Shown: positions 1-64,000 of the stretch, piece after piece
How positions within the stretch are numbered: the first letter of the stretch is position 1
Layout of the letters: each line of letters begins with the position of its first letter
Assembly: GCA_030062745.1 (NCBI GenBank)
Contig: CP099839.1
Span: forward strand, 42,519,891 to 42,583,890
From: Capitulum mitella
Lineage: Eukaryota > Arthropoda > Thecostraca > Pollicipedomorpha > Pollicipedidae
DNA: 64,000 bases
Direction: 5' to 3'
Translations under genes and position numbers: made by a program
Notes under the pieces: model-generated
What the model was told of the DNA's origin: nothing
The model's input: only the letters and a program-made list of their open reading frames with translations
The model's database searches: none

Positions 1-1422
1 GTCGCAAAACGCATTTCTGGGAAAACTGAAACGTTCTGAGATATCTTGAATTTAGTGTTGCCAAGTGGAATCAGGGTCGCGCTTTTAGTTTGTCCGATTC
101 GTCTACAATTTGATGTGCACATTGTCCATGGTGCCTGCTATACATGAGCGTAGTTTTAAATTGCGTAACCAGAAAGGTCAAATGTCATGACACCCCACCA
201 CCGAATGACCCATGCCATTCAATTCTGACACGCCCGTTCTTCACGTTTCCACGGAAGTGAGTCTGTCGGGTGTTCGTAGTCCTTTAAGCCAACTGAAAAA
301 TCTTCGTCGTGCATTGGGGCCTTTTGAAGGTCATCCGAGGTCATTGAGCTTGACTGACCGTGGATCACCTGGCCTCGGACCATTCATACCGTTTTTGAGG
401 CACTGACTCGGAATTTCACGTATACTGTTAGCGAATGGGGATTCGCACGCATCGAAGATTCCATGTCAGTTAGAGGGCGATGACTTTTTGTCATCACACC
501 ATCTCTGAATGTTGGAATAGCTGTAAATGAAATGACGGTTTCCTATAGACGCGGATGGAAGTAATAACTGAGATACGTGCCAAAAGAAAAGAAATCAACT
601 GTTATCTTTAGGACATGAAATGAACATAAATAACCCGATGCGTGCAAAATGGATTTGAAATTCGACATCAGCGCCCATTAGGACGCACAATTAGGATTAT
701 CTCAGTTGGCTTTAGGCCTTAGAACACCCGACAGACTCAGTTTCGTGGAAATGCGAAGTATGTCAGATATGAAATGTCGGGTATGTCAGATAAGGATGAT
801 GGTAGGGGTCGATTGGTGGTGGGAAGTTATGACCTTTGACCTATCTGGGCAAGCATTTAAAACCAAAGTAATGTGTAGCATGCTCGCTGGATATTATGCA
901 CACGAAATTTTAGAACAATGGACAGACGAAAGCCAAGTAATCAGTATTCATGAAACAACTTCAAGGCATATTTCTCAAGCGACACTTGGCAACACTAAAT
1001 TCAATCTTTCTGAGAACGTACAACTTTATCCTTTTTTTTGCCACGCCTGTTGTAGATACTCAGGGACATACTGTGCTCCATTTTTTGCGAGGGACACGGT
1101 GGGTAAACAGATAACCGAAAACGTTCCTTGTGACTTAGTGGGTTTGGAGGTCAACCAGAGGTCACCGAAAAACCAATTTATTTATGAAAGCATTTCTTTC
1201 TCTTTCGAATGGCCCTATCGCACCTGTCTGTGACAGTCCATCACCGAGTTATGGGCTCGTAAAAACCGGCGACCTTTCATGGCCTGTTACGTTGAACTCA
1301 GAGGTCACCCAGGACTGGAATTTATGGCCGGCCATTTTTCGAAAGGTTCTATGAGCTTACCAAATTTCATCCAAATCGAAAAACGTCGGGTCACTTCTCG
1401 TGCGATTTGGCGTGGAATGGCC
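1..1422. mobile_element. Partial long foldback (inverted-repeat) element, truncated by the window start
   Basis: This stretch resembles the complete foldback element at 17862-20090 over most of its length. Its first bases correspond to about 18265 of that copy. Its right part repeats the block with the words gcgcttaccaaatttca-like and GTGCGATTTGGCGTGGAA, ending in GTGGAATGGCC near 1421. That end is the reverse complement of the GGCCATTCC-type start of the other copy. The left and right parts are themselves loosely complementary, so the window opens inside the left arm. The open frame at 706-1233 lies in the right arm and shows no recognisable domain. The exact right border is uncertain by a few bases. 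Confidence 0.6.
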
Positions 1423-2899
1423 AATATCTTTCCCCAGTAATCGAAGGTCATAGGCAGGCACGAATTAAACGTGGGCACGCAAGACAAACGCTCGTGAATC
1501 GTGACGGAATTTTAGAAGCGAAGTGCAAGCTCACAATGGCGACCGCCGTCACTTGCATTGCGTGCTTGTCCTGGAAGCGCAGCTCCAACAGCATATGCAG
1601 CGACTGCAGGACAATATCGCACAAGATATTTGGTAAGCGAGATGCCCTAGTACGTGAGTCCCGATAAGCGACCCGAAGATTTACTGATCCACGCTTGCCG
1701 CATGGAAATGTACCTTAAAAACGCACAAGCGACACGGCCGAAAAAACTGAAGTATTTCCTGCTCAGGCGCCGCGACTACCGTCTGGTTGCTGCTAAAAAA
1801 AAAGCCATCGTCCAGGTCTTGCGTGCGAATGATGTGTCTGCGACCACCGGCTACCAACGCCATCTCATGATCTAGCGCTACTGTCACGGACAGTGTCACG
1901 GTTATTTATACGGCATATACTGCACTGCACGTTATGAAACACGCTGCTGTTCTCACAGCAATGCCTCTTACTCGATCCCAGCTGAACTGCCGTAACTCGT
2001 CTAGTCCTTCCCTGCCGACTCCACGCTGTCACTGTGTGCAAGGACCGGAGCGGATCCAGCTGTTTGAGTGAGTCATTTTCAAGCGGGATGGGATCGAGCA
2101 GACCGGCGACCGTAGGTCCAGACCAAGCTCCAGTGCAATACTCGTCTCCCGTCAGTCGGTGACGAGCTGTGCCGCCAGGTCTGCCACAGCGTGGTGACGG
2201 CCGACAGCGATAGCGTGGAACAGGCTGCTGGGATGACAGACAATATGAATTTGATGGCAAGTATGTCATGTTAACCTCTCGAACCACGCCTTTTGTCTGG
2301 GCAGTTTTTTTAAAGAATAGTAAGTACTTGCTAGTGGAGGGCCTTAACACACAGGTGCACTGTGAATGATGTATAGGAGTGACCGTAGCGACACCGGGAA
2401 TATCCTGTGACAAAATGTCAATAGCTCGATATCAGATCAAGCATACCCGTTTGCGTTCACGTTGCAGCCTTGCACAGAAGGCAATATACTGAGAATGCAA
2501 TTGTAATGCAATGGCAGTCCCCATAACCTTCTAGTGGATTGCAGTCGATCAGCATGATTTCCTCAGGAGTACGAAACAGCTGTTAGGGTCTGCGTATATC
2601 GGGACACTACCTGATATACGCCCAAAAGAGCATTTGAAAGAGCCAAAGGGTTACTGAAAGCACCAGAGACTTCCTATCCCGAGACTTCCTATTCGAGACT
2701 TTGTTTCCGCGGAAAAATCCAAAGACGTGAAAAATAGTGACCGAAGCTCCAGGCAGCTTTAGGTTTATAGGAGAAGGTGTATGTCGGACGTCATCCCCCC
2801 AACCATTCAGTTGCGTAAATCAACAAATATCTTTGAAATGAAGTATACAATATGAAATAAAAGGCCTGTCCTATGCTATATATTTCGTTGAAAGTAGTT
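1423..2899. other. Gene-free stretch, no recognised feature
   Basis: Only short, overlapping open frames on both strands with no domain, splice or repeat signal that I recognise. Composition is mixed and non-coding in appearance. Confidence 0.5.
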
Positions 2900-3840
2900 T
2901 TCTTGCTTCAGGTGATGCTGTTCTTAAATCCTTCAAGTTTTTCTACGTGACCTCTAAAGGTCAAACGGTCACAGCTGTTTCAAAACGGACTTCAGATTCA
3001 TGCCGTGGCTGTTGCCAACTTTAAGTTTTTTTGTGCGATCTCTGGTAGTCAAATGGCCAGGGACTATTATACGGACTAAATATCAAGCGGACTTTTCCAG
3101 AATGAACGCCAGATTCGAAAACAACTTGGCCATATTATCCAGTGGCATACATGTCATTAAAGTCGGTGCTCGTAGCTGGAGTCCTCTGCTGTGGCTGTTG
3201 CTAACTTAACGTTTTGTGTTGTGACCTCTTGAGGTCAAATGATCAGAGCTATTCCAAAACGGACGCCAAATTTGTAAAAAACTCGGTCAGGCTATCCTAC
3301 GACACAGCTTGCGTTGAAATCGGTGCTCGTTGCTGAAGCCGTTGCTGTGGCTGTTGCTAACTTCACGTTTTTTTGTGTGACCTCTAGAGGTCAAACGGTC
3401 GGAGCTTTTCCAAAACGGACTTCAAATTCGTGAATAACTCGATCAGGTTATCCTACGGCATAGCTTACATCGAAATCTGTACTCGTTGCTGGAGCCGTTG
3501 CTGTTGCTGTTGCTAACTTCACGTTTTATTGTGTGACCTCTAGAGGTCAAACGGTCGGAGCTTTTCCAAAACGGACTTCAGATTCGTGAATAACTCGATC
3601 AGGTTATCCTACGGCATAGCTTACATCGAAATCTGTACTCGTTGCTGGAGCCGTTGCTGTTGCTGTTGCTAACTTCACGTTTTATTGTGTGACCTCTAGA
3701 GGTCAAACGGTCGGAGCTTTTCCAAAACGGACTTCAGATTCGTGAATAACTCGATCAGGTTATCCTACGGCATAGCTTACATCGAAATCTGTACTCGTTG
3801 CTGGAGCCGTTGCTGTTGCTGTTGCTAACTTCACGGACGT
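2900..3840. repeat. 156-bp tandem satellite, about six units
   Basis: Units of 156 bp are clearest at 3481-3636 and 3637-3792, where they are nearly identical. The starting word actcgttgct recurs at 3481, 3637 and 3793. Units towards 2900 are progressively diverged. Each unit contains a Leu/Ala-like GCTGTTGCTGTTGCTAAC run and a GACCTC..GAGGTCAAA block. In three units (3378, 3534, 3690) this block is the perfect 16-bp palindrome TGACCTCTAGAGGTCA. The near-identity of the last units points to recent expansion or homogenisation. Confidence 0.9.
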
Positions 3841-4684
3841 TTCCCTTCGGACCTCCACTTGGAAGAACCGCACCTTCACCAATCCATCACTCACGGAATT
3901 TGTGTATATGAGGCCGGAAATATATTGTAACTTGCTGATGATCTCCATGTTTTTACACTTTCATATTTCTCTAGTCTCTAAAAATCCTGCTTCTGTACAA
4001 AATCACAGGTTATGTCTATATTTTGGAACCACGTAAAAGTCAGTACGTTTACAATTTATACCTTAACACTCGGCTTTGCCGATTGATTGAAGATTTCAAC
4101 ACATCAGAATGTTAAAAAACTGCGCACTGAAACGGTTTGTTTAATTGATGGGGGAATTTCCATTTTAAGCCTGGTTCACAGCTATTCTGCTGTACGGAGC
4201 GGCGGGAAAGGAATGGTACGTTGTTCTCATATTTGGCCAGACCTACGATATTTGGCATGTTTTTGGCATATATTTGGCACCGGAGACAACCAGTTCTTTC
4301 CAGGAAACACACGCTGTAAGGCAGTAAGGTTGGAGAGGTAGTTCTTCATTGTTATCTAAATTCAGTTCACTTCTAAACTGATTTTAGTGTTGGTCATATG
4401 ACACTTAATATTTTATTGTTTTATCACAGCATACGTCTGAGAGTGTGAGAAACTGCGTCGATGATATAAACAAAATCATCAGATCAGTGCAAATCAGACT
4501 ATGGCTCCTGCCTTAAGTGTGTGGCATTTGGCCATGATTTTACAATGCGCTTTCAAATGCCGAGACGTGACACTGTGAGGTGGCGTTATAAAGTGCTCTC
4601 GAATGTCGTAGTAGCGTCGCTAATATGATGGGGGATGGTTGTCGGTGCCGATGCCGGCTTGCCGCGTTCTCGCCATAGGGCGGA
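3841..4684. other. Gene-free stretch, no recognised feature
   Basis: AT-rich unique-looking DNA between the 156-bp satellite and a 49-bp minisatellite. Open frames are short and none shows a recognisable protein. Confidence 0.45.
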
Positions 4685-4822
4685 GCCGGGCCAGTGCGGA
4701 ATGTGTCTGTACCTGCAGCTGCCATGGAGCGAAGCCGGGCCAGTGCGGAATGTGTCTGTACCTGCAGCTGCCATGGAGCGAAGCCGGGCCAGTGCGGAAT
4801 GTGTCTGTACCTGCAGCTCACT
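4685..4822. repeat. 49-bp minisatellite, about 2.8 copies
   Basis: The word gccgggccagtgcgg starts at 4685, 4734 and 4783, giving a 49-bp period. Each unit continues with aatgtgtctgtacctgcag and the copies are almost identical. The open frames crossing it (RYRHIPHWPG-type repeats) are by-products of the repeat. Confidence 0.9.
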
Positions 4823-7539
4823 ACTGGATGTTTAGGAATGGGCTGAAGAACAAAAAAGAAATCCTTTCACGCATGTCTCAATTCATTAACAATTTCGCCT
4901 CCTTAAAAAAGGGGTCTACACCGGAAATGCCGAGGCATAAAACTAAACAGAGCTGGACGCGACCTGCGTCTACGGTCTTACTCGGCACAAATCATTCACA
5001 TCGCGATTCCACAGGATATCTGGCGAGCGGGAAACCAGGATGTTGTAAATCTGTCTGTTCTTCTGAGAGATGACCACATTTTGTTTTTCGTGACGCCGTG
5101 GTACCCACGACATTGAGCGGAGCACGTTGTCTGTTTTAAACGCTGTCGGGGTGGGCTCGTTCCGGTTGGCAGTGGTCCGTTGGCTCGTTGACAGCCGATG
5201 AGTGGGCTGCACTAAAGGCAGGCTGGCACCGTGGACGGCTTCACTTTATTCGATCATTGGAGCTGGACTGAACTGCACTACCCTTGTCCTAGAAGCCGCC
5301 GGAAATCGCCTCAGTGTCCATTTCTCTTTTTGGGATTTCATCTACTAGAAGATGCGTAGCCTTGCAATCAGAATCTCAAATTTTAGTGATTTCCGAGTCA
5401 TGCAACGGGAAAAATACTTTGCCGTCTTATAATCTTGCCGTGAGCTACCTACGGTTTGCAGTCTCAACGTCCATGGTGCTTCGTTGGTGTAAATAGCTCA
5501 GAAGATATTCCATTGTCTGAAGTTTTTAAACATTTATAAGAAATATTTCTTTGTCATCTCTAGAGAACCTAGTTTCAGTCAGTGCCTGCGTCGTGGTGCG
5601 GCTCACCGGAATCGTGCCAAATTCCGACCGTCATCGCAAGTATATTACACGAGGCACACAATCACACACACGCGTACCTTAATATACGATGTTATTTGTG
5701 TACAAATTAATGGTAACACTATAACCAAACAGTATCATATGGTCATGGACTTATGAACATAACCTGTCACCACAGCTGGTGAATGACAGATAACTTTCTA
5801 AAGCCGCCCGCAACATCAAGATACTCGAAACAATAAACGTTCTGCCTCGTCAGATTCGGATCATGGGCCATACTCAAAAGATCCAAAAGAAGCTGCTGGC
5901 CTCCTGAAAAAGCCTAAACGCATGGCGGAGAGACAACGTCCCACGCGGTAGCACTGGGATCATACAACATAAAAAATACCCTGCTCGGGGTGCGGCGCGT
6001 CAGGTGGCCAGCATCCTGCCTCATCTCAGCCCTTACCAACATAGCAACAGTAGTGTACGCAGGGATAGTTGCAGTTGAGGTGTTAGCCCAAGGCTCAGGC
6101 GAAGAGTGACGCAGTGGGGCCGATTTATATTCAAGATCGCTAATAAATTTAGTTATTCGTGCTGGAGAGGAAAAGAGGGTCTGTACTGATTTATCCCGTT
6201 TGCCACACATTTTGTGTCCTATCTTTCGCCATCTCCACACGTTTGTCCTGGGGAGCCGGATCGTTCCACGGCAAGTAGCTGGGGTATGCGGCAGGCGTAC
6301 TATTATTGTGTTCAAGTTTTGAGGGCTTGTCGTGTGGATGTGACTGCATTCAGACACAAGTGCACTCCTGTCTTCGAAAAATTCCCCTTGAGCACATCCA
6401 TATCTACTCCTATCTAAAGGAACATAAAGAATTTATTATTTTATGTATTTGTGTTATTGGTTGAGAATTTGATTGGTTGAGAACTGAAAATTCCTCAGCT
6501 TGGGATGATAAGAACCCTATGGCTCTTGGTTTGGGTCGCGTCACTAGGCTCTTTTCCCGACAGGCCGACACCATCTCATGGCTGGCGGCTCCTTTGCAGA
6601 GGGACATGCTTTCCGGTCCTCGCATATACCTTTTGGTAAGTACATACATGCCGGAGAGCCAACTTACCTTTCCCGGTTAGGGGACACCTCACTACCTGTC
6701 AGAGGGGCAGGAGCGCAGCCAGAATTTTCTTAAGGGGGGAGGGGGCGAACCCAGCGAGGACTGGAATCATACGAAAATCGCCTGCTGGAAAGACGATGTG
6801 CAATGGGCTTCACTAACAAATGCGGGCCTGGGGAGGGCATCCTGCCGGCTGCGCCGGTGCAGAAGGGTCTTTGCCTGGGGACCGGGGCCCTTTGAATAGG
6901 AGCAGTTTCGCCTTCCCCAGCCAGGAGAGCCCCTTTAGGCCAGTTGCAGGGGAGCCCTTCGTATGCTACAAATGAGACCCCTATGACTTCCCTGGCTACG
7001 CTACTGGTTCAAGTACTTGTGCACAGGGAGGCACACCGGCACCTACAGTCACTGACGAAAACATCGTGTTCTGATTCTGTTCTTGGCCAGAGGCTGTCCC
7101 TGTCTGTGCCTCACTTGATTTGCGTCCGTCTATCTCTATCTAGACACAGTTTTTTTATAACGTTTTTGTAATCCCGAAATCAAAGGGTGCCTCAAACCCA
7201 GCACCATCGAACAATTCCATCTTCAGCTATAAACAAAATGATTTGGTTTGGATCGCGATCGGCAAAAACACGCAAAACGCAACATGTAAGCTTTTTACAC
7301 GCCTTCATTTCCATGAGCGTTAAGGAAACACGACTAGTTAACTTTACAGACGTGTACAGCATTGATCCAGGAACTTAGTGGTGAATCAGTATAGGTAATG
7401 AAAGTTTGAAACCGCGTAACGCCATAACCAGTTCCTATTTCAAGACTCGGCAACCAAAATTTGTATGCATCACGCGACCATTTTTGCGGGGGCAAAAAGA
7501 TATGTTTGCTCCCATGTCTTTGTACGGGGACACTTCGCC
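4823..7539. other. Gene-free stretch, no recognised feature
   Basis: No coding exon is recognisable. About 6720-6960 is GC-rich, with runs such as ggggggagggggcg and gggcctggggagg, resembling the degenerate GC-rich modules further on. The rest is unremarkable. Confidence 0.4.
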
Positions 7540-7870
7540 TCTTTATCTACCGTGTGGGGGCCCATTTTGCCGTCTCAGGACCTATCTGACCTTCCGAGTC
7601 CCCTTGACTGCATCAAGAACCCCCAGGTTTTCAAAAAAATAAAAAAAACATTGTAACCTATTTGGGCCCCTCTCGAGGTTGAGAAGGTCAATGATGAATC
7701 CCTGTCCAGCGGGCCGCTCTGGCTGGTCAGAGTCTCCTTGTGCCGTGCTAGGCATCCTCGAAGTTCTTGCCGTCTCATGAGCCTCTCTGGCACTTTCAAC
7801 GGTCTCATGGACACTTTGTCGTGTTGGGGCCCCTCTTGCGGCCTGGGGGCACTTTCAGCGGTCTCATGGA
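7540..7870 (-). repeat. Dispersed GC-rich module, inverted relative to the 12.5-14.3 kb copies
   Basis: The block with gggggcccattttgccgtct, then ccttgactgcatcaagaacc, a long A run, and tttgggcccctctcgag is the reverse complement of 13260-13400, with the same order of sub-blocks. The second half contains two copies of cactttcaacggtctcatgg-like words. This is a shared repeat, not a gene. The small open frames on both strands match between copies only because the DNA does. Confidence 0.7.
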
Positions 7871-9640
7871 CAATTTGTCGTCTTTTGACGAATAGGTCCG
7901 TTTTAGGAGCATGTGTTGTTGGTTTCGTCAGCCGAGTTGGGTTTCGTAATTAGTGAATGGCAGCAAGCGAAAATCCCGAATTTCACGTTGGTGTGCTTTT
8001 CTCCCGTGATATCTAATCTTTTGGGAAGAAATTTGAAATCCTGCCGTTTTGAGACATTTCCAGTTGATTGGTGATGGTTTTGTAAAGATTGGTTGAGCAG
8101 TTTCTGAGCATGGGCTCGTCAGCAAACCGGCTTTGGATTTTCACGGATATCTGTGTCAAAAATGTATGTAGAGCCTTAAAACTCTATCCCCCTGAGGTTC
8201 TCGGATACTGGCTGTCGATTGGACCAGGTTAAACTATGTTGTACCGCGTCGTTTCGGAGTATGGGATGGTAGCAACAGCTGATTGGTCATTGATGAATGC
8301 ACTGGTCAGTTACAACTTTATTTTGAAGCTGTTACTGAACGAAAAAGCCTGAAGCTGAAAAGCCTAGGGTTAAATGTGCGAAGCTATCGATATGTGTTTT
8401 CAGAATTTCGTAAGACGTCCTAGGCTTAGAGTATGGGTTCGTCGGCAGCTCTCGTCAGCAAAGTGTACTCCCCCGTCCCCCCTTGTCTTACAATGAAACA
8501 GACCCTCCAAGGCCGAAAGATGGCAGCATCACTCGCTCCTTTTCCAATGGGCTACGTTTATGGTTGACGACTGTTTCCAGTTCGGTCTCCGGTAGGTGAT
8601 GCCATTTTCTCATCACAGATTGCCCCTGCATTTTAATCCATCCGCGCCACTCGTAACTCACGCGCCACATATGCGTTGAAATGAGCTCCGCACGGGAACC
8701 GTGAAGAAAAGATAGGTAGGTGGCCTTGAGTTGGGTTGTCTTGTGACGCTCTGAAGTAGAGTTAACGCATTCGCATGTATGTTTTTCGTGTCATTCGCGT
8801 TTCAAGAAACTTTCCACATTTGGCTAATGCTCATTGTGAGGAGGGAGCCCGGATGACGAAGGGGTGCTGCTGTGCATGGTTTGTCATTCCTACAACTGGT
8901 CAGGTCCTCCTCACTAACGGTATATTTGCATAGTTTTGTAAGGGCTTAAAATTGTTTCTAACTACTTTCTGGATAATGCCTCTTGGTAGGGCTGCCTGCC
9001 ATTCAATGGCTGCATAACATACAAGGGAAGACCATGGGAGTGGATCCATCAAGCCCCACCAGGCACTTTGCTGTGATATGTGGTTGTGTGTTGGTCACAA
9101 GAATACAGAATGATGAACAGTTTTATAAGGTTAGGTCAGGTCAGGCTAGGAAAGGTGATAGATAATTCACATTATGACATTGGTGGGCTAACAGTAAGTT
9201 TCTGCCCGACGAAATCGCAAACAACGCTTTGTATAATTGCCACCAATGTAAAGAATGTATCATCCTGTTTCTAACCGTACTTTCCACTACTTGATTTTCT
9301 AAACAATAACAACAAAATCGTAACGATAACGTACGACTCACTAATACCGTGCTGCAGTCGACTGGCGGAGAACAACATTATTCCGCGGCGGAAAATGTAG
9401 TGCCGCCAAGGTTAAGGTTATTGACATCAAGGACGTGTAGATCCTGCATGCATCTTCAAGCGATTAATGACGTCATATATAGGAAAATTCTATTCTGTTG
9501 CCAAAAACTGAACTTGGAGAAACTGCTGTATTATTACGCCGTTATATTATTGTATTAGATAATTGTTGGGATGTCTGATATCAGTATTATTACATTATGA
9601 CATTTAATACTCGTTAGATTAGGTTGCTAGGTTGGGTTGT
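7871..9640. other. Gene-free stretch, no recognised feature
   Basis: No domain-bearing open frame. There are short taggtcaggtcaggctagg-type words near 9130, which herald the TTAGG-rich region that follows. Confidence 0.4.
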
Positions 9641-9985
9641 GCTGGGCTAGGTTAGATAAGGTTAGGTTAGGTTAGGTTAGGTTAGGTTAGGTTAGGTTAG
9701 GTTAGGTTACTATGTTAGGCTAGGGTAAATTTTTATTTATTGTTTTATTTCACTTCCTAATATTTTCCAGTTTTGTTCCGTGATTTCTTGTGCTGGGCTA
9801 CGTTAGGTTAGGTTAGGTTAGGTTAGGTTAAGTTAGGCCAGGCTAGGCTAGGTTAGGTTCGGTTAGGTTAGGTTAGGTTAGGTTAGGTTAGGTTAGGTTA
9901 GGTTACTATGTTAGGCTAGGGTAAATTTTTATTTATTGTTTTATTTCACTTTCTAATATTTTCCAGTTTTGTTCCGTGATTTTTT
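9641..9985. repeat. Interstitial (TTAGG)n telomere-like blocks in a 196-bp tandem duplication
   Basis: Two blocks of GGTTA/TTAGG pentamers lie at about 9659-9709 and 9801-9905. The second is interrupted by variants such as aagttaggcca and ggctaggcta. TTAGG is the ancestral arthropod telomere repeat. Each block is followed by the same flank beginning ggttactatgttaggc, at 9705 and 9901. Block plus flank is therefore duplicated head to tail with a 196-bp period. The array is internal to the window, so it is interstitial rather than a chromosome end. Confidence 0.9.
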
Positions 9986-10079
9986 TTTAGATATTTTATT
10001 TCACTGCTTTTTGTTTTTTTTTGTATTTTTCAAATTGGAACTACGCTTTGCCATCTTTGTAATATTTTTACTTTTTTAT

Positions 10080-10155
10080 TATTCTTGTTTATTATTATTA
10101 TTATTATTACCGTTATTATTACTATTATTATTACTATTATTATTTTTACAACCGT
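10080..10155. repeat. (TTA)n microsatellite
   Basis: A TTA/ATT trinucleotide run with a few interruptions (accg, acta). The hydrophobic open frames crossing it are artefacts of the simple repeat. Confidence 0.85.
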
Positions 10156-12539
10156 TAACTTCTCTATTTTAAAGATAATTTATATCGCATTAGTTATCCC
10201 CCAAAACTTTTTTATTACTCTTGATTGGACCTTGAGTCCGACCGACGACCAATCAGCGTCGAGATCTCACGTAAACAAACTATTTAACGCAGACACGTCA
10301 AAAATCCCTACGCGAGCGTCTGGCGGTTAGCATACCGGTGACGACGCAATCTGTTTCGGGGGAAATAATGTGTGTTTCAGGTTTTTCCGGCTGAAATCGC
10401 AAGTAATACTTATCAATATTGCGTTTGAAACGCCATGCAACCACTACTACGATTATTTTCCCTGGAAGTAAGCGCTCGGGCTGAATCTTACTGTTGACCC
10501 ATTGGTGACATCCATTGAATATTTTAAGCTCCTATGGTCTCAGGGAATGTTTTTCTATGTGCCCGCATGACATAGAGTTGGATCATCCTAGTATCATAGG
10601 ATAATGGTCGGACAGGTGCCAACTCAACCCAATCACTTGTTGATCACAACTGTGGTACCGCAGATGGTGACTGGTGAAAACATGGAACAGTTGCTTGCTA
10701 CCACATTGAACTCACACTGTTGGTGGGTAAAGTAGGGAATAGAGCAACCATACATTATCTCGAACAGCCCAGGAAGGGTAACTGAACCAAAGTTTATAAT
10801 TCAATGGTTTGTGTTGGAAAAGGTTTGCAACTAAAGGTTCGTAAGCATAATACTCATTTTGGGAAATGTCCTAAAGTCTAACAGTCATATCAGAAAAGAA
10901 TGGGTCTGGGTTTGAGCTGAAGGTGCTACCTGGCACTGGGTATATGATATTATAAGGCTGCAGGCAAGTGCTGCCAGACTGGGTTTGCTCCAGGAAAGAA
11001 TCTAGTTTAGTTTATGTGATGTTAGGCTAGGCTAGACTAGGGTATTATTTTAGGTCCATTTCATTTCTGATACCATCCTTTTCTGATGTGGACCTTAAGT
11101 TTACTAACTTTTGGTTGAAAAGCTTTTTCCTTATGAGCCTTTTCTCTTTGAACCATTTTTGTACAAACCTTTCCCAACATGAAATTAGCCCAGTACATGG
11201 TCCTTAATGAGATATAACCTTATACAGTGCTTCATGTGACCGAACTTCCTTGTTGGACAGAGCCAAGTCCGAATGCACCTTTTTATCGGCCTGTGGCCTC
11301 AAGTTTGCTACATTGTGCCTTTGGCCAATGAAAGGTGGCAGGATCCCCGGTCATGTTGTGTGTGGAAAGCAATGAGTCCTATAGTCTCTAGTCTCTGTGA
11401 GTGTTATAGTTCCACAGCCACTGTCTGTGGTGCCACTGTCACAGATGATGAGCCATTAGGGTGAGCTGACACCTGCCTGACCATTACGGTATCACAGAAG
11501 GTGCCTGTAAAAGGCAGTGGTGCTGGGTGGACACATGTGCTTCCTTAACCATTTCTTGTCCTTTTACAAACCTCCCACTCCCTGAAACATGTTGACTTCT
11601 TTGGTCCAGTAAATAACCTTTCCTTTCTGACTGTCCCTTTGTTACAAACACTGTCTGAAACAGTCACAGTTTTGTTTGCTTATCAGCTTGCATGCCATCG
11701 GACAGCACACGGTTGCATACCACTGCTCTGTTTACTGGGTACACTGGGATGAAATCTGTCACTGGCCTTCTTTCATATGGCATCCTACAGCAGGTTGGTG
11801 GAAGCCAGTCTGAATGGGAGATGCATAAAGTCATGTCTACCATTTTTTGTATTTTTTCAGGCAAAAACAAAAATTTCAAAGTATTTTAAAGACATGGTGA
11901 TTCAATGGGTATGTTAAGCCAACATTAATTCGGTTTTGTGTGCACTGTGGTAGTTTTTCATTTGCTATCCTGAATCATTGTTATTTCCACCACTGCAGCC
12001 TGGTGCACAGGTAGCTGCATAAGAGCCCTCGCCATGGAAATGCTAGGTTTCTCAGTCACTTTGAAGGCACTTGGTGACTGGAAATCCCAGGATATGCACC
12101 TGTAGCTGGCTCAGTATCCAAAGAATTTACTGGTCACCAAACATTTCAGTCCAAGGTCACAAACCTCAAATGAAAGTGCAGGAACCAGTGGGGACCTCAG
12201 CCCCTCCAACTTTCAGTCTGGGGACTCAGCCTCCTCAACTTTTCAACACTGATGATATGCAATATGATGGTTTGACACTTTGTCAGAAGAGTATGCATAT
12301 CTAAGTGTGAAAAATGGTGAAAACTAAACCTTAAAACAGAACATGAAAGGTGAGCAATGCAGAAAGGTTGCAGAGGCGGGTGAGCGAGTGAAGGAAAGGG
12401 AATATTTAGTAGCCCAAGGGATGTTGCCTTGGTACCTATGTGTTGCCTTTGTTGCAGTTGTTACTTTTGGTCATGGTGACGGAAGGTCGCATAGCTGATG
12501 ACAACAAAGTGAAGCGTCATCAGCCAACTCTGCCGGCTA
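10156..12539. other. Gene-free stretch, no recognised feature
   Basis: Unique-looking DNA of moderate GC with only short open frames. No splice-consistent coding block or repeat was recognised. Confidence 0.4.
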
Positions 12540-14300
12540 ATATGGGAAAAAGAAAACCTTCTGCATAGGCGCGGATGCAAGGGGCAATGGGGCGATCGCC
12601 GGCCCCCCCCGAGGCCTGAGAAGGAGCCCCTCTCAGGCTTGCCCCAGAGAAGCCCCTCTCAGACTCAAAAAGGGCCCCAAAGAGGCTCTGTATGAGCTTC
12701 ACAGGGTCTTTGTGAAAACGTGGTGGGTTCTTGATGCAGTCAGGGGGGAGGGGCTTCTGGGAAGATAAAATGACCCCTGAGACGCACAAAGGAGGGGCCC
12801 TGGAAGCTCCCAAAGGACCCCTGTGACCGCAACAGGGCCTAACATGGCGGACTACCCCTGAGACTGCCAGATGGGTTACAGGACCCCTGAATGAGGACTG
12901 AGTCCCTAGGATGGCATAGGGGCTCCTGGAATGTCATATGGGTCCCGAATGGGTTTCACGGACCTGTGGGGAAAGCTGAAGGTTCCTGATGCATTCAGAG
13001 GGCCTCCTGGCAGGCTAATGAGACCCTGAGGTGGCAAGATGGCTCCTAAGATGGATAGAAAGGCCCCTGAAACTTTCCATGGGTCCTTGGGACCGCAAGA
13101 GGGCCCCAACATGGCAGAGGATCCATGAGCCTGCTAAGGGTGCTAGAGACAGCAAGAACTAAGAGTGCCAGACCCTTAGACAGCAAGAACTTATGAGGGT
13201 ACATGGCAAGGCATAAGGAGGCCCTGGCCAGCCAGAGGGGCCCCCTGAACTGGGATTCATCAGTGGCCTCCTCGACATCGAGAGGGGCCCAAATGGGCTA
13301 TACTGGATGTTTTGAAAACCTCAGGGGTTCTTGATGCAGTCAGGGGCTCGAGAAAGTCAGATGTATCCTGAGATGGCAAGGTGGGCCCTTGAGACCACGA
13401 GAAAGGTCTGATGGCTGCTGCCAGGCAAAGCACTAAGAGGACCTCTAAGACGTATGGGGTCCTAAACGGCCAGAAGGCCCCCGAGTTAGGTGGGTTCCTG
13501 ATATGGGAAAGGCCTCCTTGAGACTGCCAGTGAGGCCCCTGGCAGTCACAGAGAGGCCTTTTCAGCACCAACAAAGGCCCCTGGTACAGCTATCAGGGCC
13601 TTGAGACTGCCAGATATGCCCTGTACAGATATACCCAGGTATACCCTGTATGCCAGATATACCAAGGACAACCATCAATATGGTCATGGTGGCCACCGGA
13701 GACGTTCAGAAGGCTCATGATGCTGCACAGGGGCCCTGAAATTGCCAAAACTGCACAGGGGCAGTGAAGTCGCCAAAAGGCCTTTTGTAACTGCCAGAGG
13801 GTCCCTTGGATGACAAAAGTGTTCCCCAGAGATGACAAGAGGGGCACTAATAGGACAACTGGGGGTTCACTGAAAGTGCTAGAGAGGGGCCCGTGATACT
13901 GCTATCTACCAATCTCTAGCAATAGGGACCACTGAGACGACCAGAGGGGCCCCTGAAGCTACTAAGGCCTGAGTTGTCCAGACAGCTCCTGAAACGGCTC
14001 ATGACTAACAGCGTTACCAGATGTGCCTCTGTCATGACAGAAGGGCTTATAGAGGACCCTTGTTACTGCCTGTGGTCCTTCTTAGACTGCGAAAATTCCC
14101 CAGGTACATCACGGAGGCTCAATACGACACAATAATAGCTTAAGTGTCCTTGCAACTGCCAATTGGGCTCATGACACTACCCGAGGTGTCCCTGACTCAG
14201 TCAAGGGAGCGCCTTTGACGTCCCGAGGGGCACGTTTAACTGCAAAAGGAACCTGAGACCACTACTACGAGGGAAGCAGAGGGCTCCTGGACCAGATACA
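12540..14300. repeat. Degenerate GC-rich tandem modules (ggggcccctgag-type)
   Basis: About 1.75 kb is built from imperfect units of a few tens of bases around the words aggggcccctgagactgcca and catggcag. A distinctive module with ttcttgatgcagtcagggg, preceded by gaaaac-type words, occurs near 12730 and again near 13330. Its inverted copy is at 7600-7670. Frames are broken everywhere and the block is not coding. Confidence 0.75.
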
Positions 14301-14667
14301 GACACATCTCAGACAGAGGAAGGGACGCAGCCGCCTAAAATCCTGCTTTTGTTGTCATATTTTGGCCACTTTTTAAGAGAACAAAACACAAAATTTTCTA
14401 GAATTGGGTGACATGCTTGAATTTTTTTGGTTACTTTATGTGGAAAAAACGCAAAATGACATGAAATATTCCGGCCTGAACCCAAGCAGATCAACGGTTT
14501 TTCATATCTCAAGAGCAAAAATAAATGAATAAATAAATAAACAAATCAACAAATAGAAATGGGAAGCCCAGCTGGGAGGGAGCTCTGCGCGGACCATTGC
14601 GCATCCCCTCGCGAAATCCTGGATCCGCTCCTGCCTCAACAAGGCTGATATTTGTCTTTTTTTAATA

Positions 14668-14953
14668 GAAAATGCTGGGAAAAGAGACAGATAAAAGTAG
14701 ACATAAGTTTAATGCAATCCACTCGTGCATTTGGAGGGATTTCGTTGTGCAACATTGATATTACTTTCATGATTTCTGTGGCATTTACAAACGGCTCTGG
14801 AGCTGGGAAAAGGCTGAGGAAAGGAAATGTTTGGGAAAGAGAGGGTTAAATCTGAACATAAGTTTAATGCAATCCATATGTAAATTTGAAGGGATTTTGT
14901 TGCACAATATTGATATCAACTTTATGATTTCTATGACATTTACAGATGGTTTC
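14668..14953. repeat. Tandem duplication, period about 155 bp
   Basis: The word acataagtttaatgcaatcc occurs at 14701 and 14856. It is followed in both copies by a similar ggaagggatttygttg block and then by atgatttct..gacatttaca. Two diverged head-to-tail copies are visible. Confidence 0.85.
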
Positions 14954-15228
14954 CCTGGTTGTGTACATTTGGCTTAAAAGGACATTTGGAACCTTGATTG
15001 GACCCAGATACTTTACTGGAGTTGTCAGAGTCTAGAATGAAGTCATTGCTTTAAGGGTGACAAATGCAATTTCTTATAGGCCTGGTATGGCCTGAGCCCC
15101 ACCAGTGTTGTTTTTTTCTTAGTATTCTAAATCATAGATGCTTGGTATAGAAGGTAGATGAAGAATTGTGTCACAATAAATTATGTTTATATATATGTAT
15201 GTATATGTGTATATATCCTGTCACAAGA

Positions 15229-15230
<2 letters not shown>

Positions 15231-15288
<58 letters not shown>
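15231..15288. repeat. (TA)n microsatellite
   Basis: An almost pure alternating TA run of about 58 bases, preceded by a shorter TATG/TA region. Confidence 0.95.
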
Positions 15289-15291
<3 letters not shown>

Positions 15292-16249
15292 CATGTCAAT
15301 GTGTGTATAGTTTGCTATTTGATAAGTTTTTAAAAGTTACAAAAATATAAATATTGTCCTTGTTCAAAGTAAAGTAGAGAAACTTATTTTTGGAGATAAA
15401 CACTGAGAAATTTATCTTTCGAGAGGGGCAGGGGATTGTCCAGCCCTCCTCTTGGCCATAGCAGTCACTCGTATGAAACAGTACCCCAACCACTGGTGTT
15501 GGTAATCTGTTGTTGCAGTTAGTTGCAATGCCAGGATCACTGCTTAGGGTAGCTGGAAAGAAAACAGTCATCTTCCTGCTTGACTGTAGTCATTGTTTCA
15601 CTGACTGGTGGCCACAGTCTCATATCCAGCTAGTGGTATAATAACGGAAAATTTCTCCCTCTTGGGAGGGTGGAAGACCTCCAAAATGGGGACTCTGAAG
15701 GCTGGAAGGTGGTCTAAATCTGGCTAGAAATTCGAAAATGATGACTGCTAGATGCCCACGTCAAAGAAAGTGGCATGCATTATGTAAGAGAAGTAAATTT
15801 GGGGGTAGACCATGGGGTGTCAAAAACAGGTAAGGGCCCCTATGGGTATTTTGCCCCTCCTTAGGGAAATCCTGGTTATGTGCCTGGGAGTGGGGGAAGG
15901 GGGGAAATTGAGCCAAAGGCTCGATTTTCAGGCTGTCTTCTTTCGGCCGTTTCTGACGTAAGTAGTCCTGAACTAAAGTCAAGTCCACGCACTATGTTTT
16001 GTAGATGATTTGCATCGGCTCAACCTTGTCACGTTTGCCCCCGTGAATCCAGTCTGACTGCGTTTTCTGTTGGGTTGAGCTACCTGAGAAAGCTACTGAA
16101 ACTTCCAGAATCATTTTGAGTTGCAACACTGCTATCATGAAACACGAGCGAAGACTTCAAAGTGGGGAATTTCAGTTATTATCACATACATCTAGGAGCA
16201 TTTTGGATATGACTATCTGCATCTCCTAGCTTGGCAGTGATAAGAAGTC

Positions 16250-16370
16250 CTTAGAGAGAGAGAGAGAGAGGGGGGGGGGGGGGGGGCAGAAAGACAAGCA
16301 ACCCAGGAATAGCGCACCTGGATGCATCCTTGATCGTTTCACTGATTCTCGAGGTGCCCCCCCCCCCCAA
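16250..16370. repeat. (AG)n plus poly-G and a nearby poly-C run
   Basis: AG repeats run directly into a long G homopolymer (about 16270-16286). A C homopolymer lies near 16359-16369. The C run belongs to a block (ccccccaactttgaaatc) that is the inverted form of the repeat at 17040-17190. Confidence 0.85.
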
Positions 16371-17039
16371 CTTTGAAATCATTCCCGTGCCCCTGTCCCA
16401 GTCTGCAAAGTATATCACAGGGGCTAGAAAGATACGTGGGCGGCCTCAAGTCTGTCCCAAAAGAGGCGGCATGCTGCTCCATGTGGGGAAGAATGTATCT
16501 GTGTAACCTGTGTAACTGGTAATAAGGTAACCACAAGTTTTCTCACTGAGTTTAGGCTGCTTTCTTTCTTTTTTTCTTATTTTTTCTAGTTCTTAATCCA
16601 AGGAAGCTGACAAAGGAGTTTTACTGCAATTTTTGTCATCGAAACGAGACAGATATGTTACATTTGGACAACTGTGGACCAATCTGCAAAGAATGTTGTC
16701 GGAGTTAACGAGGTATGCAGAGGAGCCCGAATTCTGTGCCAAATGTGACGGGAAGCCACACAGTAAAGTACCTACAAAATGCAGCTTCTCATTGCATTTC
16801 AAGCACTATATTTAGTAAATGGAGCAGTCTGCATTTAGTCTTATGTTGAATATTATTGCGTGGACTTATTAAAAAAAAACTGGCAGCAGTTTCATCATAT
16901 ACTTTATGGTAAAATGAGACTTCTGTGGCATATTTGAAATAAGTGTGATGTAGTGGCACCATTGCCACTTATTGACCAATGTTTCCGTTTCCTTAGGGAG
17001 ATAATTGCAGTAGTCAGGGCCAAAGCACACTTCACGGTT

Positions 17040-17190
17040 GGCTGTGATTCAGGAGGGGGGGGGTAAAGGGATATATTTGGCCGATTCTTCCCAGTCAGTG
17101 CTCATAGGATCAATGCTGAATTTCAAAAAGTTGGGGGGGCAGCGGAACCCCTTCCGCCCCTCGCCCCCCCACTTCCTACACCCTGACACT
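17040..17190. repeat. Dispersed repeat with cataggatcaatg and G-rich tract
   Basis: The order of words cataggatcaatg, aaaaagttgggggggcag and ccttccgcccctcgcccccc recurs as cataggatcaatg, aaaaagtcggggactgc and the ccctccccccgcttcc tract at about 60560-60690. A reverse partial copy is near 16345-16420. This is a repeat family of unknown class. Confidence 0.65.
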
Positions 17191-17861
17191 GAAAAAGTCA
17201 TTGTTTCAGAACCAGTGCGAAATTGGTGCACCACTTGGAAGGGCATGCAATTGTAATAATTCTGAGAAATGACTGTTAGTGGACATAACTCCATTTTTGG
17301 TAGTTTTTGTGATTCAGACGATGGTATCAGTAAGAGTCCACCATGTTCTCTTCCAGTCTTGAAATGATCATTGGTTTTAAAAGAAACCAGCACCTTTGAA
17401 GCATCTAGCTAGCAGCTCACATATGAAGCAGCTGCTCCAAATTGTGGGACTGAATCACTCCCAGCACAGCTCAGGTCCATCGTAGAAATCACCAACCATC
17501 GTACGACGGACACGCCATTCGTGTGACATCAGGGACTTCCACATGTTCGACAGATGACCGAAAAACGTTTACCGCGTGATGGACCATTGCATCCTCCAAA
17601 CCTCGCACATCAAGACTGTTCTCTTCCGGCTATGTCGCCGCTCCGTAAAAGCTGCCACCTGCAAGCATTACCTTAGCCGCTAGTCGAAGTGCGCATGAAA
17701 CGTCGTTGCAAAACGAGCGTCTGATGCATGTATGTTATCCCTCACCAAGTTTTAACTTCAGACCTGATGCTTTAATAGCGATACTTGACGTGTCGTGTGC
17801 CATAATGCTAAGTGTGCTTGAGATCTAGAAAATGTGATACTGAACATAATACAGTACATAA

Positions 17862-20090
17862 GGCCCATTCCGTGTCAAATCCCACAAGAGTTGCCCCGAT
17901 CCCTTCCGATTTTGATGAAATTGACTTGGTCTGTAGCACCTGTGAAAAACATCCATTAATTTTTAGCCATGGGTAACCTCTGAGGTCATACTTGCATCTC
18001 ATGAAAGTCGCTGTTTTTTTATAGACATTGTATGGTTCAAATGCCCATAACTTGATCATAGGTCGTCATGGCAATGTGCGAGAAACACGATTGGTTGCAG
18101 AGATGTTCCAGCTGGCAGGAATGAATCAGTTTTTCCCATTGACCTTGCAATAACCTTTGACCCGACTGCGTCGAATTTAGCATTTTTGGGTTTGACATGG
18201 TTTGTCCCCCCCTGATCGTCGTCAAAATGTGGCGTCCCATGTGCCATAGAATCTGCAGTAAGCTTGACAAAAATGCAGTTCTGGGCAAATTACAACTTTT
18301 TTAGATATTTCAATGCTTGTAATGAAAAGCAGTGCTTGATAAATATGCCCTGAAGCTATTTAAGAAATGTTGGTTGATTTCGTGCCTTTTGTTTGTCTGA
18401 TTGCGCTACAATTTGCTGTGCACAATGCCCTGCTTGTGTACTACACATCTGCTGAACCTTAAATGACGTCACGTAGAAGGTCATGGGTCAAATGTCAGGA
18501 CATCTCATCACCAGTCGACCCCCTGCCATTCAGATCGGACATTTAGCCTTTCTCCACTTTTTAAACGAAAGTGAGCTTTTCCAATGTTATTTGACCCTAA
18601 AGTCAATTAAGACACCTTAGCCGTGCTTCGGGATCATTTCAAGGTCAACCGAGGCCATTGACCTTGATTGGCCTCGGACGAGCTATGATGTTTATGGATT
18701 TAATTCTTTGAGCACTCATTCCGAAGATCACATTTATTTGCATGAATGCAATATTGCGATACCTGTTTCCTGAAAAGCTGGCGCTTTTGTTGCAACTGGT
18801 AGTGTGCGCAAAGACACGGTACGTGTTTTCCGACCAACGAATTCAAGGAATGACGTCATCGCAAAAAATTAAGCGCACTCTAGGGGAGATGGAAAAAATT
18901 AACATGCGTGGGTAATCTGATGATTGAAAAATACGTGCGAAATTGGGAATCAGTGTCCTAAAAACTAAAACCCATGTCCATTATAGCTCATTCAAGGCCA
19001 GTCAAGGTTATTGACATAAACATGGCTACAAATGTTTTTGGGCACTGACTTTGATACATTTTTCACTCATCAGGTTACCCACATGCGTAAATTTCTTCCA
19101 TGTCCCTAGGCGACGTTTACTTTTTAGTAATGGTGCCATTCCTTGAATCCGTAGGTCGGAAGACACGTACCGTGTACTTGTGCGCACCACCAGTTGTTAC
19201 AACATTTCCATCTTTTCAGGAAAGAAGGGTCGCATCATTGCATTCACATGAATATACTCGAAATTCTGAACGCCTGTTCTAAAAATTAAATCCATGACCA
19301 TCATAGTTTGTCTAAAGCCAATCAGGGTCATTGACTTCGGTTGGCATTGAAATGGTCCCGAAGCACGGCTGACCACTTTTGTTAAAAAGTGGAGAAAAGG
19401 CAAATGTCAAATCTGTATGGCAGGGGGTCAGCTGGTGATGAATTGTCGAAACCTTTGATCCCTGGCCTTTTAGGTAAAGCATTTAAGGTTGAGCAGATGT
19501 GTAATATACAAGCAGGGCTTTGCGCATACCAAAGTGTAGCGTAATGGGACAAACGAAAGACACGAAATCAACCAACATTCATTAAATATCCCCAGGGCAT
19601 ATTTCTCAAGCGCCGCTTGACATTGTGTAAGCTCAGATATCAAAAGAAGGTGGAATTTGCCCAGAATTGCATTTTTGTCAGGCTTTCTGCAGATCCTATG
19701 GCACCTGTGGTGCCACATTTTCACGAAGAGCAAGGGGCAAGACATATCAAATCCAAAAATGCTAAATCTGACATAGTCAGGTCAAAGGTCATCGCAAAGC
19801 CAAAAACTGAACCCATTTCTGAAAGCTGGAACATTTATGCATCCAACTGTCCTAATTGCACTTTTCTGTGACGATCTGTTACCGAGTTACAGACATTTGA
19901 ATCATGCAATGTCTGTAAAAAAAACAGTGGCTCATGACCTGTGAGTTTGACCTCAGAGGTCGCCCAGGGCTAAAAATTAGTGGATGTCTGTTTTGCCATA
20001 GGGATTATGCGCTTACCAAATTTCACCAAAATCGGAAGTGGTCCGGCCATAAAACCTCATATTATTGTGCGATTTGACGTGGAACGACCC
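17862..20090. mobile_element. Complete 2.2-kb foldback element (near-perfect large inverted repeat)
   Basis: The two halves are imperfect reverse complements along almost their whole length, centred near 18997. The left end GGCCCATTCCGTGTCAAATC pairs with the right end GATTTGACGTGGAACGACCC. The inner words ggtacgtgttttccgacc (about 18820) and ggtcggaagacacgtacc (about 19155) pair near the centre. A second, partial copy opens the window. No transposase is visible and the class is unknown. No clear target duplication could be fixed at the ends. It ends about 110 bp before the predicted PREP start codon, so it may contribute upstream sequence to that gene. Confidence 0.85.
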
Positions 20091-20201
20091 ATAATGCATG
20101 CACCATCGTGCTCAAATATCTGTTGCATTTCAGATCACTGTGTCCTGGCTCCCCCTGTAGCTGGATTCCTTGTGAAGTGCACAATAAAAACTGGAATAGC
20201 A

Positions 20202-20270
20202 ATGCCTTTGCCTGAATATCCAAAAGCCAGGAGGGATGATACATGTGTGGAAGAACTTCATGGACACAAG
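20202..20270 (+). CDS. PREP: PREP coding exon 1 (residues 1-23)
   Basis: Starts [13 protein letters not shown] and ends HGHK before a gtaaat donor, phase 0. Human PREP also breaks after HGHK, followed by ICDPYAW. A possible acceptor (ccccctgtag, about 20160) suggests that a 5' untranslated exon may lie further upstream. Confidence 0.85.
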
Positions 20271-23200
20271 GTAAATTTTTTCAGTCTTGTACAACATGCA
20301 GACCTAATGCAATGGGGAATATGTGAATTGGTTTCTTGTATTGGTTGCAAGGTGGTGTTGTTTTTCATCTGGCTGATAATGCAGTTTTCGCCATCTGTGC
20401 GGCAGCCGGTTCTGTGTTTTTGAGCTGCGGCATCGTACGTGTTGTTTAAGTGTGACAAGATCTAGTGTTAAGAGCATGGCCATATCACGGTTCCAGTTTG
20501 CTTGTGGTCCTGGGGGCCACTCCTGCTCGTGACTGAAGATCTCTCCAAGTCTTTCCAGTCATCGTCCTAATCTCATGCCGTGGAGGATACGTCGGTGCAG
20601 AACGGACCAGCTGTGTCACCGTCACAGCCGACGTTGATTTTCCGTCGCGGCACCGACCTGTCGACCAGGTGGCCACATGGCGTCGTTTGCGGGCACACAG
20701 CGGTCGCACGTTCGGTCGGTTTTCAGATTGCTGACCCGTATCGGTGGATGGAAGATGCGGACGCGACCGAAACCAAGGCATTCGTGGAAGCTCAGAATCG
20801 CCTGACCATGCCTTACATTCAGTCTTGCCCGCATCGGGAAAGACTGAGGGACACTCTCAAGACAATGATGGACTTTCCCAAGATCGGATGTCCCTTTAAA
20901 CGCGGCGAACGCTACTTCTACTACTACAATACCGGTCTGCAAAATCAGAGGTACATTAGAGGTTTTATCGGCACATTGAACACCTTGAAACGCGTTTCTA
21001 GGTGCATGTGGCATGACATCGCAGGCATGTGCTGGGATCCCGATGGAATGTAGGCTGTCCTTATTATGCTTCGAATACCACGCTGGCCAGGGTAAAGTGT
21101 TGTGTCACATGGCCTCCACCGTGCCCTGGCGGGATATGACCTTTCCGAGATGAAGCAGTGACCCGCCCAGGTCAACAAGGGGCTGCATGCAACACTGAGA
21201 CAAACTGCTTCCCATCGGCTTCGGGGCACATGTCTGCATAATGACCATCCATTTTGCTCGCTGATGTCCCGTTGACCAGTGTGTTACATATAGTATGAGT
21301 GTTGCTGTTGTTTTTGTCGGCCGTTGTACCCATGGTACTGACCAGCATCCTGTGTGCGGCAGTGTTCTGCACTGTCTGTCGTCCCAGGTGGGGCAGTACT
21401 CTGTACTGTTTGTTGTCCCATGCAGGCCAGTGTTATGCACTGGTTGTTCTTTCATATAGGCTAGTGTCCCATGCTGTTTGTGGGGCCTTGTGAGGCAGTG
21501 TTCTGTACTGATTGTCGTCCGGTGTTGGCCATTGTTTTTTGCTGATTGTCTGATTGTCCCTTGTGGGCCGGCGCGCGATAGTGTCTGGTACCTATATCGT
21601 CCAGTGTGCTGCACTGACTGGCGTCTGTTTCGGCCATTGTGTTCTACTGACTGGCGCCCTGTCTCGGCCACTGTGCGGTATTGACTGGAACCTTCTCTTT
21701 CGGTCAGTGTGCTGTACGTGCAGGACTCGCTGGAGGCCGAACCGCGAGTGTTCGTCGATCCGAACCTGTTCTCTGAGGACGGCACGGTGGCACTCTCCAA
21801 TAGCGCCTTCAGCGAGGACGGCGCCACGCTGGCCTACGGCCTCAGCACCAGCGGCTCCGACTGGAACAAGATCCACTTCCGGTAGGCGGCCGGCCCGTGC
21901 CGCAGGGGGCGGGCTCAGTGTGTCGCGGTGGTCTTTCTCGGGCGACAAGCCGGGCTCGGAGAGCTGGCGGCTGCCTGCCGGGTGGGTTCAACGTGAGAAT
22001 CCGGGTCTCCTTGGGTGGTGGATCCACCGCGATTCAGCGTGAATCATCTCACATGACGCGGAACGGCTTCTGACTGATGTTGTTCGGCCCCGTACGGACG
22101 GCCCATGGCGTCCGGTTTTGTGGAATTTTGTCTTGCTTACGACATACCAGTGCTATATAACTTGTGGCGTCTTTGCCGTTCATTTCCACTTTTAATTTTT
22201 CTGTTGCTCATTGGCGTTTCGTCTTTTTAGTTCCTACTTTCGAGTTTGCTGGCTTCCAGAACTTTTTCTCATCTGACGTGGGAGAGTGTGAGAAACGTCC
22301 AGATGAGCTCAGCTGTGGTATGTTTTTGTAGTACCGTGATGTCCCTGTTCGTTTATGAGCATTGGAATATTTGTGAACTGGGTGGGTAATAGTCACATTC
22401 CATAGTCTGAAAACAGTCCGTCGACATCGTCGGGCATGGGAGGAGCGTTGCAAAGCTGAAGACTTTTGTGCGCTCGTGTTCATACGTTTCTTGTAATATG
22501 TCGTCATTGGTGAAAAATGAGGCTGACACTCAGGTTCTTGAAATATGTGCTACTTCATTCTGTTGAACCTCATCACAGTAGCTATTACGTCTGGTGCGTT
22601 TACGGAATTTACTCAGCCAGCGTTCTTGATGCTTTTGTAAACCTCTCTATTCTTGGTCACGCGTTGACCTTGGTTTCAGCTGCGTGGAGACGGGAAAGGA
22701 CTATCCCGAGGTCTTGGAGAAAGTGAAGTTTTCTTCGATCGCCTGGACACACGATAACAAAGGAATTTTCTATGGTGTAAGCAAATGACGTTTTGCAGGA
22801 AGTGCGGCTGTGTAAATTATGCGATTGACGTGCCATGGTGGCATAATCTGTGTTCTTATAGCAACGCTGTTTTTTGTTTTTTTTTTGCTTTTCCTTTATT
22901 AGCAGAGATTAAGAATTGCTGACGTCATTCGTACAGGCAACGGTGAGAAAGGTTCGGCTGTGATTTCATCCTGGTGTGTCTATGCATCTGTTTTCTGTTT
23001 TGTTGCTAGTAGCTCATCGCACACTATTTTTTTCATTTCCAAAAATGTCATTTGCCATAGCTGCATGTGTAGTAGAAAACAGATCAGTTAGCTCAAACCA
23101 GGCGCTAATGGATGTTTGCTGATTTAAGATAGTGCACGAGTGTGCGCTGGTTTTGAAACAAACGTTTTGTATGTGTTTTATTGCCGTGGTAAATCGTGCT

Positions 23201-26200
23201 TTCTCGGCTGATGATGCGCGACCGGGCTGCGGACGGTGCGCGGTGTCCGAGCGGGCTGCGGACGGTGCGCGGTGTCCGAGCGGGCTGCGGACGGTGCGCG
23301 GTGTCCGACCGGGCTGCGGACGGTGCGCGGTGTCCGAGCGGGCTGCGGACGGTGCGCGGTGTCCGAGCGGGCTGCGCGCCGACCGCGCCACTGACGCGGC
23401 GTCTTTCGCCAGCGCTTCAACCAGGAGGGCACCACGGACGGCTCCGAGACCACGTCCAACCTGAACCAGAAGCTCTACTACCACCGTCTGGGCACCGACC
23501 AGGCGGAGGACGTGCTCTGCGTCGAGTTCCCCGACCATCCCAAGTGGCGAATGTGAGTGCCGTCGGCGGTCTGCTCCGGAACGAGCCGCCGCGGCCGCAG
23601 CGGCTCGGGCTGACGAAGAGCCCTCCTGCGCACGGAGGGCTCCGGCCAGCTGGCCGCGCTGGCAACGACCGCTCTGATGGGGAGTTTTATGTGATCCGTT
23701 GCCAGGGTGTGAAACGTCGCGGGTTTTTTATGGCGCCTTCTGCATTTAACCTGCCCTTTGCCGGATGGACCGTTTCTATTCTGTGCTGCCACACTAGCTA
23801 TGGAAACCAACCTTCCATGGTTTGTTGTACGCTTTATCCGGCCTCCTTCTGCATAGGCCGAACCCGGCCAACATCTGTCCTGTGCTGGCTTAACGTTGGC
23901 TCTGTAGTTCTGGTGAGCCTCTCTGTCTGCGTCGCTGTGGTGATGTCGCCAGCTGATTCGTCCTTGTCTGTTCGAATGCGCGGACTTCCTCGATTGCCAC
24001 GTCTCAGTCTGTTCTGACGTCGCTCAGCCAGGTGGTTCACCTGCGGACTCCGCCGAACGAGAGAACGAGGACATGCCCGCTGCCCCGTCCTCCATACGCG
24101 GCCACGGGAGTATGGGGGATGGGGCAGTACGTCCGAGTATGTAGTACGGAGTATGGAGAGTACGTCCGAAAAAAAACGCCCACAAAATGCCCGACGCGGC
24201 CTGCGGAGGATCGGGAGGTGGCGACCCGGCGTCCGGCTAACCCCGTCCGGCTCCGCAGCGGCGCCGAGGTGAGCGACTGCGGCCGCTACCTGATGCTGCT
24301 GCTCTCCGAGGGCTGCAAGGACAACATGGTGTACTACGTGGATCTGGACGGCCTGCCGGACGGCCCGACTGGCGTGCTGGCGCCCGTCTGCATCGTCGAC
24401 AAGTTCGAGGCCGACTACGAGGTGACGGGCGCTCCTCGGGACGTTTGGGGAAGGAGGGGGAGCTTGTCCGACCCGCTGCGGAACCTTGCTGTCGTGGTCG
24501 GCACGCTGTGGCCGTCGCAGGAGCTGGTTTGTGCTGTGGGGGATGTGGGCGAGCTGTCGCAGCGCCAAGCGCTCCGTCTGGGCCGCTCCATCCGGCTGCG
24601 AAACCTACTCGTTTTGCGAGCTTTCCGGAGTTTATTCCCGTTGTGGAGTTAAATCCTCGCGGTAGCGGTGTTGGTTGTTGCTGAATCGCGCAGCGAAAAT
24701 GCCATCGATGAAAGCGAAACAGGCGCCCGGTCCTCGACTTCGGCCAGCCGGAGCCGGTGATTCGCCCTCCGCTTGCACGACTGCCGTGGCGGTCATTGCG
24801 GGGCTGGGTCGTGACGAAGGTTGTGTTCGGGTGACCGGCGTGGCACGGCGCCACTGGGGAGCTGACTGAGACCGCCAGTGCGGCGGCGCGTGAGATGGCC
24901 GCCTGCGCGGTGCCGTCGTCCGAGCTCTGTCCCGCTGCGGCGCGGCGTGGGCCGGGAGCCGGCGGGGTTCGAGTCTCACCGTCTGCCCGCCTGCCGGCAG
25001 TACGTGACCAACACGGGCTCCGTGTGCGTGTTCCGGACCAACAAGGATGCGCCCAACTACCACCTGGTGTCGGTGGACCTGGCGCAGCCGGAGCGCGGCT
25101 GGACCGTGCTGCTGCCCGAGCACCAGCACGACGTGCTCGACTGGGTGGCCTGCGTCAACCGCGACCGCCTGGTCGTCTGCTACATGCACGACGTCAAGGC
25201 AAGCGCCGAGCGGGCTTGGCACTGCTTGCGGGGTGTGTGCGCTCTGTGCGCCGTGTTGATACCCGCGTGAGTTGCTGGCTGGCGGCCGTCAAATCGTCCA
25301 CGTATCGGTGTTGTTTCATTTCATATTTGTTTTGTTGTGTTTGCTTTGTTGTTTCTCACGGACCGGTGGAATTTTCATAGGCGCAAGCCTTGTCCATTGT
25401 GATGCATTGTTTTGCAGCAGAAATGTCCATGAAAAACCGGCAGTCGCGGCATCCCCGCTGTCTCGTGATTGACTATGGGATTAACTGAAAACTGGGAACT
25501 GAAGTAAACGTCATGCAGAGCTGCTCTGCCGCCTAATAAATGCTGATATAACACAGGATAGGACACGGGTGGTTTTCCGTAGCACCGCTGTGGCTGAGGC
25601 AGTCACCACGCATGCGCGGTCCTCACGACGCGCTCCTTCTCCGCAGAACATTCTGCAGCTTCACAGTCTGGCCTCCGGCGAGAAGATCTCCACGTTCCCA
25701 CTGCAGGTGGGCTCCGTGGTGGGCTACTCGGGCAAGAAGAAGGACACGGCCATCTTCTACAAGTTCACGTCGTTCCTGTGGCCGGGCATCATCTACAGGT
25801 GCGACCTGAGCCAGCCCACCGTGAAGCCGGAGGTGAGTGAACGGTCCTGTATTTCTCCAGGCCTGGCGCACTGAGGCCGTGCAACTGCCTGGCAGGACGG
25901 GCTGAACTGGTACCACGTGGCACTGTCCTGCGGTGTGAAGGATAAGCTGCAGCTGTGTTTTTCCCCGTATCCCGGTCCCAAGTGGTGCTGTGAAATCATT
26001 GTCCCCCCCCCTCTACCCGGGCTTAATAGGTGGTGGATAATACCCCCAATGTCCACGGTGGTGTGGCTCGGGCCACCGGTATTGCCGGTGTCTCGAGCTG
26101 GAGTAGTGAGCATGTTAGTCATTCGCTGACACCGATGGCGAACAGTCGGTTATTCGCCGCCGGCAAACTGGGCCCAGCCGATTTCGTGTCCGGAATGTGA

Positions 26201-29200
26201 TCGGACTCCGGGCACTGGAGCTCGCGATTTTTGTCGCCTACTCATTAATAGGTAGGCAGGATTGCCCTTCCATACCCATGTGACCAAGTTACGCTGTGCT
26301 CCGTGGTTTCTGCACTGCTTCGAAAATCACCTGAGGTCACTGCAGTCACCCATGCTAGTCACTGAATGAGTCTCGCGATCCTGGCAAAGCAGATATAGTA
26401 TAGCAGTGGTACATATATATATATATATACATGTATACATACATACATACATACATATACAATAAGCGGTAGCGCCGACCGGATCGCGAGGCCTCAATCA
26501 TTGTCTTCGCTTATTTTTTCCAGTGAAACAGTGTTTACCATTCTGTGCCTTTGGTGATGCTGTCGTATCGCATGCATGTTTTTTTTTAATTCAGGGTATT
26601 AAAGGGGATTTATTCCAGGTATGAGAATTAAGCAGAAAATACGATAAGAACTGGAAAAAAGCACAGTTTCTTAGGTTGCTTTTTTGTCCATAATGGTTCT
26701 AAAACCGTTTCCATTACTTACTTTCGCGCCAGCATATCTGACTCGTTTGTCCACCTTTTACCTCATTTGTTTTTAAATTCAGTTCTATGTTTATCCATGT
26801 TTGTCATGCCATAGGTTTAGAAACGCTCCTTATGCTCACCTGGGCTGTGGACATACACATTTCGAATGTTTGTTCTGTTCGCAGATTTTCAAGGAAATCG
26901 CCGTGGCTGGTTTCAATCCATCGTTATTCGAATGCTATCAAGTTTTCTACTCTAGCAAGGATGGTACGAAAATCCCCATGTTCATCATGCATAAGAAGGT
27001 ATTTCCATATTTCCTTATTCATGTAACGTAGCGGTAATCCATGGATTTTTTTCGGAAGAACATCGTTATTATTTGTGCTGGTAGGCTTCCCGAGTTTTTT
27101 TCTAAGCTAGAGAAGCCTCAATCATTGTCCTCGCGTCTTTTTCTCCAGTGAAACAATGTTTACTATTCTGTGCCTTTGACGATGCTGTCGTGTCGCATGC
27201 AGTCAGAAGTCGCCACTTGATCATGGGTGGCAGACCGAAACAGTGAAAAGCTGTGGCGACGTTAGATATTGCGTGCGCGGCAGGGGTTGGTGCGCGACGG
27301 CTCTGCGCCCTGTCTGCTGTACGCGTACGGCGGCTTCAACATCAGCCTGACGCCGACGTTCAGCGTCTCCAAGCTGGTGTTCGTGCAGCACCTTGACGGC
27401 GTGTTCGCGCTTCCCAACATCCGCGGTGGAGGGTGAGTAGTGCCCCCCCCCCCCGACACGGACGGACGGACGGACAGACAGCGAGCCGCGCCAAACAGGG
27501 ACAGACTCCATGCCGTCACTGGGATGACGCGCAAACCCCGCCACCGACGGCGGTCACCGCACCGACGTCCAGACTGACGAACTCCGGGGCCGATGGCCGT
27601 GGACGGAAGCCGACTGGATTGTTGCACCCACCGGTGGTCGGTTTTAACGAGATACGTTCTCTGCGTGACTTACTCTGTATACGTTTATGCTTTGCGTATT
27701 TGTTTGTCGCCTGTTGAGACAGTTGCTTCTTTTTCGTGACCAAAATAAAATGCTCGCCAGTCCTAAGGAACTGTGGCTACCATTGGGGACGCGACGGGGG
27801 ACGTGGGTAGCTGGCAACTTTTACCTGCATCGGCACTATGTCGCTGCATTAAAACTTTCCTCAAATGTGTCTTGCCTTCCAGCCGCTCCGAACCTTTTCG
27901 TCACCACTTGTGCCGACTGCACCGCTCTGTCGTTCCCATGTATCTCCGTGCTCCTCCTCCTGTCATTGGTCCGCCCCCCCCCCCCGCGACGGCCGAGCCG
28001 CGACGGCCGGTGCCGGCTGCTTCTGACCGCCGGCCGCCGGCCGCCCGCCGCCAGCGAGTACGGCGAGCGCTGGCACAACGCCGGCCGGCTCTTCAACAAG
28101 CAGAACTGTTTCGACGACTTCGCCTGCGCCGCCGAGTACCTGATCCGCGAGGGCTACAGCAGCGCCAGCCGCATCAGCTGCGAGGGCGGCTCCAACGGCG
28201 GCCTGCTGGTCGGAGCCACCGTCAACCAGCGGCCCGAGCTGTTCGGCGCCGCCATCGCGCACGTCGGGTGCGTACCGCCGGCCGCCCCGCCCGGTCCCGT
28301 GGCGCCGGCTCCAGGCCGTGGCGTGCCAGCGTCGGCGTCACGTTGCGCGTCGAGCGCTGCTTACGCTGAAGCGGCACTCTGGTACAAGTGTCGCAGCTTC
28401 GAAGCAGATTTTTTGGAGGAGGGGGACCGAGCGGCCCTGGTTTTCTTCTGATGTTGCGGTTTCTCATGTTTACGTTTCAGACGGTGGCTGGTGCTTCCGG
28501 GCTGCTTTGTATCGTGCAGTGATAAGCATAAGAGCTGGGCTTTGCGTTCATGTTCATGGCGTTCAGCGTTCATGCCGTCCAGACGAACAGAGTCCATTGG
28601 AACGTACCACGGAACTGCTGCTGGGCGCTGACTGGGTTCTCTGCTTTTAGTGTTATGGACATGCTTCGGTTCCACAAGTTCACCATCGGGTACGCCTGGG
28701 TGTCCGACTTTGGCAACCCGGACGAGAAGGAACACTTTGAGAACATTATCAAGTACTCGCCTCTTCATAACATCCGGAAACCGACAGGGGATGGGAAACA
28801 GGTAATTTGAAGTGTTGATTGATGTGAACGAAGGGTTCAGTTTTCTCAGCTGAGATGGTTCATGCGTGCAATTTTTTTTCTCCCCACTCCAGCTTTGAAG
28901 ATAGCGCTATATCACCCAACTGCAACCTGACAGCTAAAGCGTTGTCTTTACAGCTGGAGTGCGGAGAGAAAAACATCACATGCGTATTGATTAATGCCCT
29001 AAACCGAAGACCTGTCAAACTCTTTGTACCCGCTGTGTATGTTTTGTGGTGACGACATAATAAATAAGACATCTGATACCCGATTAGGCCCATGGACACA
29101 ATCCGTCTTCACTGTCCGTTGGCATCATGAGACTTGTGGGTTCCCGATAGCTGCTTGTTAAGGAATCATTGTGTATGCTCGCTTCGTCGGCGTTTTCTGA

Positions 29201-30647
29201 CTTCTTTGGGCGGCCGCGCCCGCAGTACCTTTGACGTGTGAGAGGATGTGTGCTATATCGGTACCGTCCGCCAACTGACATCACCGGACAACCCTGGAAG
29301 TTTTTTTGTGTTAAGCGTTGTAAAGTATGATCATCCAGGGATGTTTTGTACTCAAAACGTTTGCTCCAGTACTTGAATCAGAAAGTGCGTTATAGGCATT
29401 CTGACTCGTGTCCGACCAAATGAATGTTTTCATCCAGCAGGAAGCAGTTGTAATGTCTTCACCAGATTGGACCAGGAATGGTGATTTGGATATGTATTTT
29501 TAATGTGTGATTAACAGAATGTCGTGCTCCGAAAAAAAGTCTACTTCGACATCAAGAACAAAAACCTAGTCTCCAACCCTGCCTCCAGAGGGTATGTCCC
29601 AGGGGCACCTCTGACGTCTGGGAGGGTATATGTTGCCTCGGCACTCGACACGTGACAACTGCGGGACCATGTCCTGGGCACCTCTGATGTTCCAGACGAC
29701 GTTTGCTCCCTGTTGACCGTCTGACACGTCTGACACACCGTCTGACTCGCGGGGTCCTTGTCCTCGTTAACTCTGACGTTTTGTGAGGCCACGCGTTTGC
29801 CGGCGCCGTCTGACATCTGTGCCCCGTGTAAGGATCATGCTCCCGGTGCGCGGGGGACGGTACGTCGCCGCACTGCTGTGTGACCGTCCCGGGCCGTGCG
29901 CTCCCCAGTACCCGGCCACGCTGCTGCTGACGGCCGACCACGACGACCGCGTGGTGCCGCTCCACTCGCTCAAGTACATCGCCGAGCTGCAGTACACCGT
30001 GGGCTCGGACAGCAGCCAGACCAATCCGCTTCTGATTCGGGTCGACACCAAGGCTGGCCACGGCGCCGGCAAACCCACCGCCAAACAGGTGAGAGCGCCG
30101 CGGCCGCCGCGCCGGCGGACTGCGGTGGGACGCCAGGGGACCGCGGCGAGGGGCCGGGGACCGCGACGGACCACGGCGGACCACGGCGGGCGACCTGGAA
30201 ACTTGGGTGGGGCGTTGGAGGGACCGGGGATGGTAGATGTGCTGGCGGTGAGGATGGATCGCAGAGCGGATGGTGGAGGGGGATGGATAGCTGGCGGGCA
30301 GGTGAGAGTCATCTGCCAGCTAGGACAGACCAACGTGGTGCCAGGCCGGGCACAAGCAGCTGTCGGAAGTAGAGCCAAAGCGTTGAGCGAAGGAGATTGT
30401 TCATAAGTTTCTGCGAACTTTTGGCGTCAGGTCTACGGCGTTGTTGGAAACAGAGCTTCAGAATTTGTCCCTTTTGACAGCGTTTTTAAATCATTACGCG
30501 TCTTATGGTGGCTGCTGGTCCACGAACTCCAGACTACCCCGTCGTGTCCGTTTTCGGGGTTTACGACTGCCTTCTCCCGGGCAGATCGACGAATCCACCG
30601 ACATCTACTGCTTCATCATACAGGCGCTCGGCCTCCAGATCCAGTGA
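20202..30647 (+). CDS. PREP: Prolyl oligopeptidase (prolyl endopeptidase), 14 coding exons
   Basis: A cytosolic S9-family serine peptidase that cuts short peptides after proline. The exons are 20202-20270, 20727-20950, 21708-21881, 22680-22776, 23413-23552, 24259-24421, 25001-25198, 25647-25832, 26885-26998, 27284-27432, 28055-28267, 28651-28801, 29909-30088 and 30585-30647. Joined, they read 2121 nt, or 706 residues (human PREP has 710), with no internal stop. The seven-bladed propeller occupies roughly residues 70-425, flanked by the alpha/beta-hydrolase domain. The catalytic Ser551 lies in GGSNGG, Asp638 in ADHDDR and His677 in KAGHGAGK. I chose the ATG because MPLPEYP aligns with the human N-terminus MLSLQYP. 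No signal peptide is seen. Intron 7 uses a GC donor; all the others are GT-AG. No clear poly(A) signal was found after the stop. Confidence 0.96.
20727..20950 (+). CDS. PREP: PREP coding exon 2 (residues 24-98)
   Basis: Acceptor gttttcag. Encodes [19 protein letters not shown] through the diagnostic [11 protein letters not shown]. Ends two bases into a Ser codon before gtacat. Confidence 0.95.
21340..21707. repeat. Degenerate tandem repeat in PREP intron 2
   Basis: Imperfect units around ggccagtgttctgcactg and ttgtccc run up to the acceptor of exon 3. The 240-residue minus-strand open frame over this region ([19 protein letters not shown]) is a product of the repeat, not a gene. Confidence 0.6.
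21708..21881 (+). CDS. PREP: PREP coding exon 3 (residues 98-156)
   Basis: Acceptor ttcggtcag. Encodes [19 protein letters not shown] and ends [10 protein letters not shown] plus two bases of Arg before gtaggc. Matches the first blades of the beta-propeller. Confidence 0.95.
22680..22776 (+). CDS. PREP: PREP coding exon 4 (residues 156-188)
   Basis: Acceptor ggtttcag. Encodes [19 protein letters not shown] and [11 protein letters not shown], with donor gtaagc and end phase 0. Lower GC than the neighbouring exons. Confidence 0.93.
23213..23385. repeat. 29-bp GC-rich minisatellite in PREP intron 4
   Basis: Five to six copies of a unit containing gggctgcggacggtgcgcgg, followed by tgtccga, end less than 40 bp before the exon 5 acceptor. 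Because 29 is not a multiple of three, all frames are used in turn. The long open frames here ([16 protein letters not shown]) are repeat artefacts. Confidence 0.9.
23413..23552 (+). CDS. PREP: PREP coding exon 5 (residues 189-235)
   Basis: Acceptor tttcgccag. Encodes [20 protein letters not shown] and [12 protein letters not shown], with donor gtgagt in phase 2. Matches human DGTETSTNLHQKLYYH. Confidence 0.95.
24259..24421 (+). CDS. PREP: PREP coding exon 6 (residues 235-289)
   Basis: Acceptor ggctccgcag. Encodes [19 protein letters not shown] through VDKFEADYE, with donor gtgacg in phase 0. Propeller segment. Confidence 0.95.
25001..25198 (+). CDS. PREP: PREP coding exon 7 (residues 290-355), followed by a GC donor
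   Basis: Acceptor ctgccggcag. Encodes [20 protein letters not shown] through VVCYMHDVK. The exon ends AAG and the intron begins GCAAGC. No GT donor nearby keeps the frame into NILQLHSL of exon 8, so this is a non-canonical GC-AG intron. Confidence 0.94.
25647..25832 (+). CDS. PREP: PREP coding exon 8 (residues 356-417)
   Basis: Acceptor tctccgcag. Encodes [26 protein letters not shown] and [15 protein letters not shown], ending KPE before gtgagt, phase 0. Last propeller blade. Confidence 0.96.
26405..26462. repeat. (TA)n/(CATA)n microsatellite
   Basis: A TA run followed by five or so tetranucleotide CATA units in PREP intron 8. Confidence 0.9.
26489..26577. repeat. Intron repeat flanking PREP exon 9, left copy
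   Basis: The block with cctcaatcattgtc, ccagtgaaacagtgtttacc and gtatcgcatgca is repeated with few changes at about 27112-27205, on the other side of exon 9. Confidence 0.85.
26885..26998 (+). CDS. PREP: PREP coding exon 9 (residues 418-455)
   Basis: Acceptor tctgttcgcag. Encodes [19 protein letters not shown] and the strongly conserved [12 protein letters not shown], ending HKK before gtattt, phase 0. Start of the main hydrolase domain. Confidence 0.96.
27112..27205. repeat. Intron repeat flanking PREP exon 9, right copy
   Basis: Direct-repeat partner of 26489-26577, in the same orientation. Ends close to 80 bp before the exon 10 acceptor. Confidence 0.85.
27284..27432 (+). CDS. PREP: PREP coding exon 10 (residues 456-505)
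   Basis: Acceptor tgcgcggcag. Encodes [20 protein letters not shown] through ALPNIRGGG, with donor gtgagt in phase 2. YGGFNIS and NIRGGGEYG are family hallmarks. Confidence 0.96.
28055..28267 (+). CDS. PREP: PREP coding exon 11 with catalytic Ser551 (residues 505-576)
   Basis: Acceptor cccgccgccag. Encodes [27 protein letters not shown] and [13 protein letters not shown]. The nucleophile is the Ser of GGSNGG. Donor gtgcgt, phase 2. Very GC-rich. Confidence 0.97.
28651..28801 (+). CDS. PREP: PREP coding exon 12 (residues 576-626)
   Basis: Acceptor ctgcttttag. Encodes [19 protein letters not shown] through [11 protein letters not shown], with donor gtaatt in phase 0. Human has VMDMLKFHKYTIGHAW. 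Confidence 0.96.
28860..28982. repeat. Small imperfect palindrome (MITE-like) in PREP intron 12
   Basis: The left arm has tctccccactccagctttgaag. The right arm, reverse-complemented, has tctctccgcactccagctgt, and the outer words also pair loosely. About 120 bp overall. No target duplication was fixed. Confidence 0.55.
29909..30088 (+). CDS. PREP: PREP coding exon 13 with catalytic Asp638 and His677 (residues 627-686)
   Basis: Acceptor gctccccag. Encodes [20 protein letters not shown] and [16 protein letters not shown]. Contains two residues of the triad. Donor gtgaga, phase 0. Confidence 0.97.
30585..30647 (+). CDS. PREP: PREP coding exon 14 and stop (residues 687-706)
   Basis: Acceptor tctcccgggcag. 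Encodes [20 protein letters not shown], then TGA. It aligns with the human end IEEVSDMFAFIARCLN-type helix. Confidence 0.93.
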   Translation: MDESTDIYCFIIQALGLQIQ

Positions 30648-32268
30648 CTACCTCCAACTGCAGTGTACGGTACAAACGCCTAGCCACCTTAATTTTAGTC
30701 ACAGTCCGTTAGTACTCAGTTCCGCTCAATTGGCAGTTTACATTTTACTGTTGGCCGGTCGGCCGCGGCGGGCGCGCACCGCCAGCCGACCGGGTCCGAC
30801 GAAGACCAGTGTTCGCGCGCGACGCCGCGAGGTTGCGTTTTGTGCGAGAGGCGTTGATCAATGCGGGTGGCAGTGCTGACTGATCTTACGGGCCAGTCAG
30901 CTGTTCAAGACTGAACAAAGTGTCCGTAAAGTCCGTTTTTAATACCCTGGGCAGTTATTACTCACGTGGCTCCTTTATTGTGCATTAACACGCGGCAGTC
31001 GTTTATTTTTTATTGTTGCATTGGCAATATATCATCCCAAGTCAAGTGCCATTCTTATTGTTTTAGTTTTCGAGACTCCATGGGATTCTTGTCTGACTTC
31101 GAACGGTTAGAACGCTACCTTTCGAGTGGTGGTCATCTGAAGCCTGCTGAGAAGTACCTCGGCGGTAACATCTGAGTATGTTCAGCTCATCCGAGCGGAT
31201 CTGAATTCACGTAGCTGTTCGCTCTCAGAAGGGACCGATAGCGCAGTAATGCAAATGAACCGAGTACGATGACCCATGAAAACCCGTAGGATTCCCTCTA
31301 TGTATTAGACGAAGAACGTTCAGATAATCGAATTAGACAGACAGCATCGGGCAAGTACCTGATTGGAAAGAGGGCAACCCTCGTCTATATCCGTCAAGTT
31401 TTCCATGCATAAACATTCCCACTTCGTGCACGAGTGATACATTTCGTCGATTCGCACTCGCACGACAGGAAAGCCCGTCATGCCAAACCCGACCGCGCTG
31501 GATCCTCTCGGCGTCCGAGGCCGCCGCCAGCGACCACACCTCGAGCCCGTACATCGCACGGCCCAACTGAACAACCAACGCCAGCGGACACGGCGTCGGC
31601 GGCGGCCGGCTCTACACCACAGACAAGGACGGCGCGGGCCGCTCTACACTACTGGCGCGGGGAGGGGCGCGGCGGCCCTGGCACCCTGGTCAGGAACACG
31701 ACACCGGGCTCAGCATCACAGGACGGCGCGCCCGGACGGGGCCGCGCCCCCGCGCCGGTCCGGCTCCGGCCTGGCGCGCCGCGCGGCCGACCGCGCGCGC
31801 CGCCCTCACGCGGGGCTCACGGACACAGCCGGCGTGGAGATTGAGCTCCCGCTCAGAGTGAAGTGGTACACATGCAGCAAGCCGGCGCTCGGGGCAGAAC
31901 TGACGCGACAGTGGATAAAGAGACCGGCTCCCTTCGAGTGCGTGTGCAACTGAATCTCACGCGCGACCGCCAGCGAAGCCGAGAAGCGCTCGAAGCGGAC
32001 ACCGCGCCCGCGCAGGAACCAAAATCTCACGTAAAAGGCCTGCACTACACTCGCTCCGCACACTACCGCAACTAGCACGTGCACTAGGCATCCCCTGAGC
32101 GCGGAGAGCGCCGCCGGACGGGGCGCGTCAAGTCGGCTCCGGCGCCCGCCGCCGCCGCCGCAGCGAAACTAAAGCTACGCTAGAACACCGCCGGCCGGCG
32201 CGCGCGCTCGTCAGGCGGGACAGGCCGGCCGGTCGGCCGCCCGGGTGACAGGCGCTTCAGAGGAGGCC
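30648..32268. other. Convergent intergenic region between PREP and PHKG
   Basis: Holds the 3' untranslated regions of both genes. 31480-32260 is extremely GC-rich with no convincing coding block. No AATAAA was found on the plus strand for PREP. Confidence 0.6.
30974..31007 (-). promoter_or_regulatory. Candidate PHKG poly(A) signals
   Basis: Two AATAAA hexamers occur on the minus strand (tttatt at 30974-30979 and 31002-31007), about 1.26-1.3 kb after the PHKG stop. They are the nearest canonical signals I see, so a long 3' UTR is possible. Confidence 0.3.
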
Positions 32269-32400
32269 CTAGCTGGCCACCAGCAGCGCAGTGCGGGCCA
32301 GGTCCGTCTTCGGCGTGTTCTCAAAGAGCATGGCGCGATTCTGGCCCTCAGCCTTCTTCACCCAGTGGCCGTACACGCGGAACGCGCAGGCGTCGATCAC
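32269..32400 (-). CDS. PHKG: PHKG last coding exon (residues 364-406)
   Basis: Acceptor gccgcag on the minus strand. Encodes [20 protein letters not shown] and [10 protein letters not shown], then TAG. Matches the human C-terminal motif AFRIYGHWVKKGQQQNRA. Confidence 0.96.
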   Translation of the reverse strand: MIDACAFRVYGHWVKKAEGQNRAMLFENTPKTDLARTALLVAS

Positions 32401-35400
32401 CTGCGGCAAGGCAGCGGACACCCGCGGTCAGTCGGCCACCCACGGCCAGCCGGCCACCCACGGCCAGCCGGTCACCCACGGCCAGCCGGTCACCCACGGC
32501 CAGTCGGCCACCCACGGCCAGCCGGTCACCCACGGCCAGCCGGTCACCCACGGCCAGTCGGCCACCCACGGCCAGCCGGTCACCCACGGCAAGCCGGCCA
32601 CCCACGGCCAGTCGGCCACCCACGGCCAGCCGGTCACCCACGGCCAGCCGGCCACCCACGGCCAGTCGGCCACCCACGGCCAGCCGGTCACCCACGGCCA
32701 GTCGGCCACCCACGGCCAGCCGGTCACCCACGGCCAGTCGGCCACCCACGGCCAGCCGGTCAGCCGCGGTCAGCCGGTCACTCACGGCCAGCCGGTCAGC
32801 CGCCGTCAGCCGGTCATTCACGGCCAGTCGATCAGCCGCGGTTAGTCGGTCACCCACGGGCAGTCGGTCACCCACGGGCAGTCGGTCACCCACGGTTGGT
32901 TGGTTATTGGGGCTTAGGGGCGCACCGACTGCAGGGTCATTCGGCGCCCATCGATCACCCACGGTCAGCCGGTCAAACGCGGTCAGTTGGCCACGGCGGC
33001 GCCCACTGGACTGGCGCAGCGCCATCAAACGGGCACTCAGGTAACTGGTAACGAGTCTACTTTACCAACTCCACAATTTACGCGCATCTTGCCCTCCGAA
33101 GGCCATCATCGAATGGCACGTCGGCCTCGGACTAGACGCCAGGGTCGTGGCGCGTTATAACGATATTCGGTATTGTTGGCACATTATATGGGCCACAGAA
33201 ACTGCCGTGTCCCGTTCCCGTCCATCTCAAACTTCCCACTGTCTCACCGCTCTTGTCGTCATCTTGAACCATTACACGGTCTTTCATTCACCTCGGACGG
33301 AATCATCACACCCAAAACACGTCTGCCGGCGTCCGTGCCGGCGGTCCGGACCGGCCGCGGCCGCGATGCCCACCTTTCTCAGCGCCTTGAGCCGGTACGG
33401 GTCGAGCACGGCCACCGAGACGGAGAGCGCCTCGGGCGTGTACTTGAGCCGCTGGATGCGCACGGCGGCGCGCACGCAGTTGATGCCCAGCTTGAACATG
33501 CGCCGGCCGGAGAAGGGCCGCTCGCCCGCCTGTGGAGGGGCCGGCCCAGTCAGCGACGGGCGGACGCAGCGGCGGCCGGCCGGCCGGCGCCGGACCGACG
33601 GCTGCCGAGACCGCGCCGGCCCCGCGCGGAAACGGGGTCCAGCAAGCGAGACGACACAGACACTGGGACAAAACCTGGTGGAGTTTAACCCAGCTGCCGG
33701 CATCTCCCACTTCCCGCAAAAGCATGCCGCTGTGTTTTCCGGAACACATGAACACAATGGCCGCCCACGGTCTCGTTTTTCGCAAATAACAGTAATTACT
33801 TTCGTACTCTCAAGTAGGGATGCACCGGATATCCGGTCCGGCCGGATATCCGACCGGATACTAGAGATTATCCGGTATCCGGTATCCGGCCGGATATTTT
33901 TGTGATCCGGCCGGATACTGCCGGATTTAACCTCTCGGTGTACAATCAAGACGTTCCTCTAATGTCTGCGCCCAAAACCGTTTCAGGGGAAACGTGGCTT
34001 GTTGTGTTAGATTGTCGATGTAACTGGCAGTTCCAAGTCGATCTGGAGACCTAGGAACCAATTATTTTCTGTATTGGTCCGGGAGGGTTCGGACATATCT
34101 TGCAAGAATGGGACTCAAGTTCAACACTGTGAAACAATAGCCAGCATGCGGTCAGCAGCCCATCTTATGATTTCCTTTTTTCCAAATATTTCTTATCTTT
34201 CTCAAATTCTGACACAAACGCACTAAGGAAAAATATAAATTGTAGGCACTGGAAAATGAGACAGTATTTAAAGTCATACCGTAAGCACATTTATTATTAT
34301 TATATAGCACATTTATTACTGTATGAACATTAAACTTTGCAGAAATGTAGTCATAACCGTTGCGGTCAGTTGTTGCTTAATGGATCATCTCCATCGCCTC
34401 TCATCTGTCGGCAAAACGCACGCGCCTGGGTACGCGCACCAGCATTTTACGCGGTATCTCTAGTTCCAGAGCAGCGATCACCTGGCTCATCCAGCGCTTT
34501 AGAGCGACTTTGGACGTTACGTACCAGTCTCCCTGATACATCCTCTGCTTAATGATGCCCCAGATGTCCTCAGTAGGACACACCTGGTGCACACAGGGGG
34601 ACTGCTGTCACGCACTACATACGGCACTCTGGCCTCTTCCAGCAACTTGAGCGTTTTCTTCGCATAATGAGCGCTGGCCAAGTCTGGCCGGATCAACATG
34701 TCCCTCTCGAAACAGTACTCATCCAAATATGGGATGAGCACATCTCCTACGCACTTCTCACGGTACATGTTACCATCAACATTACCCATACCCGGGATGG
34801 GTAATGTTAATATAATATATATATAAATATATATATCTAATATATTTATATATATCATATATATATATATATTTATATTATATATATTATAATATAATAT
34901 ATAATATTATACATTATATATTATATTAATATATAATATATATTATTTATTTATTTTATTAATTTTTATTAATTATTTTATTAATTAATTAAATTAATAA
35001 TTTAATTAATATATATATATATATATATAATATATTATATATATTAATATAATATATAAATAAATACCCGGCATGATAGCCGGCTTTGTCACACCCCTGA
35101 GAGAGATGGCGGGCCACACGAAAAGATTACGGGAAACTTGCTCTCTGGCCTCAGTGGTACTTTTGCTGGACTTCTGCTGGACGTGCTCCAACAGAGTACC
35201 CAAGGTTTCCTAACATATACCTCTCGTGGTAGATGAAGTAGCTTTCGTCGTCCATGGCAATGCCCCGTTCTTTCCGATTTCATGTGATCCGCGGGACAGT
35301 TTCCGGATGCAGGTCTTTTGGGCGACCTCTTGTTTTTGGGTGACCTGGGGTGACCTCTTGCTCTTTCGTACCGAACCTTGTTTGCCACCAATATTTTTTT

Positions 35401-36101
35401 GTCACGTACGTTCTGGAGATTCCAAACCTTCCAGCCGGAACGCGTTATGACACCCGTTGTTTTTACAGCTCGAATCAGCTGTAGCTGTCTTTTAACACGC
35501 GCACTGGAATGGGGGTCTTTTTGTGCCCCCCATCTGTTCTTCTTGAATATCTCGAGAACGCATCTGAGCTGGTTGCTGTTACTTTGTGACATTTATGGCA
35601 ATTGAATAAGTCGTCGAATGGCGTAGAAGAATTGGAAATCGGCTGGAAATTTTGAAGTTCCAAGCATTTGAAGTCAGGCAAACATAACGAAAACGACGGT
35701 TGTCGCTGACAAATGGGAACTTTGTGAAAGGATTGGCGTTCTACTTAAGACTGCTGTTTGAACACAGTCAGGCGATGTCATTCGGGCATAAGTAATAGAC
35801 GTACGAAGGCCACAGCCAGGGTCAATAAGGGTTAAGGGCATCAAAGGTCAAGGTTTGTGACCTGATCCAGATTTGCTTTGCAACATGTCAGTTTGTATGA
35901 AATATGCATTCGAAGGCCCTAATAAAAACACGTTTGCGTACACTGATACGCTTACATATTCCAAGGCCAGCGAAGGTCAAGGTCGTTAAAGGCCAAGGTC
36001 AAATATCTTGTAACCTTGCTCAGATTTGTTCTGCGACATATCGATTTGTATGAAATATGCATTCAAAGACCCTAATAAAGACACGTGTGCGCACATGCAG
36101 A

Positions 36102-36167
<66 letters not shown>

Positions 36168-39100
36168 AGAAGCATTTCAGGTCAAGGTCATCAAAGGTCA
36201 AGGGCAGGTTTTTGCGACCTGGTCCAGATTTGTTTTGCAATACATCGATTTGTGTGAAATACGCATTCAAAGACCCTTCTAAAACACGTTTGGCATATTG
36301 ATACTGGCATTTATATACATACATAGCAGAGGAATATAAACGCTGGAAATGACCAGATGTACCGATGTTGGCTACCTTCACTGAAAATACGCCAAAAGAT
36401 ACATGTCGCGCCCTCATTTACTCTCAAACTGTCCCGTGTTGTTCGAAATCTGATCTGTGAAAGATGAAAAAATGACGTCACAGGTCACTGACCTAACACG
36501 ACCTCGACCCAAAATCCCCAGTCAAGACGCCAAATGAATGGAAGTTATCGTATTCCACGTTTTAACGGCCCAACAAACACCCCGTTTCGTTCGAAAAGTT
36601 GTACGGAATGGCATGTACAGGCCGATAAAGTGTCCAAAGTTGACCTTTTCCACCCTATTTGGCCTTGAAGATATCGACTCACAAGCTGTGGGCATTTTTT
36701 ACTAATTTTTTTCAGTTTCCCATATTTTTCTTTTCCATTCAGTCTTTTCGGTTTCATTATTTCAATAGAAATAGTAAATAAAAACATGTAAACATAATAT
36801 CCGGTATCCGGCCGGATATCCGGCACCCCGATCCGGCATATCCGGTATCAGCGGCCGGATCACAAAAATCCCGATCCGGTGCATCCCTACTCTCAAGACC
36901 TCGAGTGAAGAACTGCAGCGAAGGGACAGCGCTTTCTCCAGCGCGACGGGACATGGACGGCAAACGCATTGTCACATAGCGCGATTAGCTCGACAGCATG
37001 GAGGCGGAGCTTCCAGAAGCGAAGCAGTGCGTGGCGAGGCACACCGACAAGCCGGCTCATCACCAAACGTCAGTTCGCGGAGAGCTGAGCCGTGGCGCAC
37101 GTTACCGACTGCCGCTGCAGTCACGACAAGGCTAGACACTGAATCTGCGACAGAAGGACGCTGTCACGGTCCCTGCCGAATCCAAGCAGGCCGCAGCGTG
37201 TTCCGGGCCGAAACCACCCCGGCAGACACCGCACAGCGCAGCGTTCGTGAAGTGCTAGCTGCCGACGCCCGGCGCCTGGGCCGGCCCCACGGCTCGCGCG
37301 GTTCCGGCGCCGGAGAGAGGAGCCACCTTCCGCCGGCTCTCACCTGGGGCGCCAGCGGCTCCTTTATCGACTCCGGCACGGTGATGTGGAACGACGGGAA
37401 GTCCTGTCATGCACAAGACAGACGCCGGCCGGTCAACAGGGGGCGGCGCTGCGTGTTCGTTGAGTGGCAGGAGGCCGCCAGGCGTGCGGCAAGCAGGGCC
37501 AGACACAGGCCGGCGTGCTGACCGTCCCGGCACCGGGAGACCAGACAGACCGGACAGCACGGGGGGTAGCCTGCGTTTCGGTTCAGTCAACTCCACGGCA
37601 GACATGCGACTGTGAGCACCTCACAGCAACCGGTCCCGTCGTAGTGACGTGGAATGCGCGAGCTGGAGCTGAACCCGAACCCGAGTGACGAGCGAAACGA
37701 ATGCCATTAGGCCAGGAGTCGCGTGTCCACAAAACTATGTTCTTCTTTCGTAGTTTTAATTCCCCTTAAAAGAAGCGTTAACATCAAGGATGGGCTTTGC
37801 CATTTAGGGTGGGTTTTGCCAAAGCGTTGACAAGACACCCCAGAGGTTGGTCTTTTCAATCCGTTTTGTGGGATCGACCGAAGAAGGTCCTGCAGCGAAG
37901 GAGCTTGGACACTGCAGAAATTAATCGTCCATCCCGACACAATAGTGGCAAAGCAGATTTAAGGACAAGACAGACAGACGTGGTTTGAGTGAGCAAACCA
38001 CTCTTTCACCTTCTCCCCCCCCCCCGTTTCGTCGGACTTTGAACTGCGTGACTGGTCTCCCCAACAACGCCACGCTACGGCCCACAGGCTAGCTAGACAC
38101 ACTGGGAGGAGTCAGCTACGATCAAGCAAAGCCCAGCTACGCAAACCCTCAGCACACAGCAGCTACACAAAACGTACTGAAATCATGACGTTCCGTGACG
38201 GTTATACACTAGCTACGACGCCACGTTCACTAGCAAGGCACTGTTCGAAGAGAACATCAAGTAAAACGAATTCGGTGTGTAAGGATACACGCCTCATGAG
38301 ATATCACGGTTGATGAAGTTCACCCCAGTCATGACGTCAGTAAGGTCAAAACTTACATTAACAAAATTCACGAGCGTGGTAGTCAGAAACCGCTTTAAGA
38401 TTCACTTTCCATGGCTACCACATAATTTGACAGAACAGTTACTACATCAATGTATACCGGCGATATAGGTTATCAGAGTATGGATGACTTCAGACATTTT
38501 GTCCACATGTATGGCTATGGTTCTGAGCAGGACGCATTTTACGAAGACGCTGGCATCCTACAAAGCGTATGCTGCACATTTTCAGCAACAGGCGGGGCTT
38601 TACGTTTGCCTTTGTCTTTACATCTGCACTGCATTTGCCCTGCTTTTGGGGCGTTGTATGCCTCTCACACCAACGTTCCCCTTCACCTGCGCCAGAGGCA
38701 ACCTGCCACCCAGCCCACCACCGCCCGGCCTCCCGAGCCACACACCAGTCGGCTGCACTAAGGCCGCCACACCACTCCCGCCACCAAGCGTCAGCAGTCT
38801 GTGCAGGACGGCGGGCCATGCGGCGGCCCGGCGCCGACCACCCACCGTCACGCGGTGGAAGAAGGGATGGCTGAGCGCCTCCCGGACAGTGATGCGCCGC
38901 GCCGGGTCCACGGTCAGCAGGCGGCTGATCAGGTCCTTGGGCGCGTCTGGCGGCGCACAGGGGGGCCGTCAGGCAGCGATGCGGCACGGTCGGACGGCGC
39001 TGCGGCACTGTCAGACGGAACTGCGGACCGTCCCGTGGGGCTCCGGCACTGTCGGACGGAGCTCTGATACCGACAGACGGAGCTGTGATACTGACAGACG

Positions 39101-42100
39101 GGCTCAGGACTGTCAGACAGAGCTGTGATAATGACAGGACGGAGCCGCGACAGTCAGATGGAGCTGTGATACTGGCAGACGGCGCTGTGGCACTCACAGA
39201 TGGAGCTGCACGCAGTCATCGGCTAAACTGCGCACAGACGACGTCCACAACACAGCACCGCCTGCAACTTCCAGTGGAGAGCACGCATGACCTTCAAAGG
39301 AACGCGTTTTTCTTCACTGGAGGGATCTATCGAAAGCAAAAGCAATGGCATAGCGTCCAACACAAATGGGGGAATTCCTGCTCTTAAATCACCTGTAACG
39401 TCATCCCACTCGGGCGAGCCGAACGTGAACTTGCCCTCCATGATGTTACGCAGCATCACCATCTGCTTCCTGTGCCAGAACGGCGGGCAGCCGACCAGCC
39501 TGCGGAGGGGCGGAGCGGCGCTGACTGACTGGCGTCGTCCGCGGCAGAACTGACCGCCAGACCGGCGCCCAGTCCCGACCGACTGAGGCCTCCGCTGAGG
39601 AGCCTCCCCGGACGCCCGGCACACGCTCCCCACTTACGCCCGACGTGGCATCACCACACCCATACTTCAAGGCATAACGTCAACAAAGCGGATCTAGCTA
39701 CCGTTACAGTTCACATTCAAAACACTGGGTGCTCCTCATTTTCGCAACAACATCGACTGATCGAAGATAATCACAACGGCGTACAAGACAAATGGCGTTA
39801 CAGTGAACTATGTTTTCAGAAACGCAAGTACATGAACAGAGCAGACTGGAATAAGTGAAAGGAAATGAGGAATGCCGGGCAGACAGAGGATACGAGGAGA
39901 AGAGACAGGAAGCCGAGACAAAAGGAGTGGGACGGGCAAAATAAAGGGAGAGTGACAATGGACGTGAGCACTATCGAGAATATACTTACAATGTGTACAT
40001 TACAACTCCGCACGCCCACCTGCAAAACAGACATCATGTCATTCAACATTTCAAAAAACAAACGCATAACGCAACCAGTGACGAGTCCGGTGACACCGAC
40101 CAAACCGCAAGTTATGTACATTCCATCGGCAATCCAAATATACATATATACACGAGTAGGTAAGCATTCCGTCCAGGACACAATGCCGCCCTGAGCTCAT
40201 CCCTTAGTGCAGCACTGTCACCGTCATCATTACGAGCATGCGCCACTACAGACCAGTCAGCCCGTGTGCAGGGTGGCGCTGGAGCGGGGCCGCGCGGCCG
40301 GCCTCGGCAGCACTCACAGGTCGACGGGCTGGCCGTAGCCGGGGACGTCCTCGTACAGTCCGGCTCGGATTAGCTCCGGCGCCATGTAGCCCGGCGTGCC
40401 CAGGATATCTGAGCAGAGCACAGCGAGCTCTACCGCAGCGGCCGCCACACGCCGCCGCGCCCATGCAGACTAGGCGCCGCCGTCGCCGATCCGCGCCCCG
40501 GACGGGCTCACCCGGCCGGGAGCAGTGACGCCCTGAGGTCGGGGACTGTTCCCGGACCGCGAAACCAACGGGGATGGCGAAACCCACGGAGATCCTCCCC
40601 CCACCTCTTCCCAAGTCTTCCGCCACGGCAGCCACGGGCAGGTGGATGGATTCTGATGCGCTCCGGCTTCAGATTGTCGCCAGGGGCTCATGAAGTCCGC
40701 AACTGGTCATGGACATCGAGAGAAGTCCTATTTAAATTATTTGACAGGGTGAGCCCACAGTCTCGAGAATACCTCCTCCCGTTATATCCTCGCTCAGACG
40801 CTAGCTCCAGTGAGAACCCAGCAAGTATGATCCATGATTATCCCCAGTAAAGTCCAGATTTCATTACTTAATATTCGTCAAAACATGGACATTAAAAACA
40901 GATACGACTGAGTAAAACCCCGTCCGCAACAAGTGACTCCTCTTCTTACCCAAAGATCCGGAGGTGTGGGAGCCCGTGTCCCATCGATCCCGGCTGAATT
41001 TCAGCTCCGGCGTGCGGGTCAGGGACACGGACCAGCGACAGTCAACCAAACTAATGCCAACAACAGACACCACTGGAGCGCCAGAAGTGCACAGACTTGC
41101 AAAAACGACTAGCAGGCACTGGCGCCAATCGGCGGCCGGCGCCGCAAGCCAGGCAGCAGCCGTTACGCAAACGGAACGCCGTCGACACGAGCAGTCTGGT
41201 CGCCTACGTCTCCGACTGTGCACAGCGCCGGCCGCCAGCCTGCGGGCCAAAATGTGGTGGCGACACCGCGTCACACAGGCAGCAGCCGACGGCCGGGCCG
41301 GGCCGGCGCGGCGGCCGACCACTCACGTGTCCACCTCGAACCGGTACCCGGGCGCCGTCTCGACCATGTTGGCCTTCAGCAGCTCCGGAGCCAGGTAGCC
41401 GGGCGTGCCGACCAGATCTGCGCCAGACGCCGCCGCCGCGCCGCTCAGTGCACCGGCGCCGGCCGCCAGTCGAGCTCAACGCACCTCCCCGCGGCCCCTC
41501 CCGACCGGTCCGCGGCAGTCTACGGCCCCTGGTCTGCGCCGGGGTGCCACGGGAACCGCCACCCCCACGCCGGGACACGTGTTCACCGCCCGTCAAGAAG
41601 GACGTCGGTTCACCACGTTTGGCCAAAACGCAACGTTGGCGTACCCGCCGCCCAGACCCGCACTGTAAATTAGGGTCCTGTCCCCAGTCCAAAGGGCGGG
41701 CGCCAGCGGTTCGCCCAGGTCCTCACCGAGACATCGGCACAGACATTAGTCGTCAGCCGGCCAGCGCACAGCGTGAACGTCCCACACACAATGGCTCCAT
41801 CCGTTCCGTTGTTCCAACGGCCGGCACGCGGCACCAAGTGAAGCCGTTAGACACGCTCAGCGCCAGGGTTGATCCCTCTATCCGCCGCCAGGATGGGCCC
41901 CACACCAATGAGGACATTACACTGCTTCGGGATTGCCCGGGCATTCACAGCAGCTGTCGCACTATCATCGACCGTTCGTTCACAGCTTAAAACGCACAAT
42001 TACGGGGAAATCCTACATGACTGTCACCACCAAGGCGTGGTAGTTTGCCAGACAGCGCCTTTCCCTCTCCAATAAACGTGGTCTCAACACTCAAATATCA

Positions 42101-45100
42101 GTCGAACCGCTCCTGTTCCAACCAAACCACGCGGCAGCTATTAAACTGTGCACTGCCGTAGCGAAGCGGAATTCCACGGACGCTAATACGTGCCCTGGTC
42201 GGAATGGGCGTCAACCTCGACGAACCCCACAGTCCCAGGGGACCAGCGAATACCTCGGGGCGCAGACGACGGTGCGGACCGCAGAAGGTAACGGCAGAAT
42301 GGAGCACAGCGGGCCGGGGAACACGCGCAGTCCCGCACGTCTCACCGTAGAGCTCCTCGCCCGGTCGCAGAATGCGGGCAAAGCCAAAGTCGGTCAGCTT
42401 GATGTCCAAGTTGTCGTCCAAGAGAATGTTTTCCGGCTTGACGTCCCGGTGGACTACAGACTTCTCGTGAACAAACAGCAGGGCCTCCAGCAGCTGCTTC
42501 ATGATATGTCTGGGAATCGACCCAACAGCATCGTCACCGATTGCTGCGGCAGCTGCATCATCTTCCCACGACAAACATCGTCAGTTCCATTTTAAATATC
42601 GGCTGGCAGCAGTTTTAAGCGAAGACATGCCATGAGCATCGTGTTTAAACAAGCAACAATCTGTACAATAGACCAAGACAAGCATGGATGTCAGATATGC
42701 CACAACGATGATTTACACGAACGAAAATGTTAAGCAGCAGAATTCGTAAAAACGATTTCAACTCTTTCCTTCTTGTACCACCAAGTAAATGTTAACATGG
42801 ACTGAAAAATGAACAATATATTATGCATCTTCTTTCACACTCACTTGGTTTTTTTCTCGGACAACGTCACCACAGTCGTGAGGTAGTCGAATAACTCCCC
42901 TTGTCGCAGAAGCTCAAACACTAGGAAAATGTGCGTCTCGGACTCAAATACATCGTGCAGCTCAACTGAAAAAGAGCAAACCCAATAAATGGGGTGGGCT
43001 GCTTCTGCTGAGCAGAAAAACGCCCTGTCGCTTCAATGAGCACAGCTTCTCGACTTACCACATGCACTGCAGGGAACGGCAGAAATCTGTTCACCCTCTT
43101 ACGTTTTCACAGACCCCTTTCGCGGTAACAGCATAAGACAGCCGAAGTTCCGTCTCTTTCTTCAGATCTATTGACCCGATTTAAGCCAAACTTTGAGGTT
43201 CGTCTACAGAGTTGATGTATTCACTCCCAAGCACAAGTGACCTACGTCAGATGAATCGAGGTCAAGAGAGAGAGCAGGGAGGAGGTACTGGAAATGCAGC
43301 ACTTTGCAAATGGGGCGAATGGAAATTTGACAGGGCATCTGAATGTATAAGTGCAGATGGCCTCAAGCACAGGCAAGCTAGGTCTGGTCAAATGATGTCA
43401 TACAAAACCAACCAGTGAATAAACAGCACTCTGTCTTGTTCACCAGATCCACCCAAATGTCCTCAATGAGATTTTGTGCAGATACATTTTGTTGACCTCG
43501 GGCCACCTAGATAACCTTCGTACGTCGCCTGACTCATTACGATGCTGGTTTATGCCGGCTCGTAGCAACCCAAGAGTTTGCGTTGCGCTCCACTTTGATA
43601 AAACGCGGCATATCCAGGTACTGGCCAAGGGTGACCTCGATCGACCAGACCGGAGCCAGTTTGTCTTGTGTAGGTGCATCACACGGACTGCACTGGCATC
43701 AAACTCAGTTCCAATGGGTTTCGCAGACTTGGAGAAAGAAAAGGCTGCTGCGAATTCCACGTACAACATGAACTAACTTGACCTGAGCCATTTAGCATCT
43801 GAAGGTTATAAGATATCACGCATGACATCACCCCACAAAACTGCGCTGCAGCTGGTTGAGTACATCGAGACATCGAAGAGGGAGAGAAAAATATTTCCGT
43901 ACCAATCTGCTCAGAACGCCGCCAAAGCGTGTTGGGCTTCCCTCATTCGAGGGGGTCTCGAGACTCTCCTCAGGTTTACCAGGCGCAGCGCAAAAACAAA
44001 GAGAGCTAGAAACATGAAATTTCCAACAGCTGTTGGTACATCAGTTAAACATCATGTGACAAAATTTGAAAAGCAGGTCGCGTCAGGTCAATGGACTATT
44101 TGACCTCTAGGGAATGCATGTCAAATGAACTCAGTCATATCAGTGATTGTCAGAAAGAGACAATGACAAATGGAAAACGCTACTAGAATCCCAACTAATT
44201 CTCTACAAAATGCACATTCTCGATTTTTGTTGGAACATGTCCCACTTGGCCTGCAGTCAACCGCACTGAGATGCTGTTTTTGTTTTTGTTTTTTTTGTTG
44301 CCAGAAACTACCCTGCACAAAGGACTTCTTTGGGTAAGAAAAGGGGTACAGATCGTCTGATACGTCTTTTGAAAGACGCAACATACCGTTTGTGAGGTGC
44401 CAGTGATCTGAGGTCTGGTCAGCTGGTTGCAAAATCGAATATAAAACACACTGAGTATAAGACGCATTTGTCATTCACTTCTGGTGAGGCACGATAGCTA
44501 TACATTTCAGTTTCCCCTGAAGAAGTTTTGAAATGCCATGACATAATGTGACCTGACATGACATGTGACCTGATATTTCAAGTCACATGTCACTTGGGAT
44601 GTCATAAAATTGCAGGGAATGTTTTAAAATAACATCTACAGGTGGTTCCATACGTTCATGTTTAGTCCTTTCTGAGAGACAAATGATTGTCCATCCGGCC
44701 CAGGATGACCCCAAATGACTTCTGACCGTGACAGCGCTTGTCTTAGTCACGTCAGCAGTGTGGCTAAATTCAGTCAGTTAGGTTTCAAGGATGTATACTG
44801 AAATTCATGCTGTCAGACTTGTTCCTGCCATGGCTCTGAATCGCTGCCGCTGGTTATTGGCCGCCTCTCCACTGACCTTTGCACCCTTCGCGCATCCAGA
44901 CCTGCACGTCCGACTTGTATTGCCTGTGGCAGTTAGACACAGCCTGGCAATGACCTCTGTTCAGTGCTCATTGGTTGATCTCAGATAAGGGGAGGAGCAA
45001 TACAGCTGCCAGGAAGCCTAACAGCAGAGCGATCCAGTAGCATGAATCAATATCTACATCCTTGACACCCAACTGGCTGAATTAGGCCACCCTGCACGTC

Positions 45101-47189
45101 AGGCTGTTTCATGATCTCAGGCATGTCTCAATACTTCGTTTGGTACGGTGGCAGTCAATTTCCAAACAAAGCAGACACATTTTCCCTGATATCATCATTG
45201 ACCTGACCTGTCCTTGACTTCCATGTTAATCCAAAACACATAAACATAATAATAACGATCAAACAGTACTTGTCTGGCATTCATATCTTTACCCAATCAC
45301 AAGATATTGTAAGATGTGACTTCAGTTGACCTGACATGACCTAATCTGACCTTTATTAATCTTTTTTTTCTGATAACAGTTGCCATATCTGACCAAATAT
45401 TCACAATGGTGACTTCAAAACATGTGCCAAGAGCAACTCCACATGAGTGCCAGTTTTGACATAAATCAGTGTTGTATTCCAATTAGTGCTGGCATGACCT
45501 AACATGAACCGATGAGTAAATTACTTTTTGACAAAGAAAAAAGCGTTGGTGGCCCTTCCTGAACAGTACAGTAATCAAGATTGGTTTATACGGCCGTCTT
45601 ATTTGCTTTTATTACCCAAAGGATTTTGGGCCAAGGTTGGAAAAGATGATTTTTTGTGTTGAAGGATATAAGAAAACATCAGCTCAAAAAACATTTTATA
45701 CTCCACAAGTCCAATCTTGTGCCTACATCACAGCATTATAACCTATCCATATATAAGTATACATGGATACGGATGTATATATGTAAATATTAAAGGCAAT
45801 ATCATAATCGATTATGATGACAAATTCAAGCCCAACAAGCAAATGTCTGTCTCCATTCAGTAGAAGCAGGTATGGTGTGATAACTGACCTAAACCAAGAA
45901 TGCCAACATGAACCAGTATTGATGTTGGCAAAATTTTGCACTCCCAAAAACTGCCCTGACACCAGGAACAAAAAAACAAAGTTCCAACCCTGTTTTGCAC
46001 GTCATGACATGATCCTGTTTGACCTCTTGACCCAAAAAGACTGTCTCAGAGTCAATAAACATGATTTCATTCTTGGTACAATTTGGCGAGCTTATGATTG
46101 GCGTCACTCTCATCTCCGTAGGTCTCTTAAGTCTCGAAATCACGGAGGGTTCTCGAGACCCCCCCCCCCCTCCCGGATAAGTGAAGATTCGGATACCCGG
46201 GAATGCGCGGGTTAAGCTAACAAAAAGCAACAACCGGAGTTTGAAAGGACAACAGAAAATGGTGCCTCTGCAGCAGACAAACAAGCCAAACAGATCACTT
46301 CCAACGGGATTATCAGAGCAATCATTTTCTCCACACGTCATGTTCGGGTACGCCGACACCTTGGCTGTTCATGGCACCAGCGCGCAGCACAATGAGTACC
46401 ATTTTGCGCAGTGGATTTACTCACTAACATACGGATGGCCCTGGACCATGCGCAGAATTTCTATCTCTCGATGCGTCGACTCCTTGATGTCGGAGCCGTG
46501 TTCGGCCTCGCTGATGTCTATGATCTTGACGGCATATTCCACGCCGGTTTCCTTGTCCACACATCTCCGCACTGTTGAGCTCACGCCCCTGGCGGATGAG
46601 AAGTCACGGGAATGGTTAGGCAACGACGGATGGTCCCCCGTGCCTGGCCGACGGGACATGAATGAAACTGCAAATAACACACTACTGGACCCATGCCTCT
46701 CTCTTCTAACATCACTGCAAAAAAAAGAATAAGGTTAGCAACTGGCTGGCTGGCATTTACATATTTGTCCCTGCAGACCTAATTTCATGCTTCCACAACT
46801 GTTGCTGAGTACAGGATTGATTGTGCTGTATCGTTTGTAAGCCATAGCAGACACCAAAGACAACCAGGACCATCATGAATCTGCGAAGCAATTGCAAAGC
46901 CTATTTACAAATGACCTATGACATACTGTCTGTAACACATGCACATACATTCACAACATACGTTCAGCTGATGCTACAAGGCAATTACAAGATCAACTTT
47001 CTGCTTCACAGCATGTCAAGTACAAATCCTGTCCCAGTAACTGACACAATGATCATGGTTTAATAATCGCACTGATAGTACAGCAAATGCTCACCTGCCC
47101 AGCACCTCTTTTGGCTCATACTTCCCATAAAACACTTTTGCAGATTGAGCATCAGGCAAGGCATCCTCACCATCATCCATGACAGTCAT
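32269..47189 (-). CDS. PHKG: Phosphorylase b kinase gamma (catalytic) subunit, 11 coding exons per transcript plus an alternative exon
   Basis: The Ser/Thr kinase that activates glycogen phosphorylase within the (alpha-beta-gamma-delta)4 holoenzyme in the cytosol. Exons in transcription order: 47095-47189, 46425-46588, 42845-42965, 42346-42509, 41327-41417 or 40318-40408, 39990-40019, 39393-39499, 38846-38946, 37344-37403, 33374-33529 and 32269-32400. With one copy of the alternative exon the reading frame is 1221 nt, or 406 residues, as in vertebrate family members. Kinase landmarks are GRGVSS (glycine loop), Lys53 in YAVK, Glu73, HRD (Asp149), DFG (Asp167), APE and VDxWACG. The C-terminal regulatory domain ends in [11 protein letters not shown] and LFENTPK, which binds calmodulin and the other subunits in known PHKG proteins. 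All introns are GT-AG. Convergent with PREP and divergent from TIMM22. Confidence 0.96.
32415..32890. repeat. 18-bp minisatellite in the last PHKG intron, about 26 copies
   Basis: Units of the form cacccacggccagccggt alternate gtc/gcc and cagtcgg/cagccgg. The last copies are more diverged (cagccgcggtcagccggt). The period is a multiple of three, so frames stay open on both strands. It begins about 10 bp from the acceptor of the last exon. Confidence 0.95.
32893..32955. repeat. 60-bp module shared with 52.87 kb
   Basis: The block from ggttggttggttattggggc to cattcggcgcccat recurs with few changes at 52865-52925 in TIMM22 intron 1, where a weak minisatellite-like stretch also precedes it. Confidence 0.85.
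33374..33529 (-). CDS. PHKG: PHKG coding exon 10 (residues 312-363), regulatory domain
   Basis: Acceptor cctccacag. Encodes [34 protein letters not shown] and [11 protein letters not shown], with donor gtgggc in phase 0. Corresponds to the human FKVIALTVLASVRI and RDPYALRPLRRLID region. Confidence 0.94.
33807..33814. repeat. 8-bp target-site duplication, left copy
   Basis: CTCTCAAG directly precedes the element start TAGGGATGCACCGG. The identical octamer follows the right end at 36890-36897. Confidence 0.9.
34370..35450 (-). pseudogene. Broken Tc1/mariner-type DDE transposase nested in the hAT-like element
   Basis: Read on the minus strand, all three catalytic blocks can be seen, but in different frames. 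The first acidic block is [12 protein letters not shown] near 35256, followed by [19 protein letters not shown] near 35090. The second is [20 protein letters not shown] near 34680. The third is [11 protein letters not shown] near 34570. Frameshifts separate them, and about 260 bp of AT-rich repeat interrupts the gene after AIMPG. The order and spacing fit the IS630-Tc1-mariner superfamily. It is plainly inactive. Confidence 0.85.
34806..35065. repeat. AT-rich expansion splitting the transposase
   Basis: Almost pure A and T, with TATA, ATTA and TTAATTAA words. It begins and ends next to a short duplication (ataccc..ggatgggtaatg and aatacccggcatg), consistent with expansion inside the coding region. 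Confidence 0.85.
35487..36660 (+). mobile_element. Repeat A, copy 1 (homologous to 54622-55998)
   Basis: Begins ttttaacacgcgcactggaa and follows the 54.6-kb copy through gacaaatgggaactttg, the repeated words aaggtcatcaaaggtcaagg and gaaatatgcattcaaagacc, a (TA)n run, and attccacgttttaacg. Similarity fades after about 36620 and the right terminal repeat is not found, so this copy is truncated or diverged. It carries several TCAAGGTCA-type motifs. Confidence 0.8.
36105..36164. repeat. (TA)n microsatellite
   Basis: About 30 alternating TA units within repeat A. The IYIYIY open frames on both strands come from it. Confidence 0.95.
36890..36897. repeat. 8-bp target-site duplication, right copy
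   Basis: CTCTCAAG immediately after CCGGTGCATCCCTA; identical to 33807-33814. Confidence 0.9.
37344..37403 (-). CDS. PHKG: PHKG coding exon 9, 60 nt (residues 292-311)
   Basis: Acceptor catgacag and donor gtgaga bound a 60-nt, phase 0-0 exon encoding [20 protein letters not shown]. It joins the end of the kinase domain (HPFFHRVT) to the regulatory domain. It has no close counterpart in the vertebrate sequences I recall. Being frame-neutral, it could be constitutive or skipped. Less certain than the other exons. Confidence 0.7.
38846..38946 (-). CDS. PHKG: PHKG coding exon 8 (residues 258-291), end of kinase domain
   Basis: Acceptor gcgccgccag. Encodes [20 protein letters not shown] and [13 protein letters not shown], with donor gtgggt in phase 0. 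Human has [18 protein letters not shown] and HPFF. Confidence 0.96.
38960..39215. repeat. Degenerate minisatellite in a PHKG intron
   Basis: Imperfect units of about 20-24 bp around gacagacggagctgtgatact and gcggcactgtcagacgga, between coding exons 7 and 8. Confidence 0.75.
39393..39499 (-). CDS. PHKG: PHKG coding exon 7 (residues 222-258)
   Basis: Acceptor cccctccgcag. Encodes [20 protein letters not shown] and [14 protein letters not shown], with donor gtgatt in phase 1. SPPFWHR and SPEWDD are PHKG hallmarks. Confidence 0.97.
39990..40019 (-). CDS. PHKG: PHKG 30-nt microexon (residues 212-222)
   Basis: Acceptor ctgttttgcag and donor gtaagt enclose 30 nt, which complete the VDx codon and encode WACGVVMYT plus two bases of Leu. 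Without it the kinase lacks the WACGVILFT segment of the alpha-F helix. Both phases (2 in, 2 out) fit the neighbours exactly. Confidence 0.93.
40318..40408 (-). CDS. PHKG: PHKG alternative exon 5B (residues 182-212), activation segment end
   Basis: Acceptor gctctgctcag, donor gtgagt, 91 nt, same phases as exon 5A. Encodes [16 protein letters not shown] and ends PGYGQPVDL. It matches 17 of 31 residues of 5A. Including both would put two GTPGY..APE blocks in one kinase, so the two are presumably mutually exclusive. With 5B the protein reads VDLWACG, the usual form. Confidence 0.92.
41327..41417 (-). CDS. PHKG: PHKG alternative exon 5A (residues 182-212), activation segment end
   Basis: Acceptor ggcgtctggcgcag, donor gtgagt, 91 nt. 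Encodes [16 protein letters not shown] and ends PGYRFEVDT, giving VDTWACG after splicing to the microexon. It is the upstream member of the pair. Confidence 0.92.
42346..42509 (-). CDS. PHKG: PHKG coding exon 4, catalytic loop and DFG (residues 127-182)
   Basis: Acceptor gtcgattcccag. Encodes [32 protein letters not shown] and [11 protein letters not shown], ending GEELY plus the first base of Asp182. Donor gtgaga, phase 1. Human has [16 protein letters not shown]. Confidence 0.97.
42845..42965 (-). CDS. PHKG: PHKG coding exon 3 (residues 87-127)
   Basis: Acceptor gctctttttcag. Encodes [20 protein letters not shown] and [18 protein letters not shown], with donor gtgagt in phase 2. Human has [20 protein letters not shown]. 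Confidence 0.96.
43440..46380. other. PHKG intron 2 body, no gene recognised
   Basis: The long intron between 42966 and 46424. It holds many tgacctgacatgacct-type words (44530-44600, 45310-45350), a C homopolymer near 46160 and open frames of up to about 180 residues without a known domain. Confidence 0.5.
46425..46588 (-). CDS. PHKG: PHKG coding exon 2, N-lobe (residues 32-87)
   Basis: Acceptor ctcatccgccag. Encodes [20 protein letters not shown], then [11 protein letters not shown] and [18 protein letters not shown]. Contains the ATP-binding Lys53 and the alpha-C Glu73. Donor gtgagt, phase 1. Confidence 0.96.
47095..47189 (-). CDS. PHKG: PHKG first coding exon (residues 1-32)
   Basis: Encodes [20 protein letters not shown] and [12 protein letters not shown], with donor gtgagc in phase 2. 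Human PHKG1 has ALPDSHSAQDFYENYEPKEI. The ATG lies one base after an acceptor (ccattttcag), so an upstream 5' untranslated exon is expected. Met4 is an alternative start. Confidence 0.93.
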
Positions 47190-47389
47190 TCTGAAAATGG
47201 AAAGCCTTGGTAGCTGACAAAAACAGGTTTTTGTAATAGGTAACAAGTAGGCAACAAATTGGTGGTAATACCTCACAAGCATAATGGACCAGCCATCTGG
47301 CACAAGAGAGGTACCAGAATAATGGACAGGCCCAGAGACATGAGGCAAAAAGTATGTTTCCCCACATCTTCTCCAAAAACCTCATGCAA

Positions 47390-47700
47390 TGCAAGATTCT
47401 TGTCACTTCACTGGCTTGAAGGAAGTTTTCTGCCTTTACCAGGTGCTTATAAAATAGGTAGCCAGCTTCTTGACACGAAATTGCATAATCACTTTTGTTA
47501 TCCCTTTTGTTCTGCAATTACATGGTTGGAATTTCTGGGACCTTTTCAGGTTCTAAGGCTAGCTTTTGCCTAAGGGCTGTACTACAATTGTCATTCTACC
47601 GACTCGAAGCCTCGACTGCAAATGTCCTAGCTTCCGTAACAGCAAACGTCTTCATGTTAGGTGCTGAGCTGTTTACAACCATTTCCAATCCAACACTTTA
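47390..47700. repeat. Dispersed repeat, copy 1 (copy 2 at 49130-49440)
   Basis: The words attacatggttggaatttct, gttctaaggctagcttttgc, gcctcgactgcaaatg and ttacaaccatttcca recur in the same order at 49.2-49.4 kb as actacatggttggagt, gttctaaagccagttttt and so on. Class unknown. Confidence 0.7.
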
Positions 47701-47899
47701 AGCTTTTTTTTGGGGTGGCACTTTAAACGCTACCACTTCGGTGTGACAAAAATATAGTTTTTTTACTAGAACTGGACATTTTGAAAGTAACGAGAAAAGT
47801 GTTCTGCTACGTTATGTTTCAAAACTTTTCACACGGAAATCAAACCAATACTGGGACATTTTTGTTTTTGGAGTCCATCGTCCTGCGGTGCGCAAAAAT

Positions 47900-48110
47900 A
47901 TTCCCACAGCATCACCGTTCCGCTGCACGCACGTCTCGGCGCGGCGGCGGCGACTCCAAAAGGCGCGACGACTTCGCTCCGGTCAATTGCCGAGGCGTCT
48001 TCGTCCACAGTCCGGCTCAGCTGCTCCAGCGTAGTCGGAGAGGCTCGCCAGAATTCTGCCTGGGCCACAGACCAAAACCAGAAGTCTTACGGCAATACGT
48101 CGTGACTGCG
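47900..48110 (-). promoter_or_regulatory. GC-rich CpG-dense patch, candidate PHKG promoter or 5' exon
   Basis: An isolated CpG-rich stretch (ctcggcgcggcggcggcg and similar) about 0.7-0.9 kb upstream of the first coding exon, in otherwise AT-rich DNA. Position and composition suggest a promoter or a 5' untranslated exon. Nothing in the sequence proves it. Confidence 0.3.
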
Positions 48111-48239
48111 AGCTGACTAAGGATAGCTCATCAGCTGACTGATGACGCTGTTGCCGAATTTTCTGCTCCGCCGAAACGAGTAGCGGGCGTCGTGAGCACA
48201 GCCGCTTTATCTCGCTGAAACCAACATTGCCAAGCTGTT

Positions 48240-49070
48240 GTTCGTGCCCTCACTTTTTGGCCACAGCTGCTCTTGAAGCACCTGCAGATAGCTCTCACTG
48301 GTAACAGACTTATTTGGGCTAACCAGATTGTCCATTATGCCATCCACAATGTCAGCCCTCCATGGAACTTTCTTAACACCTTGGATTCAGCACTCCACTT
48401 CAGTGCCAGAGTTTTGTGCTGCCCAATATCTTCTTGGGATTTGTATCCCAGAATATGGGGGATACGGAATCCATAATCCTGAATTCTGTTTCTTTGGGCC
48501 TTGTATTAAGCAGAACCACTTCTCATCAGTCCAAATCACAGCCTCCTCAAATCCCTCAGGCTGTTCAAGGAACCAGCAGGAGAAGCCAAACCTCTCAACC
48601 ATGTGCCTGGCAGTCAGGGCACAACAGTGTGCCACAGCATGACAGGGACACTACTCAAATGTTCTGTGAAACACTTGCCATGCAGTGGCAAGAGGTGTTA
48701 AGTGATTTTGCTACTGCTGCCAGTGAGATGTGCTCCAAGATCTTCAAACGGGGCTCAACAAACCCATGCATGTGCGCAGCCAGCTGATCAGTGAGCAGAG
48801 GCCACTTACTGCTCTTCACCTGAGGTCATGTTTCATCTTCCATCACCATGTAACTGGTAGCTGCTTAAAGGCCCACCACCTTGGTAAATCTTTCAGTGAT
48901 AGCTGACATTCCAAGATCATCCTTTTCTCCTGCTTGGTCAAATGAAATGAATTTCTATATGTTACCCCACAGGGAGGATACCTAGACAATCTGGATGATA
49001 TGAGAGCTGACCAGTTTGGATGATGACTTTTTTGCCTAAAAATGAAACTGTTCTTCTTTTCCAATACATG
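48240..49070 (-). pseudogene. Tc1/mariner-type transposase relic
   Basis: On the minus strand 48387-48635 reads GFSCWFLEQPEGFEEAVIWT then DEKWFCLIQGPKKQN, the first catalytic Asp block of Tc1/mariner-like elements. After an in-frame stop, the sequence continues IVDGIMDNL and SVTSESYLQVLQEQLWP, typical of the next part. The rest upstream is decayed. A different lineage from the copy at 34.4-35.4 kb, judging by the motif sequences. Confidence 0.7.
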
Positions 49071-49129
49071 CATAAATCTTCATGTCATCTGCATCCATCT
49101 TCTGCTTTAAACCAATGATCTTAAGTAAT

Positions 49130-49440
49130 CAGTTCTAGCAGAAACCTTTTATGATACAGGCAGCAAAATCAGTGATTTCCAGATGCAGGTCGCTTCTCTT
49201 TTGCTTTCTGTTTTGAAACTACATGGTTGGAGTCTTTTTTTTGTTTTTTTTTTGCTTTCTTTTTTCCCTGAATTTCAAGTTCTAAAGCCAGTTTTTATCT
49301 GAAGACTGTAGCATGTTTGTCATAAAATCCACTCATAGCCTCAACTAAATCTTAGCCTCCCCCACCCCCTAAAAGCAAATGCCTTCATTGTGGATGCTGA
49401 ACCATTTAAACCATTTCCAGCCCAACCCTTTAAGTTGTTC
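49130..49440. repeat. Dispersed repeat, copy 2
   Basis: Direct-repeat partner of 47390-47700, with extra T-rich insertions. Confidence 0.65.
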
Positions 49441-51498
49441 ACTTTGGGTGAAATTCCAGTTACAACCATTTGGGTGTGGTCACAAACATGGAATGCAGAT
49501 GGCATCATAACTGGCCTGTGAAGCATGGCATTCCAGGACAGGAAGCCTGGAACAACTGTGGGGCTGCTTTTATGATGACGGTACGATGGTAATGCATGTC
49601 CCAGTCCAAACTGCAGTCCCAAAACACACTAAGCTATCTCAGTTTAGAAAATTATCCCCAGTTTTCCAATGCTACCTCAAAATCTGTCATTTGCCACTAC
49701 TCTGTCACAACAAGGTTTTGCAGCAGCCTGCCACATTTTGAAAACTGGATAAAGGTGACTGAATACATAACAGAAAAGCAGCATTGCATGGGAAATGTGC
49801 AAAAAATGGGCATGCATACAAGTTTTGTGGCCTTGGTACGTCTGTGATGCTCAGCTACCATTTTATTAAGCTCTAGCTTTGAGGTGTGACAGTCCTCACT
49901 TGGTTTTTACCCTGACAAATAACAAGAACAGACTGTCCCAAATCAAGCAAGGAGAATCAGAGGTTCTGCTGCAATTTACACAACCCATCTCTTGCATTTA
50001 TTACTTACTCTTTATGCAGGAGGACTGCATAAGGACATTTAAGCTGCATGCATGGTTGTGCTAGAGACAAGCACACCAAAGCAATCTTTTGTTCAACCAA
50101 AAAAGCTTTTTGTAGGACCTGATGCATATACGAAACAGAACCATACATGCCAATACAGCACATATCTGTGGCATGACCCCAGACAATTCCCATCAAAAAT
50201 GCCTTTCAATCTCAGAGCATGCCTTCCCATTGCACCTTCTATCACTGGAAAATGACAGTCATTTACAACCTTGGGTGGATGTTTACACCTGACAGTCCCC
50301 TTTGGCACCTCACTTTGATGCCTAGATTTTGCCCTAAGTGGAGCGGCTTGCCCCTTTGAAATATTGGGGTACAGCTGAGGCAGCCCCAATACCTCCTTGA
50401 CCCATTATATGGTTTGCAGATTAGGCACTGGCAACATGCCATCCTCTAATATAGTGGTCTTTAACTGCATGGGCCTTCACCACCCTCTAACCATGGCACC
50501 CACCCTGGCGAACTGGGGGAATTTCAAACAAGAACAATACAGCCGCAGTCTCTTTCCTTTGTCTTCGAATCAAAATTGCTGTGCACCTCGACTAAGCGCC
50601 GTACCAAATCGGGGCAGTGGTCAGTTTCTCTCGTTACGCGACGTCGTTGTCTATAGGCATCGCCTCATGTCGCGATGAATAGGACACCATTATCAAATGA
50701 CGAGCCCACCTGCCTCCGAAGCCCAAACAACGTCTTTCTCGACGTTGCTTACGATACTGGGATCTACGGGCGCACGGCGCAGTACTTCTGAATGCTTCTA
50801 AAGAATTTCTGGGGGCGTCGGTAAAATGTATAATGTGCGTCACAATTGAAGAATAAAGGATAATAATTTACGTGATACAATCTTATTTCCAAATATATGT
50901 AAGACTTTATACCTTTATAGACTATGTAAGCAATGTCATCAAATAATGTCATCAATGGAAAAAATGAACGCAGTTTGTAATTCAGCTTTATATTTTAGAA
51001 TTTACTATACCATTTGACATACCTGTCAACAAAACACGATAAACGTAAAGTAAATGTTTTCCGCCAAGTCTCACCAGTTTTTTCGTTACTTGGTTGCTTG
51101 TATGCCAACAATAAATATTTCTGTTAACAAAAGGATTAGTTTTGGCTCAGCTTGGATTGTTTTTCCTTGCAACGGCAGGTTTTAGATCTATGACGTCAAA
51201 TCATCTAGTCAATCACAATCACTGATCACTAAGCCCGCAAACCGTGCGAAGCATTGCCTTGATGTTGAAGCTCAAGGCCATGTCCATGGCCATGTGTGCG
51301 AAGTTGCATGTTGTCCGTCGCATTGAAAATATGAAGCTACAAGGCCCGGCTGAATGTGATTGAATGGAATTGTCATCCTAGTTCTAGTGATAGTAAATAA
51401 CTTTTGAAAATTGCTACTGGACGGAGAATTTATTGGTCTATAATTCGCCCTTTCATTGTCCAAGGTGTTCCACAGAAGATAAAATAAAGTTGTTCGGG

Positions 51499-51772
51499 AT
51501 GTCTGCAAAAGTACATTCTGGCAGTGATGAAACATCTGGGGGACTGCCTGTAACTTCAAGTGATGGCGTGCCTTTCGTTAGTATGTATGGTCTATCATTG
51601 GAGAAAATGGATGATGTTTGCAAGTACATGATGCTAAATCCAAACAGATACAGGGAAAATGTTGTGGTCCCAACTATACTTACCCCACCATACATCAAGT
51701 CAAGAGAGGAGAAAATGGTGCAAGCATTTTTTGAAAGCTGTCCATTCAAGGCTACTTTAAGCGGGATTGCAG
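51499..51772 (+). CDS. TIMM22: TIMM22 exon 1 (residues 1-92)
   Basis: Starts MSAKVHSGSDETSGG and continues PYIKSREEKMVQAFFESCPF and KATLSGIAG, with donor gtgagc in phase 1. Human has SEEQKMIEKAMESCAFKAAL. In-frame upstream ATGs exist, but this start gives a normal-length tail. Confidence 0.9.
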
Positions 51773-54700
51773 GTGAGCAATAATTTTCATTGTATATGCT
51801 AACTGCAAAATCAGTTAAAATATCTTGTGACCATTCTGCTTACTCATATGAGGTCCTGTTTTTTCCTTGAGCTGCCTCAGTCAATTTTTAATGTTGTCTT
51901 GCTCACAAATGTATGAAAAAATTGGATCTGGTCACTGTATAAGAGCATTTCTAGCACTACCAAATATGAGTTATATGTATTCACTGATAAGATGCAGAAA
52001 TCAATGTGAATCTGGTAGTCTTTACTAACTGTACTTCTCAGAGAACTATTGGCCTCTTGACTGATGTCTCACAAACCATTGGGATATTGACTTTCTTCTT
52101 AAATTTGTTTTCTTTGCTTCACACAGTGCTGAGGACTAAGGATTAAATAAAATCTAGGTCTTGGTCCAATGGCCCTCCCACTTGCAATAACCACAGGAAT
52201 CCATCAAATGTGTGGTGAGAGATGTTCTATCTAAAAGGTTATAGACATTACTAGCAGTTTAGATTATCCCAAATAGCCCCTTGAAATGCTGTGATTTAGT
52301 GATAACTGTTTATTTGGAATCCTTCCACCAAGTGGATCATAAAATTCCAATCATTTGCATTAAAAAAGGGAAATGAGAATAACATCCACCAGCAGCTATG
52401 ATCTTTCCCCCTCACATTCAAGCACTTCTGCAAGAATTTCCAAGCACAGGCACACACATTTATGCTGTTTGGCAACTGTTCCATGTGACAGTAGTGCTGT
52501 TTGGAAGGAACCACTGTGTAGCCTGTAGCCAGCTGGGTACACTCAGCAGGTGCAGCACTGTGTCATCAGCAGCAGTTCTCAGTGTCAGGCTGTCAGATAC
52601 TGCATGCATATGGAATATGTGGCAGAGACCTGTGGTGCCTCATGCACATGATGTGCAATGTACATGTGTGTTGGCAAGGCCTTGACAGGACATGACCACT
52701 TCTTGGCAGATGAATTCTACTAGTACTAGTACTTTAGTAGGACATTTTGATGTTTTGATGGCAGGTGGGACATTATCACTGATTGGTAGTCTGGTTAGCA
52801 GTCTTGTGGTCAGGTTGATAATGAGCCAGTCATGCAGGAGATGGCAGTTTGCAGCACCAACCCTTACAGGTTGGTTGGTGATTGGGGCTTAGGGGCACAC
52901 TGACTACAGGGTCGTTCGGCGCCCAGCCAACTCTTACAGACAAACACTATCTGAGATGGGAAAAATGTGTCTGGGCAAGGATTTTCAGGATGGCATGACC
53001 AAAATGGGAGTGGATCTGGGAAAGACAGCAAGATTTTGGTGCAAGTGACTGAGGATATGTGCTCCTCCAAGTGTCAGCTGTGATCATGGAGGACACCCAG
53101 AACCTTCATGGATTTTGCTGGTAAATCTGGACATTGTTAGTCTGAGTGCTGAAATTGACAGCCATAGAAAGTGGCTTTTTCTGGTAAGGAAGGCTGAAAC
53201 AGATTTTATGAGGTATGTTTTGAATCTGTTTGCCCTAAACCATGCTTGGGTTTCCTTGAATATGTTTTGGTGGATTTTTGTGACATTGAGCAGAAACTGG
53301 CTTTTATAGTATTCTTTTTTAGCTGTTTGCCCAAAACTGCACCAGAAAGCTGCAGGTGTTACCTAGTGCATTGTTTGCACAGGATCCTGAGTCCAGAAAG
53401 ATCATTGTATGCAGAGTTGAGAAATACAGTGTTATCTGCATAGCATAGCAGTGGGTCATGAGGAAGAAAGAAAGAAAAGTCAGTGATGAACATATTGCTT
53501 TCTAATTGTTGTTTAACCTATTGCTGAACATGATTAGACCAATCATGGGACCCTAATGGACACTGTTGAGAAGGGGTGGGCAGCCATTGCCTCCCTGGAC
53601 CATTTGGGAATGATTTGATCAGTAACTGCTGACCCAGCTGCAGGACACGCCGTGCCACTCGGGGTTGTTTCGGCAGCATCGAGCAGTCGGCACTGTCAGA
53701 CGCCCCGCTTGGACCGATGGACGTCAGTGTGACGTCGCGACGTACGTCGATATCTCCCTGGTCTCCCGTTCGACAGCGTCGAGCAGTGTGCCCTCCGTGA
53801 AGGGTCAGGGACCAAGGACTTACTGGGTACAATGTGAGATTTGGCGATCGTTTTGGTAGGAGTTGACGCAGGGGCAAACGACTTTGTCTGTGATTTTGAG
53901 CAGCAATGGCGGAATAGGCTTGGACGTAAAATTGCTAGGGTTAGGGATATCGCCGGATTTTGTAGATGGGGCAGTTTTACGGGCGTCTGGGAATGTCCGT
54001 GTGGTTATAGAGGTGTTAATAAGTTGGAGAAGATGAGGTGGGCATGGCAGTGGGACAGACTGTGATTGCCCTCTGGGGCTCACCGTCGGCACCGACGGCC
54101 CTGGATGCGCTGTCGCCGTGCCGCCCTGCTTGAGCATGAAAAAAGCCAACTTACACTGCAAATTGTCCCAGACAGCCTCTTCAGGTGATGTGATATGGTC
54201 CTTTACTGCTTTAGGATGTTAACAACACCTGACATTCATGTGAACCGGGAACTGATAAGTTTCCCAGTTACCAGTATGTTGGAAAAGTGAAGCATGGCGC
54301 GACTTGAAGACTGCTACCAAAATGCAGGAGTCTTGACAAAACAGAACAGGATAAGAAATGCAGGGAGGGGAGGAAAAACAAGATAGAATGAGAGCTAATG
54401 AGAAAGAATGGGAAAGAACAAGAAAGGACGAGAACGAATCAAAGGGAGTGAGCAAGAACAAGTGAACGAGAACGTGGGAAGGGAGCAAGAACGAGGGAGC
54501 GAAAGAGAGGGAGAGAGAGAGAGAGGCAAGAGGTGAAATGTGAGAAAGGGCGGAGGGTGCTGAAGGTATAGCGCCCCTGTCCTGTACTGCGCAGCCACGA
54601 TGCCCGTCCATGCTGGTGTGGTTTAACACGCGCACTGGAAGGGGGAAGAGGACTGCTTTTCTTGAAAATCTCGAGAGCGGATCGGATCTCGTCGCTGCTG

Positions 54701-55362
54701 CTTTGTGATATTTATGTCAGTGTAATTATTCGTCGATTGAGGCAAAGAAATGAAAGATAGGTCGGAAGTGTTTGAAGTTTGAAGCAGTTGAAATCGAACA
54801 AACGTAACGAAAATAACGGTTTTCGCTGACAGATGGGAACGTTGCGAAAGGTCCTACGTAAGGTTTAGGTCTAGATGGGAACTTTGCGAAAGGTCCTACG
54901 TAAGGTTTAGGTCTTGTGACAAATGGGAACTTTGCGAAAGGTCTTACGTAAGATAAGATACGTAAACTTACGTAAGATTACCGCTTGAACATAATCAGCC
55001 GACATCATTGGGGCATAAATGATGGATATTCCAAGACCAAAGCCAGGGTTGGTAAGGGTCAAGGTCATCAAGGGTCAGGGTCGACCAGCCTGTGGCCTGA
55101 TTCAGATTTGCTTTGCAACATGTTGATTTGTGTGAAATATGCATTCAAAGACCCTAATAAAAACACGTTTCCGCACATTGATGCGCTTACAGATACCAGG
55201 GTAAGTGGAGGTCAAGGTCATCAAAGGTCAAGTTCAACTATCTTGTGGTCTGGTCTAGATTTGCCTTGCAACACGTCGATTTGTATGAAATATGTATTCA
55301 AAGACCCGAGTAAAGATACGTTTGACACATTGATACGCCATATAGCAATATATGGCGTACGG

Positions 55363-55418
<56 letters not shown>

Positions 55419-57981
55419 TTTTTTACGTTTTACAACAGTGAAATCACGTAATTAGGTTTATTATAACGAAATAACTTTAGCGCAAATTGTTGATATAAAA
55501 TTTAGTTTATGTCAAAAACTTCATCCAAGATCAGTGACCTCGCTTCACTTCTTTTGACCTTACGGAGGTTAGTAAACGCTTAAAGTGATCAGATATACCG
55601 ATGTTGGCTATCTTCGCTGGAAATACGCCAAAAAATGCGTTTAGCGCCCTTGTTTACACTAAAGCTACGCCAGTATCCCGTGTTGCTCGAGATCTGATCC
55701 GCAAAAAAATGAAAAAATGATGTAACAGGTAAATGGCCTGAAATGACCTCGACCCGAAATGCTCAGTCAAGACGCCGAGTGAATGGAAATTGTATTCCAC
55801 GTTTTAACGCTCTAATACGCACCATTTTCCCATTTCGTTCGAAAAGCCTTACGGAATGACTTGCTCTGGCTGCGGAAAATTTCACACCATGTAAATGTTT
55901 ATGGTCCTACCCAATCTTCAATATTTCATGTCTCTAGCTCTTTCCGTTTCCGAGATCGGAGGGGCACTTTTGTGCCACCTTCCAGTGCGCGTTAGCGCGA
56001 AGCTCCCTTTCATTGTACGTGTTGATTGTAATATGTGAATAATTTGAACACACATAAATCAAAACAAGCATGAGGTGGGATCACACAGCTCCGTACAGTT
56101 TTGTTCTTTGGGGGACTTGGACGACGGGGGACACACCAACACACCACCAGTGTTGGTGTGTTGTTGAATCTAAGGTCTCTGCAGGGGAAGATGCTAGCTA
56201 GTTAACCCATGTCGAGGTTCTGGGCCGCGCGTGTGCGTGTGCGTGTATGTGATTGGGGCTTTCGGGCGCTTCGACTACGTGGTCTTACGGCGCCTGAAAC
56301 TGGTCGGCGGAGGTTAAAGAAATCAGTGGAAGACAATGAGGAATGGTACACTGGGATGGTCATGTCTCTTTTGCCTTGCTTTTGCTTTCCTGTTGTGAGA
56401 TGAGTTGATGAAAATCCATGTTTTTGCCCTCTAAAGGTCTGGTGGCGGTGTGTGTACCGACATGGACTGAATTTTGGCGGCGGAAGCAGAAAAGACCTTT
56501 CATTTGCTTGCTTTTGTTTTCATTGCACGTCTGTGGTACCTATCTGACTTGGCATCTGTGTTTCCGAAATATTTCGTTTTTGGTGAGTTTGTTCTGTATC
56601 TGGGGAGAGAGGAAGGCCTGTTGGACGAATACCCAGATTTGATATCCGAAGCTATGTTTTATATATATATGTAATGCAACATATTGTGTATATATTGTAT
56701 TATATATGTTTATTATAGCTGTGTGCGAGTATTGTTCAGGGGTGGTTTGTTCACAGCAGCATTCTTTTGCAACAGGTTTTGGCTTGGGAGGAGCTCTTGG
56801 GTTGTTCACTTCAAGTGTGAACCCGTCGATTACGGGAGCAGAACTGAAGCAACAAACAGCAAAAGAGGTGATAGTCTGTTCCAGTCAGGAGGCTTTTTTA
56901 CATACTGAAAAGTGAAGTTACAATGTATGCATATGAATATGTATGTGTATAATAATAATGTATGCATCTGCAATAATGTATGTATATGATGCCTATGACA
57001 TAGGCAGCGTGATGCTCTTTGACCGAAGGACTTCAGTGAGCATGCAAGAAATGCTGACATGTACATGTGTGTGATGCACAGCAAAACTTGGCATTCATTG
57101 CTCCCCTGGTTCTTAAGAACCGTGGTCCATATGCTTGAATTTTGCAGGTTTTTATAGAAATGAGGACAGCTATGCTGCAGTATGCCAAGAATTTCGGCAT
57201 GATTGGACTGATGTTTGCTGGGATTGAATGCTGCATTGAGTCGGTGAGGAGTAGGAGTGCATATTTTGTCTGTGGTAAAAGAAAACAAATATCTGTGTGC
57301 TGTTGCTGGTTTGATTATTTATCAGTCAGATATGTCAAGCAATTTGTGGCTCGTTTATGGAATGTTCAGAAGTCGTAATACCGCATTACCAGAAAAACCG
57401 TCATTGTGTGTTTTCAAAAGCGATACAGGTTTTATAAAGGATAACACGAAGTGTAAGAGGCATTGTCTACTGCACTGGGTGTTTTTATGCATTCCTCATA
57501 TACTTTGAAAAATGCTGGAGTGCAAACTTGTATGCAGGCTGAATAAGAGGATGTTTATGCGCAAGCTTGTCCTTATGCACTGTGCTAGCTTGTCCTTCCA
57601 TTCAACATAACATTCTGGTGTGTATATTGAGCACTGGTGTGCGTTTGCCCTCAGTACCGAGCCAAGGACGACATGAGGAACGGCACGTACGCCGGCGCGG
57701 CGACCGGCTGCCTCATCGGCCTGAGGGGTGAGTAACCAGTGCCCGACAAACTGTACAACATGTCTGACATTTTACGACGTGAGCCGGACGGCGCGGCGAG
57801 GTCTTCTGACGCCGGTCGCAGTGTCCGCCGGCTGCGTTCCGTTCACACGGCGCGGCTCTCTCACGCGGCGTGCCTCCCTGACGCCTGCCGTTCCGTTGCA
57901 GCCGGCGTGAGGGCGGGGCTCCTGGGCGGTGCCGGGTTCGCCGCCTTCTCCGCCGCCATCGAATACTACATGCGGAGCTAG
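51499..57981 (+). CDS. TIMM22: Mitochondrial import inner membrane translocase subunit Tim22, 5 exons
   Basis: The pore-forming subunit of the TIM22 complex, which inserts carrier proteins into the mitochondrial inner membrane. Exons are 51499-51772, 56776-56867, 57148-57243, 57655-57727 and 57902-57981. Joined, they give 615 nt, or 204 residues (human 194). The Tim17/22/23 fold is seen as four hydrophobic segments: ATLSGIAGGFGLGGALGLF, NFGMIGLMFAGIEC, TYAGAATGCLIGL and GLLGGAGFAAFSAAIEYY. The cysteine of FESCPFK and that of GIEC match the conserved disulfide pair of Tim22. The N-terminal tail faces the intermembrane space. All introns are GT-AG. Intron 1 is 5 kb and carries repeat A. Confidence 0.95.
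52865..52925. repeat. 60-bp module shared with 32.9 kb
   Basis: Runs from aggttggttggtgattggggc to gtcgttcggcgcccagc; nearly the same as 32893-32955, in the same orientation. Confidence 0.85.
54355..54545. repeat. Purine-rich (GA) tract
   Basis: About 190 bases of almost only A and G, with gaacaagaa and ggagcaagaacgag words ending in (GA)n. The serine/leucine-rich minus-strand frames are its by-product. Confidence 0.8.
54622..55998 (+). mobile_element. Repeat A, copy 2: non-autonomous element with terminal inverted repeats
   Basis: The left end TTAACACGCGCACTGGAAGG and right end CCTTCCAGTGCGCGTTAG form inverted repeats of about 15 bp, ignoring one two-base difference. A TA lies at each edge, so a Tc1/mariner-like TA duplication is possible. 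The interior has no coding capacity. It holds tandem words gggaactttgcgaaaggtc (54838-54960), direct blocks with gaaatatgcattcaaagacc, clustered TCAAGGTCA motifs, and a (TA)n run. A truncated copy lies in a PHKG intron. Confidence 0.8.
55364..55414. repeat. (TA)n microsatellite
   Basis: A TA run at the same place inside repeat A as the run at 36105 in the other copy. Confidence 0.95.
56776..56867 (+). CDS. TIMM22: TIMM22 exon 2 (residues 92-122)
   Basis: Acceptor cttttgcaacag. Encodes GFGLGGALGLFTSSVNPSIT through KQQTAKE, with donor gtgata in phase 0. Human has GFVLGGAFGVFTAGIDTNVG. Confidence 0.94.
57148..57243 (+). CDS. TIMM22: TIMM22 exon 3 (residues 123-154)
   Basis: Acceptor gaattttgcag. 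Encodes VFIEMRTAMLQYAKNFGMIG and LMFAGIECCIES, with donor gtgagg in phase 0. Human has GMSYAKNFAIVGAMF and TECLIES. Confidence 0.95.
57655..57727 (+). CDS. TIMM22: TIMM22 exon 4 (residues 155-179)
   Basis: Acceptor gtttgccctcag. Encodes YRAKDDMRNGTYAGAATGCL and IGLR, with donor gtgagt in phase 1. Abruptly GC-rich compared with exons 1-3. Confidence 0.94.
57902..57981 (+). CDS. TIMM22: TIMM22 exon 5 and stop (residues 179-204)
   Basis: Acceptor ttccgttgcag. Encodes GVRAGLLGGAGFAAFSAAIE and YYMRS, then TAG. Human ends GCGGFAAFSAAIDYYLR. Confidence 0.95.
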
Positions 57982-58423
57982 CGGCGCCTGGCGGCCTCTG
58001 TCCGCCGCGCGGGGCTGCTGTGACCTGCGTTAATGGTGCCGAGTACGCTCGGTCCACGGTGTGCTATCGTGTTGTGGACCGGCGTGGTTGGTGTGAACAG
58101 CTCTCTGTGGTTCGTGAGTGTAGTATCGAGACGCTGTGCACTGCTGATTGCATTATCGTCGCGTAACGGTGTCAGACTGTCTCCGTGCGACCTGTGGACG
58201 TAATGTGTTAATACAAGATCATGGTGCTGACAGAATGAGTACTCAGTATTGCATTTTTTAAGTGCATATGCGCGGGGTCTTGTGGGTTAGGGAGCTCGGT
58301 GTCTTTCTCCTGCGTCTCACCTGAGGAGGCTTGCAGTTCCCGGGGCCTGTCCTCGGGACCTGTCCTCGGGGCCTGTCCGTCATTCAGTGGACCGCCACGT
58401 CAGCTTGGTACTGTGATTATATG

Positions 58424-58470
<47 letters not shown>

Positions 58471-59720
58471 TTATATGATACAGCTTGGTACCACGTACTG
58501 TGAATGCGGATCGGCCGCAGCGACGGCATCGCCATCTACCCGCCTCCGTTGCATTATCGAAACCTGCTCTCGCCAGCGTTTTGTTCCGGAAAATCCAGCA
58601 GACGCCGGGCAACGCCATACCGGTATTACGGCGCCAGCCGTTGCCTCCACTACAACACATCATGTGCTTTAGAGACGCTTTGTGCCTGGATCCCGATGGA
58701 ACGCCGAGGGTCATTCCCATTTTGCCTCAACTAAGATGACCAGCGTGAGCGTTTTTCCTTGCTCACGGGCTCGTTTCGTCGGGACACAGCGATTTCTGAG
58801 ACGAAATGCTTAGGTCAGCGAATGGTGCAGTCCAAAGCAGGGATAACCTTGATTTCATCGATGTCTAAACGTCTGTGTCCTTGGACATGTAACCTAATAC
58901 ACGTTTAATATCCTGAGCGTTGAGGGGTGGCGAGCGAGCGTCCGCTTTAATTGGGTCCTTTATTCGTAATCCATTATTACAAACCAGATGGCATGCCGCA
59001 TGATTATTATTTCAGCTAGCAAGAAAATATCGAATTTGGTCCGGGTATACCGCCTTTGCAAACCTATAACTTCGTATCTTTTCGCAAAAGAAAACGGTTA
59101 CTTGGTTTGCACCAGAAGACAGTTCAGGTATTTCAATTTCTGCAGTTGTACCTGGTCTACGTTTGTTTGCGAGCTTTTTTATTCTTACAATTATTCCTGG
59201 CGTGATGCTTCTCAACCTTTTTTTCCTGTGGGTGCTACTGGATCGTGCAATAGTGGACGCGAACAATGTAGGCACGCATGGTCTTGAGAACTTGTAGTTC
59301 CTTGCGTGTAGAATACCACGATCCACAAACAGAAAGAAAGATCTATGTGTGTCGTGAAATGTATGAGGGGAAGTAGATATGCCGAGCAGTATTTTTTTAG
59401 TGCGCTTCCACATCTGAAGAGATACTCAGTAACGCGGCAGTTCACCATGCAAACGGCAAGGTGTTTCACTGATAACTAAGGGCTAGGTTCTTGCATGCAT
59501 GCTTGTATGCATTGATTGTGTCGGGTCATGTGAGTTCCCTTTCTAAGCTACAGCAAGCAGGTCTGACACGACGAACATAATTCTGCTTGCATAGTTCGTT
59601 CAATGTCTCAGATATAATAGTTTGGCACGGGAAAAGGCATCTAGCATAAACCGATTTCCCAATGGTGCGAACTGTAAAAAGAACTATTAACAGTCGAGTG
59701 ACTGCCATATCCGGCTACAT
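57982..59720. other. Downstream of TIMM22, no gene recognised
   Basis: Contains the TIMM22 3' region. An ATTAAA follows the TA run near 58465 and is only a weak poly(A) candidate. There is a (TA)n run at about 58429-58466 and otherwise unique-looking DNA. Confidence 0.45.
58429..58466. repeat. (TA)n microsatellite
   Basis: A pure TA run, about 19 units. Confidence 0.95.
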
Positions 59721-59764
59721 TTATGGCTGGCGGAACCACTTCAGGCCGATTCCCAGTCGACTAT

Positions 59765-59975
59765 CTCGAACCGCACCCTGGCCCTGACCTGCTCATGTCG
59801 ACCATTTCGAGCTGTCCCTCTGACCGACCTGCTCTCGACTATCATCTTAAACCGTACCCCTCCGACCGATCTGCTCATGTTGACTATCCCGAACAGTACC
59901 CTTCTGACCGATCTACTGCTGTTGACTATCTCGGAACGTTCCCTTGCGGCCGATCTGCTGGTGCCCACCGTCTCG
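59765..59975. repeat. 42-bp minisatellite, about five copies
   Basis: Units of about 42 bp contain ctgctcatgttgactatccc and cgtacccctccgaccgat words. Forty-two is a multiple of three, so the plus frame 59723-60058 repeats a DYLEPYPSDRSAHV-like 14-residue motif. No start context, splice signal or family match supports a gene. Confidence 0.8.
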
Positions 59976-62030
59976 GGCTGATTTGCTATTTCAACGAGTA
60001 CAATGCGTTTATTTTCCCAAGGTCGTCATTGGTCTCCAATCCTATACTGTACGTATAGGATATACGTACGTACGTATAAACATCTGACAACGTGACTGCC
60101 GTTCGTGTTCAAATGAGTGCGTTTTACTTGGCCTGACAAGTGACTGTGTATCATCGTTCTTGTAACTTTGACGAGAGGGCAGAACGACGTGGACGCCTTC
60201 AACACATACATACATACATACGTCCTGTGTCCTATACCGACCGGGGATATTGCGTTAACTGCGAGTTTCGTCCGTTCAGGGCTCCCTGGGTCCCGGTGTC
60301 AGGGTGCGGCCGCTTTACATCGGGGTCGTCGTTTGGACTACAGTTCCGTATGGCAGGCACGGTAACTGTTTTAGTCTCGGTCGACACGTGTAACGAGCGG
60401 GTGACTGCTGCATGCCTGCTACGTTTTTGGCCGATATGTGTTCGGCTCGGCGTCGGCTCGCGATCAACTGGCGCCGGACTGTCTGGCGCCAGTAGTCCGA
60501 CGTCTTGCGCCACCTCTCCGGGGGCGCGGTAACTCCTCCACAGCCGGGGGGAGGCGTTTGAGGTCAAAAGAACCATTTTGGGTCAATTTTTTCGAGTCAA
60601 CGCCCATAGGATCAATGTAAAGTTTAAAAAGTCGGGGACTGCTGCCCCTGCCCCCTCCCCCCGCTTCCCGCATCCTTGCACCTCTCGCCACGGGTCTGTC
60701 TGGAAGGCTGCCCCCAGTGGGTTGACGTACTTCAGGGCGCCGTCCGGCGTGCAGTCACTCCTTGTCGTTCTGGCGTCTGGGACGGCTTTTCCCTGGCATC
60801 TGCTCGGCGGTCGCTGGGGCGGGCCGGCTTTCGCTGGGTCGTCCCAGCCTTGGACGCTGAGCGGGGCTTGGCCGCCGGTTTAAATGCCGAATTTCTCTGA
60901 GTTGGGATGCAAGAAGTCTGTATGTATTTTGTGCGCATCGAAGAGTTGTAGGCATAAGTCGAAAGGCGTAAAAGTAGTTTTGTTACGATTACTTTCCAAA
61001 TATTTTCATCAACATTTCGCAAATACATCATATTTCCCAGTTAGCATGCTGGTAAAATACTTAGGTAACCAGTTTTTTCGTGACTCCAAAGAGGTGAGCG
61101 CTAAAAAGGAAGGCCTGATTTACGTCAATGGGAGGGAAAAGGCATTTCTGGTAGGAACTGACCATTTAAAACAGCGGAAAACGAAAGGGAAAATCATCCT
61201 TTTGTAAGGGTAGGAGTCCCGTTTTTTTCTCGATGTGTACTTAACGCCGCAAATGTGTCTGGCACGCATAAGTCTGCAACTATCATCTTAACCCGCGCTC
61301 GACTGTGAGTCGGCGGCGATCACGCCCGACTGGGGGGTTGACCGCCCCCCTGTAACTCACGAACGGTTGGTCGCGCGATAAAAATGAACACATGGTTAGA
61401 AAGTTTGTGACAAGAAGATATCGAAACTGGTCTCATCTTTAGTTCTGGATAACATGTAAATCATTTACGCCCTATATATGTTTTCTCATAGCCGACTGCA
61501 TGAGGCCGAGAAACGGCCTGAATCTCAAGGGCTGTGACTAATAACGCATAGGTAAAGACAACAGCGCACAGGTAAAGGTCTGCGGATGCCAAAATACGTC
61601 TAATTTCTCAGATTTGTCCAACATATGCGCCGAAACGTTGAGTTAAAGACACGTCAATTTTCACGTTGGTTGTCGGCGGACGCCGCAGTCTTACGCAGTA
61701 AGAAATTAACGGGAACCAATTTTAGCGCTCCTTTATTTTCGTTTTTCGCGACATAGGCTTCTCCATGTAAAATTTAACTGATCTTAGTGGTTCTTGTGAT
61801 GGTTTCCCATGCTTAAATTTTGGAAAAATTGATTAGTTACCAATCTACACAAATGAGGTGGCTTTATTCGCGAGAGCCTGTTTATTTCCAATACACAATT
61901 TTTTGAGGTTCTTGGTATTACTTGCGTCTGTGCAAGGCAGTTCTGTCATTTTCTATCCGTTCTGAGTAAATCATCGCTGAATGACGTTAGTACATTTTGG
62001 CTCACAACAGTTATTCGTGACCTGACCTCA
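59976..62030. other. Gene-free stretch
   Basis: Short open frames only. 60560-60690 belongs to the repeat also found at 17040-17190. A tacgtacgtacgta run lies near 60066. Confidence 0.45.
60560..60690. repeat. Dispersed repeat, second copy of the 17.1-kb family
   Basis: The words cgcccataggatcaatg, gtttaaaaagtcgggga and a C-rich tract follow in the same order as at 17040-17190. Confidence 0.65.
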
Positions 62031-62159
62031 GGTCAATGGCTGGAAGTCATTGACACTTTGCTCATTGATAGTAACCAGATGTCTGCATCATTCCACACTA
62101 AAAATGTTATGAGAAATTCCGCCAGTTCCCGAAAAAACGACATGTCTTAAAAATGGGCT

Positions 62160-62500
62160 TAACCTTAGATCAATGACGCAGAAAATTCCGAAAAAAATCT
62201 GAGGTGGCAGATTTGTTGCATCTATCAAGATTTCCAATCCCTGAAAGCATTACTGTGATATCTTGTTTTCCGAAAAATTTGCAGGGCGCTAGACGTTTTT
62301 GGACATAGGTCCGTTTGACCTGACCTAGGTCAGACACCTGACTTGACCTAAGGTCAGAACTTTGGCACGAGATGTAAAAATGATCAAGCAAAAGGTGCAC
62401 AAAGTTTCGTGACGCCACATTTGTTCGTTCTCTCGCAATCCTAGAAAAACCTCAGGGGAGGGACGATCAACCCCCCCCCCCCAGTCGGGGGCGGGTTAAC
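62160..62500. repeat. Dispersed repeat with TGACCT/AGGTCA words, copy 1
   Basis: Contains gacctgacctaggtcagac and gacttgacctaaggtcaga, then ggtgcacaaagtttcgtg, gttcgttctctcgc and a run of C. The same order is found at 63350-63520. Confidence 0.7.
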
Positions 62501-64000
62501 GTCCAACGGTGCTAACCTAGGTCAAGGCATTGTCGCCTATAGGTATGCCGGTCGTTTTCTGGTGTCTGTCGCATATTCTGCCGCATTAACATTGAAAAGG
62601 CAAGGAATGGCATAAAATCCTAACATTGTTTTATGTAATATCCCCTCTACATCATAAACCAGTGCCACAACGCATTTCTCACGCAGGTCACACAGATGCG
62701 GGGCGACGAACACGGCCGCCATGTAAAAAGACCAATATCTGATGAGAAGTTATTTTGGCGATGGCAACGATTTTATTTTGACGGCCGAAAATAAGAAGAC
62801 CGGTGCAGTACAAACTGAACAGAAAGACGGCGTGTTTAAAGTTATTTTCACCTGCGGCCATACAAAGTGCGCTCGCTTTGCGAACTAACATAATATTTCA
62901 AAAGTTCACATCAGGCCAGCTTGGTTCAAATGGGACCTGATCACCCTTGGCAAATAAGTTCTTGTGATGTATCAGTGGTTCCGAAGCACATGTGGCTACC
63001 AATGATGTTCCAAGACTGTAAACCAATGAACTGCATTCGGTTGTGAGACCGAAAATTCGGTATAAAGCGTGGGCTGACTTCGATTCAAAGGTCAAGAGGC
63101 ACAAATACGTGTGCAAGGGACGTAAAAGCACCGGGACGTATATGTATTCAAGCTTCAAAACCGCTGAGCCAGACCTACAATCTCAATAGCAAACGTAAAA
63201 AAGGCCGAAAGTTTAGCTGCCCAAACGTCGATGGCTTGAGCGTTCCCGAAAAATCCAGGACAGCAGGATTGTTCAGTTTGTCATTTTACACGAACATGTT
63301 AAGCTATTCGATACATTAAAAAAGTCGCGCCACTTTCCTTTTTCCTCATGGTTTTACTTGACCTGACCTAAGTCGATGTCCTCGGGTGACGCTAAGTTTA
63401 AAAATTGACAATGTGCAAAAATGGTGCATCAAAAGGTATAGAAAGTTTATTTTCTCTGCACCTTTTCGTTCTTCGGCTTTTCTCGGAAAACCGGAGGGGG
63501 TTCTGATGACCCCCGCCTGGCGAAAGTTCACTGCGCCATGTTGGAGCAGTTTACTGGGAATTTAAATCCTCACCGTTTAGATGTTCAGGGTTTAAAACAA
63601 ACATTTCCGTCCTGTTTTATGAATGTTGTTCCCCGCCACTGCACTGTCGCGCAGTGTGGAAAGTTTTGCATACTGAAAAAATCCCCCGTTTTCCAAGCCT
63701 TGAGAATGTCTATGAATTTTCACACAGTTCCAGACGCATGAGCCAACGCTAAACTCTCATTGATTAGCTCTCGATTCATGTCAACTGTATCAACATCATT
63801 CAATGAACATCGGAGTTTTAACAAGTAATAATTACACCCTTTCTCCTTTTTTTGACCCTCTTCTTCTGTATCCAGCCTGTTCAAAATTTTCGGAACCGCT
63901 TTCCATAAAAATGTGTTTTACGTCATGGCGGATCGATTGTTGTTTGTTGCGAGGAAATCGGATGGGTAATCCTCCGAGATCTTAGAGTGGGGAGGGACGA
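62501..64000. other. Window end, no gene recognised
   Basis: Apart from the repeat at 63350-63525, only short open frames without recognisable domains. Confidence 0.4.
63350..63525. repeat. Dispersed repeat with TGACCT/AGGTCA words, copy 2
   Basis: Contains acttgacctgacctaagtcg, then ggtatagaaagtttatt, ccttttcgttcttcgg and gatgacccccgcc, paralleling 62320-62490. Confidence 0.65.

Follow-up and report, generated by a model that had tools for sequence, protein, structure and literature searches.

The minus strand of the window, by which we mean the whole 64,000-nucleotide stretch of Capitulum mitella DNA that was analyzed, carries a gene for phosphorylase kinase gamma (PHKG), the catalytic subunit of the enzyme that turns on glycogen breakdown. 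Its coding exons, including two alternative exons termed A and B, are collected in Table 1. When joined, they yield a model of 386 residues with zero internal stops, regardless of whether exon A or exon B is used, and all introns of this model are bounded by GT at the 5' end and AG at the 3' end. Because an acceptor-like sequence (...ttttcag) precedes coding exon 1, there is probably an untranslated exon farther upstream. The C-terminal region encoded by exons 9 and 10 may correspond to the vertebrate PHKG regulatory domain with its pseudosubstrate loop. We also noted that skipping of the microexon, which we take to lie at the start of helix F, keeps the reading frame but would cost the kinase ten residues.

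Table 1. Coding exons of the PHKG gene, in order of transcription; positions are those of the window.
Feature	Positions	Strand	Remarks
Coding exon 1	47095..47190	-	ATG at 47189; from sequence and gene model
Exon 2	46425..46588	-	N-lobe (GVSSTVRRC...AVKIID); gene model
Exon 3	42845..42965	-	Gene model
Exon 4	42346..42509	-	HRD and DFG motifs; last base G is first base of a split Asp codon
Alternative exon A	41327..41417	-	End of activation segment, P+1 loop, APE, start of helix F; sequence and gene model
Alternative exon B	40318..40408	-	Same 31 residues as exon A; sequence and gene model
Microexon	39990..40019	-	30 nt; WACGVVMYT and part of next Leu codon; common to A and B forms
Exon 7	39393..39499	-	107 nt; gene model
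Exon 8	38846..38946	-	End of kinase domain (HPFFHR); donor predicted at 38845 from frame and consensus
Exon 9	33374..33529	-	First part of C-terminal region; splice sites predicted from consensus and frame
Exon 10	32269..32400	-	Pseudosubstrate-like region and stop codon; gene model

The first-pass annotation had assigned this gene to PHKG, and comparison with solved structures bears this out by placing PHKG1 and PHKG2 far ahead of CaMKII. The B form (291 residues) finds PHKG1 at E 5.6e-116 and PHKG2 at E 6.1e-115 in the PDB, and the next family, CaMKII, follows at 3e-68. With the A form, compared over 93 residues, PHKG2 is found at 3.3e-37 and PHKG1 at 1.1e-32, and the next family at 3.4e-21. 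The Pfam Pkinase model scores 258.9 bits when exon A is used and 261.2 bits when exon B is used, whereas two lesser Pfam kinase models place B slightly below A (107.8 versus 108.9 bits and 24.4 versus 29.7 bits).

Exons A and B had been described as two exons of 91 nucleotides with the same phases and good splice sites that provide two alternatives for one stretch of 31 residues. Each part of this description was reproduced. Both segments are bounded by AG and GT (acceptors ...GGCGCAG and ...TGCTCAG for A and B, respectively, and the donor GTGAGT in both), and both have open frames. The flanking sites are also as claimed, with the upstream donor at 42346 and the next acceptor leading to base 40019. 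The two exons are separated by an intron of 918 nucleotides and are identical at 55 of 91 nucleotides (36 differ). When translated with the shared upstream G and the downstream G, they agree at 17 of 31 residues and differ at the other 14.

Such a resemblance stands far above what the window offers by chance. Among all segments in the window consisting of AG, 91 nucleotides, and GT that are open in this phase, 77 are on the minus strand (A and B included) and 71 on the plus strand. After A itself, the top match to A is B with its 17 identities, followed at best by 6 identities on the minus strand and 8 on the plus strand. Likewise, a tblastn search of the window with A as the query recovers B at E 7.5e-10, and the next match is at E 0.05. 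Judged by their sequences, A and B qualify as an exon cluster, being neighboring internal exons of equal length and phase that are homologous and are flanked by valid splice sites.

The length of these exons has consequences for their use. Because 91 equals 3 x 30 + 1 and is not a multiple of three, the inclusion of both exons or of neither gives an early stop. If A and B are joined, the frame breaks and translation would end within exon 7, at its base 52, before three further coding exons. If both are skipped, a stop is reached at base 18 of the microexon. Thus, the earlier statement that one protein can hold only one of the two exons is upheld in the sense that the frame enforces it. The length of the intron separating A from B would permit its splicing, and so the sure enforcer is the frame rather than a steric block. 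The products carrying both exons or neither also end upstream of at least three exon junctions, and nonsense-mediated decay is to be expected for such transcripts. A working enzyme would contain only A or B, so the gene could make two enzyme forms.

Given these characteristics, we consider it likely that an internal exon of the PHKG gene was duplicated in tandem and that its two copies are used in a mutually exclusive manner. Both of the predicted proteins are full-length and retain the kinase motifs. The spliceosome would select between A and B according to cell type or developmental stage, and transcripts that carry both exons or neither would be lost to nonsense-mediated decay. Both catalytic subunits would then join the same holoenzyme, with the named contacts to the alpha subunit and calmodulin unchanged. 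The differences between A and B, which are located in helix EF, in the EF-F loop, and at a small number of positions next to the P+1 loop, may tune substrate binding or catalysis.

The region exchanged by this choice can be placed on known structures. By alignment of the B form, the swapped segment equals residues 182-212 of rabbit PHKG1 and residues 183-213 of the human chain. In rabbit PHKG, Glu182 replaces the phosphorylated Thr of PKA and pairs with Arg148, which permits activity without phosphorylation (PMC10978961), and PHKG, a classic kinase, is reported to require no phosphorylation of the loop for its activity (PMC10978961, PMC2639635). At this phospho-mimic position, both barnacle forms have Asp, which the B alignment puts opposite residue 182 of 1phk (E; S in 1ql6). 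The Asp codon is split, with G contributed by exon 4 and AT by either A or B. Because an acid is kept in both cases, both forms should be active by default. Furthermore, sections 9-11 of PMC10978961 name no residue in human gamma 183-213 as a contact to alpha, to calmodulin, or to the autoinhibitory domain. As the named contacts fall outside this segment, assembly should be the same for the A and B forms. The pseudosubstrate loop occupies the substrate site, and therefore a change on the neighboring P+1 side could still alter inhibition.

Within the segment, the differences are distributed unevenly. In agreement with the first-pass annotation, the Cys of the vertebrate CGTPGY motif is absent from both forms (Val in A, Leu in B), and divergence is greatest between APE and PGY, where 3 of 10 residues are identical, versus 9 of 12 before this stretch and 5 of 9 after it. 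The P+1 motif itself hardly varies (GTPGYLAPE versus GTPGYMAPE), and two more differences between A and B are located just before it. The differences are found mainly in helix EF and the EF-F loop. Because A and B have almost the same P+1 core, an altered choice of substrate is less certain than was suggested earlier, when the two kinases were said to differ exactly where substrates dock. The two forms may plausibly differ in their choice of substrate.

This near identity of the P+1 motif, along with the phospho-mimic acid present in both forms, is also what would be expected if the pair were used but the two forms were biochemically equal. The choice between exons would then serve RNA control, perhaps as tissue-specific dosage through the unproductive products that contain A and B together or that skip both, each of which carries an early stop. 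The 14 of 31 residues that differ speak against equality, but this is a weak point because drift alone could account for them. On balance, we regard equal forms as unlikely, though more probable than the other alternatives considered.

Several comparisons bear on whether exon B is functional. We simulated neutral decay with 100,000 copies of A, each given 36 random differences, assuming single hits and as many transitions as transversions. Such copies retain a mean identity of 11.0 of 31 residues, and at least 17 identities occur in 0.14% of them. None of the copies kept all 13 motif residues, although these residues were picked in the knowledge that A and B have them in common. When compared with the vertebrate proteins, A is identical to PHKG2 at 21 of 31 residues and to PHKG1 at 16 of 31. 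PHKG1 and PHKG2 are identical in 24 columns, of which 16 are retained in A and 14 in B, which indicates a similar degree of constraint on the two exons. Of the 16 columns that PHKG1, PHKG2, and A have in common, B matches A in 13, versus 4 of the 15 other columns (Fisher P 0.004, a value that is biased because A stands on both sides of the comparison). The ratio of substitution rates is not decisive, since NG86 gives a dN of 0.47 and a dS of 0.78 with synonymous sites near saturation, and the maximum-likelihood dS is saturated. The exon pair is real and very probably functional.

These data also bear on the notion of exon B as a relic, an ancient copy that looks intact and yet is rarely or never spliced in. 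B is a predicted exon, and it is further from PHKG2 (16 of 31 residues) than A is, though both stand at 16 of 31 with respect to PHKG1. An open frame is not by itself informative, because a neutral copy with 36 of 91 differences keeps it in 49% of cases, but only 0.07% of the simulated copies combine at least 17 identities with the absence of a stop. In addition, B has retained its acceptor, its donor, its exact length, and its phase. The pyrimidine tract at its acceptor (12 of 17 positions) is better than that of A (7 of 17), which is the poorest of the nine acceptors scored (the other eight have 10-13 of 17), and its main kinase score is not lower than that of A. For the proposed use of both exons, in turn, the poor tract of A and the slightly lower scores of B with the two lesser kinase models are points against. 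We therefore judge a relic to be improbable. A main transcript that normally contains A and B in tandem is scarcely credible, since the intron between them is spliceable and poses no steric bar but the resulting frame shift would forfeit the rest of the kinase domain.

If mutually exclusive use of A and B is accepted, a more ambitious proposal can be entertained. One PHKG gene might give rise to two catalytically distinct gamma subunits by a swap that extends from the phospho-mimic residue to the start of helix F, with both forms lacking the activation-segment Cys and with splicing doing the job that is done in vertebrates by PHKG1 and PHKG2. In this proposal, a 14-nucleotide repeat could loop out exon A and favor exon B. 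We advance this idea tentatively, as it is less likely than not to be correct. The repeat in question is the longest perfect inverted repeat in 39990-42350, and its arms (41131-41144 and 41454-41467) bracket exon A. An inverted repeat of at least 14 nucleotides occurs in 4 of 200 local shuffles, and since the bracketing repeat was chosen after looking, it should be treated only as a lead. Long-range duplex energies between the introns are within the range of shuffled sequences (4, 21, and 3 of 30 shuffles were as low or lower). As a separate observation, the region of the upstream arm (41453-41466) also pairs at 86% with 40294-40307, just after exon B.

We searched for other copies of the exon and the gene both in the window and in the genome assembly (477 Mb, 16 contigs). 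A tblastn search with A revealed no recognizable third copy of the exon in the window. When exon B plus the microexon was used to search the genome, only B and A were found at E 0.001 or better (two matches, 19 scored candidates). A genome search with the A form, in which 135 of 284 candidates were scored, listed 123 matches and revealed no second PHKG gene among them; this list included neither exon B nor the microexon, and so diverged copies could be missed. The listed matches at 69-97% identity are the gene's own exons, and none elsewhere exceeds 55%. Based on these searches, the PHKG gene is apparently single in its genome. A retrocopy with joined exons was considered and rejected, as a stretch joined through exon B had eight DNA matches, of which five are the gene's own exons and three are pieces elsewhere at 71-79%. 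A scan of viral contigs identified five loci that encode relatives at 27-34% identity, which is too distant for PHKG, and a pattern scan of genome contigs yielded no relative among 281 pattern matches.

Regarding the age of the duplication, the introns around A and those around B share only short matches, the best being 22 nucleotides at E 0.002. A recent duplication or an assembly artifact is ruled out because the flanking introns match only in these short and weak stretches. Two positions that are Cys in both PHKG1 and PHKG2 are occupied by Val and Ala in A and by Leu and Ala in B. This shared absence of Cys weakly suggests that the duplication occurred after the split from vertebrates or that gene conversion took place later.

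The mechanism class to which this pair would belong, tandem exon duplication with mutually exclusive use, is well known and ordinary, and the interesting part is the place in the protein. Alternative exons inside a kinase domain are known for JNK (exons 6a and 6b) and FYN (exons 7A and 7B). These are other kinases with exchanges at other positions, whereas the A/B swap begins at the phospho-mimic residue and takes in the P+1 loop, APE, and helix EF. Vertebrates have two genes, PHKG1 and PHKG2, whose segments are identical at 24 of 31 residues, whereas here there are two exons of one gene that agree at 17 of 31.

Mutually exclusive exon clusters as defined for WebScipio include the criterion that one exon is used per transcript (PMC3228551). 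Exons A and B share with these clusters their position as neighboring internal exons, equal length, same phases, homology, and shared flanking exons, and one-per-transcript use is predicted for them by the frame argument. According to the same paper, FlyBase transcripts of the phosphorylase kinase gamma gene of D. melanogaster carry two mutually exclusive exons, which form the only annotated internal X-chromosome cluster that was missed by the homologous-exon search (PMC3228551). Those exons belong to the same gene but have neither similar length nor similar sequence, and hence they are unlike the A/B pair. The paper also counts 17 genes with newly predicted exons, and PHKG could be among these (PMC3228551). 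A search limited to open-access literature yielded no account of PHKG having paired exons for its activation segment, and such isoforms may well be annotated in a gene database. If the swap is real, it would provide a clean natural experiment on the part played by this segment in substrate choice and turnover, because the rest of the protein is identical. It would also mean that gamma-subunit diversity can come from splicing, with no need for gene duplication.

Several other features are present in the window. Searching it with Rfam (gathering scores) and with ARAGORN gave no hits. Two minus-strand open frames (48390-48650 and 34520-34906) resemble, by eye, fragments of Tc1/mariner-type transposases; they had no Pfam match at E 0.01. 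A tandem repeat is located at 32415-32895 in the last PHKG intron, just upstream of exon 10, and is composed of about 27 copies of an 18-nucleotide unit with 87% matches. Finally, parts of a prolyl oligopeptidase gene are found on the plus strand at approximately 20.6-30.4 kb, convergent with the PHKG gene, where open frames match the Pfam models Peptidase_S9_N (20571-21050) and Peptidase_S9 (29777-30403).
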